Origin: Phorcus lineatus
Lineage: Eukaryota > Mollusca > Gastropoda > Trochida > Trochidae
Length of the DNA stretch: 64,000 nucleotides
NCBI GenBank assembly: GCA_921293015.1
Contig: OV121081.1
Location: 76,339,022 to 76,403,021, forward strand
Direction of reading: 5' to 3'
Shown here: piece after piece, positions 1-64,000 of the stretch
Layout: every line of letters begins with the position of its first letter
Numbering within the stretch: the stretch's first letter is position 1
Program-made: the position numbers and the translations under genes
The notes under the pieces: model-generated
What the model was told of the DNA's origin: nothing
The model's database searches: none
The model's input: only the letters and a program-made list of their open reading frames with translations

Positions 1-447
1 GTTTACGGTTATCTAACTCCTCATGTTTGCAAAAATAGGATATTAATCAAAGAAGAAAATACTTATCTATTATAGCCAAACTATCTATGAATTGAAAAGT
101 CTAAAACTGAATTGTCAAACAAAGGAACCGCGGAGAGCAAATAAACAAAATCTATAATCTTTTATCCCCTTCCATTAATCCTGAGCCATAGGAAACACAT
201 AATGCCATCGTGGGACATGGCCTTTGCTTCATAAAATCTCAATAATGGCTTATGAAATCCCACAACTGACCTTCCCGATCAGGGCGAGAGCCCACGTTCT
301 TATCAGCTCAACGACTATCCTGCACCTGTTGTATTGCCACATCACACGGGTGTATGATATGATTCGTTAATCCATGGTTTCTATGACGTCACGCTATTGT
401 GTTAACAGAGAGTAATGTTCATAAAGCTGCAGCTCATTGAATGACCA

Positions 448-556
448 GGGTCTAGATTTTCGAAGCTCTCTTAGTGCTCAGATAGTCGTAGGCCAATGTT
501 AATTGATGGGACTTACGACTATCTTAGTGCTAAGAGAGCTTCGAAAATCTAGGCCC
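448..556. repeat. Foldback MITE, 109 bp
   Basis: Two arms of about 43 bp (448-490 and 514-556) are inverted repeats of one another with about three mismatches; both carry the core ctagattttcgaagctctc or its complement. The loop is only about 23 bp, so the whole element can fold into one hairpin. There is no coding capacity and no obvious target-site duplication. The form is that of a non-autonomous foldback element. I infer mobility from the structure only; the family is not identified. Confidence 0.75.
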
Positions 557-2523
557 AGGTGAAGAGAGTAGTTAGGTTTTACACAGGACCCAGTAAATTT
601 ATCGAGGATATGGAATTAAGTCTAAGTAGATCTGAATAGGATGTCATTCATTGATAATTTCGAAACTTGAGATATGTTATCTGGGATTCGATACATCTAC
701 CCTTTGATAAATTACATGGCGCTATTATAAGCTAGGCCACGAAGGGCTTGTTAATTCATTATGAATGTTTGAAGTCTGAAGTGTTCTTCATTTGATGAGA
801 AGAGAAGAGCATGGGTATCAAGCCCAACGCTTTCCATGAGAGAATTATCCATTTCATGATGGGTTTATCTTAGTGACCCATATTCGATAAGTGAGCAACG
901 AAATTTGCATTTAGGCATGTTTAGACAGGGGCTTAACATGATAAATGCATGGATAAAGATGGGGAATGAATTCAAAGTCGTAGATCCGTGACAGACACTC
1001 ATGCATTTTCCACTAAAACAGCAAAAACAGCAAACACAGCATTGGAAGCCTTGTTATTCATTCAAGCATTTCAAATGCAACATATTACTTATGTATGAAT
1101 ATGTGTTTGCATCGGTAGTTTTCTACTCTACGTCGATTTATGATCAGACGGAATCCATTGTAGTTTTAAAACCTATCAGTTTGAAAAACATGTCGCAAAT
1201 AAAAAACACATTTATAACCTTTCTTTTTTGGGGCAAAATAGATCTTTATCAACAGACTTGAATTCCAACACATTTTAAGCCATCAGTAATCTATTCTTTT
1301 ATTTCATTCTTATATTGAAACTGTTGCCACATGTCCCACAGATTCATTGTACACACCAATGTTTTGGGAACGATGCCAGAAAATCAATCTGATAATCGGC
1401 TATCATGAAAGTCAAATGGACTGGATCTATTCGAATGTAGTTGCAAAACATTTTAGGTCAATGTAAACTGACATTTGTTAAGAATGATAATAGCAGAATA
1501 AAGTATGCCTATAATAACACAAACATATCAACTAATGATTTACAGTTTGAAAACCAGTGTTCAATGTTTTATGTAAAACCAGTTTAGCAACACCCTACTG
1601 GATTATAAAAGTGGAAATGTATAATTAAACTTGTGAGGAATATAGACAACATCTTCCTGCCTCTTCTTGTACTTCCACACGTAACAGGTGTAAAATGTAA
1701 AGATAGTTGGAAATTCATTACTTTAAGTCTCTACTCAAAACATTAATTAAGGTATGACTGGAAGGCTAAAGTTGCTAAATAACGATTACAAAAGCTCGCG
1801 TTCTGTCTCATACGAATCCTCAGGAACGTTTTGAGTTGACATATTGCATTCAGTCATCTAACCTTTCGAAATATGATCCTCTTTTAGCATTCAAGTATCA
1901 TTCCTTTAAATGTCACTTTGAACATGTAGCCGGGTGATATCTGATTCCTGGTTTATTGCATGACGTATTACGTATGTTTTGTCCATAGTTTCCCTAATCT
2001 TTGAACATCGCTTCACCACTGAGTCAAACAAGGATATTCACTACGTTGAAGGTTTTGACATGAAAAATATCAAGTGATTTAGTTTTTAAAGTTTATTAAA
2101 ACAAAAAAGTAATGTCTCATATTCAAATCAGTGCCGTCTTTCAAAAATGATACGAAGTAAAACGGATAATTCAGAAACAGCCACATCTCAACCCAGAATT
2201 TCCAATATTAACAACAATGTGTTGGCGATGTTTGCTTGCCATCTGCCTCCATGTGTTGATATATAATATGTTCCTAGAGGCAACGAGCTATTGAAGCTAC
2301 ATACGATGATCCGTAGCCATTGATCATGATAGCCCGTTCAAGTTATTAGGAGAGAATCATGCCACTTGTACATACTGGCTTTTAACGGAAAAATAATCGA
2401 AATTGACCACTATTTATGGCTGAAAGCGATTTCAATGAATAATCATGACTTTTCTGAAATGCCTCATTATCTAGAAAACGCTAAGCTTGACTGACAAGTA
2501 ATAGATAACGGGTAACCCCTGAC
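557..2523. other. Non-coding stretch
   Basis: A+T-rich sequence with short chance open frames only (for example 1001-1261, lysine/phenylalanine-rich with no domain pattern). I see no repeats, RNA genes or convincing splice-bounded frames. If the minus-strand exon at 2524-2775 is real, this would be its downstream intron or later exons. Confidence 0.5.
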
Positions 2524-2775
2524 CTGTTCAATGCTGCCGAAATCGTCTCCTCCGTCGTCCATGCGGCTGATATGGGGCTGTAGACGTCTCCGAGATCGGG
2601 GGGTCAGTCTTGGCTTCCTGAAACCTACACTTGAAGCAGCGTCCCCTCCCAAGCTCCTCACTGCAGAGTCGGATTTGCACGTTGTGTCGTCGCTGCCAGA
2701 TTGCAACATTGAGGGATAGTAGACGGTTTGTGGCGATATTTCCATTCTGATCACAAGGGAGCAAGCGTACCGCAT
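2524..2775 (-). CDS. Candidate first coding exon of an unrecognised protein
   Basis: This patch is clearly richer in G+C and CpG than its surroundings. On the minus strand an ATG at 2775 opens 84 codons ending in the codons for SIEQ at 2524, directly followed by a GT (CAG|GTCAGG), giving a phase-0 donor that is acceptable but weak at +3. An in-frame TAA lies a few codons upstream of the ATG, which fits a first coding exon with a 5' UTR. A second in-frame Met begins MEISPQTVYYPSML. The peptide is polar and low in hydrophobics: Ser/Asp-rich in the middle, then a basic run (TPRSRRRLQP), then acidic MDDGGDDFG. That composition suits a disordered N-terminal region of an intracellular or nuclear protein, but I recognise no family. 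A second minus-strand frame through the same patch is also open (2528-2869), so the frame choice rests on composition and splice position. Downstream exons would lie to the left and were not found. Confidence 0.35.
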
Positions 2776-2869
2776 GTCGGGGCGGCAGTCGGGTTACATG
2801 TGGAGTGGGAGTCCCCTGTGAACTGTGCTGGAATACAAACTTGCCCCGATTGCCGCTGATACTGTCCAC

Positions 2870-3830
2870 TTTATACCTCTGGTCATCAACAACAATTATC
2901 CGTTCTCTTGTCCGTTATTGGTATTTGTTTAAAAATGGTCTTCGTTAATTAGGAGTTCGCCTTTACAGTGGTCTCGATGTCTGTATTTGCATATTTTTCT
3001 CAAACGATGGCTGTTGATTTCCCTTCACGAGAATCATCGTTAGTGAGGACCTCTGAGAGAAAGTCATATTCAAAACGTTTACATATGATCAAGTATTATG
3101 GCACTAATGTTTCAGGTCTAGTCACCCAGCTCCGTATTGTAATCTGTTTAAAAGCTAATCACAAATTTATTATAAATTGTCTGAGCATCCCACGTCTGTT
3201 CTACATGGTTTATACTGTTGCAACAGCCGGCAATCCAATCGTCTTCATGAACGGCAGATTCATCATTCTGTCATAGCAATCCGAGACGGTTTATATACTG
3301 ACATACCGGCAAGAATATAACAAGGCACATTAGCAATCTGATATCATAATCTTAATCTAGCATTGGTGATAAAGTCAGACAAACTGAACAAAATTTAATC
3401 AAGTCGCAGAACAGTTAAACAGTTAAAGTACCTTGTAAAATCAAGTCGCCATACGTCAAATGGTATCATTTACTGCGTAAATTTACTAAATGATAAAGAT
3501 TTGTTAATGTCACAATAGGTAAATATTATCACCGGTCTTTTTCCAAAATATTTCTGACGACATTCAAATTTGATGTTCACTAAAATCAATTATTTCACCA
3601 AATGTTCGATCTCTTGTCATACTTTAAAAAAAAATCAAATTATTCGCTGCGTTTTATGAGCATTAAATAAGTAACCTGTACTAAGTCGTACTCGAATGAA
3701 TTGATATTCAGTATAGATTTCGTATCTCAATCTGATTTGAAATTTCATGTTTCATTTCATCTTATTTATCTTTTTGCGCTAATAAATCATATGTAATAGT
3801 GTATGTTTACGTCATGACAATGATGATAGC
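2870..3830. other. Non-coding stretch
   Basis: No coding or repeat signal stands out. It lies between the candidate minus-strand promoter and the candidate first exon, so it could hold a 5' UTR exon or first intron. Confidence 0.4.
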
Positions 3831-3840
3831 AAGAGCGTGG

Positions 3841-3950
3841 TATATATGCGAGCAAGTTGGTTGTTAGCTTCACGAAAATCTTTTTGTTACGCGGGACGGG
3901 GATCCATGCAATTCTAAAACGAAAGTTCTTGATTGGCTCATGTGACGTCA
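3841..3950 (-). promoter_or_regulatory. Promoter-like cluster: CRE, CCAAT box, TATA
   Basis: Read on the minus strand there is a perfect palindromic CRE (TGACGTCA, 3943-3950), then a CCAAT box (AGCCAAT, complement at about 3931-3938), then a TATA-like run (3841-3848) about 90 bp further on. The order and spacing resemble a CREB/NF-Y promoter. It points at the candidate minus-strand exon at 2524-2775. All three motifs occur by chance in A+T-rich DNA, so only their combination counts. A 63-codon plus-strand frame from ATG 3963 could use the same box the other way, but it has no supporting feature. Confidence 0.3.
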
Positions 3951-5620
3951 CACAAGTTGATCATGGATGACAGCCCAGTGATAGGTTGTATAAAGCACTT
4001 GTGTCATCCTTACCTTCCATATCATTTCGTCATGATTCATCAGGATACACCTCTGCACAGGATATTACCTGACAAAAGACATGAAATGTTATTTACAATG
4101 ACAGTTTGCATGATCGTATTCACCATGATAATGATACAAAATCTGTTTCGGTAGCTTGACACAACATCAAAATCTTTTTTAATGTAAACTCATAGTTTAT
4201 ATGATAGACAATGCATACGTAATATCAATTTGATTTGATTTATCTATTGTTCTATCAATATTTGATGTTTATTGTGATGTAATTCACATTCGACAATCAA
4301 ACATACTGAAAATAAAGAATCAACCAGTAATTAATGCATACAAGACTAAGTGCTCTATGCGTAGCTGAGCATTATCTTGTTATTTTACTTGCCAAGTACT
4401 AACGACCTCTACGCGTCCAGGTATTCACGGCTGTGAGTAGTAATCATTGCACATCTAATACGATCAATACGGTTTCTTGATAAATTTCAAATGTCAAATC
4501 AAGAATATTTTCAAATTCACAATTCCATGTATTGTCAAATGAAATACCGGTCAAAGTTCATTTTGCCGTTAACATTTATCGAAATTGTAGGATTACCTTC
4601 AGGTGAACTTTGTATCGACAAGACAGCACAAAATTAAGACAGATCTAAATGAATAATGCAAAGTAGCATTTAAAATGGGAACAAGAAGACTTAACCAAGT
4701 TTAAAAAATGACACAAAACAAGAAATGTTCGTTGAAAATGATAGATGAAAAGGGTCGATGGTCTTATTCATATTCTACGTACCTTACTGTTTTACATATG
4801 TGGTAATAATCCAAATCGAAATCTGAAATATTTTAAAATATCCAACATGAATGTTACACAGCTTCGGGTCTTTTAAACACAGTATTGAAACTCTGCCTAG
4901 ATACATAGCTACGTACGTGTGCCCTGGTAGCGTCCAATGGTGACTGGAAAACTGATTATCTCAATGAATAGCTCTTTAATTGATGACTATTTGATGATGG
5001 CATTGCCACAGCAAGCGCATTATTCATCCAAGACGACAAAATCGATTCTCTATATCAACATTTCTTTAATTGATGACACCGTGATGTACATAGTCATAAA
5101 ATCAAATCGTACCCTTTCAGCCTGAAATGAAGGACACACAAATTCTATCTTATTTAAACCCGGGCAGCTGACTGCATTGTCTAACCTATTCAGATCATGG
5201 CAATCAGAAGGGCGTTTTGTATGGAATTGCTATTAACGTTTTACAGTAATTATTCAATGACTTTTGTTAATAAACCCTTTCAAACATATTGTAATCAATA
5301 GCTATCCTATGCGACCTAGGTACCAGTGATATAATTCACACTAAGTTGTACATTTCATGACATAAATCCAGCTATCGGGATAGCTTTCACAGAGAGGAAC
5401 ACACACTGAAAACAGTAAATGATTAAAACGTTTGCGCTCTGACAACGCTCAGCGCTAATGGCTTGCATTGTGTATCTGTATGGTGTATGAGTATCGTTAC
5501 ACATTAGGTAGCTTGACGGCTGTTGCTGTTGACCCACTTTGATTGGTTACGATTGTTGACCTTCAGTAAATTTGGTAACTTTCCCTTAGTTTTGAGATAA
5601 TATTTTGTTACCTTAAAAGT
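3951..5620. other. Non-coding stretch
   Basis: Short open frames only (for example 3963-4154 and 4937-5125, plus strand), without domain patterns or strong splice borders. No repeats recognised. Confidence 0.45.
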
Positions 5621-5624
5621 TGGT

Positions 5625-5646
5625 GGGTCAGAGGTCAAAGGGGTCA
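5625..5646 (+). promoter_or_regulatory. Triple nuclear-receptor half-site array (DR1 + DR3)
   Basis: Three direct half-sites occur in 22 bp: GGGTCA (5625-5630), AGGTCA (5632-5637) and GGGTCA (5641-5646). The first pair has a 1-bp spacer (DR1, the RXR/HNF4/PPAR class) and the second pair a 3-bp spacer (DR3, the VDR-like class). The motif match is read directly; occupancy and a target gene are unknown. Confidence 0.35.
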
Positions 5647-5831
5647 TGATTCAAATTGTTCAGGTGCAGGACTCTAATACCAACTATGATCGTGACGTAA
5701 TGGACAAAATTGTATAACTGTGCTATATGGAGCTGAGAAAGGATATCATATAAGGAAGTCAAGATACTGCCAGATGTCTTTCTGAAGCTCATCGTCGATA
5801 GATATTAAATAAAGACTTTGAATTAAAAAAA
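5647..5831 (+). repeat. Possible retrotransposed 3' end with poly(A) tail
   Basis: An AATAAA hexamer (5808-5813) is followed about 12 nt later by a short A-run (5825-5831) that ends abruptly in unrelated sequence. This is the layout expected for the 3' end of a retrocopied transcript or LINE/SINE. No coding remnant is seen upstream. A genuine plus-strand transcript ending here is the alternative. Confidence 0.25.
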
Positions 5832-8533
5832 GCGTTTCCCAGATGACTTGTTTATACTGGCAGTGTATTAATCATGTATGTGTTTGTTTTCATAGGCAAT
5901 TCTAGTATTCTGTCCTAAATGGTAATTCGATAACTTACTGTTTGCTAACCAACATTTTCAAGGATTATACTATTATGTTTCAAACTGTATACTTTAAAAA
6001 AGCTTCAAGTGAAACTACGTAGATGATGTTTTACTAGTTTTAAGTGCGGTTGACTTAGAATGACCTATTGATAGCTAACGATTAAAAGCGGTTCCGAGAT
6101 TTTCCTGAAAGGCACGCTATGACCATAGTGACTACGCTTGCAAATTGAAAGCGACTCAAAGCATGCTAACTCGTGCTTTAATGCATGGCTGAAATGTTTA
6201 AGGTGTATATCAAACGGCTTGTCCAATAAACCTACTCATATATATTGTATTTTCACGTGTTATTGGTGGACGTTGTAGGTAGCAACATGCAATGCAGCTA
6301 AGTGGATTGCATACATCAAACCATGAATTTTCGCTAAAACAGAATATTGGTAGCGTTTATGTATTTCTTACCATGGTTACATTGTACATACGGTGACCTC
6401 ATGTACAACATCGCTTTCTCATGACGATTGCATGTCTTTAACGTTGCGTTTTAATGCTGCCGATGGCGGGAAGCCGGCTTTAAGTTATGGAAGTTTATCA
6501 TAAAAAGCCATCGATGCAATAAAGCTATCGGATAAACTTGGTATCCAAATCTGGTAAGCGAGGCATTGTCAAAAGTGTTGAAATATGTGTTATGTGTTTC
6601 CTCCAAAAAAAAAAGTTTGCGTCAATCGTAAATTATGGATGAACTACTGCGAGTTTCATATGTCCGTATTAAAAAATATAAAAATGAATCGCTTTGACTG
6701 ACTGTTGTCCACTGACCTATTAAACTAATAATTGATCATGTTTTTTGAGGGACTTCGAAATTCATATGGAATCAAGTATCATACAAACAAACGGAACAAC
6801 GCCACATGCGCAAATAATCGCCGCTTAATCTAAGATACTGATAATCGCCGATCCGAACAAAGAAAACATGTAGTTAGAGTCGCCTCCCCTGTTTTAGCGA
6901 CGTTGAGGCGTTATTAATAAACATTCGGAATATTAGAGTACCATAAATAAGCTAAGATATTTGCTTATGAACATGGAATCTGGTATAAAATGTTGGCAAA
7001 GTTTTAGGAGACGAGTATGTCAGTTTGAACAAATATTTTGTGAAGGAATAACTCAAAGCAGTGACACAACCATATATCGCCTTGAACGTGACCTTTACCT
7101 TGGTGTATTGTAAATGATCCGCAGAATCTAGGTCACGACATTTGATATGATGGAGAGAGATCTGCTTTTCAAATTTCTGTAAAAAAAATATCCTCATGTG
7201 TTTCTTTATCATTAATATCATTTATAAGAAATGCAATATATATGTATTCATATATCGCCAAAGGCTCGCACAGTACACATTTTCTTCATAATTTATTATA
7301 TGAATGATACAAAACCACACTAGGTAAATAATCTAATTATTGGTGTGTATTTATCGCATTTGTGTGAAGTCTGTTATATTGAGAACATTATAGATATATC
7401 CATATTACGATATTCGTTCAAGCATTTCCTTGCGAACTATCAATATTGAGGTACATATCCGTGTCGTTAACATAGCATGGCTAACATAACATAAATGTCA
7501 TGGAGAGGATAATACACTTAAATGAGTTGGTTTCTCTACCAACAATTCTGACTTTATGTTATTCCCCAGAAGCCTTTCAGTCAGGCAAACTGTTATTTAA
7601 GGACGTAGTGTATAGGTCATTATTTATGATAAACATGCAGAGAGGTTAAGAATATGACAGATTATGGTTCACGTCGATTTTTTGAATGCTCTCAGTTGTT
7701 AATCGGCATGATAGAACTAAAAAAATACCATGGCAAGATTTTTCGCCATGTTAATTTACAACATTGCAAATTTGTTTTTGAAAAGGACCTGCTAATGCTG
7801 AATACTTGGAGTAGTAGGCAAGGAACATTTCTCTCGTGGGTGATACCAGAAAACTAAACGGATCTGGATGTTTCTGGTGATTGTTTTAAACCATTTAACA
7901 TACAACATACACCGAGGAATACCTTTATGTGAGGATTACAATAAACCTAAATCTTTGTACATTCCCAGCACGGATACTATTACTTGTTGTTAATAATACC
8001 ATCAAAACTCTTTTGTATTTCTATTTAGTTTCTGAAACGTATTTTTGTGATGTGAAACAAACAGATCCCATAAGAGTCGTGGCAAGGGTATATATGTATG
8101 TTTATTGTGCGACCAGATAAGTTGCTATATTCAGGTCGCAAGTGTTGACGCATTTATAAGAGGTGCACATTCGAGCATTGACGAGGGTGCCGAATGAAAG
8201 GCAAATGACGATCAAGTTATCGTTATCGTTATCGTTTCCCATATATGATGATCCTATGGCAAATTGTATCATCTTGTTAAATTCGGCAACAATGCCAACC
8301 TTAACTCTATCAGGTTGTCCTCCACTTTCTCGTGTAATCGCACTTCTCCTTACAATTTGCTCCTATAAAGTCATTATTAGACCACACAATGACGAATTTA
8401 TTGCAACATAATTTGTTTCCCAGCGGTTTCTGACCGTTAAAATTGTTAGAAAGGAACACTGTTCGAGGATTTTACCATTGTTGCTCGGTTGTATATTCAC
8501 TATGAGATATCCTCTGGACACTTAATGACTTAC
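5832..8533. other. Non-coding stretch
   Basis: A+T-rich. The longest frame is an 89-codon minus-strand run (6952-7221) with no recognised motif, and a 67-codon plus-strand frame lies at 7654-7857. A short imperfect repeat of tatcgt units occurs near 8216-8236. Nothing else is supportable. Confidence 0.45.
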
Positions 8534-8690
8534 ATACGTCCGGTGGCATTTTCAGAATGGCATCGGGGCTATACATCCGAGTGCCGCTAGACTTGTTTGC
8601 ATATGATATTTGAAGAGACTGCAGATTGGCGAGTGGTCTTGTGTCGTATCTATTATTCATCAAGGTCCGCAGATGCAGATTCCCAACTAT
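8534..8690 (-). CDS. Candidate exon or relic with leucine-rich-repeat character
   Basis: A minus-strand frame runs from an upstream stop near 8690 to a perfect splice-donor consensus (GTAT|GTAAGT, exon end at 8534, phase 1). The translation contains LANLQSLQISYANKSS, which fits the leucine-rich-repeat pattern LxxLxxLxIxxN, preceded by NLHLRTLMNNRYD, a plausible previous repeat. The spacing of the two leucine patterns is roughly one LRR unit (about 22-25 residues). Such exons occur in Toll-like receptors and other LRR proteins, which are numerous in molluscs. No acceptor of good quality is visible upstream, no neighbouring LRR exon was found, and the frame also continues past the donor for 20 codons, so it could be a gene fragment. 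Confidence 0.35.
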
Positions 8691-10783
8691 TCATTTCACA
8701 ATCATGGGAAGTCATTAGATATGTTTAATTTAGCTTTCGATTCATCAGCAAACTAGAGTCAGGTGAAATTAATGTTGATAGGGTGCTTGAAGCAGATATA
8801 AAGTGAAAACGTTGTTTGTTAAGGCGTACGTTAAGATGTGCCTTTTGATATATTCGATGTTCGAATCACTCTATTCACAGGGATATTAGACTTTATATGA
8901 TACATGCCGATTGATATGTATACTGAAAATATTTCAATTATTTAAAGGCACCGTGCAGTGTACGCATTTTCGCCGTCAAATTTCATATTCTAGGGCATGA
9001 AGCTTTCTATTGATGCAAAAACATGCGTATTATTCTTTACAAAAAAACTGCAATCAATTATGAAAATGATAAAGCAGACGAAGTAAAAAAGGACGTCAAA
9101 ATTCTAATGTGACCGTTATGTACAAGTCGGAAATACTGATTGTTGAGAACGCTTAAAATAGAAATTTTATAACTTTTGAATACGCACTAATTTTCTAACT
9201 ATAGACAAGGGATAAAATATTCATTACTAAGATATATCTGTTACTTAACCCGTTCTTATTTACAGTATAAACATGGCTCTCGCATTAATCAGCGTGGTTG
9301 CCGTTTTGGCTTTTCAAGCCGATATCTTACTTCATGCTTATAAAATTCAACGTTGCATTAAATACTTCCGGTCAGATGGAATTAATTTATCCTGAATAGG
9401 TGAATATTTGGCAAATAACTCTTGACTCCAATAAGATACTCATTTAAAGGGAAACAGTTTCAGTAATGGGTTTTATAGCTTATAATTATCCATAGATAAA
9501 GCAGATGAGTACCAAATCCTAACACTCTCAAATTAAATGTTAAATGTCAAACGAACTAAATGCAATGTGGAAAGATTTTCAGTTATTTGGATTTAAATCA
9601 CATATCAGCAGATTAGATCATATTTCTTTACTTAAATAGGTGACATTATGTGACAACCATCACACGTTATCCGCATTTGATTTTTCAGGTGAGGATATAA
9701 CGCCATTTTCCTTTGAGAATGATACCCACCAGATCCGAAATAACATCTTAAGTGAACGATGGTAGGAATCCAATGATTGACCAAAGTTTTATAGTCAAAT
9801 ATGCAATTTTCCTATTTCTATTGAACCAGTTTTTAAGATACAGTGCTTTAAAGCATTCTAACCTTTAATAATCAAAACCACGATTTTAGGTTTTCAATTG
9901 TCAGGAAATGGTGACATGTGAAGTATATATTAATGTTCTTTGTTTCATTCAATTATCAGGCTTAACACTGACATTAGAAGAGAGGAGTAGCTCATTATAT
10001 CGTTACATTACATCCAAAGTACCATGCTCGAGTGCTCTAGAAGATATTTTATGTACGCTTCAGACGTTCAGCCGTTACGTTAATACACACGACAAATGAT
10101 ATAACATGTCTGTCATGAGATGTCTATAAAGAGAATAGAGTGAGTGAGAACGAGAAAGAGGTTGAGATAGACAGAAGGAGGGGAGAAAGATACACGACGG
10201 TATCAGGTTTTAAAGATAGAAGATAAATTTCTAACCCAGAGAGTGTTCGACTTGAAAGAGATGGAAGTGAGAAAGTTTCCGCCTGGGAAAGATCTTTCTT
10301 CCATGAATTGAGACATAAAAAGGGAATAGAACTCACAGTCTCAATTTAATCATCCCCAAAAAACAGGGCCTTCTTTGTCAAATATTCAAAGGTGGACAAC
10401 TTTCCAAATTGTATCATTGAGAGAAAAGCTCTTAAATCTATAAAATTATATATCGACCCCAATTATCTCCCCACAGAAATAGCTCCGTCATTTATGAGGA
10501 ATTTATGACGAAGCTACCTCTGTTTGGAGAGAAAGATGGACCCTTAATGATTAAAACTTACTGTCAACTATCAATCTCCGAATTTGGCTTACCTGTTTAA
10601 ACTCATACCGAAGGAAATTGGCCGGTGGAGTGAAATATCTTTTAATATCGCGTTACATGGCAAATTCCATTTCCTTTCTGCCGTTCTGCGGGTATGCCCT
10701 TAACGTCTTCACGAAATTCAAGAAGCGTTCGTAAAATATCAAATAAGTTTACATTTTGGCACTTTATATATACGCACATTGAA
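8691..10783. other. Non-coding stretch with a stem-loop and a purine-rich run
   Basis: No gene is supported. A purine-rich tract covers about 10131-10200. An imperfect inverted repeat at 10482-10519 has arms tagctccgtcat and atgacgaagcta. A TTAAAGGCAC-type sequence at about 8942 resembles one end of a TTAA-flanked MITE, but no partner end is nearby. Confidence 0.45.
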
Positions 10784-11082
10784 GGGGCGGAGTAGCGCAG
10801 TGGTTATAGCGCGTTCGGCTTCGGATCAAGAGGTCCTACCAGGGGTTCGACAACTTTGTCTGCAGTGAGAACTGTTCTACACGCAGTAAGGTTGAGGTGT
10901 AATGCTTCACTGATCCCAGTGCACCCATAGTTCGCTAGTTCCAGCCAATGCTCGCAGGTTTCACTGCAATGCATAGCCACAATGTCGTTGCTGGCTTTCT
11001 CCCTGCAATAATACCAAGCAGTCGCGATATAAGTGAAATACTCTTGAAAGCGGCGTTAAACCCATTTCACCTAACCTCACTT
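10784..11082 (+). mobile_element. tRNA-derived SINE
   Basis: The head has an RNA polymerase III A box (tagcgcagtggttatagcg, 10793-10811) and a B box (ggttcgacaa, from about 10844), spaced as in a tRNA gene. The acceptor stem does not close, so this is not a functional tRNA. The body has no coding capacity. The tail ends with gatataagtgaaatactctt followed by gcggcgttaaac at 11050-11061, a tail motif I know from SINEs of gastropods and other molluscs. The copy is degenerate (the B box ends caa rather than ccc) and is inferred inactive. It is the best taxonomic marker in the window. Confidence 0.8.
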
Positions 11083-11984
11083 CTATTTGACATTTTCTTC
11101 AGAAACTGGAAACTTTCTACACTAAAATTTTGGCTTTATTTGCCTGATGAATCTGTGTCAGCAATAAACTTCTGTTTTATTTTATTTTGAAGATATCTAC
11201 ATATATTATTTCTTTTAGCGATGAAGATACTTCCGTTGTTATGTAATTAGCAAGAACTATGAATGTCTTTAATTCACATTAATAACTCACTTGTTCTCTA
11301 CGTGAAGCGATGGAAATACAGTAAAAAATCGATTTAAATCTGTTTGTTTAACCTCACGACAAATTTCAGGAATCTAAAGAAAAACAAAATGTTGCTTGAT
11401 TTACTGCCTTGAAATAGGTCAAATTGCAAGTTATACACAACGTCGTGTGCCCGCTTGCTATTTCACTGATATTAAAATTGCTATTGGAAACAATGAAAGT
11501 TCGGAGATAAGAAAAACAGATATAACACAATGAACGTCAGAAAAACAGATTAAGAAACAATGATTTCTGTCACACAGCTCTTCATGGTCTGAGTGACAAG
11601 TTAAAAGCACTTTCAAAAGAAATGCGTTGATCAACTGTTATTAAAGCTAAATCAGCGATAAAGAAAAAAGTAAAAAGCAAAAGTGCAAAAAGTATAACTC
11701 GATAACTCGATAGACTCAGGGTGAGAAGGGAAAAGGCAGTTCTTAAGAATGTCAACAAAAGTTATCAAGGCCAATTTTCAAAATATGAATTATAAGGAAA
11801 AGATACATACACTGACAAAAAATTATAGAAATTATAACTTGACACGCCCATTCGATATTATTGATCACCAGTAACCAATTATGGTCAGCCTAATACGTTC
11901 CCCGAAAAATAAGAATATATATATATCAAGTGTACAGTCTTCATAGCTATAAGCGTTGATAAAAAAACAACAGCACACAACTTT
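11083..11984. other. Non-coding stretch
   Basis: Lysine-codon-rich A+T sequence with no supportable gene. The first part may hold the 5' remnant of the Penelope-like element that follows. Confidence 0.4.
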
Positions 11985-12023
11985 TTTTACCTACATGTTT
12001 CGATTTACTCTCCAGGGAGAATT

Positions 12024-12043
12024 ATATATATATATATATATAT
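12024..12043. repeat. (AT)n microsatellite
   Basis: Ten TA/AT units inside the 5' flank of the Penelope-like remnant; a similar run lies at 13042-13062. Confidence 0.9.
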
Positions 12044-12164
12044 CAAGCATGAATTACATATATATATAGTTAAATGTTCATGGTTTATGTATTAGATATT
12101 CTTTGAAAATATAACAAACTGAAGATTGGTCTTCATATTAAATATTCTTAAAAAATAGCAAAAC

Positions 12165-12864
12165 GAGAGGGTACCCTGATAACATCATTTTGGATGCTTT
12201 AACAAAGGCCCGTTCCTTTAACCAAGAGAAGATCTTCTAAAACAAAGACAACAGAAAATAATTCGGCAGCCCTACCTATTGTTACTACATTTAACCCCTG
12301 TAATCCAAATGTCTATCCAAATGTGAAAAACTATGTACAGGCGCTAGACGCATGTCCAAAACTATAGCACGCTCTAAAAGATACTAAAATGATAAACAGT
12401 AAACGGCAGAGCAAAAACCTGAAACAACTGTAAACTAAAGCGTGCTTTAAAGATCAAAAACCTGAATTAAGTGGAAGTATCACAAAATGTAATAGGCCGA
12501 ATTGCGGCACATGTACACACATTTTGGAGTCTAATTCATTCACCTTTAGGAATAATTCAAAATTCAAAATAATGGAAAATATATCTTGCGCCTATAATAT
12601 GCAATAACATGCGCTGGTTGTTGCGAAGAGTATATTTGTCGAACGGGGGATACATTAAGGGCGAGAGTCCGAGTGCATAAACAACAGATTAAAACACCAA
12701 ACTATAGATGTATACCCCTTAGCGCACATATAGATGAATGCGCAAAGAATTGCAATCCCCAGTTCACAATCTGTCCTATATATAAAATGCGCATAGATAA
12801 TGAAGAGCTGAGGAAAATAAAAGAACGATTCTTTATTGATGGATATACCCCTAACTTGAACTAA
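12165..12864 (+). pseudogene. Penelope-like protein, C-terminal part with GIY-YIG endonuclease, broken
   Basis: Reading across several in-frame stops and at least one frameshift, the plus strand encodes, in order: the end of a reverse-transcriptase domain (RGYPDNIILDALTKARSF), a linker starting VTTFNPCNPNVYPNVKNYV, a zinc-finger-like CNRPNCGTCTHILESNSFTF with the CxxxxCxxC spacing seen in Penelope-like proteins, and the GIY-YIG region (CAGCCEEYICRTGDTLRARV, then HKQQI...PLSAHIDECAKN and a C-terminal KERFFIDGYTPNLN ending at 12864). In the usual EYIGxTGDTLRxRVRVH block the Gly after EYI is Cys here. Penelope-like elements copy by target-primed reverse transcription, with the GIY-YIG domain nicking DNA. 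The order and motifs make the assignment firm. The stops, the shift and the truncation show the copy is dead. Confidence 0.88.
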
Positions 12865-13062
12865 TATGAAATCATGTTGACGTCGCATTTACTATATATA
12901 TTTTTAGTGATATGGATATGACGTCATGAATTACGTCCCTTGACATTGTTAACGCTATACCATTAGCAACACAATGTATAAGTTACCCTGATGATCACTA
13001 TATTGTGAAACCGGTTGGTAATGGTTTGTTATTTTCAAAGAATATATATATATATATATATA

Positions 13063-16000
13063 CACACCGACAATCAAGTTAATCTTTGGTTGATATCGTC
13101 GGGAACATATTCATTAACATACCGTTGAAAATTTATTGCCATATTTACATAGGCATCAACAACCAATCAAAATCTTACGATCCATCATTACATAAACTCC
13201 TATCCCTTGATTAAACTCCGCTGGTTGAAAAGAGGGTAATCCTGTGTGCGCAATCAGATAAGAGTGGAGCGTAAATTTGAATTTAACAGTAACAGAATAC
13301 TGTGTTGTGAATAGGCTAACCTTCTCCCTAAATTGTTTCTCCTAGACGTTGCCAAACAAAGTACATGTTTTCTGCTTTTGAGATAATCCTTTTTTGGTTA
13401 TGTTTTTTGTTAAGACATTTATTTGATTTCGACATACTTGGGATATAGTCAGCGAACAAATCAAACGATACGATTAATAAAATCTTGCAGGCTAACGGCA
13501 GTTACTGTCAAATTACTTTATGTCTTATTATCAATGTATAATTGTGTACACTTATATGTTGCGACTTAAAACATTGTGATACGCGTGCCTATGTCAAAAA
13601 TGAGAATATTACACACTTTCATATACTTATTTTGATATTTTATATGTAGGGAAATAGTATATTTGATGTAAGTAAAAGTTTACAGTGATGATTCGAAATA
13701 TGAACAGTACGGTAAAGTACTCAGTAAGTGAACTTCTAAGAGTCAACACGTGTACTCTAAGGAATGTTCTTCAAGTTGAAAGCCCTTCTGTCAATTATCT
13801 TCTACAAATAATGTAAAAGTTATTACATAACGTTCATGTGCGATAGAAAACTTTTAATCCTAAAATATTTTAGAGTCTTTATCACCTGACATGGTTTATC
13901 GACACATTGATTTGACATTAAAAAAAAGTTCGTGAAATACATGTAGAAAGTGCTGCCAGACAACCTTTTACAGCTCTCATCAGGGATTACTTAACTTTTG
14001 TTCAAATACATTTCAATGTCTGCATAAAAGATACCTGATATGACGAGTGTGGATTGCTGATACAATCAACGAGTGCAAAGGGAATACTGGTATCACAATA
14101 CACTGTCTACATTAGTTTTGAATTGGCTTTTATCATAAATCGAAGTAAGTCTTCAAAGAAACATGCATTTTACTTTTCTTATAAATAAATGTAAACCAAG
14201 TAACACTTTGAAGTTTAAGATTGAGCTGTAGTGAACTTAACGGTTACAAATTCGATAAGTTTATAGAAAATATGCTACTTGCTCCTGTAACTACCATTAT
14301 GAAGTATGTATGCACTACTTGTTCATTTGCCAATACTATTCACGTATTAGATCAAACAGCTATTAATATTATTATGTAAAAGGTTTCTATATAAAAACTG
14401 TTCTTTTTGGTAATAACGATTTATCTGATGACACTAACTTGAAAATTTGTACGTACGTTTATAGATTTCAGTACAGATTTAAAAAGGACTCAACCTTAAC
14501 CATCCTATATTTGTTACCAAACGCAGGCAAAACATTTGAAAGTTTATTTTCTTTTTTTTTGAATGTACAAGTTTACAAATTGTGTTAAATCATGTTATTT
14601 ATATAATATGTAAGTTTTACAGGAATTTGTTTCCTGTTATAATGTGTTACAGGTTACTTTGTATGTATCCTGTCCTCGTCACGGTGAGCAGTATTTATAT
14701 AGGGGAAACCCTGTTTATCAAACCCTTTCCTGTGCCATCTGGAAATAAATGCAGTTTAAATCAAATGCATATGTATAGATACAGATTGTGATCAAGGCTA
14801 AGTTCAACTATTCATCTTTATCCATAACGTATATATATATGCGCATGAACTCTGTTTCGGGAAATTTTGTCAAACCGATCTTGAAGACGTATGAAAATGA
14901 CAATTAAGAATTGAGTGTTTAGTCGGGTTTGTTACGTCAAGGTTCTCTATATTGATCGTTTTGTGAAAATTATCTTGCGACTGTCTAAATGCATTTCGTT
15001 TCGTTCGCTTCAGTTCAAAAGTTACCAAATGATTAAATTCGATTTCTTCTTTTCATTTTATTGACTAAAGAAAAAGGAATATGGTGAGTTAGATTTTATA
15101 TAAATTCGTCGCTATATTCGATGTGGGAAACGAGAAAGTAGTTCCGGTGAACGTCCACACCGCTTAGATCCGCTAGAAAAGTTTCACAGACGTATGAACG
15201 ATTTTTTGAGAGTTTATGGGAACTAAAGTGTTGTAAATTGACAATGTCTTTTAGTTCTAATAACAAAAGTAATGTAAAGTGGTGTATGGTTATGCCATTT
15301 ATTCCGATAATGGTTATGATTTATGTAAGATAAAGAACTTAGTGGAATTCAATAGTTAAACGCCACTTTGAATTAAGATAAATTGCGACTTTTAGTGAAT
15401 CGTTCTTCGTGACTGAAACTTGTTGCATGACTTACAAACTGTTACAGGGATGTTGCCTTATGCTAAGATGGTTTAACATGGTTATGGAGGCTAATTTGGC
15501 TTTCAAGTAGGCAATTGCAATACAAAGTTGTTTCGAGAAAGCAGTACATTTCAACATGCTTAATTGCAGGATTAAGTATACATATGCATAGATAATGCAC
15601 ATCTCTCTCGAACCGCACTCAAGTAATCTATAAGTATAATCTATATCTATATAATCGTATAAGTTATTTGAAATATGTATAGGTATTTAGGCTGTAATTT
15701 AATTCGACATTATTAAAAACAACGTTGTTTTAAATAGCATGAACCTAAAGATTTTAATACAGTCTGAAAACCAAAAACGGCAGTCGTTATGGTTAATACA
15801 ATGCAAGATCAATGCTTACTTGTGTATGAAATTAGGGAAATTACAGATATGTGTTAATAAAAATATGCTATCCTTGTCTTCATTTAAGAGATTTAAGTTT
15901 ATTCAGAAGTTGAACACATTACTAGTTCAGTCCTATTCAAGAACACAAATTTACGATTTGTGTACAACCGACAATTAACATGTTTGACATTCCTTTGTGA

Positions 16001-16158
16001 TTTCGGCCACATTAATATTTTCATTACTGATTGCAGGTTAGTTGTAAAGAAGAAAAGGAATTTCAATGATACTGTAGAAAGCTAAATTGAATGCATAAAT
16101 CCTAATAGGCCATAAAATAGCCAATTGGAGCGCGAAGATGCGTGCTATAGTACATGTA
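13063..16158. other. Non-coding stretch
   Basis: A+T-rich with short chance frames (for example 14582-14791 and 15739-15978, plus strand). I see no repeats with recognisable ends, no RNA gene and no convincing exon. Confidence 0.45.
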
Positions 16159-16345
16159 CACTACACCCATAAACAAAGTACCCCCTTTCTAGAAATTTCT
16201 AGAACGTATCTAGAACGTATCTAGAAACTTTCTAGAACGGATCTAGAAACTTTCTAGAAACTTTCTAGAACGTATCTAGAAACTTTCTAGAAATTTCTAG
16301 AAATTTCGAGTTTTTATTTTTTGAGAGATATTCAAATTATTTAGA
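16159..16345 (+). repeat. Left terminal inverted repeat with eleven CTAG units
   Basis: After the CACTACACCCATAAA tip and a C-run, about eleven tandem units of 10-11 bp (variants ctagaaacttt, ctagaacgtat, ctagaaattt) run from 16189 to about 16306, ending in cgagtttt. The same sequence occurs inverted at 23190-23374. Confidence 0.85.
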
Positions 16346-17205
16346 TTTTTTCTGAAACTCTATGTTATCTTTTGCATAATATGAAAAGATGAACTGCTTA
16401 TGTTAATTAGGAAAGAAGATATTCAATGTTAAAGTTTCCCTCCTCTACAACGTAACCTCATTATAACGCCCCCTGCTAGCGGAATGCTACGCATTGTTAA
16501 CGCGCTTCCGGCTCCCACTAATGAGCTGTAACGCGTCTTGTCTTGCATTTAGAATGGATGCATTGGCATATGCAATGTGTTTGACAATTTCTATGGTTGT
16601 ATTTGTTGTTTATTGCGTATTGTTTATCTCATATCTTGATATTAAAGTCGGTTTACCTGAGACAGTAAACCCCTGCTGTTAATATTGATCGTTAACTCAT
16701 GTTAACAACTGAAGTCAGCCTACAGATTTGCCTTCAAAAGTAGAATAAGAAAAGAAAAAGAAATACAGTTGATATAATCAATTTAATGTTGTAATGTAAA
16801 TTCTAAAAAAATGGTTTTGATAAGGTTTATAAACAAAGCCCTTTATCACCTCAAAAGAAAAAGTACGTACTATCTATCTAAGTCTTCTAGGGAACATTAC
16901 AAATCAAAACGATAAAGCACATTTCTCTCTGTTAGCCTAATTATTAGATATAAGTATATAGATAGCATTATTAGTATAATAAAGCGTCTTATTAATCTTC
17001 TTTCTATATTTGCTAAATGTTCAATGGGTTGCATTATAGAAGCTAGTGCCTACAAATCAAACAGTATTCTTCTGATCATAAATAGCAGGATATTTATATA
17101 CAAACTAGGCAGTTTGTAATAGCTGTAATCGGATCACACCGCATTTTCTATTTATTATCCCTATCGTTCACCAACTCGGTATACTTATAAAATGCATAAA
17201 CGGGA

Positions 17206-17478
17206 TCAACTTGTTTCTTTAGGCCAATCCTTGGAATATTTGTCTGCCTGTGTTTGTAAATCACTCTTATCAAACCAGCTGAGCATATAGTCCATGGGCG
17301 AAAACAAGACTTTTATTTGAGAAGAATGTGCCCTATTGGTGTCACAAATACAAATTTTGAAATGATTACCTTGTATAAACAAATATGTGACCATTTGAAA
17401 ATTGTCTACGGAGTATAAGTGCCCTGTCCTATATTTTACATGTTTCATGTATGAAAATACGCGTACGACTCTCAACAT
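17206..17478 (-). CDS. Unassigned 90-codon frame inside the 7.2-kb element
   Basis: ATG at 17478, stop at 17206, minus strand. The translation has a balanced composition that looks less like chance than most frames here: a central stretch FKICICDTNRAHSSQIKVLF and a charged C-terminus ending KYSKDWPKETS. It alternates hydrophobic and polar residues as a beta-rich domain would. I recognise no family and no catalytic motif. An internal CAAG|GTAATC could be a splice donor. It lies about 0.9 kb inside the left end of the putative element and could be a remnant of its cargo or of a captured host exon. Confidence 0.25.
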   Translation of the reverse strand: MLRVVRVFSYMKHVKYRTGHLYSVDNFQMVTYLFIQGNHFKICICDTNRAHSSQIKVLFSPMDYMLSWFDKSDLQTQADKYSKDWPKETS

Positions 17479-17844
17479 TTGGAGATCTTAATTGAGGGGT
17501 GCACGCATGGTATAAAGATCACGGTTATGTTCTAAAGACACCCAATCATACGCGCTATGGAATTGTGATGTCGTTACGCAGTTTTCCTTTCTTCCGTACC
17601 AAGTCACCTTAGAATATATGCAAAAGGAATTAGCAAATTAAGTTTCTCTCACAGTTCGTAATATTTAATCTGTAAACTTAACATTAGTGCAAAGAATAAC
17701 CAAAAACGTTATGAGATAAATAGGTGAATGAGATAAAAAAAGAAAAACATTCTTGTTGGTTTAATATAGGACACATTTGAAGTAAATATGCAAATCAAAA
17801 ATACCCTCGTTTCTTCAAAGACTTACATATCATAATTGAATTGG

Positions 17845-18225
17845 TTAAAGGGGGATTGACTAATGTAAAGAACCTCTGCTTGCTCTTCAGAAAATGAAAA
17901 GATTGTAAGAGTTAGTTCTCTGTTAGGACGTCGAAATTCTGCATACATTTTACAAGTGTAGTAGTTAAAAGTCCTAACCAATCAATATTTACATTTGTGT
18001 TTGATGTAAATAGGTTTTAAAAATTACGTTTGAATCATTGACGCGCGTCACTGTCCGGTTATCGATCACAAATCGAGACTTCAACCTGTTTTATTGTCAC
18101 TATACTGAACTCATAAGCAGAAATATGCTAAATTTGTTGAAACAACCATACCTTCTTGATAAAATAACACTATATATGAAGTTTGGCATATTTGACTCTT
18201 AACAACATACTGTGTGGCCCTTTAA
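17845..18225 (+). mobile_element. TTAA-flanked MITE, copy 1
   Basis: Begins TTAA-AGGGGGATTG and ends GTGTGGCCCT-TTAA, and shares a conserved core (ttgacgcgcgtcactgtcc, then atcgatcac) and a distal block (ttgtcactata, catatttgactc) with copies at 18732-19175 and 48623-49094. There is no coding capacity. The TTAA target and TTAAAGG-type tips match the T2/Kolobok pattern described in Xenopus; piggyBac also uses TTAA but usually has CC-type tips. The family assignment is inference. Confidence 0.7.
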
Positions 18226-18731
18226 CTGTTCTGCGTTTTACAGTTCTGCATTTGGAACTATGCCAAACAGAGAGATACAAAACTGAACGAAACAAATCAC
18301 TTATGTAACGTACTGTAAATGATCATAACGTTCACCTTCATTTCCTAGTTGACCTTTATGAAACAAGAAAACGATGAAGACTTTATAGTTCTTGACATTG
18401 CTAGACAATTTCCGTTTGTTCTTCATCCCCACAATTACAATTTAATATGTTATAAATCAATAATGTTTTCAACTATAACGGTATTTTATGTCCATGTGTT
18501 TAAAGATTTATATCAATTTGTATTATAATTTAATAACAACTCAGTCATATTGACATGTACGCAGTGTTATGTTATTCACATATCTATATACATTTAATTA
18601 TATAAGAACGCAACATAGAGATAATCATTTTACTGTCGATGGTTTCTGCGTATTGATAGGAACAAAGTAGATATTACATTCCTAATCTACATTAGAATAT
18701 GACATGTTTTGTAAGTTTGGAAACAGTCATT

Positions 18732-19175
18732 TTAAAGTGACACAGAGTATGTGTTATGATTTTTCATATTACACAGATAATAGCTCAAAGACCATGGGTC
18801 CTAAGTGAGGTTCTAATCGTCTCTCTTAACATTTATTTTTATCTCTAAAATGCCAAATCAAGGAATATTTCCTGTTAATAAATTTGGAAACGGCCGTATG
18901 TTTAAAACTTTTTAGTCACATTTACATGTTCATTACTCAACACTTAATAAACACTACAAACCCATATTTGTATTTTCGTCTGCTGTAAATAAGTTTCCAA
19001 AATAACATTTTGCTCAATGTCGCATGCCGTTGTCCGGGTTTTGATCACACAGACTGAAAATTGCTTATTGTCGCTATACTTAACAGATGTTGAATTTCAT
19101 AAACTACCACTACTTATCGATAAAATTACAAGTTTGACATATTTGACTCCAAAAACATTTTATGTGCCCCTTTAA
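18732..19175 (+). mobile_element. TTAA-flanked MITE, copy 2
   Basis: Begins TTAA-AGTGACACAGAG and ends ATGTGCCCCT-TTAA. The core is diverged (cgcatgccgttgtccggg, then tgatcacac), but the distal blocks attgtcgctata and catatttgactcc align with copies 1 and 3. Same orientation as copy 1, about 0.5 kb away and also inside the 7.2-kb element. Confidence 0.7.
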
Positions 19176-19310
19176 CCAAAAAGGAAATCAACAAGACATA
19201 GCGTCAGTACTATTATGTAACTTGTGAGTTTAAGTTGAAGTGTGTTCGACTGTGTAAGTTAAGGCGAAAAAAAACACGTCAAATACGAATGGTTTTTAAA
19301 GGAATGATGA

Positions 19311-19511
19311 CGAGTAACTGCAATAATAATTATTGTTTTACGTGCAATTTACTCAGTGAACCGTATCTCCCGAACAGGCACGTGTACGGAGAACCGTAAC
19401 CTGGAAAGAATATGTCGTAATTTCAAAGTACTTCAGTGTGAATTAACAGTGTATTCTACAATACACAAACGGGCTGTCGAGACAAAGACGGGAATGCGAA
19501 TCTTTTTCTGA
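19311..19511 (+). CDS. Possible exon remnant, unassigned
   Basis: A stop-free plus-strand run lacking an early ATG encodes a Cys- and Arg-containing stretch, RTGTCTENRNLERICRNFKV, and ends at TGA 19509-19511. Its composition looks coding-like against the local background, but there is no strong acceptor or homology I can name. A second coding-like plus-strand frame with several Cys residues follows at 19906-20135. They could be neighbouring relic exons inside the putative element. Confidence 0.18.
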   Translation, partial: RVTAIIIIVLRAIYSVNRISRTGTCTENRNLERICRNFKVLQCELTVYSTIHKRAVETKTGMRIFF

Positions 19512-19905
19512 AGACTACAACGCCTAATCATGTTACGCAATTCAGTCTACGACAGGGGACATGTTTATTACCATTGGACGGTAGAGGCTGCAGTTTAAAC
19601 ATTAATCATATTCAAAGTTATATAATTCGTTATATATAAATATAAATGTTAAATCTCGCCTCATAAAAAACATATACGGTTAAAGATTATTATTTTCATT
19701 ACTTTTATGCAATAAGAAATCAAATTTAATGAACACACGGTGTATTTGACTTTCTACAAAATCAAACCATACAAAGTTACTTGGAACGATGAATGAACAG
19801 TTGTTGAACTTCCATAGCTGTCATGTCTATCTTCGACATCTTTAAAACGGTTATTAATATCGAAACATACAATACGTCAAATGAATAATTTTCTTTTAAC
19901 CGTGT

Positions 19906-20135
19906 AGTTCCACGACGGACAAGACTCCGTTCAGAGTATCCAGTGTCAAATTGTGTTGCATATAACGGTGTGGACGATATCAGAGGGTGTCAGTGTGAGT
20001 GGCAGGGGAGTTGATAAATTGTGCCTAAACAAAGTCATGAAAGACTGCAGCATGGAAATATGTATCCAAAAGCCGTTACCGATAAAGACGATCGTTAGTT
20101 TTGGTCATAAGCAGTGTTGCACCGGTAACACTTGA
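19906..20135 (+). CDS. Possible Cys-containing exon remnant, unassigned
   Basis: The plus-strand frame includes LCLNKVMKDCSMEICIQKPL and ends HKQCCTGNT before a stop at 20135. Five cysteines in about 35 residues are unusual for chance translation. A GT lies within ACCG|GTAACA near the end and might be a donor. No domain is recognised, and the minus strand is also partly open (20076-20264). Confidence 0.18.
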
Positions 20136-20748
20136 AACAACGTTGGCGTTATGAAAATCTTTTCGTTTAATGAGAGAGTGTTTTAACTGTACCGACTGTG
20201 TTGAAGATGAGATGCTTGTTTTTATTGAAGAAAATGTACAATTCATGAATTGATTGTCCAACAAGCGCCAAGGTGCTTATTTTAAGGCCACTCCGAAGCA
20301 ATTACATATGAGAAAGAATTAGAAATTGTGGGTTAGTTACACGTATCTTATTGCGATCATAGGTTCAAAGAAAGTGGTTATGCATAAATAACATTTCGCT
20401 TGTTTGGCAGTCATTATGAAATGTCAAATCGATCATATTTCATTATGTATGATGAATAGAATTCAACAATCTAGTAATTAGAGCGATGTACATCCCCGTA
20501 GTACTGTTTTTATACTAAATTCTTTCAGATAAAAGAATGATTTCTGTCTTTATTCTATGTACTTTCGGCATGTGAGGAAATAGTGAACAGCGTTTTCGAC
20601 TGGGTGACCACATGCAGGAACAAGTCTGGCTTTCTATGATATGTCTGTTTAACCTATCAGCGTTCAAGTCACCACAGCGGGTGAGAGTAGATAATCTAGC
20701 AATTTAAATAATCTATTTTATTGCCAGGAGTTGATTAATTCTATAGTT

Positions 20749-20973
20749 TTATTGTGTCAGGAAAAACGTTCTTGCATTTGACGCTGTCCTACATTTTACT
20801 GTTCGAACAGATGAATTTTCTCTGTCGTTATTGTTAGGTGTTGTAGGTAGAAGGTTACATTGATATTCAGGCGCGGGATTATTCTTCCTTTTGAAGAACG
20901 TTGTCAATTTAGACATGTCTACGTTCCGACAGGTTTTGATAAGTTTGTTCATAAATACTGTTTGGCGATCCAT
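20749..20973 (-). CDS. Small unassigned frame with upstream TATA-like box
   Basis: ATG at 20973 opens 74 codons beginning MDRQTVFMNKLIKTCRNVDM; the middle is polar (FFKRKNNPAPEYQC) and the end KCRTASNARTFFLTQ. A TATATA run lies at 21011-21018, about 40 bp upstream on the minus strand, which would allow a very short leader. It sits inside the 7.2-kb element in the same orientation as the frame at 17206-17478. The product is unknown. If the element is real this is a candidate element gene or the first exon of one. A chance frame remains possible. Confidence 0.25.
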   Translation of the reverse strand: MDRQTVFMNKLIKTCRNVDMSKLTTFFKRKNNPAPEYQCNLLPTTPNNNDRENSSVRTVKCRTASNARTFFLTQ

Positions 20974-21049
20974 CGAATTGCACTTGTGTGATTTTGTGCC
21001 GATCGGTGGAATATATAAACACTGGGAAAAGCTTAGTGCAATAACGTAA

Positions 21050-23189
21050 GCGTGTCGTGAGAAGATGTTATTTTTTAACTGGGCACCTAAAAGTTCTCCT
21101 CATACACTCATAAACAAATAAAACAGACTTAGAAAGGAAGTGTATTGACAATGTTTATTCCAGCTCGTCAACTGAAGCAGGGATCTAATAGACAGGGATA
21201 TGAAACAAATAACTGACTGTACGACATTACTGCTACACGGGGGTTACACAACTCGTCTCGCTCATTACCAGGTCACTCATCACCGCACATGTCTATACGA
21301 TCCATGACTGAGGACACAGGAGAAGAGCGAGATTACAGTTACCATTTTGACCAGACTTTCCAAGTACTAAATAACTTCCTTGTAGTGCTATAAACTACGT
21401 ATGTCGGCGATCTCTTACATAATATCTTTATTATCATTTCCTGTTCCGAGACAGCTGTGTTTATTGCTGTATGCCTCGCCTTGATTAATTAGATAACATA
21501 ACATCACTGTTGAATGAAGCTTAACCGGTTCGTTCATGCAGGGTATAGCGTCTGATATACTACCGGTAGGTGGAATATGATACCGACACATCACCGTGTC
21601 TATGACAAAATGTAAATTATGCTGTTTTCATTATGTTCAATCTTAATCCAACTATATATTTTAATTTCATTATCTTTTTAATGTCAAAAGCATGTATCCA
21701 TCTACTTTGAATTGACGGGGGGAAATGAATAACGATAAGTCAATCCAGCATTAGGACGAGATAATGTTTATTGTACTTTTACTGAAGTGAATATATCATT
21801 TATGATGGCACAGAACGTTTGTGCCCCTTTCTCTGTAAGAGTGGTAAATACGTTAACCGGCACTGCCAGGTTTGTAAATATCAGTTATAAGTATTTCTAA
21901 TTCTTATCCATTGATGATCAGAAACCCATATCGGAACGCATGACGCGCGAAGTGAATACCTGTCGATACACATCATTAATTTAGCGTAATCACTATTTTA
22001 ATTTGGCCACTTTCGGTACATTGTCTTGAGAGATGTTTTGATATATTAAAAAGATTGTTCACCATTCCTATGCCGTTTTATATGTAATAGAAGGTTTATC
22101 CATCAAGTGATAATGTTATATTGCGAAACGATTGTTCTACTTCGCGCATTATATAAAAAAACGATGCACACTTGCATTTCATGCTTCTTTTACAAAACCT
22201 CGCATTTTTAAGTTGGTTAGCGTAGGCATTTTCCTTTTAGTATTGAATGATAAAAACATCAGATGTTAAGCAGTTTTCTTTAGGCTTTAGGACTTTTTAA
22301 GGATTGCATACAAGTAATCACAACTAGGATTCTCTATCATAATATAATCTTTTCATATTCGACTTTGGTGTAGTGATCTTAATGGAATATACTAGATTTA
22401 TATGTGACAGTTGCTATCACTAAACGCCTTACATTTCTTCATCACCTGTCCAAATGTTGATGACATAAGACTAAAAGGCATATTTCTTTCAAAAAGGGTT
22501 TAATCTGTCGTCAATTCTATGTGGTCACCCGGGCTCATCACAAGAGGCTAACCAAGGACTATTGAAATCTGTTAATAATTTTATCAATTTATCAAAAAGA
22601 TTTTCGGAATTCAACAAACGTTTTTCTATGTGCCCTGCCTTGCTGAAACAATCAAACAACATGTAGTTATGAAGTTATCAGCGGTATGAAATAAGTTTGT
22701 AAATTTCTATTGTTTCATTGAAAGGTGTCCAACATAATCATGCATCTATAGTGTCCTGTTAACTGTATGTACGTATTCATTCGTCCATATGTACGTCACT
22801 TTTTATGTAATAGTATATTTGTTTAGACGCGACATTTATAAAATGAAATAAAATATGTTTAAACCTTAATATAATTCATGTAGTGACAGATTTACACATG
22901 TCCCCAATGTCTCTTCCTTCATAAGCTCGCATACATTATTTATAAAAAGGCAATCGCAATGTATATAAGTTGGAACATCTTGAAGACGAGCGATCTAATT
23001 AGTGCCGATCAGTGAGATGCTAATATACGACGTGCGCTATATATAGATTGCCCCTTGTGCAGCGGTAAGAGGCGCGTTAAAACGAGGAAGATTTAAAGTT
23101 CATTATCAATTATCTCTCTTTATATTAATGCAATCTTGTTCAAAATTTCACAACAGGCAAAGTAAACATGAGGATTTTGAATCAGGTTA
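21050..23189. other. Non-coding interior of the 7.2-kb element
   Basis: No frame above about 60 codons and no recognisable transposase motif. A weak tRNA A-box-like sequence near 23061 lacks a B box. Confidence 0.4.
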
Positions 23190-23374
23190 TAAATTTTGAA
23201 TATTTTGAAAAGAGTGAAAACTCGAAATTTCTAGAAATTTCTAGAAAGTTTCTAGATACGTTCTAGAAAGTTTCTAGATACGTTCTAGAAAGTTTCTAGT
23301 GCGTATCTAGTGCGTTTCTAGTGTGTTTCTAGTGTGTTTCTAGATACGGGGTATGTTTCTTTATGGGTGTACTG
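23190..23374 (-). repeat. Right terminal inverted repeat with CTAG units
   Basis: Inverted counterpart of 16159-16345. From about 23224 to 23345 there are about eleven 10-11 bp units (tctagaaagtt, tctagatacgt and a set of tctagtgcgt/tctagtgtgt variants near the outer side), then the tip ttatgggtgtactg ending at 23374. The outermost units have lost the 'aa', so this end is more diverged than the left. Confidence 0.85.
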
Positions 23375-24186
23375 TACCATTAAAATCCTTCTTGAAGTGA
23401 CAATGTGGATTTACGACAATACATGAAAGATTGCTAATGGTTAACGTTAACTACACTTCAAAAGTATTTATTGAGTTTCTTAGGAACACATATGTTCACT
23501 CTCAGCACAGGTGAGTAGTGAGCACAGGTGAGTCGGTGCTCGTTAGGAAAGATTTATTACCTTGATGATCCTACCATATGCAATAAGACAGATAAATCGT
23601 GTACCTCAACTTTTACCTCACAACAAATATTTGAATCTTCTTTTTAATCCAAAATGTGTTTAAATAACAGCCATCAAAAGAAGCATATCAATACAGTATG
23701 ATATTTTGGAGTTGGAAATATACCAATCATTATAAACACACGTTTACATTTATTTTGTTAATTAGCAATACACATATTTATATCTGTACAAGATATAAGA
23801 ACATTTCTTTCTACAAAGCATAACTCAATGTTATGTTTTCATGTTTTAACAGAAGGCAAATAGCTCAACATATTCGTATATTAATTTCTTTAATAGAAAT
23901 TTTATTTCATAAATAATATTTTCAATTTGGTATTCGTTATACAATCCATGATAAAGATTCTACCTTTTGATGATTTTTGTATGAAAATGCACGTGCATTT
24001 TCCATTTAAATGGTCATGGGCAGAATTTTCAATCGTCGAAGAAACGCGGCATAAAAATACTTAAACTGCATTCCACGCAAAACGAATTGCTATGGGCGTA
24101 GACGTGACAGATGCCTTATCAGAACCTTACTCCATCATTGAAAAACGTTTTTCAAACATTGCAAGTCAAATCCAGAATCTGCGCCA
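23375..24186. other. Non-coding stretch; possible promoter of the next gene
   Basis: No gene. The last ~150 bp before 24187 would be the 5' UTR and core promoter of the signal-peptide exon. No clear TATA box or other motif is seen in it. Confidence 0.35.
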
Positions 24187-24241
24187 ATGATGATAGCTGT
24201 AATTCAAAATCTTTTACTTTTACTAATATCGGGTTTCCAAG
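24187..24241 (+). CDS. Signal-peptide exon of a putative secreted protein (exon 1)
   Basis: ATGATG at 24187 opens 18 codons, MMIAVIQNLLLLLISGFQ, an ideal short signal peptide (polar start, seven-residue Leu/Ile core, small residues before the end). It is followed by G|GTAAGT, a perfect splice donor, giving a phase-1 intron. A phase-1 intron straight after the signal peptide is typical of extracellular modular proteins. An acceptor of matching phase lies at 25713. The combination of hydrophobic core, exact donor and phase is the strongest host-gene start in the window. Transcript support is needed to prove it. Confidence 0.5.
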
Positions 24242-24893
24242 GTAAGTTTATTTGACTGAATAGTTATTGTTCTAAATAGGCACTGTATGTAAATATATTT
24301 GTCTAATTTCACAATGACATGTGTTACTTTCATTTGAAGATATTCTGGCTATGTTCTTGAGTACGATGAAGAAAAATCCAAAACACTTACCGTACATATA
24401 CAATTCTTCACCAGTGTTCACTTCACAATTAAGTCACTAGTGTTGGTTTAATTTTACACATGTTTCACATAACAAGCTAGGTTATAGTAATGGTAAAAGA
24501 AAGAGTTAACCAAACTTGTCATTTAGTAAGTTTAAACTTGAAATTTACATGCATCAAGAACAACTGCAGCCCCTTTTGCATTAGGTAAATATTATTAAAA
24601 TTGCATGTCAATAGCAAAATGCGATCAATTTTGAAATACAACCTCTCACTTTACCAAATTTTATTTTCATTTCTTGGAAGGGAGCGTGGAAAAAAGAAAT
24701 ACTCGTGGAATCCTTTCTATTTATATCTAATCACTCAAATTTCAACTACGCCCAATCAAGACTGTTGATTTAGTGTTGCTGACGCTGTACTCTTGACTTG
24801 CAGAGTATAAGAAAGATCTTCTGATTTTTATGTTCTGCTGCCAGACTGTTGATTGAAACCCTTGGCAGCCAGGCTGTTATAATTGACCACGAA

Positions 24894-25178
24894 GTGTGTG
24901 TGTGTGTGTGTGGGTGTGTGTGTGTGTGTGTGGGTGTGTGTGTGTGTGTGTGTGAGTGTGTGTGTGTGTGTGTGGGTGTGTGCGTGTGTGTGCTGATAAA
25001 ACCTCGGTTCTATATCAAAACTAGTGTGTATGTGTGCGTTTGTGTGGGTGTGGGTGTGGGTGTGTGGGTGTGTGTGTGTGTGTGCTGATAAAACCTCGGT
25101 TCTATATCAAAACTAGTGTGTATGTGTGCGTTTGTGTGGGTGTGGGTGTGGGTGTGTGGGTGTGTGTGTGTGTGTGTG
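24894..25178 (+). repeat. (TG)n microsatellite with 92-bp duplicated unit
   Basis: A TG tract interrupted by GG and GA occupies 24894-24990. Then a 92-bp unit starting tgctgataaaacctcggtt occurs twice (24991 and 25083), each copy ending in a TG/GGTG run. The copies are nearly identical, so this duplication is recent. Long open frames of alternating Val/Cys and His/Thr across the tract are artefacts. It lies in intron 1 of the putative secreted-protein gene. Confidence 0.95.
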
Positions 25179-25712
25179 GTATGTTTTGAACAAATGGCCT
25201 CTTTTCGTTGATATATTGTCTATATCAATATATTGATAAATTATTAGCTGATTGATGCTTGCAATAATTACAAGATGACTTGTTACCTGAATCCATATCA
25301 TGGTTTTTAATGAGTTATTACATGTGCTCACAGTTATGTTGAAAATACATTCGCCTACACTTATGCCTAAGAGTTCTTACAAATTATTTACATAACACAA
25401 AACATGTTAATTTAAAGAAGTTATTCAAATCAAGTTAGAAGAATGTGGAATGCTTCGAAGTTGCCAAATGTCTTATCTTATTGTAATATTTCAGCGGATA
25501 AATTTGGATATGAAGTAATTTATTCAAACTATGGTTTAGGTCATTAATTTTAAACTAATCAACAGGCATCCGGCTGCTCATGACTAATAACCCTTTTTGA
25601 TTTTGGAATACATAAAAGTCTCTCATTTGTGTGTAAATGAACATTTGCATCGGTTTATTCATCCTTTCTTCATCAAATGTTGTCTTACTGCCAATTTATT
25701 TGTTGGTTTTAG

Positions 25713-25779
25713 TCCAGTTCCTAAGCTGTTGGGAACTCGGTGCCCCTACTTACAAATACATTATGCGTGACACCTCCAC
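25713..25779 (+). CDS. Putative exon 2 of the secreted-protein gene
   Basis: A good acceptor (ttatttgttggttttag) precedes 25713. Joined in phase 1 to exon 1 it reads VQFLSCWELGAPTYKYIMRD, then TST. A TGA stop follows at 25781-25783 in this frame, but a donor AC|GTGACA just before it (25779) would leave phase 2, which is exactly the phase needed at the acceptor of the Cys-rich exon at 33040. The phase agreement on both sides is the reason for this model. The donor is only moderate and the intron to 33040 would be 7.3 kb. Alternatively the protein simply ends here. Confidence 0.35.
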
Positions 25780-25974
25780 GTGACAAAAGGTACAAACCAT
25801 AGCTAAAAAGGGTAAGTCGGTACGGGTAATATTTATTTCCTTATCATCTACAACCCGTCGTTCTCTTGATGATCTTCACTAGCCAATCCTAGCCAACTTT
25901 TGCTGGACAAAATGGAAAGTTTCAAATACTTATGAATAAAATTGTTGTTAATATTTTGAACAAAGGTAACATAA

Positions 25975-26469
25975 TTAGAACCGAACTGTGTCTAACGTTA
26001 CACTTTTAATTGTCTTGTGTAGGTTAAAACACTGGATTTTTGGCAGAGGTGCAATATCAAAAAGATACATTTTCCAAAAAACAAGATTGTTGGTTATCGA
26101 ATGTGTTTTCAAGTAAAATATCCCTTTAACAGAGATAAATAATTGGCAACGGAAAATGAATTTGTCTAATGCAAAACAGTGTAAATGTAGACTTGCTATT
26201 TGTGAGTACATAAAGGAACCATCTTGACAATGATATGAAGAGCAGACAATCATCGTATATGGCAATAATAACATAAACATAAAAACATAAAAATCATACA
26301 ACATAGACATGAAATGAAGTGTTGACCAAAATAGATAAAAGAATGGCAGCGAAGTCTGAACATTCAATGGACATATAATTTTTGAGAAGCTATTTGCAAT
26401 CGTAGCTTTTTATAAGTCCATCAAAGGTTCGATATAGCCACATAAATACATAAACAAATTTAATGTGTT
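25975..26469. other. Intronic or intergenic; no supportable gene
   Basis: A 130-codon minus-strand frame covers 25975-26367 but is rich in Phe/Met/Leu/Tyr with no domain pattern and is judged a chance opening of A+T-rich DNA. Confidence 0.4.
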
Positions 26470-28899
26470 CATACTAGTATTCCTCTGAGGAAACTCGTGT
26501 GTTGTGCAACCCTCGCACTGGCCTGATACATACTATTGAGGGATGAACTTTATTATTTAAAAAAAAAACAAATTTCAAAGTAATAAGGCTGAAACAGAAA
26601 TAAACTGTTTTAATTTTCAGTTGACAGTGTCATCTTAAATAGTTATGCGTCTGAGATTAATAAGATGATTCAATTTCTTTTGTAATAGCGTAGGGATCGC
26701 TGATTTGATTCTTCGATAATAATGTAATGCTAATCATGAGTAATGACATTTTGAATGTAAATCAAGCCCTCTTGAAATTTAGTGATAGAGCAAAATGCAG
26801 TATAAAAATATTTTAAGTTGTTTCTAACGTAAAAAGACAAATTCATTTACTATGTTCATATGTTTTTGCCCACTATATCCGTCTGTCTTTATGTAGAGCA
26901 TGCGCAGTAACAGTTAATGCCTGCCTCTCTGACAATATATCTTTAAAATATCATTTACGACAATACACGTAATAAATAGATGAATGACAAATAATGAGAG
27001 CAACATGCTGTAACTGGAGATCCTCTGTCACATTGTCTTAAAATCATAATTTGATATTATAGATTTAACCTATAAATGATAAGTGAATGCTTTTGAGTGA
27101 AATTCAGATCAATCATTTAATCTTTAATCATTTGAGTAAATGAAATTGATCATAGTTACTTGAGCCAAATTTCTATGTTAGTTGAATGACACCTTTTATT
27201 GATCAAAATATTGTATTACAGTTGGTATCATTTGTTTTCTTGTCGTAAGTTCAGTTTAACTGCTTGTGAAATCAGGCGGGCATGTGTCTTTAAAACATAA
27301 ACGGTTAATCTACTCTTGTGCAGCAGTACAATAGTGTGTCCTTCCGTGAATGTTTATTACAAATATTCGACTACTGTTTTTAATATTTCAAGAAATTTCA
27401 GGGAGGACCAGCTTGAATTTAAAAACAATGTATTACAGGGAATAACATCTGTACTCTGTAATTATCAAAAGTACTAACATGTCATCTCTGACATAAGAAC
27501 AATAAAAACTTGAATTTGATGTGTTTTCAATTACAATTATTATTGAAATGTAATATCATGAATGTGTTTTTCTTTTGATTTGAATTCAAATGTCTTATCA
27601 AAGTCCTTAGATCTGAAACCATCATAGGAAATCCAAAAAGGAACAATAGAATGAGCAAATCAGCAAGATATTATTTTTGTTTATCAGTTCTTGAAATACC
27701 ATATTTTTCATGATCTGAGTTTATCCTTTAATCCTTACACTAAATGAAATAACGATAAATGGGAAAGAAAATATTGAGTACAAGAATGTGAATATGTCAT
27801 GTTATCAGCTTCGATCACGTTGAATACTCAGATGCGTTGATAACTATCATGTTACGCAATCCATAGTTATACTTTAATCCAAAACATTTAAAGTCTAGTT
27901 GGAGTTGAGAGGTCATTAATATGAAAGTTGAAGTTGAGAGTTTCTAAAATTGTCTACATGATTTGAATTTATATGAACGTTTGTTTGTAACTTTATCGTG
28001 TGTCATTTACACAACGATTGACTAAACATATGAAACGACATTACTTTTTGTCAAAATCAACCGTTGGCACAATAATCGATTATTTAATTAATTATAAGAA
28101 GGTCATATGAAAAACTTATCAATAAACAATTCATAAAACACGCATTTCCATGCGGTAACTTTTGAAGAAATGCTCCGGAATGTGGATTCACTTTTAATCT
28201 GTAATTGAATTTTTTTTAAAATAATGATCAATTGAACCATTTCAGATTTTTTTCAAACATGTTGGACATAATCATTGATTCATTTTTGTATGCCCTCCAA
28301 GGCATAAAGGAACTTGACACACCTTAGGACGTGAGTAACTCTGCTATTGTATAGTCTAGGAACTAAACCAAGACTTGTTATCTTTATTTCAAAAGTACAG
28401 CGAGGCCTTCGCAATGAGGATAATGTCTGGGATCTAATGTTTTTAGTGTTCAAACTGTCTACGAGGGAATGTCGACAAAGCCTCCATACAATTGGTTTAA
28501 TCAACGAGAACGTATCTTCACTGATGATTGATGTTCTATACTTCTTATCATCATCATCCCCACCCAAACATGTATGTGTGTTGTACTACCATCTTCCTTT
28601 TGTACGATTATTTTCTTATTGTTTTTATCATGGTTTCAATAAGTAAATTATATGATGCATTCCAGTTTGCATTGGTATGTTAGTTTGTTTTATGTTGAGG
28701 TTTATTCTTTTGTTCTAAAATAACCAATTAACTAAATGTGTGTTAAGGAGATGAAAATAAATTCATACTTAACTTTTACTGAACCCTCAGTGTCTTATAA
28801 AGATTATACAACTTTAGACTGGATCTACAAAGATGCTTCTACTAGAAATTTTCTTTGAAGAAAATGTTTAGCATGTTGAGGCATTTCATTTTCTCCCAG

Positions 28900-28925
28900 A
28901 CGAGAATACTGTACAGACAGGCTTT
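28900..28925 (+). CDS. Possible 26-nt micro-exon
   Basis: A very good acceptor (gcatttcattttctcccag) is followed after 26 nt by a perfect donor (GTGAGT). The piece encodes REYCTDRL in one frame (phase 2 in, phase 1 out). It lies between putative exons 2 and 3 of the secreted-protein gene but would break that model's phase, so it could be an alternative exon or chance. Confidence 0.2.
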
Positions 28926-30154
28926 GTGAGTACACGAATAAGAGTAGAAGATTGGCATACTATACACCTAGCTATTTATTCTCTTTTGATAACTGCTTTT
29001 AAATCCTCAGGACAGATTATGTTCTACAATTGTCTTGCCTCTAATCTTTGACTAGTCGTAACTTTGCATTAAGCATGATAAGTTAAAAATAAGTTTAAAA
29101 GCTGCACTGTATGCAGAAACTGTTCTATTTGAGACTGTTTACCTATCTGCAAACATGGGAGCGATGATGTTTATATAAACTTTACTGAAAGTTTGGGTTA
29201 CTTGGAGGTATGCCTATTGAAGTCTGGCATTCAGAACTTCAACACAAAATACTGTTTTGTAAGTAGAAAAAAATATGATGATAAACAAGTAGGAATATAT
29301 TTTACCATCAGATGATCAACATTTATTTATATGAGTTACCATCAGGATAGAAACTATCTGTTTATGCATGGCTGGGAGATACTTGATACTAAATACACAA
29401 ACGAAAGAGTCAGAGGCTTTGTAGCTCATCAGCCACTTTGTATTTTATGTTAAGCCTGTAATAAATTGTTATCTACACATTGTGCAATCCCGTGCCATGA
29501 CCATGTCTTATATAACTCCATTTTCTTTTAGCACATACATCCATTTACGTTCAGCACAATAAAAACAGTACTCCAACTGAACAATAATCTGCTCCATATT
29601 ATATTGATTAGTGTGTGCATGTTGATTTTGCTGCTTTAAATTATTGTTGAAAATATCAAAATATGAAGTAAAAATAACGAGATAGTAAAGCAGTCTATTT
29701 GATGGTTGTCTGAAAGTTTCAGTCTTCATTCCAAATATAGTTTGTTCAAAATGTCAAACGTCCTACCAGAATGACAAAACTGATGAGGAATATAATAAAG
29801 TAAACGTCTCTAGTGGAATGAGTTTATTTTTGAGCTGATACACTCATTTAATATTAGCTTTGCTCTCCATCCCGTAGGCACTTCAAACGTTACCTAGACA
29901 TAGGGACACGTCTGTTGAGGAAAACTAGAAAGAAACATAAAGAGAATAAATCTAAAATCTCATTACAAATTCCTTGGATTTGATTAATATGGTTGTAGAT
30001 GAATTGTCATAAAACGTATTGAAGTGTTTTACCCCCTCGGCGTCATTGATACACATGGAAAATTTCTGCATTCGAAACAGTTCACTGGTATTGAAATAAA
30101 TTTATCCCAATCATCGATCTCATTCAGATTTACGTGGTCAACAAAAAATACATG

Positions 30155-30459
30155 TCAGATATTAGTTATTGATAAATGATGATTCACCCCTGCCACCGCC
30201 GATAACGTCACAGTAATTATAAGGGTACGATTTAGCAGGTGGAGTCTGCACAGATATCTGTCTTTGCGAGGTGTCGTAATTCTTGGCCTGCCTGACCTTG
30301 GCCGGTCCTCGGTGACACCAGTCTGCCTCAATCGCTGTAGCAACTTATTGACGGTTGTAGTCGTGCAGTTAAACAGCGCCCTTGGAGTGTGACGTTGTGG
30401 TACCCCGTTTAACTCATTCCTATAGCCCTCTCGCGCTGTTGCATTGTCAATCTGGCCAT
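30155..30459 (-). pseudogene. Tc1-like transposase, N-terminal fragment
   Basis: On the minus strand an ATG at 30459 begins MARLTMQQRERAIGM, the first helix of the Tc1 paired-type DNA-binding domain. After a stop and a frameshift it continues as LLQRLRQTGVTEDRPRSGRP then RITTPRKDRYLC, the GRPR hook and start of the second helix-turn-helix typical of Tc1 transposases. The catalytic DDE part is missing altogether, so this is a 5' relic. It is a different subfamily from the copy at 59250-60232. It lies in copy A and I saw no counterpart in copy B, so it probably inserted after duplication. Confidence 0.85.
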
Positions 30460-33039
30460 TTTATGATTTCCTTCACTGTATGTTTTCAATACAAATTAAC
30501 TGTAAGTTAGGACAGGAAATACTCAAAGGTTTGGAGCTGCAATTGCACAACAAGTTTGTCAATGTTATGGAGCATTAGCGTACATTTCAACTCACAAAGT
30601 GTAATACTTTATCAGTTGTCATTACAGTAGACATGCACATATTATTCTATATACATTTTAATGAAATTCTCATCGGTTATTACGTGTTTCGCATTATTAA
30701 ATGTCATACATTCTTTTTCTCGCTAGTTTATATTAACAACAGAGTATTTATGAAATGAACATATGATTTAACGACGCTTTTAAATTTTTAAAACTACAAC
30801 GCTTCAATTCAATTGAACGAGGGAATAGATAAAATTAGTTATGCCTGCATTAACAGTCTGCATATTTATAAAGCGACATGACAGAAAATGATCAAACCTG
30901 AATATTGGTTAATTTGATTTCATATTAATTTAATCTCTACATCAAAGTAAAGATTTCAAATTTTGTCAATTCACCAAATCAAATTTTTTAAGATATAACA
31001 TTCTAGAATAAAAAGTATTATTTTCTCTTGATTGCATACAGCTGCATACCGAAAGTTTGTTCACTTACCACTGAATCGTAGTGCAAATATCATGTAATGT
31101 GGGTTTCGTTTCAACGTCAATAGAATAACTTAAGCAAAACTAACAATGGATCACCCACTGTCCATGTGTGAAATAGCAATTCTTGAAATCATTTTGGCAT
31201 CGTCTGGTCTCTCGTGCAAAAATTCTAACTTTGGCATATTGATATAGACAGAAGGCGTCATAATTTCGAAATTTAGATTTCGTTAAATGTCAAATGAAAT
31301 GATCCGTATCGAATCTCTGAGAATAAAACCCACCTAATCACATTGCCTTTGTGCTAAGGAACAACGTGACTAATTTTTAAGAAAGTTGATAACTTATAAA
31401 GGATTTTATGGAGAAAAATAAAAATTAGTGTTTTCGGAATTTTGACCTCTGGTCACTTCAATGGCCTGCCAAAACTGTTATGGGTAAACATTTGCCTTAC
31501 AGAAGAATGGATCTACATATCTGTATTGAAAATTCAATTATAACCGTTTCTTTTTCGCAACGCTATGATACCTCAAAGGTATCTCAAATTACATGATATT
31601 TGCACTAGTATGTTCAGGTATGTTAAGAAAATTTTGGCATGGAGCTGTATAGTTTATGCAGAATGTTGAGAAATTAGATGTAAGAAATAGTAACTGGAGT
31701 GAGAGTGCAGTGTAATTGTTTTCTCCCTAATACTTGTTTTATTTACTGTGATGCTATTTTTGATGTCCTAAATGAGTCACACTGCAGTAAGAATTTTCTT
31801 TTTGAAGGCAAGATGACCTAGATACAAGAGTTACTATATTTTTAAAAAGCATTTATTGAGTAATATATACTTTTTATTTAAATCTTACCTTGTGAGATAA
31901 TAAAGGCGGTTCAACTAAATGTAAACATTCCTGTTCTATCATTTTTGGAAACTTTTCAAAATTCACTGAAGAGAAGGCAAGAAATTAAGTAAGTTTGTAA
32001 AACAGCTGCTTTTCTACCTGAACGTTCCTTTCTTGGCAGTCTGCCACTTATACTTGATGTGGTGCTTTAATTCAAATAAAGTGAATTCATTTATTTCTCA
32101 TTTGAAAAGACGAAGTATTTTCTTACATAATTGGATATAGAATGTAAATAGAATATGTTACAACCGTATATAATCTTCACGAAATGATTTTTCGACTTGA
32201 ATAGTGTTTATCAATAAATGTATTATATCAGTATTTACATGGTAATTGTTGCTCATCGGTTGGGTGTGTTTGTCGTGTTCTCAATCTGTCCTCTGGTCTT
32301 CTGTATGTGTGTCCTTCCATCTGATTCCTTCTCCGCAGGTTGTCAAAGAAATCTCAAATAATGAACAATATTCACTAGTTATGATCACCCTATTCCAAAT
32401 ATGCAAAATGTTTCTACCAAAAACAACGAAATTTGATTTTGTTTAAAGTTTAGATTTTAAAATTAGTTTAAGAATTATATTTTACTTTGAAATATGTCAT
32501 TAAACTTTGTCAGAGACAAAGCTCCATAATTAAAGAGTTTAGGTTTAAATACACATACAATGTTTGGTGAGGCATATTGTAAATGGATTTAATACATATT
32601 TTGGGTACCTGCTGAACTGAACCGTTGTAGGAAGTCTTCACATCGGGTTGCTGTCAGACTAAGACAACAATTACTTTGAGATTTCAAACCTACCCTTTAA
32701 TTATGTAAATTTGTGTGCATGAGAGTTTTAAACTAGATATATGCAGAGTACTTTTTAGAGTTTTGTTTGTTTTGTCTGTTATGTTGTGACATTGCTATGG
32801 TGTATATAAATTTATGTATTTATTATTTGTAAATAACTATTTCACTTCCACTTTGTGAGCGTGTATCACTGTTTTGGATACAATTTCACCTATATAAGAA
32901 GCAGCTCTTTCAATACCATTTGCCGTTGCATTGGCGATTAGATAGATATGGTTTACATTTGCGTACATAAAATGTAAATAATTATACTTCTATTATCTAC
33001 ACATAGATTCAGCTTTTGATTCTTTTTAATCTTTTTCAG

Positions 33040-33178
33040 TGGATTAACATCATCAACTTGCCAGAGGATTGTGCCTTGTGATGAATCTGATTTATGTTTG
33101 GCAAACGTTTTCAGCAGGAACCATTTCGGCTGTTTGACGTCTAAAGCTAAACTGGTGTTGTTGGATATTTTGGAATAA
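33040..33178 (+). CDS. Putative Cys-rich terminal exon, PAN/Apple-like pattern (exon 3)
   Basis: A strong acceptor (ttctttttaatctttttcag) precedes 33040. In phase 2 the exon reads GLTSSTCQRIVPCDESDLCL, then ANVFSRNHFGC and a Lys/Leu tail ending LLDILE, with TAA at 33176-33178. The spacing C-x5-C-x5-C-x11-C, with a Phe after the third Cys, resembles PAN/Apple modules, which bind proteins or sugars and are abundant in secreted and surface proteins of molluscs. Joined to exons 1 and 2 it would give a secreted protein of about 87 residues. An AATAAA overlaps the stop codon. The homologous position in copy B (43928) keeps an AG acceptor but has an immediate stop, so only this copy could be functional. 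Confidence 0.4.
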
Positions 33179-33340
33179 AACTAGGAACGATTTTAGAACT
33201 TGCATAACTTAACATATCATTGCGTGTCAGACCTTCAAATCTTCTCTGTAATATTTTAAACGTGGTCTTCGGTAACACAAAGACCTCTTACCGCTACGAC
33301 CTCGTAAAGCAGGTCGTAGCCCACCTCTTACAATTTTTAC

Positions 33341-36190
33341 CCGTTTCACAAAGACCTCCTAAATTTACACTGCGTCCTAAACAGCCCAAAATTTAGGAGC
33401 CCGATTGACCTGTCGTAAATGATTTAGGACGTCGTAAATCATATAAACATGGCGGCCATCCTCCGCTTCGAATAAAGAACCTACATTCAGAAATATTAGG
33501 AAGCAATTTGCTTGTTTTTCATAGTGATTCCGAACATCCTTTTGGTTAACAAATCCGTCAGCGATTCAATTATTTCAATCATGACATAACGGATCACTTT
33601 ACATTTCACTCAACTAAATCTCTTCAGTCCCATAGATACAAACAATTTCGTCAATCTGGGGGTCGATTACCTTACTACTGAGAAATGTGTTGGTCAAATC
33701 TGTGAAATATTCTTAGTGTCCTCGACTGTGACCGAGAGTAGACCTAACATGCCTGACAACGATCGACCGTCCTACCGAAAACTCGCGTAGACTTTTTGAA
33801 GCCTCAGATAAACCGCTATTTGTTTTCACCTACAACACACGTACCTCATCAAGAACTCTAGCCCCTCACCAAGATACATTTGCACACTCTTTTCACGAAA
33901 GGATAGATGATACTAATACATCAACATTTAGCTCAATGAGGTGAACACTGCAAAACTGCGGTAAGTTACATTTCTGTGACCTTCACCTTTACTGCGGGAT
34001 GTCAACAATGCTTCGTAACTCGCGATGATCGTAATAAAACATATAATTATAATTACAGCCCTTCCTTATCTAAACACCTTTTAATATTCATAGATAGTTA
34101 ACAAGTTTTCCAGCAGTGAAATAATAAGCAAGGGAAAAATAAGTATGTAACTGGTAAATTTCGTCAAACTTTTGTGAGGAAACGTCTCATTGCCAATCAT
34201 TTTTCTAGACTTTGAGTGGGCTCTTGTTTGTCAATATATATATAGTTTTCAAAATCATCATTTCATTGCATTAATTTTGCGACAACCCACACAGCCTTTT
34301 CGTATTGTTGACATTTTATCTTTGAAACAAGATGATATTTTCTTAATATCTAAAAGAGGTACTTGAAAATAATTTCCTGTCAATTTATGAACATTTTAAA
34401 GAAGATGTCAATATTCTAAACTAAATTTTTTTTAGAGATATTGTAAAAAATTCAAACGCACAATTCAAATTCAAACATTTAATACGCCCTGATATTTAAA
34501 CTAACTGCTTTTATTCATTTCTGCTGGTATATTAATGTCAAGCTTTGTTAAATAAACAATCTACATAGACATTATCAAAATCTTTGAAATTAATAAAAGA
34601 AGATATTTTGAAGAAAATTATGTTAGTTTATATCCTTTGACCTTTCCGTGAACGCATATATGTTTTCAGATTTTTTTATGTTTTTTTAGTAAATGTGTTT
34701 GTACAAATAACTAATTGAGTTTTAAAACTTATCAGAACAACAATAGAACAAGTTATTCATGAAAATATTCTTTACATATACATTTCTTGGAACAGTCAAT
34801 TTACATAATGGATTAATTAAGTATTATGCCAAACACAGTGTCCCAAATATAACAACCTTAATTTATGTGATATATATATAAGCCTAAAATCCTACACATT
34901 CATCACCAATTGACTTAAAAAGTAAAACAAATATTTCTTTAATTTTACATAAGAGTAAAAAAATTATGCAAATCAGATCTTTAAAAGTTAATATTTATAT
35001 CCATCGAGTTTTAACATTATCCATATCATTTATTAAAATAACAAATATTACAATTCTTGTCAAGAATCAAGACCAATTGAAACTATTAATAGGATATATC
35101 AAAAACAAATTCAGGCTTAAAGTACCCGTATTGTACTTAATTAGAATTTGCAAGTAATTAACTCATCCTTGATTTATGCTTTTTAGTTGGAGAATGTGAT
35201 ATATTATTTGAATTGATAAACCAGAATTAATATTCTCCATTTGATTTCCAATAAATTTTTTAATGTAATTTTCATGCATAACTGAGAATATCATATCTGG
35301 AATATTCCTGCTTATTTGATCTATCTTTTTGTAGTTGAAAAACCCTGTTAAGTAATCAAATCCTGCAGTCATAGTATCATAGGATGTTTGTATTCATGAA
35401 GAAATCTAACTTAAAGATTTGGGATACTCTTTTGTCCCGTGCACGATGTAATGGCTCATCTTATTTTCTTAAACCATGACAAGCATGCATTATAATGCAT
35501 GATATAATTGTTTGTGTGCTTAGGTTATAGTTTTAAAGCTGAAAATCTTACAGTCGATATTTTACTAACGTTTCAATTTGACCTGAACTTAAAATATTGG
35601 CACTATTGACTTACTTGTGTTTCCACCAAGTGCATCTAAATTATCCCCAAGTTGTCATCCGGCGACCTTACCTTATACAACGGGGTCAGGGTAGCCGCAA
35701 CTAGGCGTCACGTTTTACGCGACAGTGTTAAAGGGAAGTAACTCATGCTTTAGGGTCATGAACAAAAATTGTTTATAAGGCACTAAAATCACAGGTTCAA
35801 ATCTCTCTGATTTTGTCCGTAAATGATTTGTTTTAGTTACTGCAATTTCTGTTAGAATGTAAAGATTGTAGTAAATTCATGAATTTACCTTTAGAACTGT
35901 GTAAGCTACTTGTAAATCATAAAACTAAAATACTTACAAACACTATAATTTATAGGTATAAACAGGATATGAATTGTACGAATGCGGAGACAGGTGCCCG
36001 TCTTCCCGAGATCATATGTTGCTATGCAACCAAGTACCTCTTACATGATTTACGACCTGGATTTACGACACCGTTGTAGGACATGGATACGACCCCGTTG
36101 TGAAACGGTCGTAAGGCATGTCGTAAGAGGGTCGTAAACAAGGTCGTATGCCCAACGACCTCCTAAATTTAGGAGGCCTTTGTGAAACGG
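33341..36190. mobile_element. 2.85-kb element with CCGTTTCACAAAG terminal inverted repeats
   Basis: The left tip CCGTTTCACAAAGACCTCC (33341) and the right tip, reverse complement CCGTTTCACAAAGGCCTCC (36190), are inverted and continue as ctaaattta. Both inner flanks are rich in tcgtaa/ttacga motifs. A second, inner gttgtgaaacgg tip at 36087-36098 and a related cacaaagacctctta stretch at 33267-33282 suggest nested or compound insertions. Such tips occur in mollusc non-autonomous DNA elements and are often assigned to PIF/Harbinger; I cannot confirm the superfamily, and no 3-bp target duplication is clear. The interior is A+T-rich with no recognisable transposase. It interrupts copy A of the segmental duplication. 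Confidence 0.6.
35163..35372 (-). CDS. Unassigned frame inside the TIR element
   Basis: An ATG at 35372 opens 69 codons (MTAGFDYLTGFFNYKKIDQI at the start). It is Ile/Asn/Lys-rich as expected from A+T-rich DNA, but has a fairly regular hydrophobic pattern. No DDE, helicase or Myb motif is seen. Probably chance; listed because it is the only notable frame in the element. Confidence 0.12.
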   Translation of the reverse strand: MTAGFDYLTGFFNYKKIDQISRNIPDMIFSVMHENYIKKFIGNQMENINSGLSIQIIYHILQLKSINQG

Positions 36191-36226
36191 CAAACAGGAC
36201 TTTATGTCACAACATATGAGTTATTT

Positions 36227-36420
36227 CCAGTAGCAGTTTATAACAAAAGAGTAAATGATAAAGTTGGTAAAAATATTTTGAGGGGGTATATTGGTAAAAG
36301 TAATGAATCTTTCAGAAACTTTATGTGAAATATTGAAATTATATGACAACTGTGACATTTAAATATTCAAATCAATAATATAGAAAATATATATGAAAAA
36401 GAAGAACGGAATATTATAGT
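36227..36420 (+). repeat. Segmental duplication, copy A, continuation
   Basis: Aligns with 45345-45500 (cagtttataacaaaa against cagattataacaaaaa; ctttcagaaactttatg against ctttcagaaacttcatg). It is the resumption of copy A after the inserted 2.85-kb element and is cut off by the LINE fragment that follows. Confidence 0.6.
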
Positions 36421-36499
36421 CATAATAATTTGCTTACAAATGCCAACAGAAAATGACAAAATCTCAAGATTATAACAAAATGACAAAATAGTTCTGTGG

Positions 36500-37000
36500 T
36501 TCAACTACTGCAGGAAATTGGGGACTAAAAGTCAATATATCTAAAATCAAGATATAAGAGAAAAGTGGATTTATTAGAAGTTTTAAATATTTAGAGTTAG
36601 TTTTCACTTCATTTGGATTTTTTTCTCATGCGAAAAAACAAACAAGAAGATAAAGCTTTGTTTACTCTATATAAAATAAGCAATGTTAACAAATGCATAG
36701 ATATACGTCAGCAGTACGATCTGTTTAAGAGTATGATATGTTGCCGATATATATACTTTGTTATGGTTGTGACGTTTGGGGTTTTATGGAAACACATGCA
36801 GTAGATAAAGTTCATTTGACATACTTATTTGAAATATTTATTGAAAGTAAAATTGTCCATACCGTCTACCTTTGTATATGGGGAACTTAGAAACAGACAG
36901 AAAGACAGACAAGACAGACAAGTTTATTCAGTAAAAGGCCGTATGCCCAGGTAACATTCATTTGCTTAATTCATAACCTGGTGCACATACTGAGCTGAAG
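36500..37000 (+). pseudogene. Non-LTR retrotransposon (LINE), reverse-transcriptase 3' fragment
   Basis: Across several frame changes the plus strand reads NWGLKVNISKIKI, FKYLELVFTSFGFFSHAKK, IRQQYDLFKSMI, YGCDVWGFMETHAVDKVHLTY in pieces and FVYGELRN near 36874-36900. These are the thumb and post-thumb blocks of LINE reverse transcriptases (WGLKVN...KT, FKYLG..., YG.EVWG, YGELGR). They are followed by a 3' UTR with gacagacaagtttattcag. Stops and shifts are frequent, the endonuclease and catalytic YADD regions are absent, and the copy is 5'-truncated and dead, as usual for LINEs. Confidence 0.85.
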
Positions 37001-37576
37001 CATTTCTTATATGTTTAAGTACATGGTATAGAAAATTACAAACGTCTTTTATAATAAGCTCATTATCAGATTTTAAATGTTGAAATTTACAATGGGATTA
37101 AGATCCTTCAAGTGTTCAATTGTATAAAGACCTAACTTAAACGTATTGTTAAATTTTGGATTTTGATGATCCTCGTTACTATCGTTACGAAAGATTTATA
37201 ATGTAATGTTTGACCTTGTTTTGCACATGCAAGAACATAAAAAACATGGCCTACGCTGTTTTTAGATCTGTTAATACAGTATGGATTTGGATATTGTTGG
37301 ATGTCACAAATAGTGAATAATAAAACTGCTTTTTATCAGTGAATTTAAGCAAAGAGTCCAAGTGATAAGTATTCAGACATGGCATAATAATTCCGCTTGC
37401 TGAGAGAAACTCGTTTATATTTATATAATAAACATGTCATTGAATATGAAAATATTTGATTAATATAGATGTAATTAAGTATAAAATTGTATCTACAAAG
37501 TTTGCCCTGGCTCTCATAAGTTAATGATTGAAAGAGGTCATAGGGCAAAGCCTACGCTAAAGTTTGAGGGCATGAC
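37001..37576. other. Probable LINE 3' UTR and unassigned sequence
   Basis: A+T-rich continuation of the LINE 3' region; the end of the element is not visible as a poly(A) or simple-repeat tail. No gene. Confidence 0.3.
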
Positions 37577-38862
37577 ATGTCCAGTGTGTATTCAGGATTA
37601 ATGTGTTATGATTTTTCCAAAATATGATACTTCAAGAGACATAGATAGAAATATTTCAATAATCCAATGTGTGAATGCGTTAGATTTCTACTAATAACGG
37701 CAATGATACCATAATGAATTTATGTAAATGTATTTATCATATCTTTAATGACAGAAATAGCTAAGAGTTCGTGCAATGTTTCTGTAAAGTTACGGATGGT
37801 TGTTTCTACATGTATGTAATCTGTGACTTGATGTGTCCATTTGGAGGGAAACCCTAGGTTAAGTTAAATGATGGGAATTATAATGCCTTTTCATCGCGGC
37901 AAATTTGTATGCATTTTATCTAAGGCCTACTATAGGGTGTGCTAAAATGATTCTTAAATTTATTTCGTAATTTGTCATCAAAACCATCATATGATTAAAT
38001 ACAGAGTATTGATCAAGATAAAAGATGTTGTTCGATATTACCACAAAAACATTAACCCAATTCAATGAATGAACATTATCTCAGAGAAACTCGCTTGTTG
38101 CGCAACCCACACACTGGCCTGGTACATATTTGTATATTATGAACTGTATTATTTTGAAGAAATAAAATTGTAAATTGATGACAGATAGATCTACTAAAAA
38201 CAAATTGCCTTCGTTAAAATGTCCAGTGTGTATTCAGGATTAATGTGTTATGATTTTTCCAAAATATGATACTTCAAGAGACATAGATAGAAATATTTCA
38301 ATAATCCAATGTGTGAATGCGTTAGATTTCTACTAATAACGGCAATGATACCATATTGAATTTATGTAAATGTATTTATCATATCTTTAATGACAGAAAT
38401 AGCTAAGAGTTCGTGCAATGTTTCTGTAAAGTTACGGATGGTTGTTTCTACATGTATGTAATCTGTGACTTGATGTGTCCATTTGGAGGGAAACCCTAGG
38501 TTAAGTTAAATGATGGGAATTATAATGCCTTTTCATCGCGGCAAATTTGTATGCATTTTATCTAAGGCCTACTATAGGGTGTGCTAAAATGATTCTTAAA
38601 TTTATTTCGTAATTTGTCATCAAAACCATCATATGATTAAATACAGAGTATTGATCAAGATAAAAGATGTTGTTCGATATTACCACAAAAACATTAACCC
38701 AATTCAATGAATGAACATTATCTCAGAGAAACTCGCTTGTTGCGCAACCCACACACTGGCCTGGTACATATTTGTATATTATGAACTGTATTATTTTGAA
38801 GAAATAAAATTGTAAATTGATGACAGATAGATCTACTAAAAACAAATTGCCTTCGTTAAAAT
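37577..38862 (+). repeat. Near-perfect 642-bp tandem duplication
   Basis: The sequence starting atgtccagtgtgtattcagg at 37577 recurs from 38219 with a period of 642 bp. On reading through I found a single difference (ccataatgaat against ccatattgaat). The repeat boundary has a 3-4 bp microhomology (atg). The unit includes the leftmost alignable part of segmental copy B. Such identity means either a very recent duplication or an assembly artefact joining two haplotypes. Confidence 0.95.
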
Positions 38863-40475
38863 GCTAATTTCCAGTTATTAGGTTTATTGTAAAATAGTTT
38901 TGTGTCGGGGATGAATCAGCTGCAGATGCCTCCTTTTCTTTTGCTTTAACGTCATGAAAAGTAATCAATGTATAAATTAACTACTTGGAGATAATGGATT
39001 TGATACTGTGGTAATACAGTAACGAGTAATGAAATTTTTGATGTAAAGCAAGCTCTTTAGAAATTATAAGTGTTTAAGTTACATAGATTATTAGATTAAT
39101 TAATGTTTTTGCAGTGTTAACTAAAGAAGAAAATTACCATGATAAGATGTTTGCGCTTGCTATTTCACTCTGTTTTTATGGGATTCAAATAATTAGAAGG
39201 AAATTACGTATATTAGGCACCATTATGTCTCAACAGTATCATTTCCGATTGCAAATTTAACCTTCGAATGACAAATAAATGCGAACCGAAGAACTTTCAT
39301 TTGAAAAAATATCAGATCATATATCATATTGTAATACTAAGATTGATGACTTTATAATTTGTTTAATTGTAGTAATTAGAATAATACGTTAATTCATGAG
39401 AAATTTTGTAAAGGCATTGGGGTTTTCAAATTTCTTTTTCTTTCAATTTTCAAAAATAAATATCATTTTATTGAAAAGGTATTATTTTCAGAGAGTCAAA
39501 CATTTCGTTGCTCAACCCGATAATATGTGAGCATATAAAAATATCATTTATTAAGGACCGCATGCGTCAATTTTAGTGTGAAATCGATTTGGTTAATTTA
39601 TATGAATTTGCTATGTTAGTTTAATGACTCCTTGTATTGATTACAAATATTGTATGGCAGTTGATATCATTTGTTTTTCCCCAAACAACACATTAACTCC
39701 TTTAGAAAACATACAGAGCTGACCTATTCAGGTAGAGCAGCACAAAAAAGCTACTCCATGAATGCCTTTCCCAAAAAAGCTTTTCCAGGAATGCGCATTT
39801 CAGAGAGGGCCAGTTTTTATTTAAGAACATTCTTAAAGAGAGTAACATCTTTGAAACAAGATATTTATTACTTGTTCTTATGAGTCACCTATGAATACAA
39901 CCATAAAATTTTGAATTTGAGGGCAAAAACGGTTTCCTGTGTTTTCAATTACAATTAATGGAACACAGAAAACATTAGAATATAATATTATGTGTTTTTT
40001 CTTTTTGGTTTCAATTCAAATGTCTACTTCAATGCTATCGGTATGAATTCATCATGAGAAAACCAATTAGGCAAAATAGATTGATCTCATACTCCTGAAG
40101 TTGATTTTGTTTGTTAGTTCTCTAAATACCATTTTATTCATGACATGAGTATGTAAGGGAATCCGCTGGCTTAAATGAAATTTCCTTACACAGAATGAAA
40201 TATTGAGAAAATATTGGTAAAACAGGAATCAATCTACCATGTTATCAAATTCAATCCTTTTGAGCTGTTTATTGCGTAAATAACTATCCTTTCCCGTATT
40301 CAGCAACAACGTTATACCATAATCGATATAACTACAACTCTGGTAAGATTTCAGAGGTCAAGTTTAGAGATTTAGAAAATCGTCACTAGTGTCTTTAGGA
40401 TTTGTTTTTTTATATGAACGTTTGTAAAATCTGCAGATTTGTCACATGCAAAATGTCCAAAGGTGTGCTTAACAA

Positions 40476-40835
40476 TTGAAACGATATTGTTGTTCAACTT
40501 TTGCACACGAAAAGAATGTTATATCAATCTATTTTCAAGGGTATAAGGTCATTGGTGAAAAGCAAAGGACGCATTTTCATAAGGTATTTTGTGTCTTAGC
40601 AAATAAAGCCGCTGTCAAATTTGGTACGTATTCATATGGTCAATATGAAGAAGGAAATCTCAATCTGTTTTCTGAAAATGGTCAATTTCAGAAAGCAACC
40701 GACTCTCCGTCTCTGAATCATCGTCTGTGGAATTATTTACTGTCAAATAAAATCTTCCATGGTTCCCCTCAGGTCTTTATGCCTGCAGAATTGGTAAATG
40801 ATGAGACCAGACCGAAGTCTTCTTGTGTTTTTTAA
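40476..40835 (+). CDS. Candidate exon or small gene, unassigned (119 codons)
   Basis: The frame 40476-40835 is one of the longest non-transposon frames and looks coding-like: FGTYSYGQYEEGNLNLFSEN, then SPSLNHRLWNYLLSNKIF and a C-terminus ENDing in TRPKSSCVF. There is no signal peptide or membrane segment. Two AGs could serve as acceptors: after gtattttgtgtcttag (about 40600) or after ggtcaatttcag (40691), the latter giving a phase-0 terminal exon of 47 residues plus stop. The aligned position in copy A keeps the atttcag acceptor but not the frame. Family not recognised. It may be the last exon of a copy-B gene or a chance survival. Confidence 0.3.
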   Translation: MKRYCCSTFAHEKNVISIYFQGYKVIGEKQRTHFHKVFCVLANKAAVKFGTYSYGQYEEGNLNLFSENGQFQKATDSPSLNHRLWNYLLSNKIFHGSPQVFMPAELVNDETRPKSSCVF

Positions 40836-43800
40836 TGTAATGATTAGGTAAGTAATTAGAGGTATTGTGTGCAAAACCTGCTTCAGGTCATTTATTAAAA
40901 ACTAAGCTGTAGTCATTTTTAATTACGGTTAACATGTTTTGCTTAAAGACAATCACCACTGTTTGTCTGTAAACGAACACTGTTCTGTCTGTAAATGTTA
41001 AATTGTTAACTGCTCTTAACTTTCCTAATATTATCTTTGTAATCAGTAAAACATGATGTCTAAATAAGTAACTCAATACTGTCAGTCTCAAACCCATCAC
41101 GTTTTCGTAATATTAGGTAGTTTATAGTGATGCTAGAATTGGAATTTTCAGATGGTAGATGACACAAGAATTAGATAAAGAAGACCTGTCCTTATATATA
41201 TGCAAGGTGCATATTCGAATAAAGTTAAACTTGTAGAAAGCTTATGGAAATAACGGACATGAATGGTAATTTTTGAAATGGTGTCGCTGATTGCACAACT
41301 AACTTTGATTGCATCCAATCAGCGTTCTACATTTCTAGACCAAGAAACCTTCGAATTAAGACGGAGGTTGTATAGGCACAATTTGTTTTCTCCCCCCACA
41401 ATAGACATCAACAAGGGTGCTACATCCAAATAGCATATCGTAACACAATCTATGCATTAGATCGGCTTGTTTTTCCTTAAATAGTAACTACCGTGAAAGA
41501 TTGGCTGGTATAAGAGGTGTGCAATTTAATTTAACCCATCATGTATGTTTTTAAATAGACACCGGAGTAGAGTGTGCTACTGTGACTTATAACAGCTTAC
41601 GTGCAGTTCTCAGTATTAGTAATTTGTGATTACTAGTAACGAAGGTGACGTGTAAATAGTTGTATACAAAATTGTTTCATGAATAAGAATTTTTTGTTTT
41701 ATGGTCTATAATCTTAGAAGAATATGAAACGACCACTATACATGATTTTTCAACTGCGGAGTTATCACTTTGTTTTTGAGTATAAACTAAATAACGCAAA
41801 TTTTAAACTCTACATGCCTTCACTTCCGGGATTAATAGTGTGCGATGTCAGTTGACATTTGTCATCATCTCTTAGCAAATACACACATTAACTAACATAT
41901 CAAAAATCTATAAATGCATCTTATCAATCAGATTATTCAGCAAGGTGACTATTTTGATATTTTGGTAGAATTGAAGGTAGAGTCATGCACCCTCAAATGA
42001 CCTAACAATGTTTTGAGTCTCAAGAATACTCAGGCTAGTAAAGGCATCTTCGACGTCACTGGTCAATGTAAAATCAACAGTTTGACATGAAAGGGAAAGA
42101 AAACCTAATGATCTTAATCTATTGACATTGATCACGACTCGTGTATTCATCACTGTATACACACCACGTCAAACCTGCCGATGTGCGTCTTTCTATAGAA
42201 ATATAATGATAACGTGAAATCAATATACCAGTACATGGCACGGTAAAATCAAATGAAACTGCTTTACAAGTGCAGCTGAGAATGATGTCATTTAGATTTC
42301 TAGCCTTTTATACGCAATAAAACACAACACAACTGCACGACATCCCTTTGCTGTATGTTCTAATTATAACGCTAGGAGAAAGATGCAAGTCGTACCTCAA
42401 ACGAAAAAGATTATATATCTTCAAAACGATTAAAGTTGCACAAAATATTTTGATTTGACGTGAATAAATAAAATATCTACCAAATGGTTTGGCCTTTTTT
42501 TCGACAAACATGCACATATAGTGTGCATGTTTAAAGAGAACCTGATTATAAATATCGACAATTACTGAGGACAGACTTTAATACAAAATTCTCAAAATGT
42601 GCGTTTTTCATATAAAAGTAGTATTATGTGCATGAGATAATAAAGGCGTTGCACCAAGATGAAAACATTCCTATTCTATCATTCTTGGAAACTTTTCAGA
42701 TTTCACTGAATATGAAGAAAAGGCAAGAAATAAAATGACTTTGTAAAACAGCTGCTCCTCTACGTGAACATTTGAAAATTCTACTTGAATTTTACTTCAT
42801 GTGCTAATCTATTTCAAATAAAACGTGAGTAGACAAAGTTAATTCATTTATTTCCTATTTAGATAGAAGCCTTTTCCAGCTTATCTTCAAACGCTACAAG
42901 AGGACGTGGTGTTAATTGAAAATGTTAGGAGTGTATTTAATCTTCCAAACATTCCCAAACAGTTTGTACACAACACGGGACTTTTTGGGAAATGTATCAT
43001 ATCAGTAGTTTCATATTAATCATAGTTCAATAGCGTTTTCGATGTGTTAACCAACTGTCCTCCGGCATTCTGTATGTGTGTCATTCTGTCTTAAGCTATA
43101 TGCGCCAGTTATCTATTTCACTTCCATTATTACAACAGGATTCACGGTTATCACAACTCACTTTCAAAAATTCAAAACGTTTCTACCAAACCAAAATAAC
43201 AAAATTGATTGTCACTTATGTTTAAGAGTTAAAGTTAGTGTAAAAATGAATTTTTTATCATTTCAATGACATAACAAAACTTAAAATAAAGAGCTAAGAT
43301 TTAATTACATATTCTGTGTTATGTGAGGAATAGTCCAAATGGATCTAATGCATCTTTTGGGTTCCTGTTAAACTAAAATGTTGTGGAAGATTATTTGAGC
43401 TTTGTTTACCTTTTTTCTTCTTTCACATGTAGATTACATGATTTGCATTTCACATAGAAATGTCTGAGTTGGTGTCAGACAAAGATAAAACTATTTGGGC
43501 GATTTCATAAGTTTACATTGTGAGCATCCGAAATTTACCAATGATAAGTATTTCTTAAGTGAATGTCATTATTTCAAAAATAGATACACTTTTACACACA
43601 TACTATACACACTTGGATTGCAATATTGTTATATTCAATTAATAGTATACATTGTATGATATGATGAAATATTAAATATACAGTATTATGTTATATCCGC
43701 GATGTGAGCGTGCTATCCACCTTTGAGTATTGTTGCGGATACAATTTCACCTACATGAAAAACATCTCGTTTCAATACCATTGGCTGTTGGCCATAAGAT

Positions 43801-43927
43801 AGAAGTGGTTTACCATTGTGTATACAAGATGTAAATATTTCAGATGGTCTATGCTGCTGTTATCGACATGCAGGTTTTGTTTTTGAGATGAGTTTTTTTA
43901 GTTTAGTTTTTGCGATGCTTTTATCAG

Positions 43928-44051
43928 CGGATAAAAATCAGTCCTCTGCCATAGGATTGTAACTCGATATTGAAACGCCAATGAAATGGGGAATGACGTT
44001 TCTCGTTATGGGTTGTTTGATTTTTCAAGGAAAATGCTTTTAGATATTTAG
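43928..44051 (+). pseudogene. Broken paralogue of the Cys-rich exon
   Basis: Following an AG acceptor (gcgatgcttttatcag) the sequence aligns with exon 33040-33178. Shared features are ggattg, a CHRIV/CQRIV block, a VSRYGLF/VFSRNHF block and the C-terminal LLDI. The second codon is TAA, another TGA follows, and three of the four pattern cysteines are lost, so it cannot encode the module. It shows that the copy-A exon belongs to a duplicated gene whose second copy has decayed. Confidence 0.5.
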
Positions 44052-44225
44052 AAGTTGAGGAAAGGAATGTTTCGGAATGACATAACCTAACGTACCAAAG
44101 GGTTTTAGATCTTCACACCTACTGTGTGGTATTCTAAGCATGTCTTTGTAAGCAAGGTTGAATTTCATGTCATTATCATTGTTTTGTTGTTGTTGGTTTG
44201 AACACTGAACACTGGAGATGTTAAT

Positions 44226-45345
44226 GTGGAAGTCATACGAATACATGTAGATAAACAGATGTTAAATATATTACATAGCTGGCATCGTGTATTCATGGCT
44301 GTATTTATAAAAGAAGGATTTATTCTGCTACTTTCAGTTGAAATTCATTCTATAAGCCTTCTTTTATTCTACATATCATACCTACACACTATTAAATTGC
44401 AAAGTTTCAACGTCAGATAGAATACATCATGATCACGTAGCGACAATAAGGGATTAATGATATCAAGGATGATGAATGAAAGAAACCCTCAACAAACCTG
44501 GCATTTCATTAGATTTATTCTAAAACATACTATTCCTCATTCTAAGAACATTTAAGATTTTTAACAGTCTGAGTATGTGCGATAAAACTTTATTATATAA
44601 AAGTAAACTATAAACACTTTGTTTAGAGTAAAAGATTCGTCCTAATCATCATCTAACTCAATCTCACATTTCTCATGGAGATAATGTGAAGAAATATACC
44701 AAGACACCTGAACCTGATCATGCTACACAAATATGACCAATCAGAGATAAGAGTTGACTGATTTACTTATATCTAAACAAATTTCACAAATAGGAAGGAT
44801 TTACACCTATGTAAACAGGTTGAGGATATCAGATGGTAAATGTCGACCCGCCCTCCGAGGAGGCGTTAATGCGTGGATCTCGATATTCAAGTCTTATACT
44901 TCCTATTTAATTGTATTTCACTTTGACAGTGACATTTAATAAAACATCAGGGATCTGTCTAGACTATCAATTTCAAATTATACGATATCACTGTCACTCC
45001 AGGAATATCGTTTGCAAGAGTTTTGTTTTCATAAATTAAACTATATAACATGATGACGTTATGGTTGTCAGGTCAGGTCTGCAAGTGTTGCATGTTATTA
45101 AGTGTAGGTTATCATTTGCGTAACAGCTTTTCTCAAATTGTGGGGATTGATGACCCGTCACCAAACTAAGATCACTACATCTATTGATCGATCGATACGA
45201 TCGAGGATGCCAACCCTACCTCCCACCCAAAAAAATGATTAAATTATATGAAAACTTCATTTTAGAAAAACGTCTGTACCTCATCGACTGACTGAGCAAT
45301 CATAATGAGTAATAACTACACACCTATCATAACTTAGTTTTCTGC
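44226..45345. other. Non-coding stretch
   Basis: No convincing exon. A hydrophobic 64-codon plus-strand frame (44226-44420) contains EGFILLLSVEIHSISLLLFY, which could be mistaken for a membrane segment, but it has no splice borders of note. Confidence 0.35.
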
Positions 45346-45645
45346 CAGTACCAGATTATAACAAAAAGTGAATTATTAAGGCTGTAAAATATTAATGCTG
45401 GTATATCCCTTATAAATAAGGCATCTTTCAGAAACTTCATGCTCAGGCATGAAAGTGATTTATCATTATTTCAGTGATATAAATATAATGAATGTGTTAA
45501 CCAAAGAGGTTTTAAACCGGACATACTCTAGTAGGATTATTTCGTTCATTTTAGTATATTTATCATCCAAGGTATCTGAAGAAAACAGTGAATCATCGAA
45601 AATAAACTTCTCTACATTATGATAAATGAATATGGGTTCCTGCAG

Positions 45646-45759
45646 AAATCATTACCAAATAAAAAAGCGTTTCAAGATAAACAAAAATCTAAATCTGAAC
45701 TAGACACCAAGTCAGGTCTTATTCAGGAGTTGTCGTTGATTGATGACAAACAGATGTAA
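45646..45759 (+). CDS. Candidate terminal exon, polar C-terminal tail
   Basis: After an acceptor-like gggttcctgcag the phase-0 frame reads KSLPNKKAFQDKQKSKSELD, then TKSGLIQELSLIDDKQM and a TAA at 45757-45759 (37 residues). The Lys/Ser/Asp-rich composition suits a cytoplasmic or disordered tail. A related but broken sequence lies 1.4 kb downstream (47076-47190), which argues against pure chance. The polypyrimidine tract is short. No transmembrane exon was found upstream, so the class of protein is unknown. Confidence 0.35.
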   Translation, partial: KSLPNKKAFQDKQKSKSELDTKSGLIQELSLIDDKQM

Positions 45760-47075
45760 AAGTTTTCCTAACAAGCTTATGCACGTTATAGAAATAACTC
45801 GAAATCTTGGTCAATATCCTCATGTATTTTTGAAAAGGGGACTTACAGTTTTGTGCCAATCAACCTATAAAGTAGAGAATTAAGCTTTCATTTTCAAATT
45901 GGACACTTGACACAAACTACTGTCAAGAAACGTTTTTAAAAACTATATGTAAGCAACCTTTCACAAATACTTAGATTATAGGGATATTAGGAGTTAGGTA
46001 TCTTTCTGCATTTGTATATTTGATGCATCAAATACTATTCGAATTATGAAGCGTTACATCCCATTTAGGTGAAATATCCATTCCTTGAATACAAAACCAG
46101 AGTTAACGAATCCATTAGGAATAAAGGCATGTTTTCAAAAGGCTTATCACTGATAAGGAACAGCATCATGGATAGAAGATTCCAAACGTTGAAGTAATCA
46201 ACACTATCGTCTATCTCTGAATAGTATCGTCTCCCAAAGACAGCAATGTACTGTGTGTGACATATTCTGACAACTGTTTCTTAGACGTTCCTTTAGGGGA
46301 AGACGCTAATGACTGCTCTGTTTAGAACATGTAAAAGATTTCCATCAGCCTTGTTCAGAATTTCATAATATTTTAACCATGAGACAGGGTCTCAGGGTTT
46401 ATCATTGTTTGTCACACTTCGATTACACCGATTTCAATCATATATGACTGATTTAAATGTCTAAACGTCGGGAACTTGCCAGTCATTCAAAATGCTGCGA
46501 ATAATACTTCCATATGTTGCCATATTAATACGTGTACAACAAAATTTTCGGTCTTCAGGAATTACACACTCCGTATTCTTTTTATGTGAAGAAATGTGTC
46601 AGTTTCATCCCGGGTTTATAACAAAGTCAAGAAGAGTTTTACTAGTAATACTTCACAAATGGATGGTCTCCTAGTATTTCTTTATATATATTCCGGCAAT
46701 TGTCCATATTGATAATGATAAATGCTTAACTATTATCATTTGATGCAGAAAGAGCAAACCATAACGCCCTTCCATAAAGTACTTAAAACTAAGCTTAACA
46801 ACAACCAAAAAATGGTTGGAAACTCAAAAACATATTTCTATTCACATAGATGTGACGCTAGTTATCATGAATGTATCTTATTATCAAATAATGTTCCGAA
46901 ACGGCAAAAATAACTTAACATTACTGTTTAACCCTGAATAGATGAACGTGTTATTTACGAATGAACAGATGACTGTCAATAATCGTGGAATCATCATAAT
47001 CTTCTATTGTTTCGACATAAGAACAACGTTTACTTTTAAAAAAAATATTGATTATATCTTTGTTTCAATCCTCAG

Positions 47076-47190
47076 CCGAGGGAGCGGGCATTATGATAAA
47101 ACACTTCCGAGCTTCTACAGGTCTTATTAGGACATAAAAGTGATTCAAAATCTAAACTAGACGCCATGAAAGGAGTCGTTGATTGATGAG
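47076..47190 (+). pseudogene. Broken paralogue of the polar tail exon
   Basis: A good acceptor (atctttgtttcaatcctcag) precedes sequence related to 45646-45759: caaaatctaaactagacgcc against caaaaatctaaatctgaactagacacc, and gttgattgatgagaaacagatg against gttgattgatgacaaacagatg. Frame changes and a TAG (about 47158) break it, and the residues SKSKLDAMK and SLIDEKQMKK fall in different frames. A small local duplication, now decayed in this copy. Confidence 0.5.
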
Positions 47191-47199
47191 AAACAGATG

Positions 47200-48397
47200 A
47201 AGAAGTAAAGAAAGAAACCGATTTACAATATTTTTTGGCTACTTTTATATTCATGTATAAATTTTCAATACAATAGTGTAGAATTTACTTAACCATTCGT
47301 TCAAGAAATAGATTCTCATTTTAAAATGCAACTGAATCTTAAAAATAATCATTAAAGTGCATCATTAAATTGATGTTTTGTAGCCTGTGAATAATTAAAG
47401 CTTTGTTATGTAGAGTATGTCGCAATCACTAATTGCAATGAAACGTGACACAGAAACATTCAATTTGTGATTCAAAGCGTTTAGGAAATCATCTCAATGA
47501 GATTTGTTCATATACCAATTCCAATATATGCCATTGATCTTTTTATCGACCTCCAGCCTATTGCAACATGAAGGACGGACCGAATGATAATTGTTAAATT
47601 CATTTGAAATAGGCGCAACCATATTAAACACACATCATCTCAAATCTCTGAAGAGAAGGGGAGTGCATTGAATGTTCATGCCTGGGGCCAGTGTGTCAAT
47701 ATCCCCACATTTACACAATGAAGACACTGTAAGACAGGCGCTTTTTGAAATTGTGTGTTTCAATTGACAAATGTACAATGGTGAACATCAACACATAGCG
47801 TGATATGGCACCTCCTAGAGTGAAAATATGAAATGATGAAATATGATGAAATATCTTCACGATGTTCACATAACCTACATTGAGTCGCCTGTTGACTTTT
47901 GATTTCGTATGTGCAATCCTGATAAGTCGAAACTAAGCAGTGTTGGAGTTTAGGAGTGGAAAATGGATTTATACGACATTTTATCTAAAATTATTATCCT
48001 CTTACTTATCTTTATCTATTTCTTTTACCAGTTTTGGCATGTTTGTCAGTTTGTTTACATTGCGAATGGGTTGAACTCGGAACTCCCCTTAAGAAAATAT
48101 TGTTTGAAATAACATCCATTTACACAATTGTAAATCAATCAACAGCTATAAAAGATTGTTCGTACTTTCAAACATATTTTCTTAGTGACGAAAGAGTTGT
48201 GATTAAAGGATAAGTCATGCGTTCTCGGTATCCTACGAGGGGAAGTCAATAATTTCATAGAGGTGAGTATTGATACACCCCTGAAGACATCCTCGTTGAT
48301 GTAATTATTGAGATAAGAAATATGACGACAGTTTACAGGCATAAACAACCCTTCCGATCATTTACAGCCTGTTGAACACATGTACCTACCTGTAATC
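47200..48397. other. Non-coding; weak 5S-rRNA-like patch
   Basis: No gene. Around 47916-47961 the string cgaaactaagcagtgttgg followed by agtttaggagtgga resembles the internal promoter part of 5S rRNA, but the rest of a 5S gene is not there. Confidence 0.3.
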
Positions 48398-49410
48398 ATG
48401 GAACGTTCTTTAAACTGAGCACAGTGAGGCCATCAAGTTTCTCACGAAAGATGGGGCGACCGAAATGCATAAACATATGAACAGTGCATGGGAAAGAAGC
48501 CCCTCAATATTCTACTGTTGCAAAATGGTCAGCTGGGTTTAATCAGCTACTCGGACGATGACCCGCGGTCAGGAAGGCCTGTTCAAGCCATTAAAGATAT
48601 TATTGTAGCACGGGCTCAGGGCTTAAAGAGCCACTCCGTGATTTTCATAACATGTTATTTACATTTGATACGAACCTAAATGTCATATGTGGTGATATAA
48701 AATCAAATTTTTTTATATTTTCCAAAAGACATATATATGACAAATATTGGTTTTCCATGAAAATCTAAAATCAGCCTCATAAATGCACAGAGGTGTAGAT
48801 ATCACGTCCAACATACATGGATACTAGTTATATAACCTAACAAACACTATCAACTCCTAACTGCCCTCCTGGCTGTTTTAGATAAGTCTCCAAAATTACG
48901 TTTGACTATTTGACGCGCGCCACTGTCCCGTTTTCGATCATAATTGCGACTTTATACCTTCATATTGTCACTGTAAAAAAACAATAAGCTTTAAAATGTG
49001 TCTTTTTGGTTACAGTCGATACTTCGCGATCAAATGACACCATTGATTAAGTTTTGCATATATGACTCCAACAACTCACGGAGTGGCTCTTTAATCATGT
49101 CCGATCGTAGATTAAAGGTGGACGAGAAATCTTCAGAGTGTGGCATTTCTCATGGAAGTGTTTGCATCATGTTTTAAGAGCTCATGCACATGTCCAAGGT
49201 GTCTGCAAGATGGGTGCCACGAAACTCAAATGCCCAAGATCGACACCAGACAGTTTAATCCAGTCGTGAGCTCTTATATTGCTGATGTCGGTAAATTTCA
49301 TGCCCGCCTGGTTACAAGGGATGAAACGTGGATTCATCACTCGGATCCTGTCTAAGCCGTTTGCTGGCAAGATCGTGGCGACCATTTTCAGACATTCAAG
49401 TAGTGTGATA
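48398..49410 (+). pseudogene. Mariner transposase, broken and interrupted by a MITE
   Basis: The plus strand starts with an ATG at 48398 and, with frame changes, reads IKFLTKDGATEMHKHMNSAW and SDDDPRSGRPVQAI (the mariner DNA-binding domain and GRP hook). After the insertion at 48623-49094 it resumes with DRRLKVDE, GISHGSV, HMSKVSARWVPR, DFHARLVT-type HARLVTRDETWIHHSDP. The DETW block carries the first catalytic Asp and is the mariner signature. The sequence stops soon after, so the other two catalytic acidic residues are absent. Internal stops (for example after MF and after DP) and shifts show the copy is dead. Confidence 0.9.
48623..49094 (+). mobile_element. TTAA-flanked MITE, copy 3, nested in mariner
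   Basis: Perfect 15-bp terminal inverted repeats AGAGCCACTCCGTGA (left) and TCACGGAGTGGCTCT (right) sit between two TTAA tetranucleotides, and the mariner reading resumes on each side. The core ttgacgcgcgccactgtccc with tcgatcat matches copies at 17845-18225 and 18732-19175. It is the best preserved copy at its ends. Being nested, it is younger than the mariner insertion. Confidence 0.9.
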
Positions 49411-52400
49411 TCTATGGACTAAAAACACTTAAAACTAAAATAACAGGAGCATTTATGCGAGCATTTATTTTTAAATGTTTTAAGCTTCATCCTTAAACAA
49501 TTAACCTCAGACGTTCTGCTAAAAAGAATAGAGAAGTTTTGCAACAATATGATTTCACCCTGAATTATACGTTATGTTAAAGCCCTCATATATTCATTTT
49601 TTTTGCTATGAAATGATAGTTAATGATAGAGAGAAGAAAACGTATTTTATCCATTTTCATCTTTATGTCAAAACGAACTTGGCGAGGAATATAGAATCCT
49701 GGTTTCCGGGTTTTCCTGGCCAGAACTTCTAACGGTCAAGTGATATTTGAAGGGATATTCTTGGTATTTTTCAAAACTAAAAAGTGTATTTCAGGAAACG
49801 AACTTACAAGCCATATGCTTAAGCTCATAGAAACTTTGTATGTTTATACCAATAACTATGTATAGTAGTCTTTTCTTCTTCATTTTACTTTTCCGTTTCC
49901 TACGAATCCCATCGTATTAGTTTGTTTCCAGACCATTAAACGATATGAAACCTCATTATGTTTTTAAAAATGAAGTAGTTTATTGTGCAGACAATACTTT
50001 AAAATCTATAAACCACCAAAACATTTTTCTAAGGGTCATCTAATAAAAAAGATATTACGATGAGACAGCTTTTTGCGGGATAAACGAAAATAGTTGTTCT
50101 GCGCATGCCCGAAGTGGGTTGTGGCGACATTCACAGAACATACACACGTATTTTATCAAAATAAGATAACAAGAGTATGGTAGTAATAAACCGACACCTC
50201 ATAATCCGATTGCGTAATGAGGGGGCCTGTATTGGTCTAACAATTCTTTGATGTTATGGCAGCGTAAGCATTTTGTTTTAGAAATATATATTTATGTCTT
50301 CCGTCTATTCTATGTGACACCTATGTTTCCTAGAGTCATCGATCCTATTATTCATTGGTCAAACGGATCAAACTTGATTCAATGCAATACAGCGATCTAG
50401 TAGTAGATCGTAGTGAATATTTTCGCAGTATGTTGGTAACAGTAACATTGGAATAACAATCACATATGGACAGAGTAATATGAACAAGGTAGGTCGTAGT
50501 TACCGTGATAGTACTGACAAAGTATGTCAACGTATACACCCTCATCTCTGTATATATTCTGAGATATGAAGAAATCTGTTTTAGATGATGGAGGCGAATT
50601 CGTAGGAGGTTCTTACGAAATCACCGTCTGCGAACCGGTATTATTAAATGACTATAGTTTACACAACGGGTCATACATTTATTTGCTTTGTAATCCCGAA
50701 TTCTGAATCAACGATTTAATCTGAAATATGAATGTTTGATATCCAATGTCTATCTACAATGCAATTTAAGAATAGAATGTGAAAGATTATCAATGTAATA
50801 AAACTATCTGTCGTGCTTTAACAAATTCATATCTGCCATCCTTCTTTAAACATATTTATGATGTTTGTTCATGTAACTTATGTGATGCCGTTGGCGGTAT
50901 CTTTGTGTAATAAAGATTAATTGAGCATATAGAGACCAGATCGAACCTCTACCCAATGAAATTACGCGTCCCCTAAGTCAATAATGTAAACAAAACCATA
51001 TAAAGGCGATAATATGTGGCACAACGTGATTAGCATTTTTTGACTAATTTGGGTATATTTTTTAAACAATGAAATATCAATGTTGTCTAAACAACTGTTT
51101 ATGTATTCACTTTTGCGTTGTGCACGCCCTGACGTTATCAGGGATTCAAATGAAAACACAAACCATGAGGTATAATTCAAATTTTGTAAGTGCAACAATC
51201 AGTATTTTTGGTTTAGCCCTCAGGATAGTTAACTTCCTAAGGTCTGTTTTGCAGGTTCAGTGGATACTTAATAATGCTACAGTTTAGCTCAAAGCTTGAT
51301 TATATTTGAGGAATTATCATGTGTAATGGTTCATTTTTGCGCATTTAATGTCTTGGTAATTTCTTCAAATGGAAACAAAAACTGGAGAATGGTAAGCCCG
51401 GTGTAACTTGTGATTTGTAACCATTGTGTGTAGGAAGCGTTTATTATAATTTTACCAGTTAACACAAATTTCAACAAAATAATGTTATTTATTTTGGATT
51501 AAATGACGAAACTGTTTCATTGTGCAATATATATTTCAATTTGGTGATTTTCTCTCCAAACAGAGGTAGCTAAGGTCACAACTTCCTATGCTCGAATTCA
51601 GCAGTTTCTGAGTTTCCGGTAGATTCAACATATAAATCCTAACAACAAGTATTTTAAGGCCAAACAACCGTCCATTCGGGAATTGTGTGTTTGCTTGTAA
51701 TATATCGAGTTGTACATATCTATCTCTGATACCTCACATTTCTTGGTATGGGATTTGGTTAAGTTTGTACAATGTGAAACAATGGTAAATGACAAATAGT
51801 CAAAATAACGAATTCTAGATTTCAACGCATTCAACGAATTTTTCGTATTATTGAAAACACGTTTGGTTCAGAAGCCTTATTTTCAATTATTTCCATTAAT
51901 TACATAATCAATTTTAAACACATGTTTCTCTTCAATCAACGTCAACTCCAGCCTAAAACCTTACCTAATGTCTACTTTCAATTGGAGTCGTTCATTTTAG
52001 GAACCCTATTAGCGAATGTTTTTAGAAGTTATATTTATTCATCAGATCAAAAGATGAGAAGTCGGTGTAAAAGCGCTTTGATTAATTTTGCAAATGCCTT
52101 GGGATAATCAATTATTAGTCAATGAACATATATTTTTTACGTTAGCATTTATGTTACTCACACACATTTGTAACAGTATTGCATTATCAAAATAAGATTA
52201 TATCTTTTCTATTTTTATTTGTTTATTTTGTTTATGATATTCCATAAGAAGATATTGAAACCTAACTTTTATTGGCACCGAATTCGTTTCAATTAGTATG
52301 ACAACACATGTCAGAGGAATATCTGATAACAACAGCACCGTATTCCTCCAAATGATATGACTGACATTCTCTCTTGCCGTTAAAAGGATGTTTTGGAATT

Positions 52401-54928
52401 CTTTCAACATTTCTGATAGATTTGGTAACGTGTGCCACAGTTATAATAATTTGACGTTAGATTGCAATTAATTAATTTTAACCTTTGATGACAGGAATGA
52501 TTGTACAACTTGAGTTCCATTTTAAAGGATGAAATTGTCTTGGTAAAAAGTTCAAGAACTGACAACAAGGAAAAGTTAAAAAATTTAAAAGCAAGGAATT
52601 TTCTTTATTGTTAATGACACTAGCGTATAAACTCTATTCCAGTTTAACTGACATACCGGCAAATGTAACAGGAGTATTGGTTGGTACAAAACGCATACAA
52701 GTATAAACACACTTATTGGTGTAAAGGATGTTGGCAGTAGAGAGTATCTGATTAAAAAGAAATGATACAAAATATTTTGATACAACTCAATTTGTAACTC
52801 TCTTCTCCTTATATTAAATTTCAGTTGTAACACATTTCATATCATTTTAAAGATGACTCTGTCTGCTTGGTTTTTAAAAAGAGCAAATTACAAACTCAAT
52901 AAATTAAAACCTAATTAATTCTCATAAACATTTTGTTTTAAGACCCCCAAGTCTTCATCCTTATAAATAATATTAAGTTAGAAGTTTTTTCATTTGCTAA
53001 TTAAAACATGGTGCATAATTTAATCATTTGATTTGATTTAGTAGTAACAGTACCAGCGGCAGTTATTGACCAACAAAGCCCAAAGTGCCAACTAAAATAA
53101 GTAAAATAAAATGAATGGATTAGTTCTTACGAATCAAACTAACGAATCATTAGTTGAGTTTAACATGAGATCAAATCGGAACCAATGTATTGGAAATTAG
53201 ATTACTTTTTCCAAATCTAACAGGAAACACATTATACCATGCAAACATGTCCATACAACATTAAGCTATTACAAAACATGATCAAAGAACTAAAAATAAA
53301 AAACATTTACAAAAATGAATGTGGTCATATTTGAATTTGTTTGTGTAACAATGTACTCAGTCGTTACTCTGGTGATGGAAATCTTGATTGAAAAATATTT
53401 CAGTCAAAGAAGAAATAGATTGGTCACAAGGTATCCAACTCCAAAGCCCTCGCTGATGGCTTGACATAAACCAACGATGATTATTTTTATATCTGTAAGA
53501 TGGTGTTGTGCCAACATCACCGCTCATTTTATGTTGAGCATTTTAATCTCTTTTCATCACTTTCTAAAACATTTTTACTTCTGCTAATTTTTGGTCAATA
53601 TCCCTGCACAATAGCTTATCCAGCATTAATAAAAGTCAGAAAAAGCTGCTTTAAGGACCCTCTCAAAAAGCCAATCCAATCTTGACGTAGCCCAAGCTCT
53701 ACATCCTTCTACCTCACATGCATCACGTCATATTTACAAGCTTTATTGGCGTAAATACTTCAAATGTTCATGTAAGACAGTTTCCAAAACGGCAACAGTG
53801 TCTTATGAAAGTGCATTTCTGCCATGAGATATTTGAGACAGTCATACACACTACAATTATGAAAAGTAATTAAAAGGTCCAAGTTATAAACAATACCCTT
53901 AACCTATAAAACGTGACCATTTTAATCTGATATCATATTCGTTATTAGTATTAGTCTGATCTCGTTTATATTAGATTTCATTTCACTACTTTAAATGACT
54001 TCAAGAATCATTAAATCTAACGGCGACACGTACTTATTGGGTTAGAAACAGCTTTTATGCTATCCATCAGACAATGAGAATTCAAATGACAAAAAATAGT
54101 GCTCGATCATTTACTTGTACAGCATAACCAGCTATTTCCAAATAATTGGTTTGTTAAGTATCCTGTTTCTAAGTCATTTCCCAGTTAGTGTTTGACCTGC
54201 TCACTGTAAGATAATAGTTCCAAAATAATCATAATCGAAGTGAAATTGTCTGTCTGAAACTGTCTACACTAAATAATACCTTCTAAGAATGTCATTACAA
54301 TATTTTTAAAAGTTAAATCATTGAAAACTAATATGCTTTAAACCATTTTATTGTTTATGTTTACATGTGGTTCTCTTCAATCGGATATTTTCTTGATTAT
54401 TTCAATATTATTAACCACGTTTCGACACAAACAATATTTACAGAAAATATTGAACATCCTCGTGAAAGATGTATATGAAATAGAATAATGTACATTTAAA
54501 ACATCTTCAAGAGGTTGTTATCATATAATACTTATTTTATGTAGACTTAAAAACAGTTTCTTTTAAAAGATTGACATTTCAAAAACTTTTAACTTTGCCT
54601 TGATGTATTATCAAATACCAAACTCTAGATATCCAGATTTATTTGTTTTCAATGAATATTTTTTGAAAAAATAAATATTTGTATTTTAGGAATATTTAGG
54701 CAAGCTTTGAATCTATTATTAGACATTATATCAACATCAATTGCCCTTCATTTAAACATGTATCGTAAAAAGTGTATCTTTTTATTAAAACTGAGTTATC
54801 ATTTCAATAGGAAGTTTTTGAAGTCTCAATTTGTGTGTGTTTGTAAACTCTGTCCTGTAGTCATATTCCTAGTTTTCCCGTAAAATAGGTTTAACAAGGC
54901 GATCTATTTCGTTTATATATGAAGTTCT
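49411..54928. other. Long quiet stretch
   Basis: No recognisable gene, repeat or RNA. Short frames such as 51922-52107 and 53500-53685 (plus) are open but have no domain pattern and no good splice borders. Possibly an intron or intergenic spacer. Confidence 0.4.
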
Positions 54929-55123
54929 ATGAACTCAAATCAGTTTGTGGAAAGAAACATAAATGGAGCTGTTGCAAAGCGTTTACAATTATGTAAACAC
55001 TTCCAGAATGGGGTCGCAGTGTTTATGAATTGTGTAGAAAGTTTGGATGGATTTGAGTCCTGTCTGTTTCATCCTGAGATCTGCTACATCAACACACACC
55101 ATTTGAAGTTAAAGATGTTCTAA
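54929..55123 (+). CDS. Candidate terminal exon or small protein, unassigned
   Basis: An ATG at 54929 (or an AG acceptor just before FVERNINGAVAKRLQL) opens a frame of 64 codons to a TAA at 55121-55123. It contains CKHFQNGVAVFMNCVES, then FESCLFHPEICYINTHH, with four cysteines and balanced composition, unlike the chance frames nearby. An AATAAA lies at 55183-55188, about 60 nt after the stop, which fits a transcript 3' end. No family recognised and no upstream exon identified. Confidence 0.3.
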   Translation: MNSNQFVERNINGAVAKRLQLCKHFQNGVAVFMNCVESLDGFESCLFHPEICYINTHHLKLKMF

Positions 55124-55182
55124 AACTAGTTGAGATCAATGAAGATAAAAGGATCACATGAAAATGTTTATGCCTAATTTCA

Positions 55183-55188
55183 AATAAA
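55183..55188 (+). terminator. Poly(A) signal AATAAA
   Basis: Canonical hexamer 60 nt downstream of the candidate terminal exon 54929-55123. The hexamer is frequent by chance in A+T-rich DNA. Confidence 0.25.
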
Positions 55189-58100
55189 GTTAGGCATTTA
55201 CTTGACTGAGGCATTTACTTCCTTTATAGTAGGCTTAGAATTCCTGGGGGAACCCCGTAGCCTAGTTGAACATTTTAAACTCAAATCCCATGTATTATTT
55301 TTAAGTATAAATTAGGTTTTTATGTAAAAACAAAGATATATCTTGTGTCATTGAAATTTCGGTATAATTTGGTGTCAGTTTTAATTAAATGTTTTTTTTA
55401 TGTTGACTAGTAACTCCGATTAAAACTGACATACTCTAACTTGATCGTGCAAGACTACATAATCTTAATCGCCATTCACTCAAAAAATGTACATAGAAAT
55501 ATGGTCGTTAGCCCAAATATGATTGGATTGATGAATAATAATGTAAGTATAAAACTGTTTGAGTTTTTAATATTTTGTTCAAGTTGTTTCGAACATACCA
55601 GAACATGAGAAGTCAGAAATCTAAGTATTTTCAACTTTCTGAATATTTATCTAAACAGCATATATTCTACGTCTGTTGAGATGAGAAAAACTTCAAAGGA
55701 AAGAACTTTTGCTTGCGCTAGCGGTTGCAAAGTTTATTCAATGATTCCAGGATGCTAAGGTAGAAGGTCTAGTTATGGTAAACAGCCATAGCGGAGGGTT
55801 TCAACAACATAGCAATCATGATAACAAACTCAACGTAAATCAAGACACATGGCGATCTCAATTTGTCAAGCCATTTGAATGAACAAATAAAAGAACAGAA
55901 CAACTAACAAATATTAAATTTTTTTAAACAAAACAAACCCAAATTAAAGTATCGTTGTTAAAATAAGGTTCTGGACAAAAGAAAATGTGAATAAATGGTT
56001 TTGAGTTTGTGAATATAACAAAATAAGTAACCGTATTAAAGGGAGTGGGTTTTAATCATATGTTAATATGATATCGCAAACAAGATTATTCATTGAATTG
56101 TTTTTCAGAAGAAATACACTAAATATTGATGGAGGGTAAATGATAGATGATAGCTGAGAAAAATAAGGCTTACAATGTAAATGGAAACGCAAGGAAATGA
56201 TTTAAAACATAAAAAACATTGATTTGATGAGTCAAGTAAACAATCTCCCACATCTGATTGAATAGATGGGTGTACTGGTGGAATAGCGTGAAACTGAAAT
56301 ATGTTTTTATTTGATGAAAAATATTCTAAGACAAAACTATTGTAATTTAAAAACCGTGAAATTGGTTAAGTTGTTAAAGTTTATTACACATTATATATTA
56401 GGAATGTAAGTGAGAAGACTTTGAGACATTTTGGCATCTGACATGTTACATGCACTGCGTGCATTTGAATTAATGTCCATTGATCGATGGATGACAGGAT
56501 GACAGGATTTCTTTGGTCATTTGATCTAAGTGTACTAATGGACATCTTTATAACAGAAGCGACAAAAAATTAGAAACATATTAGTTATTGTTATCTTATG
56601 TTTATCACCAATGCCACTTAAACATATAACACAAATGCGAACAGCAGCCATTTTGTTTGGACGTCAAAATTAACCAAAATCTTTCTCAAACTGAAATAAT
56701 ATATTTATCAGTTCATCGCAGTGTGTATAAAACCAACAGTTACAGCATCCCTTCTCACCGTGCCATCAATAACATCCTCAGTATGATATAATAAAAACGA
56801 CCAGCTAAGTAAGCTTTTACTACCGTCTCACATAACAGTTGTTGCAACCTCGTTGAGTTAATTTAATAGAATTTGTAATCCTAATCCGCAAGCGGTACCT
56901 ATTTCGTAATTGTCTTTTGTTCATTTCTGAATGTCAAGATGTGTACACGAGTTAATTTGAGACGACCATTACTACTAACTAGATCCAAATGCATTCTATG
57001 TAAAACAATATCAAACGTTTAGAAACAAAAAGCAAGTAACTATATGTAAGCAAATGCAATAGTAAATGAAAACAAAATAAGTAGTGTCCAGTTCATCAAA
57101 TTACATCAGGTTTAATCATTGTTTCAAATTATTTTATCTATAAATTGTGTTCCTATATTTGAAAGTGTTCTTTGGTGTTAGAAACAGCTTCCATATATAC
57201 CAGTCATAAACGTTATTATGTTTTATGTGGATAACCGGTTCATTCGCTATCCCGACGTTATTCAGATGTAACGAAACCGTTTGAGAAAACTGGGTTAAAC
57301 TGTACTTTGAAAACAATATATGATAACATTGACAGGCTGAAAAGAGGTATTATATTATTTAATACACAGTAATAAACACACAACTCATTCCCAAAATTAG
57401 ATATCCTTTATCAGAATAATAATTATTAACAATCATAATTATAAAAATAATGAATATAGAAATCAGGATCTTTTATTCCGAAAAACTTAGATTTCATTTC
57501 CCGCGCTGCTTGAGATTATATAATGTTTATTTCTAGTGTTATTTCCTCATAAAGTATCACCATCTTATATTAACTGAACATGTGAAAATACGTTGTAGAT
57601 CCATTTCTAACGTTCTTAGTACATTGTTTTACATCGAGTTGGTGGGATTACTAGTACAGGGTAAAATCGAAAATCAGACACGCGTAGTTGTAGTCGTACT
57701 TCATACTTTAGACTAAAATTTAGTCTATGAAATATTTTAATAATTAAATATTCCTTCATCAATAATTTATTTTTTTGGGCTCCTTATTATTTTATAATTC
57801 AGTCAATATAGACTTGCTCTATGAGGAACTAGACTGTATTAAAGGCTCCTTTATATACACAGTCATGAAGTAGGACTATTCATACTTCAAAACAGTAGCA
57901 GGTATGTCAAATACCACATGTACTTTTCAGAAGAATAACATTTTGAAAATGTCTTATAAATTTAGACTACATAAATCTGACACTGGGAAATTTGATATGC
58001 TAGAAATGGACGAATTTTTAACATCCGGCTCAAAAACACAAACAAACATACGCGACGATTACCTTGGTAGTTTGAATTGACAGGAATTCAAAACCGAGAT

Positions 58101-59249
58101 TTACATCATTTGGCACTGTTATGAAATGTTATTCGTTGTAAGCAAATAAACAGTCAGTATCAATGAAGTAACAAGCTGTTTCTATCTTTGCAATTTGTCT
58201 TTGCCAAACCTTTAAGATTATAAACACACTTCACCTGCACTCACAGCTTTAGAATTTAACTGATACAGACAAACTACAGTTGGATAAATAAGCCATATGA
58301 TTATAGATCAGACTTATTTCAGAAATCAGAAGCAGAACTGTTTTGGGATTGTGCAAAACAAAAGTCCATTTGCATTGAAGTGGTACATGCATGCCAAATC
58401 ACCTATTTCTATGTCGCAATCTATTAATTTTGTGAAATGTTCAATACAACCTACCCAAAACCATACATCAAAATTCTTTTACACTCAAGTTCAATCTCAA
58501 AACATTCATACATGTAACTATTAGTGGACAAAGGGGGAACAAATGTGTGGTTCGACTGTGCATAGTGAAGTTAATCAATGAAATAGAGTAATCTATTTTG
58601 TGAGCTGGATTCGAATGTCATTATTGGAGCCTGCTTATGTGTGTATGAATCTGGAGGGGAGGCAATATGATAACGCTGAACACTTTGTCGTGATGACTGT
58701 CACGCTGTGAGAGGAAGATACTAATAATTGAAGTGCTGCAGGTAAAGCCTGAGATGTGTCTGTGCTACCTGAGAAGGGGACAGAAGTAAAGACACGTCCC
58801 ATAGGTGCTTCAGCACTAAAGCAGTGTGACAAAATCGCCAACATTTTCCAAACACATTGTTAGAATAGAATGCCAGTATGATTTAGTGTACATCAAGATG
58901 ACCGGTGTCACAGTGACACCTAAAAGTTGCAAACTGTTTTCTCTTTGTGATAGATAAGTCATCTAAAAAGTATTATTCTAAGGAGTAAATCGAAAATAAT
59001 GTCATTAGTTTTGATTTTTCAACCAAATTTGTCTTCTAAAAAGTAGTAAATTTACGAAGGTGCAGACTTTATATAAGATGAGATATCTTATTTTTTATGT
59101 TATTGGTAGTTTTGACAAAACAACAGACACGTTATCATAAAAGAAATTTCATTGAATTCACTGTGTAAAAACACTTTGGTTTATTCCAAAAAAACACTCG
59201 TAACGACTCTACCCCCAAACAGGGAAAATGTCACAACACAATGTCGTCC
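55189..59249. other. Non-coding stretch with two short palindromes
   Basis: No gene supported. A 19-bp palindrome (tagactaaaatttagtcta) lies at 57709-57727 and a 17-bp one (ggtgtcacagtgacacc) at 58904-58920. A 69-codon minus-strand frame at 58635-58844 is somewhat coding-like, but other frames of the patch are equally open. Confidence 0.4.
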
Positions 59250-60232
59250 TCAGTAGCGAGTGTGACCCCCATTGGCTGCAACACATGCAGTACAACGACG
59301 TCTCATTGAGTCCACAAGTCTCTGGAAGAATGCCTGGGGGATTTGATTCTATGTCCTGATCAACATGGCCTCCAAATGTCTGAGATTTTGAGGGGGACCA
59401 GCAGCTTGAACTCGTTTTCCCATTTCATCCCAGACATGCTCAATTGTTGCCATGTCTGCAGACAAGGAAGGCAATGGCATTACAGCGACGATGTTCATCC
59501 TCAGGAAGTCCATGGAAACATGCGCTCTGTATGGGGACGCGCATTATCCTGCTGGAACTAGTGGAGTTGAGGATGGGCTTGGGACAGCGGCACAACATGG
59601 TTTTGCAGAACTTCGTCTCTGTAGACAACACCAGTCACACGTTGTCGAAACCCATGCAGCTGTGTTCTGTGGTGGTAACTGAAGGCTCCCCACACTATGA
59701 CGCTTCCTCCTCCCCAGCGGTCAGCTTGTCTTCTCCATACACGGATTCGACCATCAGCGTGCGACATGTTAAATCTCGACTCATCAGAAAAGACAACTTG
59801 TTGCCAATGATGACGACGGCAACGCTGATGTTGTCTGGCCCACTGTAGACATTGTTGGCGATGACGTTGCGTCAGTATTGGTCCGACGTAAGGGCGTCGA
59901 CAACGGATTCCCGCAGCTCGCAGACGTTGACGATGGGTGTCTGCTGAGATGTTCCGATGTAGTCCTTGAATTGTTGCAGCCGTCTGCGTTGCTTGCTGTT
60001 GACGGTTCCGAAGATGGCTGACCCGGATGTACCGATCTTGAGCTGGCGTTGTCACACTTGGTCGTCCCGAACGTGGATAATCTTGAACATGCCCTGTTTG
60101 GCGATACCTTGTCCAGAGTCTAGTGATGATTGTAAGATGGCACCCAAAGTGCCTGGCTACCGCAGTTGCTGTTGAGCCAGTCTCCATCATTCCATTGGCA
60201 ATTCCTCGGTCCTGCTGGTTTAAGCGTGGCAT
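59250..60232 (-). pseudogene. Tc1-like transposase, nearly full length, inactivated
   Basis: Minus strand, ATG at 60232 (MPRLNQQDRGIANGMMETGS). In order: paired-type DNA-binding domain (ARHFGCHLTIITRLWTRYRQ), GRPS hook (YPRSGRPSVTTPAQDRYIRV), second helix-turn-helix, and the catalytic core with the first Asp in VVFSDESRF and the WGGGSVIVWGAF block. A TAG at 59558-59560 cuts it after 224 residues (QAHPQLH-stop). Beyond it the frame continues with FQQDNARPHT (second catalytic Asp); after a shift it reads ADMATIEHVWDEMGKRVQAA, with the catalytic Glu in IEHVWDE, although the usual SPDLNPIE is altered to SADMATIE. It ends at a stop at 59250-59252. Full length would be about 325-330 residues, normal for Tc1. 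Terminal inverted repeats were not located. Plus-strand frames over this interval are shadows. Confidence 0.93.
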
Positions 60233-60259
60233 GATCAGTTTTTCTTCTTCCAATCAATT

Positions 60260-61616
60260 GTTTAAAGTGAAATGTTTTCTTAATGTCCCGTCTTTTAAAG
60301 GGTACATCCAGCGAGAAATCCTTTAACATTTGTGTGATACACGAATTACTCACGCAAAACATGCAAAAACATGGAAACTGTTGCGTTTTAACGACTAGCA
60401 CAAAGAATAACTGGAAACATGCACAAAACCATCTTGGAGGGCGTGTTTTAATGTTAAACTGCATTTTTTTACTTAAAAAATACTTAATCGTTACTTACAA
60501 AAAAGAAAAAGTTGCGTTTCTTTTGCTGTTAAATATACATAAATTGATATGTAGTGATCTTTTCCAAAACATTTGTAATTACAATTTTGCTTGTCTTGGT
60601 AAATATGCCGTTTCGCAGAATTAAAACAATATTTTTAGATTTTAAAAACAAACGTTTAAGCCAAAACTCCTTTTTCCTTTGTCGTCTAGTGAAGGAAGTT
60701 AAGAAACGACGATTTCTGTAAAGGTGCTTTTTAAAAAAAACATGAACAGATATTGTGTTATATAAAATGGGGTTCTGTTGGCCTTAGAAGAGACGATCGA
60801 ACTCTTTTCTGTCGCATTTATTACTGGTGGATTGAAATATCGCGTTCTTTGCACGATGACATTTCCTTTTGTTGCTCATATTACTCCTGTACTGCACTGT
60901 TCTGTCACGATTAATGTTGAACAGTTGAGAATGTTTTTCATGTTTCAGATATTACCACCCAAAGGCTCGAAGGGAACATGAATATTGCATCATATTTTCT
61001 GTCCTTTCAGGTTTATAGGAATGTGATATTTGCAGGTGTTTTTGTATTTTGACTTCCAATAAATATCTATATAAACTTGACACTCTATTTCCACAATAGA
61101 TCATATTTTGCAAGAGCTCCCAGCTCAAATTATGACTTATTGGAACGTGCAGTCGTAGAAGGGAAGTAACATTCAGACATCTCAGAAATTTCACAGATTG
61201 ACATCATTAGATGATTCCTTTAAAGTTAAAGTTGTCCAGAGTACCAAATATGATATACAAGAACAATCAGAATTTCCTCAATCAATCAAAGAAATTTGAG
61301 TTACTGCTACTAGAACTGCTAGAACTAATATCAAAATTGGCACAATCAGGGATAAAGTCTTTATCATTTCCTGTTTGATTATAAACAATTCAAATTTGCC
61401 TTTTAAGGCTTAAAAATCAAAGGAAAATTCATGTAAAATTGAATACTTGTATTTGCCGGAAAGCAAATGTTGTTTGTACTTTGTCTAGCATCAACATGAA
61501 AGGTAGACTGCTTCTCAGATATCCAGCGCCTTTAAATTAGTTTTCATGTACTCACCTTAAGGCTCTTCCCAACACAATACTTCATTTGAAAACTGATGAT
61601 TGTTTTGTGTTTGTAG
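60260..61616. other. Non-coding stretch
   Basis: No gene. Includes the 5' flank of the Tc1 relic. Frames such as 60283-60624 (plus) are Lys/Asn/Phe-rich and unsupported. Confidence 0.4.
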
Positions 61617-61726
61617 AGGACATGGTTTGTCCTTGTCATTGTGGACGCGTCCATGTTCCGTATTTGCTTCGAGAGCAAACTTTTCCGATGGAGCCAATTT
61701 TCGACCAAGACCAACAGACTATGTAA
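61617..61726 (+). CDS. Candidate short terminal exon with CxCxC motif
   Basis: A strong acceptor (gatgattgttttgtgtttgtag) precedes 61617. In phase 1 the exon reads DMVCPCHCGRVHVPYLLREQ, then TFPMEPIFDQDQQTM and a TAA at 61724-61726 (35 residues). Three cysteines alternate with single residues (CPCHC), followed by an acidic, Gln-rich end, as in a palmitoylated or metal-binding cytoplasmic tail. It starts without an ATG requirement, so it was inferred from the splice border. No partner exons are seen upstream. The protein class is unknown. Confidence 0.4.
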
Positions 61727-63496
61727 CTACACTAATGAATTTTAAGGCCCAGACACAGTTTCTTGTATAGACTAACAAAATCACGTTATTCTTCAAACAA
61801 CTCAATTTTGTGGAAGTTGGAAAGCAACTACCAATATAAAGTCTTTGCAATTCATTTTGGTGAAAAGTCTATATGGTTTATGGAATCCATGCCATAGATA
61901 TTAGGAACTGTTAGTATCACAATGTGAAGAGTCATTCAATAAGAATCTTAGATGTTTTAATGACATTTTTTCTTTCCAATTTCAATAATGTAATCGTTAC
62001 ATTCTAGTCTTCTAAAATAACTATTAGAACTAATGCTTGAAATGTGCTTAATGCAATCAGGTATCTACAAAGTACAGAACTCACATTTCATGTTGGTCTT
62101 TAAATTGTTTCTGCTTATTGAGCGGTGTAATCATATTGGTGATAAGAATCTGAAATTCCATAGCGAATTTAGTTTATACATAACCCTTTAGTCGGTTCCC
62201 TCTGTTTTGTAACAGAAGCAATGTTTAGCAAGGTACATGTATAATTTATGTGAAATGTTGCGAAGTTAAATTCCATTGCATTTTTAAAATAAAACTTTTC
62301 GTTCTGGTGTATTTGCAAGGCATGTGCCCAGAGGGTAAGCGAAGTAATAAGGTCTAATCAATGCGTATTCAGCCCATCAGATATCACTTAGCTAATGTAA
62401 ATAATCGTAACGATATCCACCTAATATGATTTAGAACAGAATATAATATGGCCATTGCCATGTGAGATGGACTCTGGGAATACCCAACAAATGAATAGTA
62501 TTGAAAATTACTAACAGTGAGAATATCACATTTTCAATTGTTAATTATATGAAATTAGACTTTAGACCTGGAAAAAGAATTGCAACAACAGTGTGCTGTT
62601 GATTTGGTTCAAGTAAACCAAATATTGAAATTATTTCTTTTTTGTGTCTTCAGTTATCAGTCTAAATCGGTAATTTTCGATAACCATCTCATATTGCTGA
62701 TACAATAAAACCTTTCGGCTATGTGCTATATATAATTGTTTTACAAAAACTACAGAACAGTTTTTTGCTTTTCACATCTTCAAGTATTATTTTAACGAAA
62801 AACAAACACCTTACTGTGAATTAGAGTCATATCAATCCGATATCATATGTCTTCATGACGACTGTGAAGGAAAACGCTGGTGCTGCAATAGTTTTTACCA
62901 AGTGTATATAACGATGCATTGGGTTTGCACTTCAAATAATTAATGGTGCTAAATCACCCATCACTTTTGATCAATTGATTCTAATTAAACTTGTGGATGC
63001 CTAATTGATAAAAAGAATCATTGAAACCGAAAAGTATTTTAACAGATTTGAAAAATACCAATTTATTTATTTTAGTTCAGCTATTTACATTCATTCTTTA
63101 TTTCAGATATATTGTATAGAAAGTTTTAACAAATGCTACAGTGTAATAAAACTGAAAGAAAACAGTCTCCAGTTAATGGACAAAACTCTTATTTCAGCTG
63201 TTAGTAATTCCATACTAATCTGATATCATACCTGAAAGTATAAAGATTTACAAACATATTTCTAAACCATTGATACTTGTGAACTTACAGATGACTCATT
63301 CACATGTATTTTTCAGAAGGAAATGATGCATTTATGTGGGCAAGAGGTTTTAGGAATACATGGCGTTGCATGCACTTATAATTAGTATTGAATTACAAAA
63401 GAACTCATTTATTTACTTTAGATGTTATTACGTGATATCATTGCTAGAAATATTTATGACTAATGGAGATAACACAAATGTGCTCAGGCATTCATA
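61727..63496. other. Non-coding stretch
   Basis: Probably 3' flank of the candidate exon above, then A+T-rich spacer. The frame at 63005-63223 (plus) is Ile/Ser/Lys-rich with no domain pattern. Confidence 0.4.
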
Positions 63497-63523
63497 TCAT
63501 CATCATCATCATCATCATCATCA
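63497..63523. repeat. (ATC)n microsatellite
   Basis: About nine atc units; a run of aat/agt units follows at 63591-63616. Poly-His in a plus-strand frame here is an artefact of the repeat. Confidence 0.95.
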
Positions 63524-63715
63524 ACAACAAAGCTTGTGTGATCTTGAAACCACCATCGTTGCTAAACTGAAGACGAATGAATGAATTTGTAATAATAATA
63601 GTAATAGTAATAGTAACATAAGAACAAAGATTATTTATCACAAAACTTCATGCACAAGAATATTCTTATTGACATCAGTATCAAATGAAAACGTAACGAA
63701 AAATATAAAATGCGT

Positions 63716-63721
63716 TTTATT
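63716..63721 (-). terminator. Poly(A) signal for the right-edge gene
   Basis: AATAAA on the minus strand, 82 nt downstream of the stop at 63803, the expected place for a short 3' UTR. Confidence 0.35.
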
Positions 63722-63802
63722 ATCTATTTCTTGTATTTAGCCAACAGATGTTATTAAATTACATATTTCCTAAAAGGATGTTTGAACAATGAATCAAAAG
63801 AT

Positions 63803-64000
63803 TTACAAACTTGATAAAGAGCCACAAAAGTCATACCATGTTTGACTCCGGCTGAGAGAATTAGAGCTGTCGGAATGACCAAAAAAGGAGTTAACAACAC
63901 CCCCATTGTCAAAACATGTGGTCACACGCGGGTAAATTTCTTCAGACTGGTTGCAACGACTTCGACGTAAGGACAACATAGTAAACACGCCATAGAATGA
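63803..64000 (-). CDS. C-terminal exon of an unrecognised protein, cut by the window edge
   Basis: The minus-strand frame is open from the window edge (64000) to a TAA at 63803-63805, 65 codons without needing an ATG. It begins SFYGVFTMLSLRRSRCNQSE, a hydrophobic run turning into a basic stretch with a Cys. It goes on through VTTCFDNGGVVNSFFGHSDS and ends SRSQTWYDFCGSLSSL. That layout (end of a membrane helix, basic Cys-bearing juxtamembrane, Ser-rich tail) suits the cytoplasmic tail of a receptor or transporter. Balanced composition, C-terminal position and a following AATAAA support a real last exon. The family cannot be named from this piece. Confidence 0.42.
   Translation of the reverse strand, partial: SFYGVFTMLSLRRSRCNQSEEIYPRVTTCFDNGGVVNSFFGHSDSSNSLSRSQTWYDFCGSLSSL

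Follow-up and report, generated by a model that had tools for sequence, protein, structure and literature searches.

MITEs such as Stowaway are non-coding elements, hundreds of base pairs long, with inverted ends and a TA target duplication, and many Tc1/mariner elements, which also duplicate TA, have a CAGT tip. In the CACTA/EnSpm group, exemplified by En/Spm and Tgmt*, multi-kilobase elements carry short tips and arrays of repeated motifs at both ends, the duplication is 3 bp long (Tgmt*), and deletion derivatives are moved in trans, according to the excerpted account of PMC2613891. Among the TRC elements of animals, whose tips start with CCC, SmTRC1 is described as duplicating 2 bp (excerpt of PMC1636069), as does Spongebob_HMa (EnSpm-4N1_HM), a 5.8 kb element present in 441 copies, in which its authors could find no exact transposase because of stops and frameshifts (excerpt of PMC4298943). 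The ESTA elements, which are EnSpm-like, were described from rust fungi and carry TET/JBP genes, are flanked by a TA duplication and have CA...TG termini, the latter being stated for most of the wider clade (excerpt of PMC12730594).

Here we describe a complete copy of a repetitive family of DNA transposons, inserted at positions 16159–23374 of a 64,000-nucleotide stretch of Phorcus lineatus DNA (the window; Table 1). It resembles CACTA/EnSpm elements in its short tips, in having CACTA on one side, in the subterminal arrays at both ends and in its multi-kilobase length, but the right tip reads CAGTA and the duplication is the 2-bp TA rather than 3 bp. The 2-bp duplication is that of the TRC elements, and the length and high copy number recall Spongebob_HMa, but the tips start with CAC or CAG and not CCC, and the 11-site CTAG arrays, together with the failure to find any transposase remnant, set the family apart from TRC elements as the excerpted accounts present them. 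With ESTA it shares the TA duplication and the CA...TG termini. Tc1/mariner elements share the TA duplication and the CAGT of the right tip, but the family differs from them in length, subterminal arrays and the CACT of its left tip, and the element here has no match to DDE_3. A literature search gave no paper that we recognised as being about this family.

The boundaries and TA flanks proposed in the earlier note on this DNA are exact to the base. The left (L) tip is CACTACACCCATAAA and the right (R) tip is CAGTACACCCATAAA, and an inverted-repeat search bears out the inverted arrangement of the ends, with outer arms of 22 bp (91% complementary, flanking GTA included), an arm of 65 bp within the arrays (92%) and a longest arm of 174 bp, ungapped (75%). 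CTAG occurs exactly 11 times in each end, 10–11 bp apart, against 10 times in the 6860-bp interior. A search of the window for tRNAs found none, and all 13 Rfam matches fall below the gathering scores, lie in the arrays, whose palindromic repeats seem to match by chance.

Table 1. Features of the element and its junctions, in window coordinates.
Feature	Position	Strand	Evidence
Entire element of 7216 bp, from the CACT (L) end to the CAGT (R) end	16159..23374	+	Tips, inverted arms
TA target-site duplication, left copy	16157..16158	.	TA on both sides of copies; single-TA empty-site paralogue
Left tip, CACTACACCCATAAACAAAGTACCCCC	16159..16185	+	Tip-pattern search
Left subterminal array, 11 CTAG-centred sites, 10–11 bp spacing	16188..16303	+	TRF and CTAG count
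Innermost stretch common to both ends, AGAAATTTCGAGTTTT	16299..16314	+	End sequences compared
Non-coding interior, colinear in other copies	16400..23190	.	Pfam in six frames, codon periodicity, copy alignments
TGT, taken as the scar of a deletion; older copies and the near relative L025 have about 980 bp more at this point	17921..17923	.	Copy alignments
Decayed fragment resembling the C-terminal tail of a (presumed) non-LTR reverse transcriptase	20481..20916	-	tblastn E 5e-13, 2e-8, 1e-5
Site of about 210 bp present in other copies	21966..21968	.	Copy alignments
Second decayed fragment, of the kind at 20481..20916	22357..22603	+	tblastn E 1.3e-6 to ORF in L027
Site of about 100 bp present in other copies	22969..22971	.	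Copy alignments
Right subterminal array, 11 sites centred on CTAG, with degenerate outer units	23231..23343	-	TRF and CTAG count
Right tip, CAGTACACCCATAAAGAAACATACCCCG (reverse complement)	23347..23374	-	Tip sequences
TA target-site duplication, right copy	23375..23376	.	Junctions of copies compared

The genome holds at least 292 ends of the family and at least 93 facing pairs, a pair being neighbouring ends that face each other within 30 kb, a definition that may admit a few fortuitous pairings among the longest. All but one of these (92/93) join one CACT end to one CAGT end, and the two window ends, each of which had been thought to lack a nearby partner, are likewise partners of each other. 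The lengths of the 93 pairs have a median of 8.8 kb and peak near 7.7 and 9.2 kb, and 62 pairs fall at 7–10 kb; 87 exceed 6 kb, four are below 4 kb, and the longest reach 23.6 kb. In their non-coding interior, inverted ends and TA duplication these elements are like MITEs, but only two of the 93 pairs (153 and 188 bp) are shorter than 1 kb. Of the 292 ends listed, 106 have no paired mate; ends are nonetheless neither always solitary nor confined to short elements of irregular spacing, and the earlier proposal of a large non-autonomous DNA transposon family with a TA duplication and mixed CACTA/Tc1-like tips is supported. Tips are alike in all copies compared, and, as in TIR transposons generally, copies from unrelated loci have inverted termini and constant boundaries.

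These counts stand well above their controls. The R-tip pattern, allowing up to two mismatches, occurs at 72+77 places and its reversed control at 0+0; the pattern for either end, with up to one mismatch, occurs at 137+138 places against 12+19; and there are 71 facing pairs closer than 20 kb against a mean of 0.4 when the positions of 241 ends are shuffled. Similarity searches with the ends scored the best 40 of 478 and the best 40 of 475 candidates, and six L ends were first placed from interior matches; observed ends afterwards superseded or coincided with two of these six.

Insertion makes an exact 2-bp duplication of TA. All 13 copies with both junctions available, which came from DNA-similarity searches that did not require TA, have TA on each side, and the copy L022/L023 adjoins a tandem paralogue of its own empty site (146 bp, 98.6% identity) that contains a single TA. 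Flanks differ between copies and the junctions are exact at TA; comparison of the flanks of L033 and L026, which belong to a common 84% repeat, found no further empty site.

The interior appears to encode nothing. Pfam comparison in six frames of the window copy and of the 980-bp block of L025 gave no credible match, so that the earlier observation of no recognisable transposase holds for this copy, and codon periodicity is absent from 47 windows along the common interior in alignments to 12 loci (at least 150 bases, up to 94% identity, some between internal repeats), in which 1-bp indels are commonest. The frames are short, as had been noted, but they are not confined to the minus strand: 34 stop-to-stop frames of at least 50 aa, on both strands, overlap 16000–23600, the longest being 116 aa (minus). 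Two protein-like remnants, which we take to be of the non-LTR reverse transcriptase family, are listed in Table 1; the first matches (tblastn) repeat ORFs outside the element in L036 and within an insert of L027.

The interior is otherwise colinear among copies, which are closely similar. The window element and the copy L036 (C32:16110014), also a 7.2-kb unit, differ at just 78 of 7184 aligned bases, and therefore the family moved recently; L026 and L037 differ at 63 of 7700, and there are three young clusters of copies. A decayed family, which the earlier note had offered as an alternative, is thus less apt a description of copies 1% apart. Several versions of the element, each with its own deletions, have multiplied recently.

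We give a probability of about 0.87 to the reading that the family is non-autonomous and of class II (cut-and-paste), and that its transposase, which targets TA, acts in trans. Dispersal of a 7-kb block by segmental duplication or in relation to a satellite, without any transposon, would also give similar multi-kilobase copies, but it is contradicted by the existence of a clean empty site, and the differing flanks, TA-exact junctions and shared tips of the copies compared make it most improbable. It is a good deal less far-fetched, though still unlikely, that the family is autonomous, its gene being split into many small exons or confined to an uncommon long copy. Of the 93 pairs 22 exceed 10 kb, of which L022/L023, L027/L028 and L031/L032 were read; of the 13 above 12.5 kb two were read, both in part, and both hold other nested elements. 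A transposase could sit in one of the others. The 14.2-kb pair on C7 has frames of 473 and 241 aa towards its left end, neither with a Pfam match above cut-off or a PDB match. When 90 of 274 candidates were scored, just one of 93 places matching the 473-aa protein fell within a known pair, and we therefore take it for a nested, unrelated high-copy repeat. Similarly, the 8.9 kb read of the 18.4-kb pair on C2 contains a nested insertion, presumably Polinton/Maverick-like, and the missing periodicity also counts against coding exons.

As to the enzyme, a transposase of the CACTA/EnSpm lineage (CMC/TRC/ESTA-like) acting on an element with a 2-bp TA duplication is a tentative choice, at somewhat below even odds. 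The CACTA left tip, the CA...TG termini and the short tips with subterminal arrays (excerpt of PMC2613891) point to it, as do the 2-bp duplications of TRC elements (excerpts of PMC1636069 and PMC4298943) and the TA of ESTA (excerpt of PMC12730594). Against it stand the CAGTA right tip, the CCC of TRC tips and the absence of a Transposase_21 (PF02992) match in any frame of the element; moreover, none of the ten places with Transposase_21 in the genome comes closer than 69 kb to any end in our incomplete list of 292. Three of the ten belong to a single CACTA element whose 861-aa frame is open; its copy at L051 has, beside its gene and near its GTAGTG end, different repeats of 80 bp and no CTAG arrays. 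A Tc1/mariner transposase of the genome, for which the family would be a giant non-autonomous element, ranks second and seems less likely. TA is duplicated, the right tip has the common CAGT, and open-frame DDE_3 genes are many; yet the left tip is CACT, members of that group do not typically have a length of 7–10 kb or 11-site arrays, and among 150 DDE_3 places scored of 4167 candidates none lies inside a known pair. Within 15 kb of a known end there is one (C19:28013809) on the inner side, against 0.69 expected, and three on the outer side. A frame in L040, which we assume to be MULE-like (it has no such Pfam match), matches in full only at its own place, others reaching at most 58% identity, and none of its 146 places is inside a known pair, one (itself) being within 15 kb inside an end. 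Thus none of four candidates (CACTA Transposase_21, the 473-aa protein, the L040 frame and the top-scoring Tc1/mariner genes) was supported, few long copies having been read. Another, perhaps undescribed, TA-targeting enzyme is about a one-in-four prospect in our estimation. More speculative still is an undescribed lineage that reads the array of 11 11-bp CTAG units per end and needs a long interior or a threshold length in cis; this would account for 87 of the 93 pairs exceeding 6 kb despite seemingly encoding nothing.

An enzyme made elsewhere probably moves these elements. A transposase supplied by another element would recognise the tips, of about 17 bp, and it or an accessory DNA-binding protein may load on the 11 CTAG-centred sites of each end, spaced about one helical turn apart; L would then be paired with R, cut at the tips and inserted at TA, while the body would ride as cargo, gathering deletions and insertions of other elements. 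Two observations weigh against this: no autonomous partner was found, the long copies being mostly unread, and there are few short derivatives with internal deletions (four of at least 93 pairs are below 4 kb), although free mobilisation in trans should produce them.

When non-autonomous DNA transposons become numerous, it is usually in the form of short derivatives. In this family, bodies of 7–10 kb in which no gene is recognisable have recently increased in number, as several versions with different deletions. With its TA junctions and regular 11-site ends, the family provides a ready-made collection of young, precisely delimited insertions for finding the transposase that moves it. It also lends itself to asking whether mobility depends on the arrays at the ends rather than on size, and how much DNA elements of this kind contribute to a genome and rearrange within it.

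We describe a transposon family with paired inverted ends, duplication of TA, recent copying and no recognised protein. At each end of the window copy a short tip is followed inward by an array of CTAG-centred 11-mers (TCTAGAAACTT, TCTAGAACGTA and variants), and the two arms have the tip, the array and an inner sequence, AGAAATTTCGAGTTTT, in common. There are exactly 11 CTAG motifs per end, spaced 10–11 bp apart, as against 10 in the 6860-bp interior. TA flanks the element on both sides, without any longer repeat, in all 13 copies that could be read at both junctions. Moreover, one copy (L022/L023, designated by its two ends) is inserted within a 73-bp tandem repeat whose adjacent unit represents the empty site, with a single TA and 98.6% identity to the joined flanks over 146 bp. 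We conclude that TA is duplicated upon insertion and that the tips begin at C.

Similarity searches with the two ends (the best 40 of 478 and the best 40 of 475 candidates scored, one set per end), three tip-pattern searches (137+138, 72+77 and 52+55 places, with 12+19, 0+0 and 0+0 in the respective reversed controls) and a few left ends inferred from interior matches together identify at least 292 distinct family ends, 142 left (CACT) and 150 right (CAGT). When a pair is defined as facing neighbour ends no more than 30 kb apart, at least 93 pairs are present, and 92 of these 93 consist of one left and one right end; the sole exception is a left–left pair of 188 bp. The smallest of the 93 listed pairs spans 153 bp and the largest 23.6 kb, the median being 8.8 kb; 4 are below 4 kb, 5 of 4–7 kb, 62 of 7–10 kb and 22 above 10 kb, with modes at 7.5–8.0 kb (16/93) and 9.0–9.5 kb (21/93). 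Shuffling the positions of the 241 ends in an earlier, smaller list gave a mean of only 0.4 facing pairs under 20 kb. The scarcity of short copies may mean that the interior, or length, is important, or else that not enough deleted forms have spread; the asymmetry of left and right ends, constant across the family, may reflect function or mere descent.

The interiors of other copies are colinear with that of the window copy, and the entire 7.2 kb is present in L036, a copy on contig C32. Identity to the window is 97.7–99.6% in L021, L022/L023, L024 and L034 (blocks of at least half a kilobase), closer to 91–97% in L025 and L033, and mostly 81–93% in older copies. Some or all of five extra blocks (about 320, 980, 72, 210 and 100 bp) are found in the older copies and are absent from the window subgroup. 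Because its near relative L025 retains the 980-, 210- and 100-bp blocks, the most likely reading is that the window form arose by deletion from an ancestor of about 9 kb. The window copy and L036 have 78 differences in 7184 bases, copies L026 and L037 have 63 in 7700, and L052 and L053 are 0.7% apart in one block in which clusters of similar copies are separated by about 7–10%; the low divergence inside clusters relative to that between them indicates that several versions of the family multiplied recently. Two interior blocks give partly differing kinship (distance from the window 1.9% versus 4.2% for L033, and 4.9% versus 2.4% for L025), and these block-dependent relationships suggest sequence exchange between copies.

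The longest frame in the window copy is 116 aa. A Pfam search of its six-frame translation, with stops written as X, and of the 980-bp block returned a single row, far below the cut-off (E 0.17). Substitutions followed no codon periodicity in any of 47 windows, each 300 bp long; the largest chi-square was 5.4 (2 d.f.). The commonest indel length in the same comparison was 1 bp. Two decayed pieces (see table) match frames in L036 and in another copy, L027, that we take to encode non-LTR reverse transcriptase, so that some of the interior, at the least, is old, dead sequence riding with the element.

Features of the window copy and of the other loci examined
Feature	Location	Strand	Remarks
Assembly setting	Window on contig C1		958 Mb, 74 contigs
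Element bounded by inverted ends	Window 16159-23374		
Left tip	Window copy		CACTACACCCATAAACAAAGTACCCCC
Right tip, reverse complement	Window copy		CAGTACACCCATAAAGAAACATACCCCG
Decayed piece resembling non-LTR reverse transcriptase tail	20481-20916	minus	Similar to ORFs of L036, L027
Decayed piece resembling non-LTR reverse transcriptase tail	22357-22603	plus	Similar to ORF of L027
Old dispersed repeat, within the element and at a second site of the window	Window 18007-18225 and 48879-49094		73% similar; also outside a copy in L036
GT microsatellite	Window 24894-25178		Contains 92-bp unit x2.6, 95%
Transposase-like fragment	Window 59561-60253	minus	HTH_Tnp_Tc3_2, E 1.3e-8, above cut-off
Transposase-like fragment	Window 30158-30460	minus	HTH_32, E 9e-5, below cut-off
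Doubled ends, tandem	L028:1321-1932		Second right end ~590 bp past first
Doubled ends, tandem	C16:14871671/14871885		Two left ends 214 bp apart
Nested insertion with protein frames	L052:1-3088 (C2:54356400-54359487)		Frames resemble Polinton/Maverick integrase with chromodomain, and capsid-region protein
Open frame, 414 aa	L039:7557-8798		nSTAND3 (Pfam E 7.5e-21); in unmatched part past family left end, beside ~88-bp tandem repeat
CACTA-type element	L051:2475-5057 (C16:21183474-21186056)		Open 861-aa Transposase_21 frame
High-copy repeat protein	L053:6857-8275 + 8279-9001 (C7:60526356-60528500)		At least 93 matches, many 97-99% identical
DDE_3 gene	C19:28013809-28014237		Open 376-aa frame, 3.1-3.5 kb inside unpaired left end C19:28017316; 0.69 such cases within 15 kb expected by chance

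No family copy with its own transposase was found, two of the 13 pairs longer than 12.5 kb having been read, in part; a partner can have been missed, given the incomplete list of ends and the mostly unread long pairs. Only one long copy, of 14.2 kb on C7, looked gene-bearing, and what it contains is a nested high-copy repeat. The repeat protein in L053 has open frames of up to 866 aa among its matches, no Pfam match above the cut-off and no PDB match, and is a probable transposase belonging to a different element that was active recently and whose block ends ...GGTCGAATCGACATGGAATGACC. A MULE-like frame adjoining one left end was rejected as partner, being a single-locus feature. Transposase_21 occurs at 10 genomic places, all at least 69 kb from any family end among those listed. 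Over about 5.86 kb, two further copies match the CACTA-type element of L051 with an identity that rounds to 100%, and that element therefore moved very recently. DDE_3 showed no association with the ends among the best 150 of 4167 candidates scored, with none inside pairs, one place within 15 kb inside a family end (0.69 expected) and three outside.

Tc1/mariner elements duplicate TA, as the present family does. The 2-bp length of the duplication is that given for animal TRC elements in passages of PMC1636069 (7/14 SmTRC1 copies) and PMC4298943, and duplication of TA is likewise described for ESTA in part of PMC12730594. The CTAG arrays are reminiscent of the TNPA sites of CACTA elements, whose subterminal repeats appear in passages of PMC2613891 as cis-determinants bound by TNPA, with proteins that can act in trans. 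None of the superfamilies considered satisfies all of the tested features together, and our classification of these elements therefore stops at a family of non-autonomous TIR transposons.

No publication was recognised as describing this family in a search confined to the literature, with Repbase and Dfam outside it. There is precedent for large DNA transposons of high copy number that lack an identifiable transposase, and a close parallel, from the account in parts of PMC4298943, is Spongebob_HMa, which is 5.8 kb long, has 441 copies and makes a 2-bp duplication, and whose exact transposase was not found owing to stops or frameshifts. For the present family, we propose that a transposase made elsewhere would bind the tips and arrays, pair a left with a right end, and insert the element at TA.
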